Shown here: positions 1 through 41,850 of the stretch, piece after piece
How the letters are laid out: each line of letters begins with the position of its first letter
Numbering within the stretch: the stretch's first letter is position 1
Assembly (NCBI GenBank): GCA_027080995.1
Contig: JALWNT010000081.1
Span: 1-41,850, forward strand
DNA length: 41,850 nt
Direction: 5' to 3'
Source of the DNA: Campylobacteraceae bacterium
Lineage (GTDB): Bacteria > Campylobacterota > Campylobacteria > Campylobacterales > Sulfurovaceae
Notes under the pieces: generated by a model
Seen by the model: only the letters and a program-made list of their open reading frames with translations
The model's database searches: none
What the model was told of the DNA's origin: nothing
Program-made: the position numbers and the translations under genes

Positions 1-19
1 CGGTGTGTTTCTCTCTCTC

Positions 20-134
20 GGTGGTGCTGCTAGCGGGAGGGTCACACCCGGCCCCATTCCGAACCCGGAAGTTAAGCCTCCCAGCGCCGATGATACTGCG
101 CCCTACGGGCGTGGGAACGTAGGTCAGCGCCACC
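20..134 (+). rRNA. rrf: 5S ribosomal RNA
   Basis: The conserved 5S core is present (GAACCCGGAAGTTAAGCCTC around 61-80, followed by the GCCGATGATACTGC segment). The two ends pair as the terminal helix: GGTGGTGCTG at 20-29 with CAGCGCCACC at 125-134, using one G-U pair. This is presumably the 3' end of an rRNA operon whose 16S and 23S genes lie left of the window. The exact ends are inferred from the helix. Confidence 0.95.
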
Positions 135-135
135 C

Positions 136-158
136 TGAGAGATTCTCTCTTTATTTCT
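136..158 (+). terminator. possible terminator after the 5S rRNA
   Basis: A short stem, GAGAG paired with CTCTC across a three-base ATT loop, lies directly after the 5S gene and is followed by a T-rich stretch. The stem is weak, so this is tentative. The rest of 159-243 is AT-rich with no gene visible. Confidence 0.4.
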
Positions 159-243
159 TATTCTCCCAATTCTTTTTTTATTCCCTATTCGCTCTTTACT
201 CAAATCGCTTTACTATACCCCATACCCTCTTTATGGTCTCCAG

Positions 244-262
244 TTTCTCATTACTCATTTAG
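244..262. repeat. TTTCTCA heptamer repeat overlapping the modC stop
   Basis: There are two consecutive heptamers, TTTCTCA and TTACTCA, followed by a partial third. The modC stop codon and its last two codons (Asn-Glu) fall inside this repeat. The same heptamer recurs at 21632-21661 upstream of suhB. Confidence 0.6.
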
Positions 263-1303
263 CAAAATCACATCTTTTGATGAAATGGCGACATATACTT
301 TTTTCTTTTGTTCCAGTGGACTATACCCGTGTAGCTGAAGTTCAAGAGTTCCTGTTCCTTGAACCGGCGTGAAAATACCCAGAGTGCTACTTCCCATAGG
401 CAGGGTTTCGATTTCACCTTCGATTCTGTTATTGTCGTCTTCTCTCTCACTGATCTGGATTGATTCGGGGCGAATAGCGAGTAATTGTTTGTCCCCCGGC
501 TGATGGGGTGGATGGTCCGCCTGGAGTGTGATTGCAAGCTCTGGAACATCGAAAAGGAATTTATCAACCTTCTTGCCGATATAATTGGCTGTAAATATGT
601 TTCGAATACCGAGATAGCGAGCGATTTTTTCGCTTTTGGGATGAAAAAAGATCTCTTCACGTTTTCCGCTTTGACGGATTTTCCCATCGATGAGGATCGA
701 AATATTGTCCGAGAGATAGAAAGCTTCGGCCAGATCGTGGGTAATAAGCAGCATCGTTGTCTCGAACTCCTGGCGGATACGAAGGACGAGGTTCCATAGT
801 TCGCGCCTTAGATGGCTGTCTAATGCACTGAAAGGTTCGTCGAGAAGAAGGAGATTCGGTTGGGGAGCCAGGGCACGGACCAAAGCGACGCGTTGGCGTT
901 CCCCTCCGCTGAGTGTTGCGGGCATACGATGCAGGAGCGGACGGATCTGTACCGTATCGATCAAATCCTGAAGGTGTCTCTCCGTTTCTGCGGATTCCAG
1001 CTTCCTGGCTTTGATACCGTACCGTAGATTCTTTTCGACGTCCAAGTGCGGAAAGAGCGCCAAGTTTTGCGGTAGATAGCCGAAAGCTCTGCTTTCGACA
1101 CTCCATCGGTCGATGATACGCTCCTCAAGATACAGATGGCCGCTGTCCGGTTTTTTGAGGCCGAGGATCGTAGAAACCAACGTACTTTTTCCAGAACCCG
1201 AAGGGCCGAGGAGGGCGTGACACTCCCCCTTTTTTATTTCAAGGTCGATCGCTTTAAGCTGAAAATCATCGAGTTGAAGCGAGAGGTTTTCAATCCGCAG
1301 CAT
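251..1303 (-). CDS. modC: molybdate/tungstate ABC transporter ATP-binding protein
   Basis: This is the ATPase subunit of a ModABC-type oxyanion importer, on the cytoplasmic face of the inner membrane. Counting from the chosen start, Walker A (GPSGSGKST) is at about residues 33-41, the LSGGE signature at about 132-136 and Walker B (LLLLDE) at about 152-157. The C-terminal 70 or so residues fit the TOBE/MOP-type oxyanion-binding domain of ModC proteins, though that part is weakly conserved. The start is the ATG at 1303, whose A overlaps the modB stop codon (TGATG), giving 350 aa. An in-frame ATG eight codons upstream is possible but would lie inside modB. Supplied oxyanion would feed molybdenum-cofactor enzymes; moaC lies elsewhere in the window. 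Molybdate versus tungstate cannot be decided from sequence alone. Confidence 0.9.
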   Translation of the reverse strand: MLRIENLSLQLDDFQLKAIDLEIKKGECHALLGPSGSGKSTLVSTILGLKKPDSGHLYLEERIIDRWSVESRAFGYLPQNLALFPHLDVEKNLRYGIKARKLESAETERHLQDLIDTVQIRPLLHRMPATLSGGERQRVALVRALAPQPNLLLLDEPFSALDSHLRRELWNLVLRIRQEFETTMLLITHDLAEAFYLSDNISILIDGKIRQSGKREEIFFHPKSEKIARYLGIRNIFTANYIGKKVDKFLFDVPELAITLQADHPPHQPGDKQLLAIRPESIQISEREDDNNRIEGEIETLPMGSSTLGIFTPVQGTGTLELQLHGYSPLEQKKKVYVAISSKDVILLNE

Positions 1304-2073
1304 CAGCGACTCCGTTCGAGCAGCCACCGGGTGGCAAAGAGAGCGGAGAGCCCGATGGCTACGAGGATCAGAATCAAAGCGACGGTCCCTTTGATGTCGG
1401 CGGTCTCCAGATGCATATAGATGGCGATGGGGAGTGTCTCTGTGCGCATGGCCATCGTTCCGGCGACGGTGATGGTGGCTCCGAACTCTCCGAGGGCTTT
1501 GGCCCAGCTCAGAATCGTCGCCGCGATGATTCCTCGGCGTGCCAGAGGAAGGCTGACCGTAAGAAAACTGTGCCAGGGAGTGGCTCCCAGCGTTCGCGCG
1601 GTAGTTTCCAGTTCGTGGGGCACTTCGTCAAAAGCACTTTTGACGAAACGGACCGTTACACCTGTGATGGTGACGAACTGGGCCAGGACGATGCCGGCGA
1701 AGCTGAAAATAAAGGTGACGAGATGCTCCTGAATCCAGTCCCCCAACGGGTTGTTGAAAAAAATGAGAATCACCGCCCCCAGGGCGGCGGGCGAGACGAT
1801 CATCGGAAATTCGAGAAAGGTGTCGATAATCTGTCGTCCCCTGAAGTGGAAGCGTGAAAGCGCGTAGCCGGCCGGCAGAGCGATAAGCAGAGCCAGTACC
1901 GTCGCGAAAGTGGCGGCGATGAGGCTGAGGCGGATCGAAAAGAGAGTTCTTGCGGAGCTTAGCGACTCCCACAGAGTCTTTCCGTCGAAAAAGTAGAGGA
2001 TGGATAGGATCAATCCGCCATACAGCAGAAGAACGAAAAGGGCTGCGAAAATCGTCATTCTGCGAAAACTCAT
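1303..2073 (-). CDS. modB: molybdate/tungstate ABC transporter permease
   Basis: This is the membrane subunit of the ModABC importer. The protein is strongly hydrophobic, with about five or six predicted membrane segments. It carries the EAA-type cytoplasmic loop of binding-protein-dependent permeases (around ELETTARTLGATPWHSFLTV) through which it contacts the ATPase. The start is taken as the ATG at 2073, which overlaps the modA stop as ATGA and gives 256 aa, normal for ModB. An upstream ATG at 2085 is in frame but lies deeper within modA. It is translationally coupled to modA upstream and modC downstream. Confidence 0.9.
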   Translation of the reverse strand: MSFRRMTIFAALFVLLLYGGLILSILYFFDGKTLWESLSSARTLFSIRLSLIAATFATVLALLIALPAGYALSRFHFRGRQIIDTFLEFPMIVSPAALGAVILIFFNNPLGDWIQEHLVTFIFSFAGIVLAQFVTITGVTVRFVKSAFDEVPHELETTARTLGATPWHSFLTVSLPLARRGIIAATILSWAKALGEFGATITVAGTMAMRTETLPIAIYMHLETADIKGTVALILILVAIGLSALFATRWLLERSR

Positions 2074-2909
2074 CGAGGCAGCCACTCCCTGGGAACTTTG
2101 TAGACGCCACCGACGGGTTTTTTCTCCCCGACGTAGGCGAAGGCTTGCTCGGGAGTGGCTAAATAGTGATATTTGGCGAAGATCGCTTTGCCTTCGGGAG
2201 AGAGGAGAAAGGCGATGAATTTCCGGGCAAGATCAGGGTGTCGGCTGTAGATCGAGACGGCGATGGGAATGTAGCCGATACGGGCGATCTCTTCGGCTTT
2301 GAGAGGAACGGTTTGGATCCGATCGGGATTCCACTTTTCGAAGACGCGCCAGCCGAGAACGGCATCCGCTTGATTGAGGCTGATGGCGTTGGCGGTTTTG
2401 GAGCAGGAGGAGGTGTAGTTGACGAGGTTTTTGCGAAATTGCTCTTTCTCTTTCGGGGTAAAGTTTTTTTCGAGGATCTCTACGGCGTAATCTCCGACAC
2501 AGACCCCTTCGGGGTTGGCGATGGCCACTTTGACCCCCGGGCGTGTCAAGTCTCTCAGGGTATGGATATTCTTGGGATTTCCTTTGCGGACATTGATGGC
2601 AGGGACGAGATAGACGATGATCTTCTCCGTTTTGGGATCGACGAGTTTTTCCCTTTTGGCTTTTTCCATATAGTCGGAAGATCCGGGGAAGTAGAGATCC
2701 CCCCGATGTGTCAGTTTCATCTGTGAAAGGACGTATCCCGAACCTCCGAAAATCAGATCGACGTGGATCCCTGTCTTTTTCTCAAAAGCTTTGGCTGCCT
2801 CTTCGGTTGGAGGTTGACTGGCGGATCCTGCGAAGACAAGCAAGGAAGGTTTGTCTCCCCAGACAATGGAAGTAAAGAGAACAAAAAGAGTGACAACCCA
2901 TCGTTTCAC
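2070..2909 (-). CDS. modA: molybdate/tungstate substrate-binding protein
   Basis: This is the periplasmic binding protein of the importer (279 aa). It has an N-terminal signal peptide of about 18 residues (MKRWVVTLFVLFTSIVWG). The fold signature of type II oxyanion-binding proteins follows: LLVFAGSASQPPTEEAAKAF near the mature N terminus, FGGSGYVLSQM, and GDLYFPGSSDYMEKA. Two cysteines, in the GVCVGDYA and SSCSKTA segments, could form a disulfide; that is inference. It is the first gene of the minus-strand modABC operon. The divergent space to the right (2910-3043) should hold its promoter, but no clear ModE-type operator was recognised. Membership of the ModA/WtpA group is clear; the exact oxyanion is not. 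Confidence 0.88.
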   Translation of the reverse strand: MKRWVVTLFVLFTSIVWGDKPSLLVFAGSASQPPTEEAAKAFEKKTGIHVDLIFGGSGYVLSQMKLTHRGDLYFPGSSDYMEKAKREKLVDPKTEKIIVYLVPAINVRKGNPKNIHTLRDLTRPGVKVAIANPEGVCVGDYAVEILEKNFTPKEKEQFRKNLVNYTSSCSKTANAISLNQADAVLGWRVFEKWNPDRIQTVPLKAEEIARIGYIPIAVSIYSRHPDLARKFIAFLLSPEGKAIFAKYHYLATPEQAFAYVGEKKPVGGVYKVPREWLPR

Positions 2910-3013
2910 GAAACCGATCCTTTTTGGATGATGTATTTGCTTGTTGCGGTACTAACGATAGTGTACAACCGAATGGCTAACAATGGGATAGAAATCCGCT
3001 AATCTACTCGTGA

Positions 3014-3019
3014 TACAAT
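3014..3019 (+). promoter_or_regulatory. -10-like box upstream of the 3044 gene
   Basis: TACAAT lies 24 bp before the ATG at 3044, with a GAGG ribosome-binding site between them. No clear -35 box is seen. The rest of the 2910-3043 divergent gap has no other recognisable site. Confidence 0.4.
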
Positions 3020-3043
3020 AAATGTACTTTATGAGGAGTCTGT

Positions 3044-3295
3044 ATGCAGAGATGGATTATCGAAAAAGTCAGTTACCTCCCCAGAAAAACACGGGATAAA
3101 TTTTTCGAGCGTCTGCGGGAGCGGGCGATATTGCGCACCCGGGCACGGCTGGTGGAGAGCGGGGTGGATATCAGGAACCTGAGCGATGAGGAGCTGGAAG
3201 TGATCATCGCCGACGAGGAGGACAAACTCATCGGTGAATACAAGAGCAGGGGATTGATCGCTTTGCTGGCGTTGCTGGGAATCAGTTGGTTCTAG
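3044..3295 (+). CDS. small hypothetical protein, 83 aa
   Basis: The product is not recognised. It is a charged, probably helical protein (basic N-terminal half, acidic region NLSDEELEVIIADEEDKLIGE) ending in a short hydrophobic tail (GLIALLALLGISWF) that could anchor it in the membrane. The ATG is preceded by ATGAGGAG at a good distance. The next gene begins three bases after the stop, so the two are very likely co-transcribed and may work together at the membrane. No function is proposed. Confidence 0.7.
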   Translation: MQRWIIEKVSYLPRKTRDKFFERLRERAILRTRARLVESGVDIRNLSDEELEVIIADEEDKLIGEYKSRGLIALLALLGISWF

Positions 3296-3298
3296 GCG

Positions 3299-3727
3299 AT
3301 GTATCACTATCTGAAATGGGCGGCTCTTTCGCTTTTCTTTCGCCGTAATCTTCGCTATCTTCTTTTGATGCTTGTCTCGATGATCGGGATCTATGCGGCC
3401 GATGGAATCTATCACGATCTGGTCGATTATGCTATAGCTACGGGTCGCAAGGGGTTGATCCTCTATTTTCTGGCGGGGAAATGGGTGCTTGTCATTCTTT
3501 TGTCAATCCTCTTTGTCTACTCTGTTATGCATCTTGGCTTTGGCAAAGAGAGCGTCGTCGCAAAAAAAGAGAAGAAAAAGAGAGGAGAGAAAGTTGATGA
3601 CAAGAAAGCGAAGGCTCAAAAGGAGCTTGTGATGCAGCGTCTGGAGAAGTTCAAAAGCAAAGGGCGGCTGAAGCGTCGCAGTGATCTGGTTCTCGAGCGT
3701 TTGGAGCAAGAGAGGAAAAAGAGGTAG
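3299..3727 (+). CDS. hypothetical membrane protein with basic coiled-coil tail
   Basis: The product is not recognised. Two hydrophobic segments are visible, at about residues 17-34 (RYLLLMLVSMIGIYAADGIY) and 53-78 (LYFLAGKWVLVILLSILFVY). A very lysine/arginine-rich tail from about residue 83 to 142 follows, probably helical and cytoplasmic. The gene starts three bases after the preceding small gene and ends six bases before the convergent PAP2 gene. The tail could bind nucleic acid or acidic lipid; this is only a guess from charge. Confidence 0.7.
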   Translation: MYHYLKWAALSLFFRRNLRYLLLMLVSMIGIYAADGIYHDLVDYAIATGRKGLILYFLAGKWVLVILLSILFVYSVMHLGFGKESVVAKKEKKKRGEKVDDKKAKAQKELVMQRLEKFKSKGRLKRRSDLVLERLEQERKKR

Positions 3728-3733
3728 AAAACT

Positions 3734-4348
3734 CTACTCCTCCGACATCCCGGTGGCCGGAGTCCCGAAAAGCAGAACGATACCCGCAGCGACGAAGGCC
3801 CCCAGCCCCCAGCCGGCGAGCACGTCGCTACACCAGTGGGCGTTGAGCCAGATGCGGCTGAGCCCGATGGCCAGGGGCCAGAGCAGAAGCCAGGCGGCCT
3901 TGGCTCCCCAGCGCCCAAAGAGGAGCCAAAAGAGCAGAATCCCCAACGCCATCGACGTGGAGGCGTGCCAGGAGGGGAAAGAGGGGCTGTGGATCTCCAC
4001 CAGGCGATCCATCGGTCGGGGCCTTTGTACCAGGGATTTGATCAAGGAGGTGGCCAGGGCGGTTCCCCAGAGCCCTCCGAGAAAAACGAGGATGGAGCGC
4101 CAGGCTTTTTGGGCAGCCAAGGTGGCGGCGACGATCAGAGTGATGACAAGCAGCGCCGGCGGGGAGTTGAGATATGTCAGAAAGATGACAACAGTGTTGA
4201 CAAGAGCTTGATGGTACTGCTTGACAAACTCCGAGACCTGGGAGTCGAGAGCCTGTGCCTGGCCTCCCCATAGAAGGAAGGAAACGACTGCAAATATCAC
4301 TGCTCCCCCTATCATCAGATAGGCGAATGTTCTTTTTGGGATTTTCAT
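3734..4348 (-). CDS. PAP2-family membrane phosphatase
   Basis: This is a membrane-bound acid phosphatase of the PAP2 superfamily, which usually acts on lipid or undecaprenyl phosphates facing the periplasm. The family motifs are KSLVQRPRP at about residues 104-112, SFPSWHAST at about 123-131, and SRIWLNAHWCSDVLAGW at about 164-180, with conserved His, Arg and Asp residues. Hydrophobic segments alternate with them as expected. The ATG at 4348 gives 204 aa; the same frame is open much further upstream, but that part lies antisense within the ABC-2 permease gene. The start has no clear Shine-Dalgarno sequence. It lies only 14 bp after the permease gene on the same strand, so it is probably the last gene of that export operon. 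The substrate is unknown. Confidence 0.88.
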   Translation of the reverse strand: MKIPKRTFAYLMIGGAVIFAVVSFLLWGGQAQALDSQVSEFVKQYHQALVNTVVIFLTYLNSPPALLVITLIVAATLAAQKAWRSILVFLGGLWGTALATSLIKSLVQRPRPMDRLVEIHSPSFPSWHASTSMALGILLFWLLFGRWGAKAAWLLLWPLAIGLSRIWLNAHWCSDVLAGWGLGAFVAAGIVLLFGTPATGMSEE

Positions 4349-4362
4349 AAAGGAAGTATACT

Positions 4363-5445
4363 CTAGAAGAGCCGCCCGATCCTGCGGAAGCCGTAGAGGT
4401 AGACCAGGGCGCCCAGCCCGATGACGCCGGCGAAATAGGGCCAAAGATCGCCCCAGGCGGTGCCGCGGAAGAAGATGCTTTCGCTCCCCTCGATGTAGTA
4501 ACGCAGGGGGGAGATCAGGGAGAGTTTCTGCAGCCAGGGGGCCATAGCGTGGATGGGGGTCCAGGCGCCGCTGAGGAAGATCAGGGGCATCATAATGAAG
4601 ATCGCCAGCTGGGCGACCTCCATCATACTGCGGGAGACCGCTGCGACGAAGAGGCCGATGCCGGCGCTGGTGAAAGCGTAAAAGAAGGAGAGCAGAAAAA
4701 AGGCCCAGATCGAGCCGTGGATCGGAACGTCGAATGCCCCAAAGAGGATCAGGCCCGTGGCGATGACGATGCCGAGGCTGAGGATGAGGACCTGAGAAAA
4801 GCTCTTGGCCAGGATGATGAGCCGGGGGTCGACGGGCATCAGCAGCATCATATCCCAGGTGCCGTTCTCTTTCTCCCGGACGAAGACGGCGGCGGTGAGG
4901 ATGACGCCCAGCAGGGTCATCATCGAGAGGAGCTCCGCCAGGGACATAAACCAAGAGGTAGTGGCGTTGGGGTTGAAGAGTTTGTGGATCTTCAGCCCCA
5001 CGGGGAAATGGATCTCGGAGAAATCCAGGAGAATGTGCTGCAGGTATTGCAGGGCCTGGAAGCTCTGGGCCGCGGCGGTGGCATCGAGGAGCACGTTGAG
5101 CCGGGCGTGGCCGCTGCGTTCATAGTCGCGGGAGAAATCGTTGTCGAAAAGCAGCCCTACCATAATTTCCCGGTTGCGCAGGGCCCGGTCGAGCTCTTTT
5201 TGGGAGAGGAAGCGGACGGGGGGCTTGAACTGCGGGGCGTGAAGACGCTCGAGGATTTTGAGACTGACGACTCCGCCGCTCTCATCCACGTAACCTACCG
5301 AGACGTTTTTGGCCTGGAGTTCGATCCCCTTGCCGGCGATGTAGATGTCCAGGGTGAAAGCGTAGAGGACCACGGCTACCAAACCCCAGGCGCGCAGGAA
5401 TCCGAGGATCTCTTTATTGACGAGGGAGAGGAAGGTTCGCATCAT
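4363..5445 (-). CDS. ABC-2 type export permease (YbhR-like)
   Basis: This is an ABC-2 membrane subunit of 360 aa. One N-terminal membrane segment (about 17-35) is followed by a large periplasmic domain to about residue 165, then a cluster of about five membrane segments (from MTLLGVILTAAVFV onward). The motif FVREKENGTWDMMLLMPV just after the first helix of this cluster is typical of the family. It starts with ATGA overlapping the stop of the preceding permease gene, so the pair is translationally coupled and probably forms the heterodimeric pore. With the double ATPase and the HlyD adaptor it makes a YbhGFSR-type exporter. Substrates of such systems are varied (drugs, cations); none can be named here. 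Confidence 0.88.
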   Translation of the reverse strand: MMRTFLSLVNKEILGFLRAWGLVAVVLYAFTLDIYIAGKGIELQAKNVSVGYVDESGGVVSLKILERLHAPQFKPPVRFLSQKELDRALRNREIMVGLLFDNDFSRDYERSGHARLNVLLDATAAAQSFQALQYLQHILLDFSEIHFPVGLKIHKLFNPNATTSWFMSLAELLSMMTLLGVILTAAVFVREKENGTWDMMLLMPVDPRLIILAKSFSQVLILSLGIVIATGLILFGAFDVPIHGSIWAFFLLSFFYAFTSAGIGLFVAAVSRSMMEVAQLAIFIMMPLIFLSGAWTPIHAMAPWLQKLSLISPLRYYIEGSESIFFRGTAWGDLWPYFAGVIGLGALVYLYGFRRIGRLF

Positions 5446-6575
5446 CGCAGCTCCTTTTTCATCAGGAAGGATCCCAGGAGGATGAGCCCTACGGCGTAGG
5501 CCAGGAGGATCGCCAGGTAGAGCTGGTTTTTGGGAGAGGCGAGCCCCTGGCCCACGAGGAAAGTGTCGTAGACGATGTGGTTGAAGTACATCACCGGATA
5601 GATGTGGGCTTCGATCACCGATTCGGCGGACATGGCGGAGATGGGCATGAGCATCCCCGAGTAGAGAAAGCCCGGGATGATGGTGATGATGATCGTCAGG
5701 ACCGTGGCGACGATCTGGGTGGAGGTGATGATGGAGACCAGCAATCCTACTCCCAGGCTGATGAGGACATAAATCTCGGAGGCGAACCAGTAGAGGGTGA
5801 AGCTCCCCCGGAAAGGGACCTCAAAAAGCCAGGTGGCCCAAAGAAAGAGAAGGAAAATGTTCACCGAGTGGAGCACGAAGGCGGGGAAGAGTTTGGCCAA
5901 AAGAAATTCACTCTTTTTGATGGGTGAAGAGTAAAAGTTGAAGATGGTTCCCTCCTCTTTCTCTTTGACGATGAGCAGGGCCGAGAGGATCGCCGGAGCC
6001 ACCAATAGGATCAGCCCGATGAGGCCGGGAACGATGGCGTTTTCGTCCCGCATCGCCTGATTGAAGAGGTTGCGGTTGTCGAGGGTGATCAGTTTGGCCT
6101 CTTTGGGGGGCATCAGGCGGCGGGCGGCGTCGAAGATCACCCCTTCGACGTAGTTGGCCATCGTCTCTCCCCGGATGGGAAAAGCGCCGTCGACGAAGAC
6201 GCCGATCTCGGTGCCCACCCCTTGGATCAGGCGTTTTTCGAAGCCTTCGGGGATGATGATGAGGATCTCGGTCTTGGCCTGTTTGATGCGGTGTAGGGCT
6301 TGCTGCTCGGTGATATTCATCACCCGGGTGTCGAAGTATTTGGAGTGTCGAAAGTGGCCGATGAGGTCCCGGGAGAGTCGGCTCTGGTCGTGATCGAGGA
6401 TCACGGTGCGGGCGTGAGTGACCTCCAGGCGGATCCCGTAGCCGAAGAGGATGACGATCATCGTGGGCAGCAGATAGACCAGAACGATCATCTTCGAGCG
6501 CAGCATCTCTTTGATCTCTTTGAGCATATAGGCGCGGACGACTCCCAGTTTCATCGCTTCGCTCCAATCATCCAT
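5442..6575 (-). CDS. ABC-2 type export permease (YbhS-like)
   Basis: This is the second ABC-2 membrane subunit (377 aa), with the same architecture as the following gene. An N-terminal helix (about 28-48) is followed by a periplasmic domain and a C-terminal block of helices beginning near LIGLILLVAPAILSALLIV. The block is followed by the coupling motif KEKEEGTIFNFYSSPIKKSE. Its start overlaps the end of the ATPase gene by eight bases and its stop overlaps the next permease by four. An internal ATG eight codons in (MKLGVV) is an alternative start. Confidence 0.88.
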   Translation of the reverse strand: MDDWSEAMKLGVVRAYMLKEIKEMLRSKMIVLVYLLPTMIVILFGYGIRLEVTHARTVILDHDQSRLSRDLIGHFRHSKYFDTRVMNITEQQALHRIKQAKTEILIIIPEGFEKRLIQGVGTEIGVFVDGAFPIRGETMANYVEGVIFDAARRLMPPKEAKLITLDNRNLFNQAMRDENAIVPGLIGLILLVAPAILSALLIVKEKEEGTIFNFYSSPIKKSEFLLAKLFPAFVLHSVNIFLLFLWATWLFEVPFRGSFTLYWFASEIYVLISLGVGLLVSIITSTQIVATVLTIIITIIPGFLYSGMLMPISAMSAESVIEAHIYPVMYFNHIVYDTFLVGQGLASPKNQLYLAILLAYAVGLILLGSFLMKKELR

Positions 6576-8199
6576 CTTCTTTATAAAATCGCAAAAAGAT
6601 CTCTTCGAAACTTTTGGCTTCGGGAAAGCGGCGGTGGAGATTCTCCACCGTATCGTCGGCGATCTTTTTGCCCTGTTTGAGCAGAACGACCCGGTCGCAG
6701 TACTCCGCTTCGCTCATATAGTGGGTCGTGATCAAAATGGCGATGCCCCAGCGCTCTTTGAGCTTTTGCAGGAGTTGCCAGAATTGGGCCCGGGCGATGG
6801 CGTCGACCCCGGAGGTGGGCTCGTCGAGGAAGAGGACGACCGGCTCGTGCAGGAGCGCCGCGGCGAGGGAGAAACGCTGATTGATCCCCAGCGGCAAGTC
6901 GCCGGGGAGGGCGTGCAGGTAGGGCGCAAAGCCCAGCTCTTCGGCGTAGCGGCGGATCCGCTCGCGGGCCCGGGCTTGGGGGATGCGGTGGATCGAGGCG
7001 AAGTAGCGGAGGTTCTCCAGGACCGTCATATCCTTGTAGAGGGCGAAGTGTTGGCTGACGTAGCCGATGCGGGCCTTGAGCTCCCGGCGGTCGGCGGCGC
7101 TGCGGATCGGCCGGCCCAGGAGGGTCAGCTCCCCCTCGTCGATGGGGTAGAGCCCCAGGAGCATTTTGATGAAGGTGGTCTTGCCCGCGCCGTTGGCCCC
7201 CAGCAGGCCCAGGATCTCCCCACCCGCCAGACGCATATCGATGTGGTCGTCGGCGATGAAATCCCCGAAACGTTTGGTCAACCCCCGGGCCTCCATCACC
7301 ACCGGGGGGATCGGCTCGGCGCTCTCTCTGGGACTTACTTCGATGGCGGGAGGGATCTTGCCCCGTCGGATCGCTTCGACGAAGAAGAGGGCTTCGAGGC
7401 CGGGCTCCTTTTTGGGAGCGGGAAGGGGCTCGAGGCTGTAGGTGGTATCGAGGGTGCGAATGCATCGGCTTTCGGGACAGTCGGTGGGTTCGTAGCAGTA
7501 GTCTCGGACGCTTCGGGTCAACTCTTCGGCGCGCCCCTGGGCGATGATGCGCCCCCCGTCGAAGAGCAGGAGGCGGTCCATCCGGGCGGCTTCTTGCATA
7601 TAGGCGGTGCTGATGAGGGCGGTGGTCCCCTCTTCGCGGCGGATCTGCTGCAGAATCTCCCAGAGCTCCAGGCGGCTGAGGGGGTCGACTCCGGTGGTGG
7701 GTTCGTCCAGCAGCAGGAGTTTGGGACGGTGCAGGAGGGTGCAGATCAAGGAGAGCTTTTGCATCATCCCCCCGCTGAGGTGCCCAGCGGCCCGGTCGGT
7801 GAAGCGCGCCAGGCCCGCCATCTCCAGCAGTTTTTGCCGATAGGCGCGAAAGGCGGCATCCTGCTTCAGGTTGCGGATCTCGGCGAAAAAGTCCAGATGC
7901 TCCGCGACGGTGAGGTTGCGGTAGAGTACCAGGCCGATCCCCTGGGGCATCAGGCCGATGGCGGGTTTGAGAGCTTCGGCCTGGCGCGGAGAGCGGAAGG
8001 TGCGATCCCGGAAGCGGATCATCCCCTCGAAACGGATCACTCCGGCGATGGCGTGCATCAGTGAGCTTTTGCCCGCTCCGTCGGCCCCGATGAAGCCCAG
8101 GATCTCTCCTTCACCCGCGCGCAAGGACGCGTCACGGATGCCGACGGTCTCTTTGTAGCGGACGGTGACGTTTTGGACGTCGAGGAGAGGAGCGCTCAT
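6568..8199 (-). CDS. double-domain ABC exporter ATPase (YbhF-like)
   Basis: This 543-aa protein contains two nucleotide-binding domains in tandem. The first has Walker A GADGAGKSS at about 38-46, signature LSGGMMQ and Walker B LLLLDEPTTGVDP. The second has Walker A GANGAGKTT at about 334-342 and Walker B VLFLDEPTSGVDA near 453, but a degenerate signature (LPLGINQR in place of LSGGQ). A linker of roughly 60 residues between them contains several cysteines (around RDYCYEPTDCPESRC). Fused NBDs with a weak second signature are, from memory, typical of YbhF-type ATPases. It energises the two downstream permeases. The gene follows the HlyD gene by three bases. Confidence 0.9.
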   Translation of the reverse strand: MSAPLLDVQNVTVRYKETVGIRDASLRAGEGEILGFIGADGAGKSSLMHAIAGVIRFEGMIRFRDRTFRSPRQAEALKPAIGLMPQGIGLVLYRNLTVAEHLDFFAEIRNLKQDAAFRAYRQKLLEMAGLARFTDRAAGHLSGGMMQKLSLICTLLHRPKLLLLDEPTTGVDPLSRLELWEILQQIRREEGTTALISTAYMQEAARMDRLLLFDGGRIIAQGRAEELTRSVRDYCYEPTDCPESRCIRTLDTTYSLEPLPAPKKEPGLEALFFVEAIRRGKIPPAIEVSPRESAEPIPPVVMEARGLTKRFGDFIADDHIDMRLAGGEILGLLGANGAGKTTFIKMLLGLYPIDEGELTLLGRPIRSAADRRELKARIGYVSQHFALYKDMTVLENLRYFASIHRIPQARARERIRRYAEELGFAPYLHALPGDLPLGINQRFSLAAALLHEPVVLFLDEPTSGVDAIARAQFWQLLQKLKERWGIAILITTHYMSEAEYCDRVVLLKQGKKIADDTVENLHRRFPEAKSFEEIFLRFYKEDG

Positions 8200-8202
8200 C
8201 GC

Positions 8203-9360
8203 CTAGAGGACCGGGATTTCGTTCAGGCTTTTGGGAAGCCCTTTGCCGTCGAGGGAGACGACGCCGATGGCGGGCAGGCCCAGCTTGAGCAGCGGGTCGG
8301 GACGCAGGGGTTTAAGATGCACGGCGAAGACCCGTTGGATCCGGTCGCTGCGGACATTGACCTCTTTGGGGGTGAACTCTGCTTTTTGGGCGATGCGGAC
8401 CACTTGGGCGGGGATGGGCCGATCAGGCCGGGCGTCCAGGAAGATTTCGGCTCTGTCGTGGAGTTTGATCCGGCCGTTTTCGAGTGTGTCGACATAGATC
8501 TTCAGGTAGAGGCTCTCGGGAGCGATGAGGGTGGCTACGGGCATTCCCGCGCCGATCACCTCCCCGACATTGGCGATCTTTTCGACGGTATAGCCGTTGA
8601 GGGGGGAGTGCAGGGACATTTCGGCGAGCATCGCTTCGACCTCCTGCTCTTTTGCCGCGAGCGCCGCGATTCCTTTGCGGAAGGCGGCGATCCCCTCTCG
8701 CAGGGCGTCGAGTTTCTTCTGGGCGGCCTGCGCGTCGATGAGTCGGCTCTGGGCGATGCGCAGTTGCTCGTCGGCCTGGGTCTTTTTGGCCTCCAGCGCG
8801 GCGAGTTGTTGGCGGTCGACTTTGTATTTGAGGCGGGCCTGTTCGTAGCGCTCTTTTTGGACGAGGTTCTTCCGAAAAAGGTTTTCGATGCGCTGAAGAT
8901 CCCTTCGGTCCTGCTCGACCAGGTCTTTTTGCGCGTCGATCTGGCGCTGGAGCTCCGCCACCTGGGCTTTGCGGATCGCCACCAGGCTCTGGGCGCGGCG
9001 TAGAAGCTGGGGAGTGTTGACCCGGGCGATGCGCAGTTCGGTCTCTTTGGCGGCGAGCTCTTTTCTCTTGGCGTCGATCCGGGCCTGGATCGCTTGTAGC
9101 TGCGCCTCGAATTCCGGGCTGGAGAGGCGGGCGACGAGTTGGCCTTTTTTCACGGGGGTGCCGTCGTCGACTTTGAGCTCGACGAGGCGGCCGGGGTATT
9201 TGGTGTTGAGGCGCACCAGGTCTCCGTCGATGTGGCCGGTTCCTTCGATGAGGTTGGCCGGCAACTCTTTGGGGTGGAGTTTGAGATAGATCATCCCCGC
9301 CGCCACCGCCACCAGGATCAGCAGCGCGACACCCAGTCCGTAACGTTTCAGGCTCTGCAA
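8203..9360 (-). CDS. HlyD-family membrane fusion protein (YbhG-like)
   Basis: This is a periplasmic adaptor of 385 aa that links the ABC exporter to an outer-membrane channel. It has one N-terminal membrane anchor (about 9-27), a lipoyl/biotinyl-like half (DGTPVKKGQLVARLSSPE) and a long coiled-coil hairpin of roughly 150 residues rich in Lys, Glu, Gln and Ala. The second lipoyl half (LHSPLNGYTVEKIANVGEV) and a beta-barrel domain follow. No TolC gene lies in this arm of the locus; the TolC-family gene of the divergent arm at 14746 could serve both exporters, which is inference. It sits nine bases after the coiled-coil gene and three bases before the ATPase gene. Confidence 0.9.
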   Translation of the reverse strand: MQSLKRYGLGVALLILVAVAAGMIYLKLHPKELPANLIEGTGHIDGDLVRLNTKYPGRLVELKVDDGTPVKKGQLVARLSSPEFEAQLQAIQARIDAKRKELAAKETELRIARVNTPQLLRRAQSLVAIRKAQVAELQRQIDAQKDLVEQDRRDLQRIENLFRKNLVQKERYEQARLKYKVDRQQLAALEAKKTQADEQLRIAQSRLIDAQAAQKKLDALREGIAAFRKGIAALAAKEQEVEAMLAEMSLHSPLNGYTVEKIANVGEVIGAGMPVATLIAPESLYLKIYVDTLENGRIKLHDRAEIFLDARPDRPIPAQVVRIAQKAEFTPKEVNVRSDRIQRVFAVHLKPLRPDPLLKLGLPAIGVVSLDGKGLPKSLNEIPVL

Positions 9361-9369
9361 GGGGACTCC

Positions 9370-9960
9370 TTATTTTTCGTCTAGGGCTTTTTTGGCCCCT
9401 TCGAGGGCGCCTTCGTAGGCGGCTTTGGCCACCTTGAAGACTCTGCCGGCGAAGTCGGCGGCTTTTTCACTCAGGGATTCGCTCTCGGCCTTGGCTTTAT
9501 GCAGGATCTCTTCGGACTTCTCTTCGAGGAGACGTGCCTGCTGTTGGAGACTTTCGTTGAGTTCTCCTCCCAGTTCCCGCGCGGCTTCCCGGGTCCCCTG
9601 TGCCGCTTTTTTGAGTTGGTGGGCCAGGCGGATACGCTCCTCTTCGGCTTTGAGCTTGAGTTTGAGCATTTCGTACTCGAGAGCCGAGAGTTGCTCTTGG
9701 GCCTCTTTTTCGATGGCGCCGATGAGGCCGTTGATCGCCTCTTCCATCTCGATCTTTTTGACGTATCCCTTGACTTTCAGTTCCAGGAGAGTCTCTTTGG
9801 TCGCTTCCCGGATCTCCTCTTCGGTGGCCCGGCTTTTCTCCAGGGCTTCTTGGACGGCGCTTTCGACGGCGGAGCGGATCTGTTCGCTTTTAAGTTCGCC
9901 TTTTTGGCGTAGCTCTTCGATTTTTCGATTGAGAGTGTCGCGGAAATTCTGTACGTTCAT
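9370..9960 (-). CDS. coiled-coil protein of unknown function, 196 aa
   Basis: This protein is almost entirely helical and charged, with Ala/Glu/Lys heptad patterns through most of its length and no membrane segment or signal peptide. It resembles apolipoprotein- or LEA-like amphipathic proteins. I have a faint recollection of a DUF6781 family with a similar segment but cannot confirm it. The start is the ATG at 9960 with AAAGGA eight bases upstream; a longer frame reaching 10014 lacks support. It lies between the patatin-like gene and the HlyD gene in one operon, so a role in lipid handling or in stabilising the exporter is conceivable but unproven. Confidence 0.75.
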   Translation of the reverse strand: MNVQNFRDTLNRKIEELRQKGELKSEQIRSAVESAVQEALEKSRATEEEIREATKETLLELKVKGYVKKIEMEEAINGLIGAIEKEAQEQLSALEYEMLKLKLKAEEERIRLAHQLKKAAQGTREAARELGGELNESLQQQARLLEEKSEEILHKAKAESESLSEKAADFAGRVFKVAKAAYEGALEGAKKALDEK

Positions 9961-10043
9961 TGTCGATCCTTTGTCTGAATGGTTGAGCGCAGTGGGCCGC
10001 CGGGCTCTGCCCACGTAATGATGGGCGGGGGCCGGCGGCCGGC

Positions 10044-10958
10044 TCAGGGCCCTTTGAACTCTTTTTGCTCCCGGCGGTCGAGAAACTCCCGGGCCAGGAG
10101 CCGCCCCGTTTCGATCACTTCCCAGGCTCTGTGGAAGTCGAGGGCGGAGCAGACCGACTCGGGGATTTCGATGATGCCGTCGGGAGGGTAGCCGCCCAAG
10201 CGGTAGCCGAGCAGCGTCTTTTGCATCGAATCGATGGTTCGCTCGATGATATCGAAAAGGTGAATCTCTTTGTCTTCATCGTTGTCGAACCATTGGCGGG
10301 CCCGATCGAAGATTTCGTCGGCGATCTCCTGGAGGCGGGATTCTCTTTGCTGAACTTTTTTCGGGGGCTTGAGTGCGGGAGCTTCCGCTTCGCCGAAGAG
10401 GCTGACGGCGAGGGTCAGGTCGCTGCGCGAGGACATCGTCGGGGCGACGGGCAGCGGGTTGAGGACTCCGCCGTCGACGAGCAGCATCCCGTCCCGTTCG
10501 ACGGGGGTGAAGAAGGTAGGGATGGAGATGGAGGCGCGGATGGCGTCGAGGAGATCCCCTTCGCGAAACCAGACTTCCCGGTTGCGGTTGAGGTCGGTGG
10601 CGACGGCAGTGTAGTCGATGGGGAGCTCTTCGATGCGGGTTTTCCCAATGAGCTCTCGCAGTTTTTTCATCACCTTTTCTCCTCGGACCACTCCCCGCTG
10701 GTCCCAGGAGAAATCCAGCAGAGCGGCGACGTCGAGCGCATCGAGTCCTAGGACCCACTCTTTGTAGTCTCTCAGTTTGCCGCAGGCGTGCAGGCCGCCG
10801 ATGAGGGCTCCCATCGACGCGCCGCTGATGCAAACGATCTCGTAGCCGCGCGCTTCGAGCTCTTCGATGACCCCGATGTGGGCGTAGCCCCGGGCCCCGC
10901 CGCTGCCGAGGACGAGGGAGAGGCGCGGGGAGGGTGTGGGGGAAGATTTTCCTCTCAT
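10044..10958 (-). CDS. patatin-like phospholipase (RssA-type)
   Basis: This is a serine lipid acyl hydrolase of the patatin/RssA family (304 aa). The oxyanion-hole motif GSGGARGYAHIG is at about residues 18-29. The nucleophile elbow SGASMGALIGG has Ser48, and the catalytic Asp is in VDGGVLNPLP (Asp162), so the Ser-Asp dyad is intact. There is no signal peptide, suggesting a cytoplasmic or membrane-peripheral enzyme. The start overlaps the TetR stop by four bases (ATGA). A lipase within an efflux operon suggests the system responds to membrane or lipid stress; that is inference. An 83-bp spacer (9961-10043) separates it from the coiled-coil gene and contains inverted GC-rich sequence near 10025-10045. 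Confidence 0.88.
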   Translation of the reverse strand: MRGKSSPTPSPRLSLVLGSGGARGYAHIGVIEELEARGYEIVCISGASMGALIGGLHACGKLRDYKEWVLGLDALDVAALLDFSWDQRGVVRGEKVMKKLRELIGKTRIEELPIDYTAVATDLNRNREVWFREGDLLDAIRASISIPTFFTPVERDGMLLVDGGVLNPLPVAPTMSSRSDLTLAVSLFGEAEAPALKPPKKVQQRESRLQEIADEIFDRARQWFDNDEDKEIHLFDIIERTIDSMQKTLLGYRLGGYPPDGIIEIPESVCSALDFHRAWEVIETGRLLAREFLDRREQKEFKGP

Positions 10959-11545
10959 CGGACGATTCCTTGCAGAAAACTTTCGAACACCTCTTCGGCT
11001 TTGGATTCCAGTTCGCCGCCGACGTTGAGCCAGTATTCGATCTGCCCCATCGTGTATCCGTTGAAGAGGTAAGCGGTCTGCAGATGATCTTCGCTGCGCA
11101 GAGGGAGGCTTCGGTGCAGCAGGGAGAATTGCTCGGCGAGAAAATGGAAGATCGGCTGGGCGGGGTTCTCTTTGCGGGTGTTCATTTTGACGAAGAAGAG
11201 CGGATCGCCCAGCACGGGGTCCTCCAGGGCTTTGCGCTTGGAGGCGAACGCGGCGAATTTGAGCCGGATATAGAGCAGAAGTCGCTCCCGCGGGCTTTCG
11301 GCGGCGGCACTCTTTTGGAGGAGTTCCTGATGGAAACGTCGGATTTGATGGTCGATGTAGGCGAAATAGAGCGCCTCTTTGGAGGGGAAGAGTTTGTAGA
11401 GTGCTCCGACGGAGATGCCGACGGCTTTGGCGATCTCTTGCATCGTGGGACGGTCGAATCCCACCCGGTCGAAATAGTCGGAGACCGCATTGAGCACCAG
11501 TTCGCTTTTGGTCTCTTTGAGCTTTTGACGTATCGTTTTTCCCAC
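10955..11545 (-). CDS. TetR-family transcriptional regulator
   Basis: This is a 196-aa repressor with an N-terminal TetR DNA-binding domain. The helix-turn-helix MQEIAKAVGISVGALYKLF is at about residues 35-53, followed by the usual YxxFxSKEAL region. The C-terminal part is a ligand-binding helical domain of unknown specificity. It is the first gene of the leftward export operon and diverges from the EmrA-like gene. The palindrome in the shared promoter region (11620-11634) is its likely target, so it probably controls both arms. Confidence 0.9.
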   Translation of the reverse strand: MGKTIRQKLKETKSELVLNAVSDYFDRVGFDRPTMQEIAKAVGISVGALYKLFPSKEALYFAYIDHQIRRFHQELLQKSAAAESPRERLLLYIRLKFAAFASKRKALEDPVLGDPLFFVKMNTRKENPAQPIFHFLAEQFSLLHRSLPLRSEDHLQTAYLFNGYTMGQIEYWLNVGGELESKAEEVFESFLQGIVR

Positions 11546-11590
11546 CTGCCGCTCCGTTGTGAAATTGTTTTCTCTATCTTAGATGAACTT

Positions 11591-11604
11591 TTCTTAAATA
11601 AGAA
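11591..11604. promoter_or_regulatory. inverted repeat in the divergent promoter region
   Basis: TTCTTA and TAAGAA are separated by two bases, in the 115-bp gap between the TetR gene and the EmrA-like gene. It may be a second operator or part of the leftward promoter; there is no further support. Confidence 0.35.
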
Positions 11605-11619
11605 TGAATTAACACGATA

Positions 11620-11634
11620 GTGAATATAATTCAC
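11620..11634. promoter_or_regulatory. palindromic operator over a -10 box (TetR candidate)
   Basis: GTGAATATAATTCAC is a palindrome with six-base arms around ATA. A perfect -10 hexamer TATAAT (11625-11630) lies inside it, 31 bp before the rightward start at 11661. A repressor bound here would block the rightward promoter directly. A partial match, TTGTGAAATTG, occurs near 11556 within the TetR leader. Assignment to the adjacent TetR is inference from position. Confidence 0.65.
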
Positions 11635-11660
11635 AAAGATTGCCTGGGAGGGAGTGTCCT

Positions 11661-12782
11661 ATGTCGAAGAGAGTCGGATCGATTGTATTGCTGCTGGTCG
11701 TGGGGCTTTTGCTCGTGCTGGGGTATCGATATATCCACTATCGGATGGTCAATGCCGTCAGCGACGCCGCATTTATCAAAAGCGATCGTCTCCCTTTTTT
11801 GAGTTTCAAAGTGGGCGGCAAAGTCGTGGAGATGAAGGTCGAAGCAAACCAGCGGGTCAAAAAAGGGGAGCTTCTCGCCCGCATCGATGCGACGGATTTC
11901 CGCCTCGCCAAGCAGAGGATGCTTCATCGGCGGAGGAGCCTCGGCGAAAAGATCGCGGCGGCCCGTCTGCGAAAGAATCGGCTGAAAGAGACGCTCTCGC
12001 TGCAGAGTCGCATTGCCGCGACCGATGTGGAGGGGCTGGCCGACGAACTCAACGCGACGCGCCTGCAGATCGACGCCGCCCGGACCCGGCTGAAAAAGCT
12101 GGAAAAAGACAAGGCACGTTTCGCCCGGATGCTTTCGCAAAACCTCATCGCCGAAGCCGCCTACGAGCAGGTGCAGACCGAAGCCGACAGTCTCACACAG
12201 CAGATCGATGCGATGGTGCAGCGCCTCGAAGCGCTCAAGACCAAGGCGAAAAAAGCGAAACTCGCCCACAAATTGCGGGAGGTCAATCGGCGCGAAATTG
12301 CCGAACTGGACAAAAGCATCGCCGCGATGCTCCAGGAGCGCAAAGCCCTCGATGCCGCGCTGAAAGAGACCGAAAAGAAGATCGCCTATACCCGGCTTAC
12401 CGCCCCCTTCGACGGAGTGATCGCCAAGAAGTTTTTTGATGCGCCCAAGGTTGTAGCCAAAGGCTATCCCGTCTACGCCCTCACCGATCCCAAAAAGCTC
12501 TACTGCGAAGTGCTGCTCTCGGAGAAGAAGATGAAAGGGGTCCTCCCCGGCAACTCCGTCACCGTTGAAGTGGATGCTTTGCCGGACAAAACCTTCCACG
12601 GAAAGGTCCAATCCATCGCCCCCACCTCCGCGTCGACCTTCAGCCTCGTTCCCCGGGACATCGCCAGCGGAGAGTTCACCAAGCTCGATCAGCGCTTCGT
12701 CGTGCGCATTACGCTCGATTCGATCGAAGGATTGCGGGCGGGGATGGGGGCGACGGTCGCCATCGCACGGTCGCGCGATTAG
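11661..12782 (+). CDS. EmrA/HlyD-type membrane fusion protein
   Basis: This is the periplasmic adaptor of an EmrAB-TolC-type drug efflux pump (373 aa). The N-terminal membrane segment is at about residues 6-22. The first lipoyl half has KVGGKVVEMKVEANQRVKKG, and a long coiled-coil hairpin follows to about residue 240. The second lipoyl half (TAPFDGVIAKKFFDAPKVV) and the beta-barrel domain complete it. The start is the ATG at 11661, with GGGAGGGAG eight bases upstream; an in-frame upstream ATG at 11640 is not preceded by a good site. The rest of the pump follows, but between this gene and the MFS gene sits a repeat-flanked four-helix-bundle gene. Confidence 0.9.
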   Translation: MSKRVGSIVLLLVVGLLLVLGYRYIHYRMVNAVSDAAFIKSDRLPFLSFKVGGKVVEMKVEANQRVKKGELLARIDATDFRLAKQRMLHRRRSLGEKIAAARLRKNRLKETLSLQSRIAATDVEGLADELNATRLQIDAARTRLKKLEKDKARFARMLSQNLIAEAAYEQVQTEADSLTQQIDAMVQRLEALKTKAKKAKLAHKLREVNRREIAELDKSIAAMLQERKALDAALKETEKKIAYTRLTAPFDGVIAKKFFDAPKVVAKGYPVYALTDPKKLYCEVLLSEKKMKGVLPGNSVTVEVDALPDKTFHGKVQSIAPTSASTFSLVPRDIASGEFTKLDQRFVVRITLDSIEGLRAGMGATVAIARSRD

Positions 12783-12790
12783 CGACCGGG

Positions 12791-12821
12791 TTATTGGTGT
12801 ATTGGTTATTGGTATATTGGG
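12791..12821. repeat. ATTGG repeat, left arm of cassette A
   Basis: The arm consists of units TTATTGG, TGTATTGG, TTATTGG, TATATTGG and a final G. It begins eight bases after the EmrA-like stop and is matched by an inverted arm at 13193-13224. Related arms occur at 16066, 20816 and 29156. Confidence 0.85.
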
Positions 12822-12831
12822 AGAACTGTTG

Positions 12832-13191
12832 ATGAAGAAATTGGGTGATTTGCAGGTTTATCAAATCTCATTGCAGTTGAGCGATCGTGCCTGGAAGGTT
12901 TATCAGCATATACCCAGGCAATTCCAGATTGATATAGGTTCGCAATTTATCCGGGCCGTCGATTCGATCGGAGCCAACATCGCTGAAGGGTATGGCAGAT
13001 ATCACTATCGTGACAGTATGAAGTTCTATTACAATGCGCGAGGGTCCCTTTGGGAGAGCAAACACTGGTTGCTTCTGCTCTATAAGCGGGGTTTCCTTGA
13101 AGAAGGAGAGTTTAGTGAATTTCTAATTTCTATCGAACTCCTTGGAAAAAAACTCAATAATTTCATCAGTAGGCTCAAAGATGCCAATTAA
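12832..13191 (+). CDS. four-helix-bundle (S23/IVP-type) protein
   Basis: This 119-aa helical protein belongs to the four-helix-bundle family first described as encoded by 23S rRNA intervening sequences (S23/bIVP) and related to the Avd accessory protein of diversity-generating retroelements. Typical features are FQIDIGSQFIRAVDSIGANI at about residues 33-52, the AEGYGR segment at about 53-58, and a YNARGSLWESKHWLLLLYKR helix. The biochemical role of the family is unknown; basic surfaces suggest nucleic-acid binding. It lies between an EmrA-like and an EmrB-like gene that normally adjoin, and is enclosed by inverted ATTGG arms, so it looks inserted. The ATG at 12832 overlaps a possible upstream start of the same frame, which is antisense-like noise over the EmrA end. 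Its stop overlaps the start of the MFS gene. Confidence 0.88.
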   Translation: MKKLGDLQVYQISLQLSDRAWKVYQHIPRQFQIDIGSQFIRAVDSIGANIAEGYGRYHYRDSMKFYYNARGSLWESKHWLLLLYKRGFLEEGEFSEFLISIELLGKKLNNFISRLKDAN

Positions 13192-14749
13192 TCCCAATAA
13201 CCAATACACCAATACACCAATAACAAAAAAACCCTGGGACATCACCCCCAAAGAACGCGCCATCTTTTCCATCATCGTTATGACCGGTGCGTTTATGGCG
13301 ATTTTGGATACGACGGTGGTGGATGTGATCGTGCCCAAATTGACGGGGCCGTTGGCGACGGATATGTACGGGGTGCAGTGGATCATCACCAGCTATATGG
13401 TCGCCGCGGCGATTGCGCTATTGATCACCGAATATTTGATCAAGCGCTTCGGGGCCAAGGCGGTCTTTTTGGGCGGGGTGGCGCTCTTTACCGTCGCATC
13501 GCTCAGTTGCGGGCTCTCCTCGAGCTTGGAGCAGATCGTTATCTTCCGGGTGATCCAGGGGGTGGGGGAGGCGTTGATTATGGTGACGAGTCACATTATG
13601 ATCTTCAGCTATTTTCCTCCGGAAAAACAGGGATTGGCGATGGGGATCTACGGCCTGGGGGTGAGCTTCGCTCCGGCGCTGGGGCCGACGATCGGGGGAT
13701 ACTTGACGGAGTATTACAGTTGGCGGATGGTCTTTTTCATCAACGTACCTGTCGGGGTTCTGTTGGTGTTGGCGGGTTTGATCTATCTGCCCAAGGAGAG
13801 CTTTTTCCAGAAATTGCGTTTCAATTTTGTCAGTTTTCTTCTGCTCTCTTTTGCGACGATCTCGCTACTGGTGATGCTTAGCCGGGGGCAGCAGCTGGGG
13901 TGGTTCCACTCTGTCGAAATCGGCGTGCTTTTTTTCGCGACGCTGATCGGTTTCTCCCTCTACGCCCTGAGCGAGCTCAACGCCAAAGAGAGGCTGATCG
14001 ACTTTTCCCTCTTCAAAAACCCGCTTTTTGCCAACGGAATGATGATCTATTTTTTCATCCTGGGCTTTTCGATGTATCAGTATTTCTATCTGCTGCCGGT
14101 CTACTACGAGCACATCAAGCAGCTCCCGACACTGGATGCGGGGATCGCGGTCTTCGCCTTCGCGGTTTTTATCGGGCTTTTTTCTCCTCTGGCGGGGATG
14201 CTGGCGGACAAGATCGGGGCCAAGCGCACCGTGGCGATCGCCGCGACCTTCTACGTCCTGACCTCCGCGACGCTTCTGCCGCAGCTCAACTACTATACGC
14301 CTTTGCACCAGGCGATGCTGCTGACGATACCCTTCGGGATCGGGATGGGGCTCTTTTTCGCCCCGGTGACGGTGATGGTGCTGCAAAACGCCCCGGGGCA
14401 CAAGGGGGAGCTGGCGATCGTGCTGATGGACTACTTCCGTTTCGTAGGCGGAAGCTTCGGTACGGCGCTGGCGACCAACAATATGGAGTACTACAAAAAC
14501 CTCGGTTTTTTGCGGATGGAGGAGCTCCAGAACACGGAGTACCTGCACTGGTTTTTGGATAGAATGCAGCATCTTTCCGGCCTCTCGATGGAGCAGGTCA
14601 AAGCCTTTTTCGGAGGATACGAGAACTTTATGAGTTTCAACTACGGTTTTTACAATACTTTTATGCATGCGGGCTACTGGGGGATCGTCGGATCGCTCTT
14701 TGTCGCGCTGCTTTTTGTCAATTTCAAACGATCGAGGAGTCGAGGATGA
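13181..14749 (+). CDS. DHA2-family MFS drug transporter (EmrB-like)
   Basis: This is a proton-driven multidrug exporter with 14 predicted membrane helices (522 aa). The family motif C region appears as GVGEALIMVT...GLGVSFAPALGPTIGG, and the first helix has AFMAILDTTVVDVIVP with the conserved Asp. It would form a tripartite pump with the EmrA-like adaptor and TolC. The start is taken as the ATG at 13181, which overlaps the four-helix-bundle stop. The first 17 residues (MPINPNNQYTNTPITKK) are largely a translation of the ATTGG repeat arm at 13193-13224, so the native N terminus probably began at or near KPWDITPKERAIF. No other in-frame ATG precedes that segment. Confidence 0.9.
   Translation: MPINPNNQYTNTPITKKPWDITPKERAIFSIIVMTGAFMAILDTTVVDVIVPKLTGPLATDMYGVQWIITSYMVAAAIALLITEYLIKRFGAKAVFLGGVALFTVASLSCGLSSSLEQIVIFRVIQGVGEALIMVTSHIMIFSYFPPEKQGLAMGIYGLGVSFAPALGPTIGGYLTEYYSWRMVFFINVPVGVLLVLAGLIYLPKESFFQKLRFNFVSFLLLSFATISLLVMLSRGQQLGWFHSVEIGVLFFATLIGFSLYALSELNAKERLIDFSLFKNPLFANGMMIYFFILGFSMYQYFYLLPVYYEHIKQLPTLDAGIAVFAFAVFIGLFSPLAGMLADKIGAKRTVAIAATFYVLTSATLLPQLNYYTPLHQAMLLTIPFGIGMGLFFAPVTVMVLQNAPGHKGELAIVLMDYFRFVGGSFGTALATNNMEYYKNLGFLRMEELQNTEYLHWFLDRMQHLSGLSMEQVKAFFGGYENFMSFNYGFYNTFMHAGYWGIVGSLFVALLFVNFKRSRSRG
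13193..13224. repeat. ATTGG repeat, right arm of cassette A
   Basis: Read on the minus strand, the arm is TTATTGG, TGTATTGG, TGTATTGG, TTATTGG, G, with one extra base at the outer end. It is inverted relative to 12791-12821 and followed by a run of A. It is translated as part of the MFS N terminus. Confidence 0.85.
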
Positions 14750-16065
14750 GTGCGAAACGCGTCGTAGGGATTTTGCTACTGAGTGTGGGGTTGCTGTCGG
14801 CCCAGAGTTATCGGAGCATCGTCAAAAAGATCGCCGAAACTCCGGCGCTTCAGAGTGCGCGATTGATGCAAAAGGCGGCCCAAGAGATGGCCGTGGCCGC
14901 GGAGGGGAAAAACCTGCCGAGCCTCGATGTGGATCTGCAAGGAGCTTGGCTGAAGGATACGCCGACGATGATCCTGCATTTTCCCGGCCTGCCGGGGCCG
15001 TCGCGGCCCGTCCCGATGGGGCGGACGCGCAATTTCACCGGGGAAGTGAAGCTGAGCTATCCCCTCTTCACCGGGTTCGCGGTCAGCGCCGAGATCGATC
15101 GCAGCCGCCTGGAAGCCGAGCGGGCCCGGCTTGAAGTCTTGGATGCGAAACGCAACCTTTTCTTGCAGGCGACACGGCTCTACGGCGGCATCGAAGCGAC
15201 GGAGGCGAGTTTGCGGGCACTTGTCGAAGCGAAAAAAGCGACCCTCTCCGCTCTGAAAAAGGCAGAGGGGCTCTACAAAAACGGGCTAATCCCTCCGGCG
15301 GACCTCTACAACATCAAAGCGCGGGTCTACGACGTGGAAGCGTCGATCACCGAGGCCCGCTCCCGCCGGGAGCAGCTGCTCAATCAACTCTCCTATCTCG
15401 CCGGCGTCCGAGTGGAGCGGCTTGACGGGACGATCGTGCTGCCCTCGATTCCGGCCCCGGGCTCACTCAAAGAGCGGGCCTACCGCAGCCGGGGGGACCT
15501 GAGAGCTTTGCAGACCCTGCTGCGCGTCGACGAGGCGCAAATCCGTCTGGCCGAGAGCCGCTACTATCCGAGGGTCGGTGTCGCCGCGGCTTGGAAGCGT
15601 CAGGGGGACACCCCGGCGCTCGACGGAGACGGATTTACCAACCCCGACCGCAGTTACGTCGGCGTCGATCTCTCCTGGAATCTCTTCAGCGGGGGCGCGG
15701 ACCGACACCGGGTCGAGGCGGCCCGCTACAAGAGGCTCTCTGCCGCCAGCAGCCTTTTGGACTATCGGCGCCGAGTCGCGACCGAGATCGACAATGCTTA
15801 CGCTCAGCTGCGGGCACTGCGCTCTAAGCTTCAAAGCGCGCGAATGCGGGTGAAGGCTCAGCAGGAGTATTATCAGTTGACCCGCGGCCGCTTCGACAAT
15901 CAGATGGCCAGCGCCGATGAATTGAGCCGCTCCATCGCCGATCTCGCCAACGCCCGCGCCCAGAAAGCGGCGCTTCAAAGTCAGATTCGGGTGCAGAGGG
16001 CGAAGATATGGTTGTTGAGCGGGGTGGAGAATTTTGAGAAAACGCTGGGCATTGCCCAGCGTTAG
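14746..16065 (+). CDS. TolC-family outer-membrane efflux protein
   Basis: This is an outer-membrane channel of 439 aa that completes the tripartite pump. It has a signal peptide (MSAKRVVGILLLSVGLLSAQ) and the two repeated OEP halves with long alpha-helical segments. The first has SRLEAERARLEVLDAKRNLF and the second has NAYAQLRALRSKLQSARMRV. The segment VGVDLSWNLFSGG is a typical TolC beta-strand motif. The start overlaps the MFS stop by four bases (ATGA), showing translational coupling. Its last codons form one side of a perfect hairpin, and the stop codon is followed directly by an ATTGG repeat. Confidence 0.92.
   Translation: MSAKRVVGILLLSVGLLSAQSYRSIVKKIAETPALQSARLMQKAAQEMAVAAEGKNLPSLDVDLQGAWLKDTPTMILHFPGLPGPSRPVPMGRTRNFTGEVKLSYPLFTGFAVSAEIDRSRLEAERARLEVLDAKRNLFLQATRLYGGIEATEASLRALVEAKKATLSALKKAEGLYKNGLIPPADLYNIKARVYDVEASITEARSRREQLLNQLSYLAGVRVERLDGTIVLPSIPAPGSLKERAYRSRGDLRALQTLLRVDEAQIRLAESRYYPRVGVAAAWKRQGDTPALDGDGFTNPDRSYVGVDLSWNLFSGGADRHRVEAARYKRLSAASSLLDYRRRVATEIDNAYAQLRALRSKLQSARMRVKAQQEYYQLTRGRFDNQMASADELSRSIADLANARAQKAALQSQIRVQRAKIWLLSGVENFEKTLGIAQR
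16041..16063 (+). terminator. hairpin over the end of the TolC gene
   Basis: AACGCTGGGC pairs perfectly with GCCCAGCGTT across a three-base ATT loop. The stem overlaps the last codons and the first stop-codon base. It resembles an intrinsic terminator, but the following sequence is AGTTATTGG, i.e. the repeat arm, rather than a T-tract. Confidence 0.5.
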
Positions 16066-16156
16066 TTATTGGTATATTGGTTATTGGTGTATTGGGCAGA
16101 TGAAAAAGATCAATAACGATTTACCCAATATACCAATAGACTAATACACCAATAAC
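16066..16156. repeat. ATTGG inverted arm pair, near-empty cassette B
   Basis: The left arm at 16066-16096 (TTATTGG, TATATTGG, TTATTGG, TGTATTGG, G) and the right arm at 16124-16156 (inverted TTATTGG, TGTATTAG, TCTATTGG, TATATTGG, G) enclose only 27 bp. The arms have the same modular composition as those around the four-helix-bundle gene. It lies between the convergent TolC and prfA genes. Confidence 0.85.
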
Positions 16157-16170
16157 AAAAGAGGCGGGAC

Positions 16171-17238
<1,068 letters not shown>

Positions 17239-17339
17239 TTCGGGTCCTCGAGTGGAATTGTTTTGGATCGTACGATATAAATTATAGATTAGAGACTTTT
17301 CCGAATCTCTCCGGTTTCACTGGAAGCTAAAGGCAGTCG

Positions 17340-17460
17340 CTAATGAGAAGCGTCAGCGAAGCACAACTGCTTGTCCTTCGTAGCTTCGGAACCGAAACGG
17401 TCGGAGCGAAGCGTAGCCGTGGAGGCTGCGAGCACCCCTTCGGGGCAAGCCCTCCTTTGT
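17340..17460. repeat. structured intergenic element between rpsT and prfA
   Basis: The 17239-17559 interval has no convincing gene. It contains GC-rich stem-loops. One pairs GCTTCG...ACCG with CGGTCGGAGC around an AAA loop near 17383-17408. Another pairs GGAGG with CCTCC around an inner CCCC-TTCG-GGGC hairpin at about 17418-17455. An 79-codon plus-strand frame across it has no ribosome-binding site and odd composition. It resembles a dispersed intergenic repeat; copy number cannot be judged from one window. Confidence 0.4.
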
Positions 17461-17499
17461 CGCCATTGAGTGAAACCTCTCTTGCGCATTACCTGGAAG

Positions 17500-17530
17500 A
17501 TTTTATAGAAAATTCCGGCGAAAGCCGGAA
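17500..17530 (-). terminator. intrinsic terminator of rpsT
   Basis: On the minus strand, TTCCGGC pairs perfectly with GCCGGAA across a TTTC loop and is followed by TTTTCTAT. It lies about 30 bp after the rpsT stop codon. Confidence 0.8.
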
Positions 17531-17559
17531 GGGGGTCTTGGGAAAAGAGAGGAGAGAGC

Positions 17560-17829
17560 TTAGGCGGCTTCGATGCTGTTGACCAGCTTGTGCAGGCGGC
17601 TGACTTTGCGGGAAGCGGTCTGCTTCTTGAGGAAGCCTTTGCTGACGTAATGGTGCAGCTGCTTGTTGGCGACCTTGAAAGCCTCCATCGCCTTCTCTTT
17701 GTCGCCGGCCTCTGCGGCTTCGCGGACGGCACGGACGATGTTTTTCATCCGGGTGCGGTAGTAGCGGTTGCGCTCGGTTTTCTTGACGGTCTGCTTGATG
17801 CGCTTTTTGGCGGACTTGTGATGAGCCAT
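17560..17829 (-). CDS. rpsT: 30S ribosomal protein S20
   Basis: Small-subunit protein S20 (89 aa), which binds the 5' domain of 16S rRNA. The basic N terminus [20 protein letters not shown] and the helical, Lys/Ala-rich body ending [13 protein letters not shown] match the family in sequence and length. The ATG at 17829 has AAGGAA seven bases upstream; a longer frame to 17913 is not supported. It is divergent from glmM and followed by its own terminator. Confidence 0.96.
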
Positions 17830-18023
17830 AACGTTCCTTTTTTGCGTTGAAATTTTTGATAAAAATAGCCCCGCTTCGATACCGGGTCTATTGAGTGGGC
17901 GAATTTTACCCAAAAAATCTGAGGCAAAGATGAAAAAAAGAAATGAATTTCTGTTTTGGATAAAATTGCATAATTTTCAAAAGATTTTTTGAAGCGTACA
18001 AAAAAACAAATGAAGGATAGAAG
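17830..18023. promoter_or_regulatory. rpsT-glmM divergent promoter region
   Basis: This AT-rich 194-bp gap contains GATAAAAT near 17957 and CATAAT near 17968 as candidate -10 elements for glmM. A GAAGGA ribosome-binding site lies seven bases before the glmM ATG. The leftward rpsT promoter is not clearly identifiable. Confidence 0.4.
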
Positions 18024-19364
18024 ATGGCGAAACTTTTTGGAACCGACGGCGTGCGGGGAAAAGCGGGAGCGAAGGTTTCGGCGCCTGCGGCGATGCGCCT
18101 GGCGATGGCGACGGGGATCTACTTTCGTCCCCACTCACGTACCAACAAAATCCTGGTAGGCAAAGATACCCGTCGCAGCGGCTATATGATCGAAAACGCC
18201 ATCGTCTCCGGCTTGACGGCGGTGGGGTACGATGTGATCCAGATCGGTCCGATGCCGACGCCGGCGGTCGCTTTTTTGACGGAAAATATGCGTTGCGATG
18301 CCGGGATTATGATCAGCGCCAGCCACAATCCCTACTACGACAACGGCATCAAATTTTTCGATGCCGAGGGGAATAAACTGAGCCGTACGGTCGAAGAGCG
18401 GATCGAGGCGATTTACGAAGACGACGAAGCGATCGAAAGAGGCCAGATGACGGGGAAGAAGATCGGAAAATCCAAGCGGATCGACGACGTGATCGGCCGC
18501 TACATCGTCCACATCAAAAACTCCTTTCCCCGGGAATTAACCCTCGCCGGGCTCCGGGTGGTCGTCGACTGTGCCAACGGGGCGGGGTACAAAGTGGCAC
18601 CGACGATACTCAGTGAGCTGGGAGCCGATGTGGTGGTCCTGGGCAACGAGCCCAACGGCTTCAACATCAACGAAGGGTGCGGCGCGATGCATCCGGAGTC
18701 GCTGGCCAAAGAGGTACTGCGCTACCGGGCCGATGTGGGGGTCGCTCTCGACGGAGATGCCGACCGTCTCGTGATGGTGGATGAAAAAGGCGAAGTGATC
18801 GACGGCGACAAACTGATGGGGGTCCTCGCCGTCTATCTCAAAGAGCAGGGGAGGTTGCGCAACAACGGGATGGTGGCGACGGTGATGAGCAATCAGGCGC
18901 TTGACGATTATCTTTTTGAACACGGTATCTCTCTTTATCGCAGTGCGGTCGGGGACAAAAACGTGGTGGAGCTGATGCAGGAGAAGGATCTCAACTTCGG
19001 CGGTGAGCAGAGCGGGCACATCATCTTCAGCGATTTTGCCAAGACCGGAGACGGGATCTCCAGCGCCCTGCAGGCTCTGGCCTATCTGGTCAGCAGCGGC
19101 AAAAAGGCGAGCGAAGCGTTCAACCCCTTCGAACTCTACCCCCAGAAGCTGGTCAATCTGAACGTGGGAGAGAAGCGTCCGCTCGAAGAGATCGAAGGGT
19201 TGGCCGATCTGCGGGAAGAGATCGAGGAAGCGGGGATGCGCCATCTCTTCCGCTACTCGGGGACCGAAAACAAAATCCGCCTTCTGCTCGAGGGGCGGGA
19301 TGCCCGTCAACTCGAAGAGGCGATGGAGCGTATCGAAGCCTTTTTCCGTCAGGAGCTCGCCTAA
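18024..19364 (+). CDS. glmM: phosphoglucosamine mutase
   Basis: GlmM converts glucosamine-6-phosphate to glucosamine-1-phosphate for UDP-GlcNAc, and hence peptidoglycan and LPS synthesis, in the cytoplasm. The N terminus [15 protein letters not shown] is diagnostic. The phosphoserine loop is [19 protein letters not shown] around residues 95-113. The metal-binding loop DGDADR is at about 243-248, and the C-terminal phosphate-binding loop is [10 protein letters not shown]. Length (446 aa) is normal. It is followed without a gap by lspA. Confidence 0.97.
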
Positions 19365-19844
19365 GTGGAAAGTACGGCAAGGCTTGGAGTACGCGCCGCG
19401 TCGGTCTTCCTGCTGGCGGCACTGGGGACCTACATCGTCGATCAGGGGATCAAGGAGCTTTTCTTGGCGGGCTACGAGTGGCAGAGTGCCTGCATCTCCC
19501 TGGAGCTGCATCTCAATCGGGGAGTGGCTTTCAGCCTCTTCGCCTTTCTCGGCCCTTGGCTCAAATGGCTTCAGTCGCTTCTGATCGCCGGGATGCTTTG
19601 GTTCTTTTGGACAGACGGGTGGATCCGACGTCAACCTTTTGCCCTGGGGATCCTGCTCGGAGCGGCTCTTGGCAATCTCTCGGACCGTTTCGTTCACGGG
19701 GCGGTCGTCGACTATGTCTACTGGCACTGCGGATTCGATTTTGCCGTCTTCAACTACGCCGACGTGATGATCGATCTCTCGGTAGCCTGGCTGCTTTTTT
19801 CCGCCTGGCGGGAACATCGGCGAAAGCATCGCGAAGAGGGGTGA
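19365..19844 (+). CDS. lspA: lipoprotein signal peptidase (signal peptidase II)
   Basis: LspA cleaves the signal peptide of prolipoproteins in the inner membrane. The 159-aa protein has four predicted membrane helices. The catalytic aspartates are Asp116 in GNLSDRFVHGAVVDYVYW and Asp133 in FNYADVMIDL. The start is a GTG directly after the glmM stop codon, with AGGAG nine bases upstream inside glmM. Substrates in the window include the lipoproteins at 32477 and 40078. The glmM-lspA arrangement is one transcription unit that probably continues into the next gene. Confidence 0.95.
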   Translation: MESTARLGVRAASVFLLAALGTYIVDQGIKELFLAGYEWQSACISLELHLNRGVAFSLFAFLGPWLKWLQSLLIAGMLWFFWTDGWIRRQPFALGILLGAALGNLSDRFVHGAVVDYVYWHCGFDFAVFNYADVMIDLSVAWLLFSAWREHRRKHREEG

Positions 19845-19848
19845 GCGT

Positions 19849-20799
19849 ATGCTGTGGCGTATTTTTCTGATCGTGACGATCTTTTTTGCCGCCGCTTCGG
19901 AGGCCGAAAGCTACCGCGCGAATATCTGCCCGTCAGGCTACAGGGGAGACCGGCTCGGGTCGATCAGGATTTTGGATCAGAAGGAGTTGATCTATCCGGA
20001 GATCTCGGGAAAACATTTCAGTGAAATCTCCGATCTCGCCTATCTCAAAGGCCGCCACTGGCTCTTTATGCTCAGCGACGAGGGGAAACTCTTCCGCTTC
20101 CGGGCACGCTTCGCAGAGACGATCCGGGAGTTGACGCCGCTGGATGCCAATACACTGCGCAAAAGCGACGGAAAAAAACTGAAGAGGTGGCGCCGAGACA
20201 GTGAGGGGATGACATTTGACGGACGGGGGCGGCTCTATGTCAGTTTCGAGGAGAAGCCCCGCATCGCACGCATCGCATACGACGGGCGGATCCTCCGTTA
20301 TCTGCCTCTGCCTCCGGCCCTCGACAAAATGAAAAAATTTCGGGACAAGAACAAGGGGCTCGAGGCGCTGGCTTGGCATCCGAAATACGGCCTTTTGACG
20401 GCGGCGGAGTATCCGGTGAAGAAGAGCCCCGCGCAGATCCAGACGATCTACTCCCTCACCGGGCGCCGCTGGCGTTTCCTCCGGGGAGAGGAGAGGCACA
20501 GCGCCGTCACGGCGATGGAGATTTTGGATAACGGCAACGTCCTTGTCCTGGAGAGGGCCTATTCGGGCCCCTTCGAGCCGAGGGTGATCACGCTGAGGGA
20601 AGTGCGGATCGACCGTTGTCGCCGGGGGCTTTGCCCGACGAAGGTTTTGGCCCGTTTCGACAGCAGTGAGGGGTGGGCCGTCGATAATTTCGAAGGGTTG
20701 GCTAAGGTCGGCCCCAATCGTTTCGTGATGATCAGCGACGACAACGACAACTTTTTTCAAAAGACCCTGCTGGTCTACTTCGAGGTTTTGGAACGCTGA
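19849..20799 (+). CDS. phytase-like esterase-domain protein, exported
   Basis: This 316-aa protein has a signal peptide (MLWRIFLIVTIFFAAASEAES). The body resembles the 'esterase-like activity of phytase' beta-propeller family: repeated strands such as ISDLAYLKGRHWLFMLSDEG, RDSEGMTFDGRGRLYVSFEE, NKGLEALAWHPKYGLLTAAE, and a closing DNFEGLAKVGPNRFVMISDDND segment. Substrate and physiological role are unknown; the name comes from the domain family, not from demonstrated phytase activity. It starts four bases after lspA and is presumably co-transcribed. A weak GAACGC/GCGTTC hairpin follows at 20791-20806. Confidence 0.75.
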   Translation: MLWRIFLIVTIFFAAASEAESYRANICPSGYRGDRLGSIRILDQKELIYPEISGKHFSEISDLAYLKGRHWLFMLSDEGKLFRFRARFAETIRELTPLDANTLRKSDGKKLKRWRRDSEGMTFDGRGRLYVSFEEKPRIARIAYDGRILRYLPLPPALDKMKKFRDKNKGLEALAWHPKYGLLTAAEYPVKKSPAQIQTIYSLTGRRWRFLRGEERHSAVTAMEILDNGNVLVLERAYSGPFEPRVITLREVRIDRCRRGLCPTKVLARFDSSEGWAVDNFEGLAKVGPNRFVMISDDNDNFFQKTLLVYFEVLER

Positions 20800-20815
20800 G
20801 GCGTTCGCACACCGG

Positions 20816-20848
20816 TTATTGGTATATTGGTCTATTGGTGTATTGGGG
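20816..20848. repeat. solo ATTGG repeat encoding the suhB C terminus
   Basis: The units are TTATTGG, TATATTGG, TCTATTGG, TGTATTGG and two G, with no inverted partner nearby. On the minus strand it encodes the last residues of SuhB (QYTNRPIYQ) and its TAA stop codon. Confidence 0.85.
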
Positions 20849-21628
20849 AAGTCGTTCCAGTAGTTTTTGGTGGATGATGGGATTTCCGGCGACGATCCCT
20901 TTGTCTCCGAAGCGGTAGGGGCGGCCCTCCAGATTGCTGACTACTCCGCCCGCTTCCTCCACCAGCAAAATTCCGGCGGCGACGTCCCAGGGCTTGAGAT
21001 CGATCTCGTAGAAGCCGGCGAAGATGCCTCGGGCCAGGTAGCTCAGGTCGCAAGCGGCGGAGCCGAGACGGCGGATATCCTGAATCTCCGGCAGGAGTGT
21101 CGAAAAGGCCTCGACCACCCAGCGGTACTCCGGGCCCCGATTGACCTTGGCATAGGGAAAACCGGTGGCGATGAGGGCGTTTTGCAGGAGCGTATCCTTC
21201 GAGATGTGCAGCCGCTCCCCGCCCAGCCAGGCTCCCGCCCCCCGCTCGGCCCAGAAGAGTTCATCCAGGATCGGATTGTAGACGACGGCCAGACGGGGGA
21301 TCCCCGCTTCCCAAAGCCCCAGGGAGATCGCCAGGTGGGGGATAGTGTGGACGAAGTTGGTGGTGCCGTCGATCGGATCGATGTAGATCGCCTTTTTCAG
21401 ATCGTAGGCTCCCTCGTAACTCTCCTCGCCCACGAGGGTATGGCCGGGAAAAGCGTCGGCCAGAGCGGAGAGAAGATATTCCTCCGTCTTGACATCATAC
21501 TGGGTGACCAGATCTACGACACCTTTGTGACGGATCTCCTTGCGGGAGTGATACCCCTGCCGTACGATCTCTCCGGCTTGCAGAGCGATCCGTTTCAGCG
21601 TTTCGATGTTGGACAATTCATTTTTCAT
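20816..21628 (-). CDS. suhB: inositol monophosphatase family protein
   Basis: This is a Mg-dependent phosphatase of the IMPase/SuhB family (270 aa). The metal-binding motifs are LVGEESYEG (Glu68-Glu69), IDPIDGTTNFVH (Asp84, Asp87) and WDVAAGILLVEEAGG near the C terminus. Substrates of the family include inositol-1-phosphate and related sugar phosphates, and SuhB can also act in rRNA transcription complexes in Escherichia coli. Which applies here is not shown. The final residues come from an ATTGG repeat arm, and the upstream leader is a TTTCTCA heptamer repeat, so both ends of the gene border repeats. No strong ribosome-binding site precedes the ATG. Confidence 0.9.
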   Translation of the reverse strand: MKNELSNIETLKRIALQAGEIVRQGYHSRKEIRHKGVVDLVTQYDVKTEEYLLSALADAFPGHTLVGEESYEGAYDLKKAIYIDPIDGTTNFVHTIPHLAISLGLWEAGIPRLAVVYNPILDELFWAERGAGAWLGGERLHISKDTLLQNALIATGFPYAKVNRGPEYRWVVEAFSTLLPEIQDIRRLGSAACDLSYLARGIFAGFYEIDLKPWDVAAGILLVEEAGGVVSNLEGRPYRFGDKGIVAGNPIIHQKLLERLPQYTNRPIYQ

Positions 21629-21631
21629 CGG

Positions 21632-21661
21632 TTTCTCATTTCCCGTTTCTCATTTCTCATT
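21632..21661. repeat. TTTCTCA heptamer repeat upstream of suhB
   Basis: There are four consecutive heptamers (TTTCTCA, TTTCCCG, TTTCTCA, TTTCTCA) and a partial fifth, starting three bases from the suhB ATG. They occupy the position where its ribosome-binding site would be expected. Confidence 0.7.
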
Positions 21662-21693
21662 CGCTGATTATATCCATTGGTTATAATCAAAGG

Positions 21694-22518
21694 ATGAAAT
21701 GGCAAACTCTTTTTGGGATGATCTGGGTAACGGTGCTGTTGGTCGCGATGGCGTGGGTAGGGAAAGAGGGGTACCGTGCCGCCGTCGCATTCGAGCGCTC
21801 CGCGGCGTTGAGTGCGTCGATGATGGAGGCGGAGACCGTCGCCAAAACCCGCCTCAAAGAGTTGGCGAGTACCTTGACCTTCGGAATGGTCAAAAACGAC
21901 TTGCGCCAGCGCCTGGAGAAACTCCGTACGATTCAGCAGACATTGAAAGCGAGGGCGCAGCGATGGATTCTCGTGTTCGGCGTTTTATCACTGCTGGCGC
22001 TTCTGAGCGGCTTCGTCCTCTCGCCGCGCCTGGAGACGGGGCTGCTCTCTTTGGCGGCTTTGATCGCGCTGATCAACGGACTGATCACACCGATTCTGAT
22101 GGTCGTCGTGCACAAAAACGTCGAATATCTCGGTGACGTCGTCCTCTCTTTCGAGTCCAAAGGGATCCTCGGTTCCATTGCCAAACTCTCCCACGAAGGA
22201 AACCTACCCATCGCCGCGGTGATTCTGCTCTTTTCGGTCGTTTTGCCGATGCTCAAAACCCTCTCTTTGCTGTTTGTCTCTCTCTATGAGACCCGCCCCT
22301 TCGCCGCAAAACTGGTCCGCTTTTTCAAACATCTGGGGAAATGGTCGATGCTGGATGTCTTCGTCGTGGCGCTGCTGCTGGTCTTCCTCACTTCCCGCGG
22401 AACCGACGTCAGCCGGGCCGAAGCGGAGATCGGGATCTATTTCTTTTTGGCCTATGTGATTCTCTCGATGGCGGCAAGCCTGGCGGCGGAACGGATGCTT
22501 GATTCAGTAAAAAGTTAG
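21694..22518 (+). CDS. PqiA-domain membrane protein
   Basis: This 274-aa inner-membrane protein has about five hydrophobic segments. The C-terminal half matches the paraquat-inducible protein A domain: VVLPMLKTLSLLFVSLYE, then KWSMLDVFVVALLLVFLTSR. PqiA proteins work with MCE-domain proteins in envelope lipid transport. No MCE gene is adjacent, so the partner is unknown. The N-terminal helix is followed by a charged segment rather than the zinc-ribbon-like cysteines of full-length PqiA. The stop codon lies within an AGTGAGG heptamer repeat. Confidence 0.78.
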   Translation: MKWQTLFGMIWVTVLLVAMAWVGKEGYRAAVAFERSAALSASMMEAETVAKTRLKELASTLTFGMVKNDLRQRLEKLRTIQQTLKARAQRWILVFGVLSLLALLSGFVLSPRLETGLLSLAALIALINGLITPILMVVVHKNVEYLGDVVLSFESKGILGSIAKLSHEGNLPIAAVILLFSVVLPMLKTLSLLFVSLYETRPFAAKLVRFFKHLGKWSMLDVFVVALLLVFLTSRGTDVSRAEAEIGIYFFLAYVILSMAASLAAERMLDSVKS

Positions 22519-22536
22519 AAGTGAGGAGTGAAAGAG
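22513..22536. repeat. AGTGAGG heptamer repeat at the PqiA-like stop
   Basis: The heptamers AGTTAGA, AGTGAGG and AGTGAAA are consecutive; the TAG stop of the PqiA-like gene lies in the first. Confidence 0.55.
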
Positions 22537-22603
22537 TTGGGGCAAGCGTTGCTTTGCAGCGCCTTTCTTCTCATAAAACCGTCGCCAAAGGCGACACCAA
22601 ACT

Positions 22604-22640
22604 CTAGGGACTAACGACTAGAGACTATCGACTAAATACT
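22604..22640. repeat. CTANNGA heptamer repeat
   Basis: Five consecutive heptamers (CTAGGGA, CTAACGA, CTAGAGA, CTATCGA, CTAAATA) lie between the convergent PqiA-like and DUF493 genes. A GTCGCC-AAA-GGCGAC hairpin precedes them near 22581. Confidence 0.7.
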
Positions 22641-22653
22641 GCGCCAGAGGCGC
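22641..22653 (-). terminator. hairpin after the DUF493 gene
   Basis: GCGCC pairs with GGCGC across a three-base loop, directly at the stop codon, followed on the minus strand by AGTATTTA. It may be a weak terminator. Confidence 0.4.
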
Positions 22654-22919
22654 TAAATCACCATATCCACGTCTTCGTGGTCTTGGAAAGCCTTGAAGAG
22701 CTTGTCGCGCTCCTCTTTGGATTCGACGTGGCAGCTGGCGTTGTGGCTATGGTATTTGCCGGTGCGCGAAGCGTTGCCCGGGGAGCTGAGGTGCTCTTTG
22801 TGTCCGAGGACCTCCTGCACGGCATTGGCTAGTTTTTCTTTGTCTTTGCCGATGAGTTTGAAGCCCCACTGCCGGGGATAACTGAGCTCGGGTTGTTTAG
22901 TCGCGTCGGAATTCGCCAC
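22653..22919 (-). CDS. DUF493 (YbeD-like) family protein
   Basis: This is a small cytoplasmic protein of 88 aa with the ferredoxin-like alpha-beta fold expected for DUF493. Conserved-looking segments are [20 protein letters not shown], the [22 protein letters not shown] strand-helix, and a C-terminal VDMVI strand. The family has no firmly established function; some members are proposed regulators that sense small molecules. The start is a GTG at 22919 with AGGAGG five bases upstream. It overlaps the end of moaC by 23 bases in another frame, so the two are coupled. Confidence 0.8.
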
Positions 22920-23370
22920 TTTTGCCTCCTGTTTTGGATTCGAGTCGGATTTCGCGGATGACCATTCCCTTGTCGATCGCTTTGAGCATATCGTAGATCG
23001 TCAGCAGGCCGACGCTTACGCCGGTGAGGGCTTCCATCTCCACGCCGGTTTTTCCCGTCAGTTTGGCGGTGACCCAGAGGCGAAAACCGGGAAGCTCGGG
23101 CAACTCCTCGACCTCGGTTTTGACGGAACTGAGCATCAGCGGATGGCACATCGGGATCAGCTCCGGGGTGCGTTTGGCTCCTTGGATCGCCGCAATGACG
23201 GCGGTCTGTAGGACCGGGCCTTTTTTGGCGCTCTGGGTGACGACCGCTTCATAAGCTTCGGGGCTCATTTCGATCAGACCCGAAGCGGTGGCACTGCGGA
23301 CAGTGTCGGCTTTGCTGCTGACATCGACCATTTTGGGTTTGTCGTTTTCGTCGAGATGGGTTAGGTTCAT
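22897..23370 (-). CDS. moaC: cyclic pyranopterin monophosphate synthase
   Basis: MoaC, with MoaA, makes cyclic pyranopterin monophosphate in the first stage of molybdenum-cofactor synthesis. At 157 aa its length is normal. Family motifs are [18 protein letters not shown] near the N terminus, [18 protein letters not shown] in the middle, and [20 protein letters not shown] with the conserved Glu-Met-Glu-Ala-Leu segment. It supplies the same pathway as the modABC importer at the left end of the window. Confidence 0.96.
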
Positions 23371-23538
23371 CCGGAAGACTCTTTCATTCTATCTATGGAT
23401 TACTTGTCGGATAACAAGAGAGAAGGATTATAACACAGGCTTTGACGGAATAACGAAGAAATGACGTAAAAAACGTTTTATTTAAGAATTATTTCATCAT
23501 TGGCGCGCTACCATTGCGCTGAGGGTAAGGAGGTTGCC
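23371..23538. promoter_or_regulatory. divergent region between moaC and the resolvase-like gene
   Basis: This 168-bp gap contains an imperfect dyad CTTGT-N6-ACAAG at 23403-23418, a TTATAA -10-like element around 23427-23434, and a small palindrome AAAACGTTTT at 23470-23479. None matches a known operator closely. A strong AAGGAGG lies at 23527-23533. Confidence 0.35.
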
Positions 23539-24216
23539 TTGACATATGCACTTATTCGGCAACTCTCCGGCGACGAATCACTGCTTCAGCAGCGTGCCGC
23601 AATTGTCGGTTACGCAGAGCGAAACGGCGTACCCCTTGAGAGTGAAATGATCGAGTTCGAGCGGGCGGAGCGTCCTTTGAAGGAGCGTCGCTCGTTTCAG
23701 GATTTTCTCCATTCGCTCCACGAAGGCGATCAGTTGGTCGTCGAACGGATCGAAGTCCTGGGAGCAACGATGGAGGAGGTGATCGTGGTGATCAACTGTA
23801 TGTTGAGCCACGGTGTCACACTCCGCATCGTCTCGCCCGAACTTGTCGTGGATAAGGAGACAGGCTTGGCCCGAATCCTTCCGCTGATCGTCCGTCTGGA
23901 TGAAACCCGACAGAAGCGCGAGAGAGACCATCGGGTCGGTCGACCCAAGGGTCGGCGCTCCGCTTCCAAGTTCGATGTCCATTTGCCCCGGATTATGGAG
24001 GGGCTCAAGGCGGACAAAAGCGTCAGCGCCATCGCCAGGGACTTGAACGTGAGCCGCAGCTCACTCAAAGATTACATCGAATCCCGGCGACTCAAGGAGA
24101 TACTGGACGATTCATGGCTGGAGAGAGCCAAACGGAACCATCGGATCGCGGAGGAGGCGGAGCCGGCTGAGCTGGCCTGCACGCTCCGTCATAACACACC
24201 AACGAAGCACCATTAA
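23539..24216 (+). CDS. resolvase-like DNA-binding protein without catalytic residues
   Basis: This protein (225 aa) aligns with the N-terminal domain of serine resolvases followed by a helix-turn-helix (SVSAIARDLNVSRSSLKDYI, about residues 165-184). Compared with gamma-delta resolvase, the nucleophile Ser10 position is Leu, and the catalytic Arg68 and Arg71 positions are Val and Ala (RIEVLGATMEE). Arg8 and Arg45 equivalents remain. Recombinase activity is therefore unlikely, while DNA binding may persist. The start is a TTG five bases after AAGGAGG; an earlier TTG at 23500 has no site. It sits 16 bp before ccoG and is probably co-transcribed, so a regulatory role on respiration genes is possible but unproven. 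Confidence 0.75.
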   Translation: MTYALIRQLSGDESLLQQRAAIVGYAERNGVPLESEMIEFERAERPLKERRSFQDFLHSLHEGDQLVVERIEVLGATMEEVIVVINCMLSHGVTLRIVSPELVVDKETGLARILPLIVRLDETRQKRERDHRVGRPKGRRSASKFDVHLPRIMEGLKADKSVSAIARDLNVSRSSLKDYIESRRLKEILDDSWLERAKRNHRIAEEAEPAELACTLRHNTPTKHH

Positions 24217-24232
24217 ACGAAAGGACGCAACG

Positions 24233-25720
24233 ATGCAAGAAACGACGCTCAACGCCGGCGCGGCTCCGGCCCCGAAGCCCCAAAAGAAAAATCGGACCAA
24301 AGAGTACCTCAAGGGGTGGGTCCCCTATCGGATCAAACGCTACTGGCTCTTTGGGATCATCAGTGCCATCGCGCTGATCCTTCCCTGGATCCGGATCAAC
24401 GGCAACCACTTCTTCCTGCTCAACTTCGACCACAAGCAGCTGCATTTCCTCTTTGTGCGCTTCGATATGCAAGAGCTCTATCTGATGCCCTTTTTGCTGA
24501 TGCTCCTCTTTTTGGGGATCTTCGCGATGACGTCGGTCGGCGGTCGGGTTTGGTGCGGCTGGGCCTGTCCTCAGACGATTTTCCGCGTCATCTACCGCGA
24601 TTTCTTCGAGACCAAGCTGCTGCATCTGCGCAAGCGTATCAACAACAAGCAGATCGAGCCCGACTGGTCCAAGCCCGAAAATCAGGTCAAGCGGATCATC
24701 GCGATCGGGCTCTGGTCGATCCTCGCTTTCGTCGCGGCGGCGGACTTTCTTTGGTATTTCGTCCCGCCCGAAGATTTCTTCCGCTACATTGCCGATCCGT
24801 CGAACCACACCGTTTTGATGGGATTTTGGATCGGGATTGCGCTCTTTTTGATCGCGGATATCGTCTTCATCAAAGAGAACTTCTGTGTCTACATCTGTCC
24901 CTATAGCCGGGTGCAGTCGGTCCTCTACGATGACGATACGCTGATGGCGGTCTACGATCCCGTTCGCGGCGGCCACATCTACGAAGGAGAGGGCAACAAC
25001 CGCCACAAAGTCGCCAGTTCGGTCAAGGAGCTCAAAGCCCGAGAGCCGGAGGCGGAGTGTACCGCCTGCGAGAGCTGCGTGAAGGTCTGTCCGACCCACA
25101 TCGATATCCGCAAAGGCTTGCAGCTGGAGTGTATCAACTGCCTCGAGTGTGTCGACGCCTGTACCAAGGTCATGGGCGCTCTGGGCAAACCGTCGCTGGT
25201 GCGCTGGTCCAGTGAGCGCGAAGCGGTACTGCACGAAGGCAAGACCCGGATCTTCCGCCCCAAGGTCATCGCCTACTTCACTGTTTTGGCGATCGTCCTG
25301 GTGGCGCTTTTCGTTATGGGAAGCAAAAAAGAGCATATGCTCCTCAACGTCAACAAAACGACGCGGCTTTACAAAATCCTGCCCGACGGAAGCGTGGAGA
25401 ACGACTACGTCTTCCTCTTCCAGAATACGCAGGACAAACCGCACAAATACACCTTCGAGATCGTCGGGCATCCCGAGATCAAGATCGTACGGCCCAAAGA
25501 GCCCTTCCATCTCGGTGCCCGGATGAAAAAGAAAAAAGTCGTCATCCTCAAAACCGATAAAGTCTTGGCCAAAAACGAAACGACGGATACGCCGATCCCC
25601 ATCACCATCCATGCCTTCGCCGTGGATGCGCCCAAAGAGGTTTCGGTCTTCCGCAAGACGGTCTTCGTCTATCCCCGCTATCAGGAGATCGAAAAGGTCC
25701 TGAAGGAAAAGGCGCAGTAA
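24233..25720 (+). CDS. ccoG: cytochrome c oxidase accessory protein CcoG
   Basis: CcoG (RdxA/FixG) is a membrane iron-sulfur protein needed for copper handling during assembly of cbb3-type cytochrome oxidase. The 495-aa protein has N-terminal membrane helices and a WCGWACPQTIF segment at about residues 106-116. A further cysteine pair is in CVYICPYSR, and a cluster motif CTACESCVKVCPTHID is followed by CINCLECVDACTKVMG near residues 275-310. A C-terminal immunoglobulin-like FixG domain completes it. The ribosome-binding site AAAGGA is five to six bases upstream. The ccoNOPQ genes are not in the window. The gene ends at a strong terminator. Confidence 0.95.
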   Translation: MQETTLNAGAAPAPKPQKKNRTKEYLKGWVPYRIKRYWLFGIISAIALILPWIRINGNHFFLLNFDHKQLHFLFVRFDMQELYLMPFLLMLLFLGIFAMTSVGGRVWCGWACPQTIFRVIYRDFFETKLLHLRKRINNKQIEPDWSKPENQVKRIIAIGLWSILAFVAAADFLWYFVPPEDFFRYIADPSNHTVLMGFWIGIALFLIADIVFIKENFCVYICPYSRVQSVLYDDDTLMAVYDPVRGGHIYEGEGNNRHKVASSVKELKAREPEAECTACESCVKVCPTHIDIRKGLQLECINCLECVDACTKVMGALGKPSLVRWSSEREAVLHEGKTRIFRPKVIAYFTVLAIVLVALFVMGSKKEHMLLNVNKTTRLYKILPDGSVENDYVFLFQNTQDKPHKYTFEIVGHPEIKIVRPKEPFHLGARMKKKKVVILKTDKVLAKNETTDTPIPITIHAFAVDAPKEVSVFRKTVFVYPRYQEIEKVLKEKAQ

Positions 25721-25745
25721 TAGAGAATCTCCTCGTTGAGCCGTA

Positions 25746-25779
25746 CCCCTCCGCCCTTCGGGACGGCGGGGTTTTTTTT
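25746..25779 (+). terminator. intrinsic terminator after ccoG
   Basis: A GC-rich stem (CCCCTCCGCCC with GGACGGCGGGG, two mismatches, TTCG loop) is followed by eight T. It lies about 25 bp after the ccoG stop. Confidence 0.85.
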
Positions 25780-25846
25780 GGTAAAATTCACGATTCTTAT
25801 GATCTTAATAAGATGAACAAATAATTATTCGAAAGGAGTGCTAGTT

Positions 25847-27043
25847 ATGGAAAGAAAAAAGGACAAAGTCCTCATTCTCGGTGGAGGGTTTGCCGGGGTG
25901 GAGGCTGCGATCTTTCTGAGAAAAAAGGGGTATTCGGTCACACTTGTCAGTGCAAGGGATTACTTCTACATCTACCCCACCTCGATTTGGATCCCGACCG
26001 GGGAGGCGAAATTTGAAGAGATCTGTGTTCCGCTCAAGGATCTGCAGGCCGCTCACGGTTTCGACCTGGTGATCGACGAAATCACCGAAATCCGCTCCAA
26101 GGAGCACAAAGCGATCGGGAAAAAGGGAGAGTACGAGGGAGAGTATCTCGTCATCGCCATCGGCAGCGGCAAGATGAAGCACCAAGGAAGTGAGCATTTC
26201 CTCTCGATCTGCGGCAAACCCGAGGAGTCTTTGGCGATCAAAGAGCGCCTAGATGCGCTCATCGCCAAAGGAAGCGGAAAAATCGCGATGGGCTTCGGCG
26301 GCAACCCCAAAGACCCCAGCAATGTCCGGGGCGGTCCGGCTTTTGAAGTGCTTTTCAATGTGCACAATCAACTCAAAAAGCTCGGGATTCGCGATAATTT
26401 CGAGTTGACCTTCTTCGCCCCGATGGAGTCTCCCGGGGCTCGGATGGGAGAGCAGGCGCTGAAGATGATGGATATCTTCTTCAAAAAACTCGATATCAAA
26501 AAGCATTTCGGCAAGAAGATCACCCGTTTTGAAGCCGATGGCATCGTTTTCGAGGACGAGAGCAAGCTTCCGAGTGATTTTACGATGTTCATCCCTGCCG
26601 GAGACGGCCATCCGGTCTTTAGAAACTCCGATCTTCCGCTCAACGAAGCGGGGCTGATTTTGATCAACGACTACTGCGAAGTGCAACACGATTTCGATGA
26701 AACACCGGAAAAGTACAATGTCTTCGCCATCGGGGATTCTGCAGCGATCGACGGCCCTGATTGGCGGGCCAAGCAGGGGCACATCGCCGAAGTGATGGCC
26801 CGCAACGTCGCTTTCAACATCGACGCGATGGCCAAGGGGAGTGAAGAGCGCAAGGGATACCTGGAGCATCTGAACATTCTTTGTGTGATGGACAGCGGAG
26901 ACGGAGCGGCCTTCGTCTATCGCAACCACAAAGGGGGCAAAATGATCCCGATGCCGGTGATCGGGCACTGGCTCAAAAAGGGATGGGGATGGTACTGCCG
27001 CAACTCCAAACTGGGGAAAATCCCCAGAATCCCGGGAATGTAA
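25847..27043 (+). CDS. FAD-dependent sulfide:quinone-reductase-like protein
   Basis: This is a flavoprotein of 398 aa in the SQR/FCSD/NDH-2 superfamily. The dinucleotide-binding motif ILGGGFAGVEAA is at about residues 10-21, and a second FAD contact, NVFAIGDSAAI, is at about 291-301. The C-terminal segment GHWLKKGWGWYCRNSKLGK may be the amphipathic membrane-binding part. Cysteines are at 60, 122, 277, 346 and 384. Cys122 and Cys346 fit two of the three SQR cysteines, but the middle one, next to GPAFEV near residue 163, is absent. Sulfide oxidation with quinone reduction is therefore plausible but not secure. The ATG at 25847 has AAAGGAG eight bases upstream; an in-frame ATG three codons earlier is weaker. 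Confidence 0.82.
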   Translation: MERKKDKVLILGGGFAGVEAAIFLRKKGYSVTLVSARDYFYIYPTSIWIPTGEAKFEEICVPLKDLQAAHGFDLVIDEITEIRSKEHKAIGKKGEYEGEYLVIAIGSGKMKHQGSEHFLSICGKPEESLAIKERLDALIAKGSGKIAMGFGGNPKDPSNVRGGPAFEVLFNVHNQLKKLGIRDNFELTFFAPMESPGARMGEQALKMMDIFFKKLDIKKHFGKKITRFEADGIVFEDESKLPSDFTMFIPAGDGHPVFRNSDLPLNEAGLILINDYCEVQHDFDETPEKYNVFAIGDSAAIDGPDWRAKQGHIAEVMARNVAFNIDAMAKGSEERKGYLEHLNILCVMDSGDGAAFVYRNHKGGKMIPMPVIGHWLKKGWGWYCRNSKLGKIPRIPGM

Positions 27044-27051
27044 GCCCTCCA

Positions 27052-27074
27052 AAGTGCTACTTTTAGTAGCACTT
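27052..27074 (+). terminator. hairpin after the SQR-like gene
   Basis: AAGTGCTAC pairs perfectly with GTAGCACTT across a TTTTA loop, nine bases after the stop. A T-run follows ten bases later, so this may be a terminator or an RNA-stabilising stem. Confidence 0.6.
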
Positions 27075-27129
27075 GACCAAGATCAACTTTTTCTCCTCCC
27101 AATTCAGACAAATATCCTCAGAATTAAGT

Positions 27130-27135
27130 CATAAT
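27130..27135 (+). promoter_or_regulatory. -10-like box upstream of tpx
   Basis: CATAAT lies about 60 bp before the tpx ATG; no clear -35 box is visible. An AAAGGA ribosome-binding site is at 27185-27190. Confidence 0.35.
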
Positions 27136-27196
27136 ACACTCAGTTATCGCCACAGGGTGATAGAAATTCAAATTCAAACCATAAAAAGGATCTACA

Positions 27197-27715
27197 ATGG
27201 CAACAGTCACTCTCAAAGGAAACGAAGTCAAACTGGCAGGCAACGAGAAGAACGTCGGAGACAAGGCTCCCGAAGTCAGCGTCGTCAAATCCGACGATCT
27301 CAGCGACATCACCGTCGGCGGCGCCAAAGAGAACGCTCAGATGATCATCGCCGTTCCTTCTTTGGACACTCCCGTCTGCGCGATGGAAACCACCAAGTTC
27401 AACAACCAAGCCGCCGGCATCGAAGGGCTGGAAGTCACCGTCGTTTCTATGGACCTTCCTTTCGCCGCCAAGCGCTTCTGCTCGACTGAAGGGATCGAAA
27501 ACCTCACCGTCGCTTCCGACTACCGCAACAAAGATTTCGCCAACGAATACGGCGTACTCGTCGCGGAAGGCCCCCTGGCCGGTGTCACCGCTCGTGCGAT
27601 CTTCGTCATCGACCGTGACGGCAACATCGTCTACAAGCAGCTGGTCCCCGAGATCACCGAAGAGCCCAACTACGAAGAGGCGCTCGAAGCCGCCAAGAAA
27701 GCGGCCGCCAAGTAA
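27197..27715 (+). CDS. tpx: thiol peroxidase
   Basis: Tpx reduces hydroperoxides using thioredoxin as electron donor; it is an atypical 2-Cys peroxiredoxin. The 172-aa protein has the peroxidatic Cys61 in PSLDTPVCAMETTKFN and the resolving Cys95 in AKRFCSTEGIENL. The C-terminal VPEITEEPNYEEALEAAKK is typical. It is usual in Campylobacterota, where it protects against peroxide made during microaerobic respiration. It is monocistronic, with a GGCC-TTCG-GGCC stem after the stop codon as a weak terminator candidate (27737-27748). Confidence 0.96.
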   Translation: MATVTLKGNEVKLAGNEKNVGDKAPEVSVVKSDDLSDITVGGAKENAQMIIAVPSLDTPVCAMETTKFNNQAAGIEGLEVTVVSMDLPFAAKRFCSTEGIENLTVASDYRNKDFANEYGVLVAEGPLAGVTARAIFVIDRDGNIVYKQLVPEITEEPNYEEALEAAKKAAAK

Positions 27716-27973
27716 AGCGACGCTTCTCTTCAGGGCCTTCGGGCCTCATCCTCCCTTTTCTAAAATTTCCAATTTTTTCCGTAAACCATCTGTTTTTTGA
27801 CGATTGATGCCTTTGCTGACGTTCCATGTCTATCACCTGCACCCCCCTTTCGAAACAAATCGGATAAATTTTCTCAGTATTTTGCTCTCTTTAATCCCGC
27901 AGCTTCGCGATTGTGTTAAAATCGCTGACTCTTGAATAGAAAAACTATCGATAATATTTTAGAAGGAATCTTT

Positions 27974-28558
27974 ATGCAAAACCTACATTTTATCCGCGAC
28001 GAGATGCTCGTACACGTCCCCCTCTGTACCCATGCCGACCCCCGCCGGATCTTGGTCGTCGGAGGATGCGACAATGTCCGCAACGAGTTGGCCAAGCACA
28101 GTATCCTCGAGGAGGTGATTCACGTAGATGCCGAAGGGGCCGTGGAGTCACTGCAGCGCCTGGGAGCCCGCAGCTACGATGTCGCCATCGTCGCCACCGA
28201 CCGTTTCGGCGGAGATCGGAGCTTCTGGATCGAGCTGACCAAGCTCTTGAGCGAGAAGGGAGTCGTCAGTGCCGTGATGAGCAACGTCATCCTGGAGGAG
28301 GAGTCCGCCAAAGAGGAGCTCAAACTCCTGGGATCCGTCTATCGGATCGTCATGCCCTATCGTTACGAAGAGGAGAAAGCTCTGGTGAGCAGCTATATGG
28401 TCCTCGCCAGCCGCTTCTATCACCCTACGGCCGATATCAACCTCCAGCGGGCCGATTTGACCGACGGTTTCCGCTACTACAACAGCGACATCGCGATCGC
28501 TGCGTTTCAGACGCCGACGTTCGTCAACCAGAACTATCTGGGGATCATCAAACGCTGA
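27974..28558 (+). CDS. speE: spermidine-synthase-like protein lacking the N-terminal domain
   Basis: This 194-aa protein matches the Rossmann-like domain of SpeE in Campylobacterota: PRRILVVGGCDNVRNELAKH, VIHVDAEGAVESLQRL, YDVAIVATDRFGG, then FRYYNSDIAIAAFQTP near the C terminus. From memory, Helicobacter pylori SpeE is about 262 aa and begins with a roughly 55-60 residue N-terminal beta domain that is absent here. The ATG at 27974 has AGAAGGA nine bases upstream. The upstream 27716-27973 region is AT-rich and shows no coding sequence for the missing part; GTTAAAAT near 27914 is a promoter candidate. Spermidine synthesis from putrescine and decarboxylated SAM is the family reaction; whether the short form is active is uncertain. 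Confidence 0.8.
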   Translation: MQNLHFIRDEMLVHVPLCTHADPRRILVVGGCDNVRNELAKHSILEEVIHVDAEGAVESLQRLGARSYDVAIVATDRFGGDRSFWIELTKLLSEKGVVSAVMSNVILEEESAKEELKLLGSVYRIVMPYRYEEEKALVSSYMVLASRFYHPTADINLQRADLTDGFRYYNSDIAIAAFQTPTFVNQNYLGIIKR

Positions 28559-29154
28559 TGGCTTACGAACACGCCGTCGTCCTCACGGGCGGGATCGCGA
28601 CGGGCAAGAGCAGCGCCGGGGCCCTGCTGAAGCTCTTCGGCTTTCGGATCATCGACGCCGACGCCATCGCCCACGAGATCCTCGATCGCGAAGCCGCACG
28701 CATCGCCGAACGTTTCGGAGAGGAGATGCTCGCAGAGGGGAGGGTGGACCGTCGCAGGTTGGGGGAGCGCATCTTCGCCGATCCGGAGGAACGCAAAGCG
28801 CTTGAGGCGATCGTCCATCCCCCGATCCGAGAGGAGATCCTCCGCCGGAGTGAAGAGCAAGAGAGCCTGGGCAAGCCCTATCTCATCGACATCCCGCTCT
28901 TTTTCGAAACGGGCAGCGACTATCCCATCACACGCAGCGTCGTCGTCTATGCCCCCCGACCGCTCCAGCTCGCACGCCTGATGAAGCGCGACAAACTCGA
29001 CGAGGCCGAGGCGCTGCGGCGTCTCGACGCCCAACTCGATATCGAAGAGAAGCGCCGCCGGGCCACTTGGGTCATCGACAACAGCGGCGACCTCGCGCAA
29101 CTCTCTGCCGAGTGCGAGCGGGTCAAAGAGGAGATATTGAGGGCGTTTTCGTAA
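28558..29154 (+). CDS. coaE: dephospho-CoA kinase
   Basis: CoaE phosphorylates dephospho-CoA in the last step of coenzyme A synthesis. The 198-aa protein has the P-loop LTGGIATGKSS at about residues 9-19, then IIDADAIAHEIL, a DIPLFFETGSDYP segment and the lid-region RLMKRD. The ATG overlaps the speE stop codon (TGATG), so the two are coupled. The stop codon is followed one base later by an ATTGG repeat. Confidence 0.95.
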   Translation: MAYEHAVVLTGGIATGKSSAGALLKLFGFRIIDADAIAHEILDREAARIAERFGEEMLAEGRVDRRRLGERIFADPEERKALEAIVHPPIREEILRRSEEQESLGKPYLIDIPLFFETGSDYPITRSVVVYAPRPLQLARLMKRDKLDEAEALRRLDAQLDIEEKRRRATWVIDNSGDLAQLSAECERVKEEILRAFS

Positions 29155-29155
29155 G

Positions 29156-29193
29156 TTTGGTATATTGGTGTATTGGTTATTGGTGTATTGGGG
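29156..29193. repeat. ATTGG repeat, left arm of cassette D
   Basis: The units are a partial TTTGG, then TATATTGG, TGTATTGG, TTATTGG, TGTATTGG and two G, beginning just after the coaE stop. The inverted partner is at 29552-29582. Confidence 0.85.
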
Positions 29194-29273
29194 AAAGAGG
29201 TAGGACATAGTTTTCTGCCAAAGTGCTTTATTCCCAAAAAGAGAAGCGACTCTTATCTATCAAAAATCCAGGC

Positions 29274-29551
29274 AATTATTACCGCACCAACTATATACCT
29301 CAAACATTGAGAGAACGAGACGAGGTAAGATGTGCGTAAAGAAATCTGAAGGACTACTTGTGGGTAATTCGATGATTTATTTGCGTGCAGATTGCCTCGT
29401 ATCGTTCTCCCCGAAGGGTGAGGCACTTTCGCCCATAGGCTGCGTTGGATTTTCTTGAATTCGCTTAGGCGAGTCCTGCAAAAATCCGCCTTGCCTATGA
29501 ACGAAATTGCCTCATCAATGTTTGAGGTATATAATTGGTGCGGTAATAACT
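29274..29551. mobile_element. 278-bp MITE-like element with 37-bp inverted ends
   Basis: The left end at 29274-29310 and the right end at 29515-29551 are inverted repeats with 35 of 37 positions matching (core ATTACCGCACCAA, then TATATACCTCAAACATTGA). No gene lies between them. The interior includes a second, nested hairpin at 29420-29513. The right end abuts the right ATTGG arm exactly. The non-autonomous size and structure suggest a MITE or a large hairpin repeat; no transposase is seen. Confidence 0.7.
29420..29513. repeat. nested long hairpin inside the MITE-like element
   Basis: GAGGCACTTTCGCCCATAGGC pairs with the sequence at 29493-29513 at 18 of 21 positions. An inner GGATTTT/AAAATCC stem and a perfect TCGC-TTAG-GCGA tip lie between them. 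The segment could fold as an extended RNA. Confidence 0.65.
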
Positions 29552-29582
29552 CCAATATACCAATAACCAATACACCAATGAC
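29552..29582. repeat. ATTGG repeat, right arm of cassette D
   Basis: Read on the minus strand, the units are TCATTGG, TGTATTGG, TTATTGG and TATATTGG. As at 13224 and 16156, it is followed by an A-run. The dapF ribosome-binding site begins a few bases later. Confidence 0.85.
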
Positions 29583-29603
29583 AAAAAAACCGAAGGTTTG
29601 AAT

Positions 29604-30371
29604 ATGTTCGTCACAAAATACGATGCCAACGGCAACGATTTCGTCATCTTTCACGACAACGCCAAGCGCGACCGCCACGAATTGGCGAAGCTGCTCTGCG
29701 ATCGCCACAAAGGGGTCGGAGCCGACGGGATGGTGGTGCTGATTCCCCATGCCGACTACGATTTCGAGTGGGAGTTTTACAACAGCGACGGCAGCGAAGC
29801 GAGTATGTGCGGCAACGCCACACGTGCCGTGGCCCACTACGCCGTCGAACACGGTATCTCCGTGAACAACCGGGCGGAGTTTCTCACCGGGGCGGGGGTG
29901 ATTACCGCCGAAGTCAACGGACTCTACGTCGTTACTGATATGCTGCCGCCTCGGATCATCAATACGGCGATCGAAGCGTACGGATTGCAGTGGTGGCTCA
30001 TCGATACCGGGGTCCCCCACCTCGTCGCCGAGGTGGAGAGTCTGGAGGAGTTTGATTTGGAGATGGCCCGCAGCTTGAGGGAGGAGTACGACGCCAACGT
30101 CAACATTTACACCGTCGCCGAGGATGAGCTGCGCCTGCGGACCTACGAGCGGGGAGTCGAAGATGAGACGCTCGCCTGCGGGACCGGGATGACCGCCTGC
30201 TATGTGCGGGCCCGGGAGGAGGGCAAGGCACGGGATCTGTGCGTCGTCTTTCCCCGCAGCGGCGACGAACTCTATCTGGAGTACACTGACGGGCGCTACC
30301 GCTTCGGCGGGAAGGTGAGCAAAGTCTTCGTCGCCGAATTGACGCTCGATATTCCCCACTATATGCTCTGA
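29604..30371 (+). CDS. dapF: diaminopimelate epimerase
   Basis: DapF interconverts LL- and meso-diaminopimelate for lysine and peptidoglycan synthesis. The 255-aa protein has the two catalytic cysteines, Cys69 in SMCGNATRAVAHYA and Cys192 in LACGTGMTACYVRA. The N terminus MFVTKYDANGNDFVIFHD is typical. The ATG at 29604 has GAAGG nine bases upstream. The repeat cassette at 29156-29582 separates it from coaE and has replaced its upstream region almost to the ribosome-binding site, so its promoter is probably inside the cassette. The antiporter gene follows after 20 bp. Confidence 0.95.
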   Translation: MFVTKYDANGNDFVIFHDNAKRDRHELAKLLCDRHKGVGADGMVVLIPHADYDFEWEFYNSDGSEASMCGNATRAVAHYAVEHGISVNNRAEFLTGAGVITAEVNGLYVVTDMLPPRIINTAIEAYGLQWWLIDTGVPHLVAEVESLEEFDLEMARSLREEYDANVNIYTVAEDELRLRTYERGVEDETLACGTGMTACYVRAREEGKARDLCVVFPRSGDELYLEYTDGRYRFGGKVSKVFVAELTLDIPHYML

Positions 30372-30391
30372 TGTACGGAAGGAACTAAGCG

Positions 30392-32044
30392 ATGGACAAT
30401 CTGCTGGCGATCATTCTGACGACCGTTGTCATCGCCACGCTGCTCAATGTCTTCTTCAAACGCTACGAGATCCCTACCGTCATCGGCTACATCTTCGCCG
30501 GGGCGATCATCAGTCAACTCTTCGGCCTGACCCACGCTCGGCACAACGAAGCGCTCCATCAACTCGCGGAGTTCGGGATCGTCTTTCTGATGTTCACGAT
30601 CGGTCTGGAGTTTTCCGTCCGTCACCTCAAGGCGATGCGACGGGAAGTCTTCCTCTTCGGAGGGTTGCAGATGGTGGTCACGGGCAATCTCTTCGGAGCC
30701 TTCGCCCACGAAATCCTTGGGATCGAACTGCGCAGTGCCATCATCATCGGCTTTTCTCTTGCACTCTCCTCTACCGCCATCGTCCTCAAGATGCTCACCG
30801 AACGCAACGAAATCCACAGCGGCTACGGACGGGTGGTCCTGGGGATCCTGCTTCTGCAGGACATCGCCGTCATTCCGATCCTGCTGATGCTTTCGATCTT
30901 TACGGCGACGGAGCGTTCCGTCGCCGATATGCTGCTCTGGACGACGTTGGATGCCGTTTTGCTGCTTCTGGTGATTTTCTTTCTGGGGCGCTACGTGCTG
31001 GAGCGCTTCTTGGCATGGACGCTTTCGTCCGATTCCGAAGAGATTTTTCTCGTTGCGGCGTTGATGATCGTCGTCGGCGTCAGCTACCTGGCGCATCGTC
31101 TCGGCTTCAGCTACTCCCTGGGGGCCTTTTTGGCGGGGATGACGCTGGCGGAGACCCGCTTCAAGTACCGGATCGAAGCGGATCTTTTGACCTTCCGGGA
31201 TATCTTTCTGGGGATCTTCTTCGTCACCATCGGGATGCAGATCGAACCCCGGACCCTGCTGGAGCACTGGCTACTGATTCCAATGCTTCTTGTCGCGGTG
31301 ATGGGGGCCAAGGCTCTGGTGATCTTCGGCTTGTTGCAGACTTTCCTCCAGCGGCGTACGGCATTCAAAGCGGCTTTGGCTCTGATGCAGGTGGGAGAGT
31401 TCGCCCTGGCGATCTTCGCCATCGCTTCGCAAAACCGTCTCATCGATCCGCAAACCAATCAACTGCTCATCGTCACCGTGGTCTTGAGTATGATCATCAC
31501 TCCTTTCGTGCTCAAACACCTGCGACCGCTGGCCGACTGGGTCTTTTCGCGAGAGCCCGAGACGGATATTCCTATCGTCTCTTCGGGCTATCGGGATCAT
31601 ATCCTTCTGCTCGGATACGGGACGCTGGGCGAGAAGCTCTCTCGGGAACTGCGTCGCCGTTCGCTTCCTTATCTCATCGTCGAGCACGACTACAAACTGG
31701 TCGAAGAGGCGCGCAAGAGGGGTGAGCCGATCATCCTGGCCAATGCCGCCGCCCAGAGCGTCCTCGAGGAGCTGGGAGTGCGCGAGGCTCTGGCCGTCAT
31801 CGTCGCCATCGAAAACGTCGACAAAACCCGGATGGTCGTCGACGCCGTCACCCGCGTCGCTCCGACGGTCAACACCGTCGTCGCCGTGCGCAACGACAGC
31901 CATCGCCGGATCATCGAGACCTTCCCCGTCAATCACATCGTCGACGCTTCGGAGATCCTCAGCCGTGCGATTCTCGATGAAGCGCTGGTCTGCCCCCTGC
32001 GCTCCCCGCTGAAGGTCGGGGAAAAATCAGAAAAAGTTTTCTGA
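30392..32044 (+). CDS. CPA2-type cation:proton antiporter with RCK domain (KefB-like)
   Basis: This inner-membrane antiporter of 550 aa exchanges K+ or Na+ for protons. About 12 hydrophobic segments span residues 1-385, including the conserved FTIGLEFSVRHLKAMRRE and ILLLQDIAVIPILLML stretches. A cytoplasmic RCK_N/TrkA-N domain follows from about residue 400 (HILLLGYGTLGEKLSREL), with a nucleotide-binding GYGxLG motif. It is the Kef/YbaL type; glutathione-linked gating residues cannot be assigned. It follows dapF at 20 bp with AAGGAA before its ATG. A T-rich stretch near 32061-32068 is the only terminator hint. Confidence 0.9.
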   Translation: MDNLLAIILTTVVIATLLNVFFKRYEIPTVIGYIFAGAIISQLFGLTHARHNEALHQLAEFGIVFLMFTIGLEFSVRHLKAMRREVFLFGGLQMVVTGNLFGAFAHEILGIELRSAIIIGFSLALSSTAIVLKMLTERNEIHSGYGRVVLGILLLQDIAVIPILLMLSIFTATERSVADMLLWTTLDAVLLLLVIFFLGRYVLERFLAWTLSSDSEEIFLVAALMIVVGVSYLAHRLGFSYSLGAFLAGMTLAETRFKYRIEADLLTFRDIFLGIFFVTIGMQIEPRTLLEHWLLIPMLLVAVMGAKALVIFGLLQTFLQRRTAFKAALALMQVGEFALAIFAIASQNRLIDPQTNQLLIVTVVLSMIITPFVLKHLRPLADWVFSREPETDIPIVSSGYRDHILLLGYGTLGEKLSRELRRRSLPYLIVEHDYKLVEEARKRGEPIILANAAAQSVLEELGVREALAVIVAIENVDKTRMVVDAVTRVAPTVNTVVAVRNDSHRRIIETFPVNHIVDASEILSRAILDEALVCPLRSPLKVGEKSEKVF

Positions 32045-32082
32045 GCCCCATCGGTTTTATCTTTTTTTAAGGGTCGACACCC

Positions 32083-32088
32083 TATAAT
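32083..32088 (+). promoter_or_regulatory. -10 box of tRNA-Val
   Basis: TATAAT lies 15 bp before the mature tRNA-Val 5' end. No clear -35 box is seen, which is common in this group. Confidence 0.6.
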
Positions 32089-32102
32089 TTTGCCCTCCAA
32101 CC

Positions 32103-32178
32103 GGTCCCATAGCTCAGTTGGTAGAGCACCACCTTGACATGGTGGTGGTCAGAGGTTCAAGTCCTCTTGGGGCCACCA
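32103..32178 (+). tRNA. tRNA-Val (anticodon GAC)
   Basis: A complete cloverleaf of 76 nt with encoded CCA. The acceptor stem is GGTCCCA with TGGGGCC. The anticodon stem CCACC/GGTGG encloses the loop TTGACAT, giving anticodon GAC. The T arm has GGTTCAAGTCC. Confidence 0.95.
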
Positions 32179-32476
32179 TAATCATTCTGCGAAACTTTTC
32201 GAATGTTTTTATAAATCCTCCTGCAGCCCAATCACATTGCAAAAATGTCTGTTTCCCCTTTGCTATAATTTCTATTGCTTCAACCCAATTTTATGTGAGT
32301 AGAAAATGCTTCAAACGCGTCGATATCCGGTGTCGGCACGGGACGAGGAGAGAAGAGTCGGCGTAGCCGGAAGGGTGCGTTGAACATTCGATCGCCCTTG
32401 TCATCGATGATCGATGCGGATGAGGTGTTGGCTAATGCAGATACAATAGGTTCAAACAAACGTCAAAGGAGTGGAT
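32179..32476 (+). promoter_or_regulatory. leader region before the glycine-zipper lipoprotein
   Basis: No convincing gene lies here. A TATAAT box at 32264-32269 could start a transcript of about 200 nt ahead of the lipoprotein gene. Part of it can fold: AACGC near 32314 with GCGTT near 32380, and CCGG near 32327 with CCGG near 32368. It may be a structured leader or a small RNA; no known riboswitch class was recognised. Confidence 0.35.
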
Positions 32477-32692
32477 ATGTTGATAAAAAGCCAATGGAAA
32501 ACAGCGCTTTTGGCAGTTTTTGTATCATTCGGGGTGGCCGGTTGTGCAACCAAAAGCCAAACAGGTGCCCTGACCGGAGCCGCGATCGGCGGAATCGGCG
32601 GAGCGATGCTGGGCAACTCCAAAACTGCCGCCGTCGGTGCCGCCGCAGGCGCCGTAACAGGTGCCATTATCGGAAAACAAATGGAGCAGTAA
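32477..32692 (+). CDS. glycine-zipper lipoprotein, 71 aa
   Basis: This is a small outer-membrane-type lipoprotein. The signal peptide ends in a lipobox (FVSFGVAGCATKS), with the lipidated cysteine at about residue 23 from the ATG. The rest is a Gly/Ala-rich glycine-zipper domain (GALTGAAIGGIGGAMLGNSK and AAAGAVTGAIIGKQ), which inserts in or packs against membranes. The ATG at 32477 has AAAGGAG six bases upstream; a GTG two codons earlier lies within that site. Processing would require LspA, encoded at 19365. The function is unknown beyond an envelope role. Confidence 0.85.
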   Translation: MLIKSQWKTALLAVFVSFGVAGCATKSQTGALTGAAIGGIGGAMLGNSKTAAVGAAAGAVTGAIIGKQMEQ

Positions 32693-32760
32693 TCCTCTTT
32701 TGTGAAGGAGGGGATTTCGGTAGCGTTGAAGTCTAGACGATTAAGAATAAGATGAAAGTA

Positions 32761-32848
32761 TGGCAGAGGGGATGGGATTCGAACCCACGGTAGCTTGCGC
32801 TACACACGCGTTCCAGGCGTGCTCCTTCGACCACTCGGACACCCCTCT
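32761..32848 (-). tRNA. tRNA-Ser (anticodon GGA)
   Basis: A complete class II cloverleaf with the long variable arm and encoded CCA. The acceptor stem AGAGGGG pairs with CCCCTCT. The anticodon loop is CTGGAAC, giving GGA. The variable arm GTAGC/GCTAC has a GCAA loop. The T arm has GGGTTCGAATCCC. Confidence 0.95.
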
Positions 32849-32919
32849 ATATTTTGGAGAGGGGCATTATAGCCCAAAGCTTTCAAAAAATCAAGATTGC
32901 GCAAGGGGGGAGTTTTTGC

Positions 32920-32925
32920 TATAAT
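32920..32925 (+). promoter_or_regulatory. -10 box of SRP RNA
   Basis: TATAAT ends seven bases before the 5' side of the SRP RNA terminal helix, a normal -10 to start distance. Confidence 0.7.
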
Positions 32926-32931
32926 CCTCCT

Positions 32932-33038
32932 GCCTTCTGCCAGACCTGTGCAACGGGTTCGGAGGACACCGGGTCAGGATGGGAACATAGCAGCCCACCC
33001 TCCGCTCCCGGGTGCCGCAGCCATCTGGCGGAAGGTAC
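32932..33038 (+). ncRNA. ffs: signal recognition particle RNA (4.5S-type)
   Basis: This is the small bacterial SRP RNA of about 107 nt. The Ffh-binding core is recognisable as GGGTCAGGATGGGAACATAG followed by CAGCCCACC. The ends pair as CCTTCTGCCAGA with TCTGGCGGAAGG. A good -10 box sits just upstream. The exact ends are estimated from the helix. Confidence 0.88.
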
Positions 33039-33169
33039 TTTTCTCTCACCCCGTTACCTCTTTCCTTTTTTTCTATTCGGATTTCACCACTTTGTACAAG
33101 CTCATTGGCTTTTTGCTGTATCGGTATCGCACGGTGATCGATAGAGAGCTCCAAAATGTAAACCATAAC

Positions 33170-33199
33170 TTGACACTTTATATATTTTCCCGCTATACT
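33170..33199 (+). promoter_or_regulatory. sigma70-type promoter of the MerR-type gene
   Basis: TTGACA at 33170-33175 and TATACT at 33194-33199 are separated by 18 bp. This is the best consensus promoter in the window. Extended spacers are typical of MerR-controlled promoters, so autoregulation is possible. Confidence 0.7.
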
Positions 33200-33228
33200 G
33201 CTTTTATCATCAATAAGAAGGATCGAAC

Positions 33229-33879
33229 ATGGCACTCAAGATGCGCGACCTGGTCCGTCTCACCGGCGTACCCAAATCGACGATTCTCTATTACATCAAA
33301 GAGGGGCTGCTTCCCGAACCGGAGAAGCCCAAACCCAACGTCCACCTCTACGACGAGCGCTTCGTGGAGCGGATCGCCTTCATCCGCTATCTGCAAACCC
33401 ATTTCCGCGCCAGCATCGAGCAGATCCGGGCGGTGATGCGGCGGGAGGATTTCGACCCCGACCACCCGTTCGCCTCGCTGGTGGGGGCGATCGACACCCT
33501 GATGGCCCCGGCGGGGGAGACCCGCTACGATCGTGAAGCGTTTTGCGAAGTAGCAAAGATCGACTGCGCGACGCTCTCAGGCTGGATCGACGAGGGGCTG
33601 CTCTTCGAGCGCAACGGCGGGCTGAGCGACACCGAGCTGGAGATGGCCCGGATCCTGAAGGCCCTCGAAGGGATCGGGCACCTTGATCTCGCCTACGCCT
33701 ACCGCGACTGTGCCCGGGATCTGGTCCGCCTCGAAGCCGAAGCGGCCCGGTCGGTCCGGGATGCCGACCCCCGGGAGCGGGATCGGACGATCCGGAGCCT
33801 CTTGGATGCGACGCTGCTGCTCAAGCCCTACATCTTCAACCTCACCCTATACGGCGCCTACCGAAAGGATCGATCATGA
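33229..33879 (+). CDS. MerR-family regulator with a second HTH-like segment
   Basis: This 216-aa protein starts with a MerR DNA-binding domain: MRDLVRLTGVPKSTILYYIK, EGLLPEP and the winged part LYDERFVERIAFIRYLQ. A second similar segment appears at about residues 101-126 (REAFCEVAKIDCATLSGWID, then EGLLFERNGG), suggesting internal duplication. The C-terminal part is helical and of unknown ligand specificity. AAGGA precedes the ATG. Its stop overlaps the start of the Aas-like gene by four bases (ATGA), so it probably regulates that gene in response to a membrane or fatty-acid signal (inference). Confidence 0.85.
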   Translation: MALKMRDLVRLTGVPKSTILYYIKEGLLPEPEKPKPNVHLYDERFVERIAFIRYLQTHFRASIEQIRAVMRREDFDPDHPFASLVGAIDTLMAPAGETRYDREAFCEVAKIDCATLSGWIDEGLLFERNGGLSDTELEMARILKALEGIGHLDLAYAYRDCARDLVRLEAEAARSVRDADPRERDRTIRSLLDATLLLKPYIFNLTLYGAYRKDRS

Positions 33880-36800
33880 AAACGCTGCTTCGCCTGGAGG
33901 GGTTCCTCCCCTTTCTGGCGGTCCTGGTCTTCAACGCCATGACCGACATCGCCCACAAGATCACGATCCAGAACGTCCTGATCAAAAGCTACTCCGGCGA
34001 CACCCTGGTGATCCTCAGCGCCCTGGTCAACGCCCTGATCCTGATCCCTTTCATCCTGCTCTTCTCCCCCTCGGGCTGGCTCAGCGACCGGTTCGACAAG
34101 AGCCGGATCGTGCGGGCCATGGCCCTGGCGGGGCTGGTGCTGTCGGTACTGACGACGCTCTTCTACTATCAGGGGTGGTTCCTGGCCGCTTTTGGGATGA
34201 CCTTGCTTTTGGCGGTGCAAAGCGCCCTCTACTCCCCGGCCAAATACGCCCTCATCCGCCATCTGGCCGGCGCCGAGCGCCTAGCCGGTGCCAACGCCCT
34301 GGTTCAGGCGCTCACCATCGCGGCGATTCTGCTCAGCGGCCTGCTCTTTTCGTTCCTCTTCGAGGGGCTCTACGACGGCAGCGCCGCGCCGGGAGCGGTA
34401 CTGCGCTCCGTCGCCCCCCTGGGCTGGGGGCTGATCCTCATGAGTGCCCTGGAGTACCTGAGCGCGCTGCGCATCCCGGCTACCGGCGAAGCGGTGCGGG
34501 AGGCCTTCGAGATGGGGCGCTACCTGCGGCTGGAGTACCTGCGCAAAAACCTGGCCACCCTCCGGAGCGACCGCAATATCTGGCTCTCGATCGTGGGGCT
34601 GGCGGTCTTCTGGGCGCTCAGCCAGCTGGTCATCGCCGCCTTCCCCGCCCACTACAAGACGCTCACGGGCGATGAGAACACGGTGATGATCCAGGGGCTT
34701 TTGGCCCTGAGCGCCGTGGGGGTGATCCTGGGCTCCCTGGTGGCGGGGCGCTATTCGCGGCTCCATATCGAGCTGGGCTTCGTCCCGCTGGGGGCGCTGG
34801 GGCTCTGGGGGGCGCTGAGCCTCCTGGCCGCTTCGGCGACGCCGTTTTGGATGGGGGCGGCGATCCTGGCCTTCGGCTTCTTCGGCGGGCTGGCCATTGT
34901 GCCGCTCAACGCCACGGTGCAGTTCCTGGCCCCCCTGGAGCGGCTGGGGACGATCCTGGCCGGCAGCAATTTCATCCAGAATATCGCCATGCTGGCCGCC
35001 CTGCTGGGGACCATCGTGCTGGTGCAGCTGGGGCTTTCGACCCTGGGGATCCTCCACACCGCCGCCTGGCTCACCCTGGCCGCGGCGCTCTACGCCATGA
35101 GCCAGCTGCCGCAGCTGGGGGCGCGGCTGATGCTCCTGCCGCTGCTGCACACCCGCTACCGCCTCGCCGTGGAGGGGCTGGAGCACCTCCCTCCCCGGGG
35201 CGGCGTATTGCTGCTGGGCAACCACATCAGCTGGATCGACTGGCTCATCCTCCAGGTCGCCTCCCCGAGGCGGATCACCTTCGTCATGGAGAAGCGGATC
35301 TACGAGCAGTGGTATCTGCGCTTCTTCCTCAAGCGCCTAGGGATGATCCCCATCTCCGGCTCCGCCTCCAAAGGGGCCATGGAGGCGATCCGGGAGCGGC
35401 TGCGCCGGGGCGAAGTGGTGGCCCTCTTCCCCGAGGGACGGATCAGCTACAACGGCCAGCTGGGGGAGTTCAAAAAGGGCTTCGAGAAGATCATGGAGGG
35501 GTGCGACGCCCCCATCGTCCCCTTTTACCTCCACGGGCTGTGGGGCTCCACCTTCTCCCGGGCCAACCCCCGCTACCGCCTCATCTCCCGCCACGGGGCG
35601 CGGCGGGATCTGCGGGTCCATTTCGGTGCGCCGCTGCCTTCCCATGCCGCCGCTTCGCAGGTCAAACAGGCGGTGCGGACCCTCTCGTTTGCGGCCTGGG
35701 AGGAGAGCATCGCTTCCCAGGAGCCGCTGCACTATCAGTGGCTCAGTCGGGCCAAGGAGCACCCCTTCCAGCGGGCGATCGCCGACGCCTCGGGGGCCGA
35801 TCTGAACCGGGTGCAGCTCCTGAGTGCCGTGATCCTTTTTATCCGCGCCCTGAAGCCGCGGCTGCGGGGGCAGCGCAACGTCGGCGTGCTGCTGCCCAGC
35901 TCGGCTGCCGGCAGCATCGTCAACCTGGCCCTTCTGGCTCTGGGCAAGCGCCCGGTCAATCTCAACTACACCCTCAGCCCCGAAGCGATGGAGGCGGCGG
36001 TGGCCAAGGCCCATCTGCAGACCGTGGTCAGCTCCGAGCGCTTCCTCAAAAAGCTCTTCGCCAAGGGCTTCGACCCCGCCGCCTTACTGGGGGATCGGCT
36101 CCTCATGGCCGAGACGATCGGCACGGAATTCGGCAAAGCCGACAAGGCCCTGGCCTTCGCCGCCGCGCTGCTGCTGCCAGCTCGCCTCATCCGGGCCCTT
36201 TGGTTCGCCCCCGTGCGGCTCTGCGATCCGGCGACGATCCTTTTCAGCAGCGGGAGCGAAGGGACCCCCAAAGGGATCGTGCTCAGCCACAAGAATCTGC
36301 TGGGCAATATCAAGCAGACCAGTGCCATGCTCAACTTCGGCGACGAGGATCTGATCCTGGGATCGCTGCCGATCTTCCACAGCTTCGGCCTGACGGTGAC
36401 GACGCTGCTGCCCCTGTGCGAAGGGATCCCGGTCGCCGCGGTCCCCGACCCCACCGATGCGCTGAGCGTAGGCAAGATGGCGGCCCGCTACGGGGCGACG
36501 ATCCTTTTCGGCACTTCGACCTTCTTCCGCCTCTACGCCCGCAACCGCAAACTCCACCCCCTGATGTTCGCCTCGATCCGGATGGGGGTCGCCGGGGCCG
36601 AGAAGCTCAAGCCCGAGATCAAGGAGGCCTTCCGGGCCAAGTTCGGCGTGGAGCTCTACGAGGGCTACGGCGCCACCGAGACCTCCCCCGTCATAGCCGT
36701 CAACATGCCCGACATGCTCGATCCCGACACCTTCCGGGTGATCGTGGGCAACCGCCCCGGCACCGTGGGCCAGCCGCTGCCGGGCACCGTCATCCGCATC

Positions 36801-37319
36801 GCCGACCCCGAGACGCTCCAGGAGCTCCCCGTGGGCGAAGACGGCCTCATCATGGTGGCCGGGGTGCAGGTGATGGAGGGTTACCTGGACGACCCGGCCA
36901 AAACCGCCGAAGTGATCGCCGAAGTGGAGGGCATGCGCTTCTACAAGACCGGCGACAAGGGCCACGTGGACGAAGAGGGATTCATCACCATCGTCGATCG
37001 CTACAGCCGCTTCGCCAAGATCGGCGGCGAGATGATCAGCCTGGGGGCGGTGGAGGAGGCCCTGGGGCGTGTATTCGGCGAAGAGATCGAAACCGTCGCC
37101 ATCGCCCTGCCCGACGAGAAAAAGGGCGAAACGGTGGTGCTCCTCTACAGCGGCGATCTTGGCCCTGAAGCGGTGGCCGAGCGGATCAAATCCTCCGACC
37201 TCGCCCCCATCATGCAGCCTTCGCGCATTCAACGGGTCGAGACACTCCCCAAACTGGCCAGCGGCAAGGTGGATTTCAAAGGGGCGAAGAGGATGGCGGA
37301 GGAGATGACCGATCAGTAA
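33876..37319 (+). CDS. aas: Aas-like fusion: lysophospholipid flippase, acyltransferase and acyl-ACP synthetase
   Basis: This three-domain inner-membrane protein (1147 aa) combines functions that are split between LplT and Aas in Escherichia coli. Residues 1 to about 410 are an MFS domain (LplT-like lysophospholipid flippase). About 425-640 is a PlsC-type acyltransferase, with NHISWID giving the HX4D motif near 449-454 and FPEGRISYNG near 518. The rest is an AMP-forming acyl-ACP/CoA synthetase with SSGSEGTPKGIVLSHKN near 790, YEGYGATETSP near 927 and a C-terminal lysine-containing subdomain. It would re-acylate lysophospholipids such as 2-acyl-glycerophosphoethanolamine. Fusions of this type are known in several proteobacteria. 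GC content is higher than in the neighbours. It overlaps the convergent toxin gene by seven bases. Confidence 0.9.
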   Translation: MKTLLRLEGFLPFLAVLVFNAMTDIAHKITIQNVLIKSYSGDTLVILSALVNALILIPFILLFSPSGWLSDRFDKSRIVRAMALAGLVLSVLTTLFYYQGWFLAAFGMTLLLAVQSALYSPAKYALIRHLAGAERLAGANALVQALTIAAILLSGLLFSFLFEGLYDGSAAPGAVLRSVAPLGWGLILMSALEYLSALRIPATGEAVREAFEMGRYLRLEYLRKNLATLRSDRNIWLSIVGLAVFWALSQLVIAAFPAHYKTLTGDENTVMIQGLLALSAVGVILGSLVAGRYSRLHIELGFVPLGALGLWGALSLLAASATPFWMGAAILAFGFFGGLAIVPLNATVQFLAPLERLGTILAGSNFIQNIAMLAALLGTIVLVQLGLSTLGILHTAAWLTLAAALYAMSQLPQLGARLMLLPLLHTRYRLAVEGLEHLPPRGGVLLLGNHISWIDWLILQVASPRRITFVMEKRIYEQWYLRFFLKRLGMIPISGSASKGAMEAIRERLRRGEVVALFPEGRISYNGQLGEFKKGFEKIMEGCDAPIVPFYLHGLWGSTFSRANPRYRLISRHGARRDLRVHFGAPLPSHAAASQVKQAVRTLSFAAWEESIASQEPLHYQWLSRAKEHPFQRAIADASGADLNRVQLLSAVILFIRALKPRLRGQRNVGVLLPSSAAGSIVNLALLALGKRPVNLNYTLSPEAMEAAVAKAHLQTVVSSERFLKKLFAKGFDPAALLGDRLLMAETIGTEFGKADKALAFAAALLLPARLIRALWFAPVRLCDPATILFSSGSEGTPKGIVLSHKNLLGNIKQTSAMLNFGDEDLILGSLPIFHSFGLTVTTLLPLCEGIPVAAVPDPTDALSVGKMAARYGATILFGTSTFFRLYARNRKLHPLMFASIRMGVAGAEKLKPEIKEAFRAKFGVELYEGYGATETSPVIAVNMPDMLDPDTFRVIVGNRPGTVGQPLPGTVIRIADPETLQELPVGEDGLIMVAGVQVMEGYLDDPAKTAEVIAEVEGMRFYKTGDKGHVDEEGFITIVDRYSRFAKIGGEMISLGAVEEALGRVFGEEIETVAIALPDEKKGETVVLLYSGDLGPEAVAERIKSSDLAPIMQPSRIQRVETLPKLASGKVDFKGAKRMAEEMTDQ

Positions 37320-37585
37320 ACGTCGCTATGACTCCCGATATCGATCAGGATGATCACGTCGTCCTGGATGATGAAATCGAGCACCACCCGGTATTTCATA
37401 TTGATCGAGACGGAGTAGAAGCCGCTCAGCTTTCCCCGGAGTTTGTGAAGTCGTAAGGAGGGGTGGTAGGGATCGCGGCTGAGGATCTCGAGGGTTTTTT
37501 TGTATTGGGGGTAGAGGTCTTTGTGTTTTTTGAAAAAGCGGACGACCTTTTTCTCATACCCCTCGGCGAAGCGTATTTCAATCAC
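37313..37585 (-). CDS. RelE/ParE-superfamily toxin
   Basis: This is a 90-aa type II toxin of the RelE/YafQ group, probably a ribosome-dependent mRNA endonuclease. Features are IRFAEGYEKKVVRFFKKHKD at the N terminus, HKLRGKLSGFYSVSINMKYR in the core, and the C-terminal IILIDIGSHSDVY with a typical His/Tyr ending. It starts within the last codons of the antitoxin gene (eight-base overlap). It is expected to be neutralised by the antitoxin at 37578. Confidence 0.88.
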   Translation of the reverse strand: MIEIRFAEGYEKKVVRFFKKHKDLYPQYKKTLEILSRDPYHPSLRLHKLRGKLSGFYSVSINMKYRVVLDFIIQDDVIILIDIGSHSDVY

Positions 37586-37838
37586 CCTTTATCGCCTCTT
37601 CGATGGCGTCGAAATGGCGTCGCAGATCGGTATGGTATCTGCCCGCTTCGATATCCTCCATCACCTCTTTGTGGGCTTTTTCGAGCTTGTAGGCTCTAAA
37701 CTCTTCATACTCTTCAAAAGGAATGACGCAATATTTGTCCTTGCCCCGGACATTGATGATCACTTCACTGAAGCCATCGAGCAGCTTCTCGAAAAGCGAA
37801 ACCCCTTTCTGCTTCACTTCGCTGGCCGTTACGGTCAT
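37578..37838 (-). CDS. Phd/YefM-type antitoxin
   Basis: This 86-aa antitoxin has the N-terminal Phd/YefM fold (MTVTASEVKQKGVSLFEKLL, VIINVRGKDKYCVIPFEEYE) that binds DNA, and a charged C-terminal helix that would wrap the toxin. It precedes and overlaps its toxin gene, the usual order. An AAGGA ribosome-binding site is present. A perfect 18-bp palindrome sits just upstream and is its likely operator. Confidence 0.85.
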   Translation of the reverse strand: MTVTASEVKQKGVSLFEKLLDGFSEVIINVRGKDKYCVIPFEEYEEFRAYKLEKAHKEVMEDIEAGRYHTDLRRHFDAIEEAIKGD

Positions 37839-37846
37839 AGAGTATC

Positions 37847-37864
37847 CTTAAAAGTACTTTTAAG
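37847..37864. promoter_or_regulatory. palindromic operator of the Phd-RelE module
   Basis: CTTAAAAGTACTTTTAAG is a perfect 18-bp palindrome, eight bases upstream of the antitoxin ATG on the minus strand. Type II antitoxins autoregulate through such sites. Confidence 0.65.
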
Positions 37865-37902
37865 AGTATTGTAGCATATTCTGTGAGCACTTCATTTTTT
37901 GT

Positions 37903-37924
37903 GTCCCCACGCTTTGCGGGGGAC
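37903..37924. repeat. GTCCCC hairpin, copy 1
   Basis: GTCCCC pairs with GGGGAC around a CGC-TTT-GCG inner stem. It is followed by GGGTCGGAA. A related hairpin followed by GAGTCGGAA is at 38626-38651. Between divergent TA modules, it may be a terminator-like barrier or a dispersed repeat. Confidence 0.55.
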
Positions 37925-37945
37925 GGGTCGGAATGTATGATACAA

Positions 37946-37965
37946 TGTATGAAAATTTTCATACA
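37946..37965. promoter_or_regulatory. palindromic operator of the MazEF module
   Basis: TGTATGAAAATTTTCATACA is a perfect 20-bp palindrome ending ten bases before the antitoxin GTG. A -10-like TACAAT overlaps its left edge (37941-37946) and a short dyad GTAT-G-ATAC lies at 37935-37943. Confidence 0.7.
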
Positions 37966-37975
37966 GGAGCCTCCG

Positions 37976-38215
37976 GTGATCAGAAAAACCGTATCACTCG
38001 ATGAGAACATCCTTTTCGATCTCGAGCGGTGCGGAGCGCTGGAGAGGTTCAGCAACTTTTCCGAACTCGTCTCCATAGCGCTGCGGGAAAAGATCGAAAA
38101 GATCGAAGAAGAGAACTACCGCGCACAAATCGCCGCCGCGGCGAAGGATCCGATGGTTCTGGAGGATATCCGATCGGTCGAAGAGGATTTCCGCTACGCC
38201 GATAGCGAGTGGTAG
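37976..38215 (+). CDS. MazE/ribbon-helix-helix-like antitoxin
   Basis: This is a 79-aa small acidic protein. The N-terminal segment (IRKTVSLDENILFDLERCGA) is compatible with a ribbon-helix-helix DNA-binding domain, with a helical, charged C terminus. It lies directly before the MazF-type toxin. The start is a GTG at 37976 with AGGAG six bases upstream; an earlier in-frame ATG exists at 37937 but would place the operator inside the gene. The RHH identification is moderate. Confidence 0.8.
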   Translation: MIRKTVSLDENILFDLERCGALERFSNFSELVSIALREKIEKIEEENYRAQIAAAAKDPMVLEDIRSVEEDFRYADSEW

Positions 38216-38217
38216 GG

Positions 38218-38550
38218 ATGCAGTTTGCCGTCTATTGGGCCGATCTCAATCCGGTCGTAGGCCGTGAACAGGCCGGCCGTCGTCCCGTCCTCGTGATTTC
38301 CAACGACATCGAAAACCAGATGGACAATGTCACGATCGTCCCGATCACATCCCGAAAACCGGGCCGCAGGATCTATCCCAACGAAGTGGGTTTCACACTG
38401 CTGGGCAAAGAGGCGATTCTGCTTTGCCATCAGATTCGAACGATCTCGAAACGACGCCTCAGCAAAAAGATCGGAACGCTTACGGAGCCCTCGCTTCGCG
38501 AACGAATCCTCCAGACCGTATGTAGGCGCGTAACGCCAGTATCACTATAA
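38218..38550 (+). CDS. MazF/PemK-type toxin
   Basis: This is a 110-aa type II toxin, an mRNA endoribonuclease of the MazF family. The motifs are VYWADLNPVVGREQAGRRPV, LVISND, VTIVPITSR and the KEAILLCHQIRTISKRRL segment. The ATG is two bases after the antitoxin stop. The C-terminal end (CRRVTPVSL) borders the intergenic sequence at 38551-38616. Confidence 0.9.
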   Translation: MQFAVYWADLNPVVGREQAGRRPVLVISNDIENQMDNVTIVPITSRKPGRRIYPNEVGFTLLGKEAILLCHQIRTISKRRLSKKIGTLTEPSLRERILQTVCRRVTPVSL

Positions 38551-38616
38551 AATCTCTGAGCCACTTTTCATTCTCGTTCTCACGCAATCTATTGCAGCAC
38601 GATAAGCTATCTATAC

Positions 38617-38940
38617 TCAGGTATGCGTTCCCACCGGGGACGGTGGGAACGAGTCGGAAAGGAGAGCATACTTGTCTCTGCAACCGGCATCGAAAAAGAC
38701 AACCGGCCTATTCTTTATCATCACGGATTTCCTATCGTTAAAACTTGGAGGTCTACCGTAGTCCATCTTTTGCAGTCGCAACGTTTCTCTCAAAAACTTT
38801 CTGAAAGAGGACTCGAAGGCTATGCCTTTCCCTTTGAGCCCAACGGGGAGGTTGAAATAGAGTTGGAAACTCATCTCTTCGTGTTCTTTCCTTTTGAATT
38901 CTCTGAGCTCTTCCAAGCTCATTCTCTTTTTTCGCTCCAT
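38617..38940 (-). CDS. hypothetical protein, 107 aa
   Basis: The product is not recognised. The first part (MSLEELREFKRKEHEEMSFQ) is charged and helical. The ATG has a strong AAGGAG site eight bases upstream, which supports translation. The C-terminal residues and stop lie across a GTTCCCACC hairpin repeat at 38626-38651, so the native end may have been altered by repeat insertion. It is 33 bp downstream of the 214-aa unknown gene on the same strand, so the two probably form an operon. Confidence 0.6.
   Translation of the reverse strand: MERKKRMSLEELREFKRKEHEEMSFQLYFNLPVGLKGKGIAFESSFRKFLRETLRLQKMDYGRPPSFNDRKSVMIKNRPVVFFDAGCRDKYALLSDSFPPSPVGTHT
38626..38651. repeat. GTTCCCACCG hairpin, copy 2
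   Basis: GTTCCCACCG pairs perfectly with CGGTGGGAAC across a GGGA loop and is followed by GAGTCGGAA, as in the copy at 37903. Confidence 0.6.
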
Positions 38941-38973
38941 TGTCTTCTCCTTGATACTTTTTTATCGTTTTTC

Positions 38974-39618
38974 TCAGGAGATGAGCAGATCGGGCGGGAT
39001 CTCCTTCCCCCCGACGCTCAAAACGGCTCCCCCTTCGTCCAGATTACGGGAAAGCTCTTCGATCAGATGCCCTTTGGTATCGAAGCGAAACGTCCTGCCG
39101 TCGAGGTGGTGGTAGCGGTATTCGTGGATCTTCCCCCAAAGATTGAGTTTCCCTCCGGTGTTTCGGTAATGTTCCCGGATTATTTGGCTTACTTCCTGCA
39201 AAGTCTCTCTCAGGCTTCGGTCATAGACCGCCTCTTTGTCCAGAGCGATGCGGCGTTTTCCCTCCATGAAGGCCAGGGCGAAGATCGGTTCGTTCTTTCT
39301 TCTGAAACGGGTATCGACGAAAATATAGGGTGGCAACAACTGGGAGAGGATCGCACGGCGTTTGGCCTCTGCTTCGACGATCCGGTCGATTACATCTGGA
39401 TCGACTCCGGCAAGAGAGGCGAGCTTTTTGGCGAAGCTTTCGGAGCTGTGGACGAAGTCGTAATGGCCGTGCGCCAACCAATTCCGCAGCGATCCCGCGC
39501 CCAGAAAGGCACGCAGGCTCTCCTCTCCTTTTCGGAGATCGTGATAGCCCAGTGAGCGCAGCAGCTCTTTGCGGTCGGTTTCTTTGACGAAGCGCACAAG
39601 GGTGTCATAAGTTCTCAT
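38974..39618 (-). CDS. hypothetical protein, 214 aa
   Basis: The product is not recognised. It is a soluble, mixed alpha-beta protein without signal peptide or membrane segment. Visible segments include SLRNWLAHGHYDFVHSSESF, RRAILSQLLPPYIFVDTRFR and a Tyr/His-rich stretch KIHEYRYHHLDGRTFRFDT. The ATG is preceded by AAGGAGG at good spacing. Its place next to two TA modules and repeat elements suggests an accessory region, but no defence or mobile-element role can be shown. Confidence 0.65.
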   Translation of the reverse strand: MRTYDTLVRFVKETDRKELLRSLGYHDLRKGEESLRAFLGAGSLRNWLAHGHYDFVHSSESFAKKLASLAGVDPDVIDRIVEAEAKRRAILSQLLPPYIFVDTRFRRKNEPIFALAFMEGKRRIALDKEAVYDRSLRETLQEVSQIIREHYRNTGGKLNLWGKIHEYRYHHLDGRTFRFDTKGHLIEELSRNLDEGGAVLSVGGKEIPPDLLIS

Positions 39619-39634
39619 AATTTACCTCCTTGTG

Positions 39635-39804
39635 AACCCAAAATTTGCATTAGACTTCACGCCATCTACATCGATCATCGGTGACATGGGCGATCCGTCC
39701 AAAGCCTCGACGCACCTTACAGGTGCGCCTACGTTTTGGACGAACACCCTTGCCAACCTAGCATCGGCATATCTGTCGCAAACTCTACTGTAAAATTTGG
39801 GTTG
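39635..39804. repeat. structured intergenic element with inverted ends
   Basis: AACCCAAAATTTGCA at the left and its inverse at 39790-39804 match at 13 of 15 positions. Between them is a strong nested stem at 39697-39741 (GTCCAAA with TTTGGAC around CGCACC-TTACA-GGTGCG). The remaining 39805-40077 sequence shows no gene; it includes the leader of the next gene. It may be a MITE-like or dispersed repeat. Confidence 0.55.
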
Positions 39805-40077
39805 AATAGAGGCAATAAAACGGTCGAGGTTTCGGGAATCGAAACGGTGAAGGTTTTATTGTCCTAAGTCACCCGATGCGGTGACAGATTACGGTGACTG
39901 CCGACGACACATTTTTTTCGACAGGCCGAGGGTGTCTCTTAATTGAGATATCGCTATTTTAGCATGAGGTTTTGACAACCTAGTGTCACATGAGTCCGGA
40001 CGGAGTCGTGGGATTTTCTCGATTCAGCAGTATTGGTGTATAAAAGATTTAGGGAAATATCGAAAAGGAGGAAGGGA

Positions 40078-41304
40078 ATGAAAACGAAAAGACTCTTTTT
40101 TGTAACACTGTTGTATTTTGGCATGCTGATAATGAGCGGATGCGGCGGTGGGGGCAACGGAGAGGGCCCCCGGCGGGACAATAAAGAGGTCGCATGGTTT
40201 TTGAGCCAACATGAAGATTTGAAAGAGAACTACTTCGTGGGAAAATTCGGAGTCGACAGCAACCCTCCGGGGTGGGATACCGGAGCCTACATGCGTGCCT
40301 ATATCGATATGTACGAGGCGACTCATGATGTGAGGATCTTGAGGAAATTGAATGAGCTGTTGAAGATCGTCGCCGATGGGAATGACGTGGTGACCGGACG
40401 GATTGATGAGCGTACCGGTACCGTGCTTCCGGGGTGGGGGACCCGAGCCTACGACTACGGTCCGGACGGGGGAGAGCGCTATTCGGATATGTTGACCAAT
40501 GCACTTTTTGCCTATCCTCTTGCCTCCTTTGTCCGTATCGTAAGAGAGAATCCCGCTCTCGGAGATGAATTTGGTGCGGATGCACAGAGATACGAAAAGA
40601 TGGTGCGTGAGCTCTACCGGGTACAAAAGCCCTTTGTTACGTCGAAGGATTCTCCGTATCCGGATGGGACGACGGGGGCATGCTATGCCTATCCGGAGAA
40701 TTATTACGAAGACAAACAAAATTATTCCGGGCACGAGGCCCCGATCAATTTGACGGTGATCATCGCCGAACCTCTGGTCGAACTCTATCGTGCAAGCGTA
40801 GCGGAGGGAAGACCGAACGATGCATACAAAACTACGGTCGAAAAGGTCGCCGACTACATCTGGTGGAACATGCGGATCAAAACGACGGCGCAGAAGGATC
40901 GGTATCTCGTCTGGTACTACTGGCCGGACGACATCGATCCCGATACGATCCGGATGGAGGATCTGACGCACGGAGCGCGTCTGGCCGAATTTGTCGTTAC
41001 CCTGCACGATGCCGGTTTGCGGAAACGATGGACGCAAAAGCGGATGCAATACCTGGCCAATACCTTTACCTGCGGTGCTCTCATCGATGATACGACCTTC
41101 GCCAACTATATCGACGGGACGGGAGGAGTCTACGAAGATGATGCCGCGACTCTCTACGAATGGCTGGTGCTGCAGCGATACTCCCGAGCCTCGTCCCGAA
41201 AGTCGATCCTCTACTATCTGGAAAAAGCGATGAGAGAGGAGGGGGAGAGTAGAAAGTACAATCTCGCCGTCTTCGCCAAATTCGTGCGCTACGGGAAAGA
41301 GTGA
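40078..41304 (+). CDS. lipoprotein with possible alpha/alpha-toroid domain
   Basis: This 408-aa exported lipoprotein has a signal peptide ending in the lipobox LIMSGC, followed by a glycine stretch (GGGGNGEG) as a flexible linker. The body is a series of helical hairpins rich in Trp and Tyr (AYMRAYIDMYEATHDVRILR, KVADYIWWNMRIKT, YEDDAATLYEWLVLQRYSRA), suggestive of an alpha/alpha-toroid as in several polysaccharide-active enzymes. This fold is a guess from pattern; no catalytic residues can be named. The ATG has AGGAGG eight bases upstream. Earlier in-frame start candidates lack a site. It is expected to be processed by LspA. Confidence 0.7.
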   Translation: MKTKRLFFVTLLYFGMLIMSGCGGGGNGEGPRRDNKEVAWFLSQHEDLKENYFVGKFGVDSNPPGWDTGAYMRAYIDMYEATHDVRILRKLNELLKIVADGNDVVTGRIDERTGTVLPGWGTRAYDYGPDGGERYSDMLTNALFAYPLASFVRIVRENPALGDEFGADAQRYEKMVRELYRVQKPFVTSKDSPYPDGTTGACYAYPENYYEDKQNYSGHEAPINLTVIIAEPLVELYRASVAEGRPNDAYKTTVEKVADYIWWNMRIKTTAQKDRYLVWYYWPDDIDPDTIRMEDLTHGARLAEFVVTLHDAGLRKRWTQKRMQYLANTFTCGALIDDTTFANYIDGTGGVYEDDAATLYEWLVLQRYSRASSRKSILYYLEKAMREEGESRKYNLAVFAKFVRYGKE

Positions 41305-41319
41305 GAAAAGCCCTCTGCT

Positions 41320-41850
41320 TCATTCGTTCAAAATACTCCACTCATAAAAGGGCATCGCTTCGAAATCGATGGTGCCGATACGGAAAGCGTAGCGGTTGGA
41401 GACGGTGACGACGGAGACTTTCGCTACGTCGAGTTTTTGAAAGCGGGAGTATTGCTTCTGGGCTTTGTGCCAAAACTGCTCTTCGTTTTCGAAGGGGGAG
41501 GGGAGGATCAGCTCCCGGCTCTCATCGAGTCGGTATCCGAAGCTTCCGGCGGAGTGGAAAGGGAAACCGTGTTTGAGCAGGGCGAGGGCGATCATCGCGT
41601 CGAAAGTGGCGAGGAAGGGTTGGCGTTTGTTGAGGTAGCGGGTGAGGACGAAGTCGTAGAGGATGAGCTTTTTTCCGCTTCCGCCGTCGATCTCGGGGAT
41701 GAGAAAGAGGAGCTTCTCGGCCTCGAAGCGTTTGAGCGCGGCGTAAGTCCAATCCTTGGAGATGCGGAAATACTCCCGCGCGGTGGTGTAGATCTGATGC
41801 GCGCTCACGCGTCGTCCCTGGAAGCGGGCCAGAATCAGCAACAGACGGCT
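41320..41850 (-). CDS. partial protein, C-terminal part of a possible AAA-type ATPase
   Basis: The frame is open to the right edge, so the start lies outside the window. The visible residues include a winged-helix-like segment (VSAHQIYTTAREYFRISKDW, then TYAALKRFEAEKLLFLIPEI) and a C-terminal domain ending FEAMPFYEWSILNE. This resembles the C terminus of DUF4143-type archaeal/bacterial ATPases, but the ATPase domain itself is not in the window. The assignment is tentative. Confidence 0.5.
   Translation of the reverse strand, partial: SRLLLILARFQGRRVSAHQIYTTAREYFRISKDWTYAALKRFEAEKLLFLIPEIDGGSGKKLILYDFVLTRYLNKRQPFLATFDAMIALALLKHGFPFHSAGSFGYRLDESRELILPSPFENEEQFWHKAQKQYSRFQKLDVAKVSVVTVSNRYAFRIGTIDFEAMPFYEWSILNE

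Follow-up and report, generated by a model that had tools for sequence, protein, structure and literature searches.

A probable intervening-sequence element of the S23p/IVP type between emrA-like and emrB-like genes in a Campylobacteraceae genome

Intervening sequences, heptamer repeats and the emrA-emrB locus

The origin and function of rRNA intervening sequences (IVSs) have been open for more than 25 years (PMC4990558). In Coxiella, the IVS has a 28-bp terminal stem, is excised by RNase III, and carries tandem GACAGAT heptamers before the S23p ORF (PMC4990558). Heptamer repeats are also known outside of rRNA genes: the cyanobacterial STRR, the GGGNATC repeats of Xanthomonas and Nostoc, and the TAACTGA repeats of Beggiatoaceae are intergenic and have a period of 7. 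For GGGNATC, four units are preferred and many pairs are convergent (PMC4692102; PMC4679880). The published reports name no gene that is associated with these repeats, and the texts of PMC4692102 and PMC4679880 mention neither S23 nor a four-helix bundle.

We analyzed a 41,850-nt stretch of DNA (the window), which is contig C81 of a 1.97-Mb genome. An earlier note, made from the sequence alone, had described inverted ATTGG arms around an S23/IVP-type gene, with this block lying between EmrA-like and EmrB-like genes. Both parts of this description were confirmed at the positions in Table 1: the enclosed ORF (12832-13191) belongs to PF05635 (23S_rRNA_IVP, E=1e-26), the arms are inverted repeats (33 nt at 82% complementarity, with a 24-nt core at 96%), and by domain search, the neighbors are an HlyD/EmrA-like gene upstream and an EmrB-like MFS transporter gene downstream. 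The motif TATTGGTNTATTGG (with at most one mismatch) has 16 matches in the window and none in dinucleotide shuffles, so the ATTGG arrays of the window are not due to chance.

Table 1. Coordinates of the features discussed, as positions in the window
Feature	Positions	Strand	Remark
emrA/HlyD-like membrane-fusion gene, upstream host	11661..12782	+	
Perfect 7-bp hairpin CGGTCGC-GCGATTA-GCGACCG	12768..12788		Over emrA stop codon, just outside arm
Upstream arm, four ATTGG units (7/8-mers)	12790..12822	+	7 nt past emrA stop codon; C-free on + strand
IVP / S23p-type four-helix-bundle gene, 119 aa	12832..13191	+	Pfam PF05635, AlphaFold, Foldseek
Downstream arm, four ATTGG units, inverted array	13192..13224	-	
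emrB-like MFS gene, downstream host	13184..14749	+	First codons come from right arm
Gene-less ATTGG arm pair, solo derivative	16067..16154		Loop ~30 nt
Single solo ATTGG array	20817..20846	+	
Gene-less ATTGG arm pair	29163..29580		Contains unrelated multicopy MITE 29276-29549

The IVP gene is the sole gene between the arms, with no known transposase in cis, and a domain search of the window's proteins found no match of IVP to a nuclease or transposase family. Terminal inverted repeats bound a mobile block, as in classical IS or MITE elements. The emrB start that is used (13184) overlaps the 3' end of the IVP gene. The N-terminus of EmrB is therefore encoded by the right arm, and in this way the arms shape the ends of host proteins. 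The EmrB residues that come from the right arm (13184-13224) are MPINPNNQYTNTPIT... in the window and MTNDQLANDSKK in relatives (L287, L289).

AlphaFold predicts four helices for IVP (pLDDT 97). By Foldseek, this model matches 2GSC (XCC0516), 2RLD, the accessory protein Avd of diversity-generating retroelements (DGRs; 4dwl, TM-score ~0.8), and 8ube/8ub7, which contain Avd in a ribonucleoprotein. XCC0516 is described as a homopentameric ring (Lin 2006, as cited in PMC4990558). Across 34 diverse members of the family, four residues (Q, R, E and E) are invariant. Within allele classes, dN/dS is 0.04-0.14, which indicates strong purifying selection and implies that the protein is used. In contrast, the Coxiella protein was reported to be probably not expressed.

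Mobilization in trans by a reverse transcriptase or an IS200-type transposase of the same genome is not supported: we detected neither RVT_1 nor Y1_Tnp in this genome. IVP shares its fold with Avd; unlike a DGR, however, the element resides in a genome with no detected reverse transcriptase. Similarly, REP/RAYT and IS200/IS605-type elements share with the cassette the hairpins beside short repeats and the many gene-less copies, but the arms of the cassette are tandem heptamers, not a single palindrome, and this genome has no detected Y1 transposase.

Inverted heptamer arrays around IVP genes

This genome contains six PF05635 genes, and all six are enclosed by inverted arrays, each with a unit of its own (CGTGCTA, GTCGTTT, TATTGGTG, AATGGTG, GATTTTG and GATGTTG). 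To quantify this arrangement, we aligned each upstream flank locally to the reverse complement of its downstream counterpart and took the result as an inverted-flank score. We used a threshold of 14, which was chosen by looking at controls, so the resulting percentages are approximate. In this genome and its relatives, 81 of 100 IVP genes scored at least 14, whereas none of 157 random positions from these loci did. A control on 84 other genes gave one high score, which was itself for an IVP gene, and hence no genuine match.

The same arrangement is found in other phyla. We scanned GTDB with one sub-family profile, which was built from four closer IVP sequences because a ten-sequence alignment was too diverse, and took the best 80 of 572 confirmed matches, which also makes the percentages approximate. 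Among these loci, 62 of 78 reached the threshold, as compared to 2 of 156 controls. They are mostly from other phyla, from Bacteroidota to Chloroflexota and Patescibacteria, with one Heimdallarchaeota bin. Plasmids of cyanobacteria, Gemmatimonadota, Riemerella and Azospirillum carry copies with a like arrangement. (On two cyanobacterial plasmids, L194 and L196, IVP cassettes split the CRISPR gene pairs cas6|cas4 and cas10|cmr3.) At the thresholds used, clear arms are missing from about 10-20% of IVP genes.

The repeat unit is usually a heptamer. In this genome and its relatives, of the lags from 4 to 12 only lag 7 shows raised self-similarity in the upstream flank; in the GTDB loci, lag 7 and its multiple 14 are raised, and lag 8 weakly. 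Lag 8 is raised for ATTGG-type arrays. For the arrays nearest to IVP genes, the median number of units is 4.1, and C makes up 4% of the strand that leads into the gene. These arrays are almost always inverted (41, versus 1 that is direct).

The position of the cassette is also constrained. Its neighbors run in the same direction, and it lies in sense with them (in relatives, 74 (+,+) versus 4 (-,-); across phyla, 53 versus 2). Counted from the upstream stop codon, the arm starts between -26 and +31 nt in 77 of 80 cassettes. Perfect hairpins of at least 8 bp lie just outside the arms in 27% of cases upstream and 23% downstream. The corresponding figures are 0.4% for random places and 0.9% for the sites that follow other stop codons. 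The hairpin at 12768-12788 is weak on its own, but stems of at least 8 bp at that position are strongly enriched over the family. At priA|ispG and rho|murI (L296-L301, L323-L329), the final coding bases form perfect hairpins (up to 18 bp) with inverted copies of themselves just after the stop codon, and these copies track host-specific substitutions. They could arise by fold-back synthesis or by selection for the hairpin.

The earlier note had suggested testing whether four-helix-bundle genes are enriched between inverted ATTGG arms. We did find strong enrichment between inverted heptamer arrays in all phyla sampled, but it is not specific to ATTGG. Most ATTGG arrays in this genome are single or short hairpins that enclose no gene, so ATTGG arms alone do not mark an IVP gene. 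As just one of the six IVP genes has ATTGG arms, we rejected ATTGG as the IVP-specific arm.

In Azospirillum lipoferum, plasmid AZO_p2 has an IVP gene within a 23S rRNA gene (L199; RF02541, 280-3324), enclosed by inverted arms of four heptamers (CAGAGGA, CGGATGA, CAGAGGA, CGGAGGA). Together with the anatomy of the Coxiella IVS, this suggests that rRNA IVSs and operon cassettes are one kind of element. The 23S rRNA IVSs of the Coxiella, Leptospira and Brucella types share with the cassettes the PF05635 family, a length of ~430 nt, the sense orientation, terminal inverted repeats (a ~28-bp stem) with the ORF in the loop, and tandem heptamers beside the ORF (PMC4990558). They differ in that the window's element lies at the stop codon of a protein-coding gene within an operon, at emrA|emrB rather than inside a 23S rRNA gene, and in that the arm sequence of the cassettes varies from allele to allele. 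In the literature that we could search, mainly open-access papers, we found no statement that equates the rRNA IVSs with operon cassettes.

Block replacement of the cassette and pairing of its arms

The earlier note suggested comparing orthologous emrA-emrB junctions, and the outcome was mixed. In 9 of 14 readable genomes the junction contains an IVP cassette, and in the other 5 it is empty, with the two genes adjoining or overlapping. Comparing filled and empty junctions by eye, we saw no evident target-site duplication. At priA|ispG in the relative G011, both arms and the inner hairpins are kept, but the IVP gene is missing.

The relationships of the hosts and of the cassettes disagree. For rho|murI, the murI DNA of G001 is shared to 95% with G002 and to 83% with G005, whereas its IVP protein is shared to 60% and 96%, respectively. 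The arms travel with the IVP allele, and sliding identity at emr, murI and ispG switches no more than ~40 nt away from the arms. Judged from these comparisons, the cassette is replaced as a block at three junctions, which shows lateral exchange of the whole unit, arms included. The claim of the earlier note that this is a mobile unit at gene boundaries was partly borne out, by the empty emr junctions, the block replacement, and the gene-less arms in G011; no transposing enzyme was found.

IVP proteins from one site have a median identity of 62%, and those from different sites 31%, so lineages mostly keep to their own junction, which is what homing or replacement of alleles would produce. IVP copies inside one genome are diverged from each other. 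Lateral allele replacement at fixed junctions fits these data better than free hopping does. Cassettes could be replaced by ordinary homologous recombination with very short tracts. We rejected carriage by phages, as the phage records we searched (50,697, by tblastn with the window's IVP protein) contained no match. At emrA|emrB in G063 and G008 (L288, L289), which are from different families, ~38 nt over the upstream array are identical, with divergence on both sides. From this identity, arrays may be exchanged on their own as well.

Although diverged IVP alleles at one junction have different heptamers, the heptamer matches between the two arms of one allele. At the same site, an allele's own arms have a pairing score of 21.8, as compared to 10.9 if arms are swapped between alleles, and the own arms scored higher in 182 of 185 comparisons. 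(These comparisons share genomes and sites and so are not independent of each other, but almost all of them point the same way.) Swaps inside one allele class made no difference (23.2 versus 22.9). This is covariation: the complementarity of the arms is kept. In the predicted RNA fold of the window's element, the arms are paired and the gene is in the loop (z -4.9). From covariation and RNA folding, it is strongly supported that the co-transcribed arms would pair into an RNA stem.

Explanations for the cassette and the solo arrays

We propose that the element is probably an IVS element of the S23p/IVP type that resides between operon genes instead of inside 23S rRNA. It consists of about four C-poor 7/8-mers starting from the upstream stop codon, the IVP gene in sense, and an inverted copy of the array. 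In RNA, the co-transcribed arms would form a stem of ~30 bp with the IVP message looped out, and by analogy with the rRNA IVSs, RNase III may make a double-strand cut in this stem. In DNA, by comparison of genomes, the whole cassette is exchanged laterally as one block between alleles of a given gene junction, is absent from some relatives, and appears to leave behind gene-less arm pairs and solo arrays. A ring of IVP, whose solved homologue is a homopentamer, may bind the heptamer arms, either in its own RNA or in its DNA, which might help the element to persist or to home.

Solo arrays are numerous in this genome. Allowing one mismatch, TATTGGTNTATTGG has 71 forward and 57 reverse matches genome-wide (~128 in all), as compared to 0 and 1 for the reversed pattern. 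In 186 kb of sampled sequence, which are the surroundings of ATTGG arrays and IVP genes, we found 83 arrays of period 7 and 37 of period 8, and 0-1 of each other period from 5 to 10. With dispersed tandem 7-mers of several sequence families, this genome would count as having STRRs. All five of the genome's own period-7 arm heptamers recur in it as solo arrays, as do 9 of 21 arm heptamers from related genomes (1.7 expected; maximum of 6 in 500 shuffles). The solo arrays look like gene-less derivatives of the cassette.

More speculatively, nearly all IVP/S23p genes might belong to a single class of minimal selfish elements, ancient and pan-bacterial, namely heptamer-armed RNA hairpins that home to stop codons and whose arms are recognized by IVP. 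The IVSs of 23S rRNA would be the special case that landed in rRNA, and STRR-type repeats would be gene-less relics. We offer this generalization tentatively and consider it less likely than not. If true, it would join rRNA intervening sequences, dispersed heptamer repeats for which no maker is known, and the Avd of DGRs; it predicts that heptamer arrays are the ligand for rings of the IVP/Avd fold; and it provides a simple signature that can be searched for in any genome.

Alternatively, the cassette could be a DNA mobile element whose IVP protein reads the heptamer arms as terminal repeats and performs or directs its own insertion at gene ends, with solo arrays as MITE-like, non-autonomous copies. 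Movement as a block, gene-less arm pairs, the ~128 ATTGG matches, the recurrence of arm heptamers as solo arrays, and a genome with no detected RVT_1 or Y1_Tnp protein that could act in trans would all be expected. However, IVP has no nuclease or transposase match, no target-site duplication was evident by eye, IVP lineages mostly stay at their own junction, and the covariation and the sense bias point to a role in RNA, so we consider this explanation rather unlikely.

Less likely still is that IVP is a domesticated regulator that binds the arms in its own mRNA and tunes expression of the host operon, with alleles exchanged by normal recombination. This would account for the purifying selection on IVP and for its sense position inside operons, and the related Avd does work in a ribonucleoprotein. 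But the operons that host the cassettes at different sites are unrelated (murI, ispG, cas10/cmr3, nrd, emr), and some relatives lack the cassette and yet have an intact operon. That the arms are ordinary intergenic STRR-type repeats, which lie near IVP genes by chance in repeat-rich genomes, would fit the abundance of solo arrays, but it is very improbable given the 41:1 excess of inverted arrays, the allele-specific pairing, the recurrence of the pattern in distant phyla and plasmids, and the controls (0 of 157 positions, and effectively 0 for other genes).

We also set aside two ideas about the repeats themselves. Stop codons in all three frames were dropped as a reason for the period of 7, as the ATTGG arrays have no stop on the + strand. 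A G-quadruplex role, as proposed for the GGGNATC repeats, was rejected for the window arms, which have no repeated runs of three G.

Returning to the window, the solo array at 20816-20846 overlaps the 3' end of a suhB-like gene and adds the residues ...PQYTNRPIYQ. The MITE at 29276-29549 is ~273 bp long with 35-bp inverted ends, and has several long copies in the genome at 81-98% identity. It is found between coaE and dapF, inside the loop of a gene-less pair of ATTGG arms. Finally, positions 32140-32276 match the Rfam antisense RNA HPnc0260 just over threshold and overlap a tRNA on the opposite strand.
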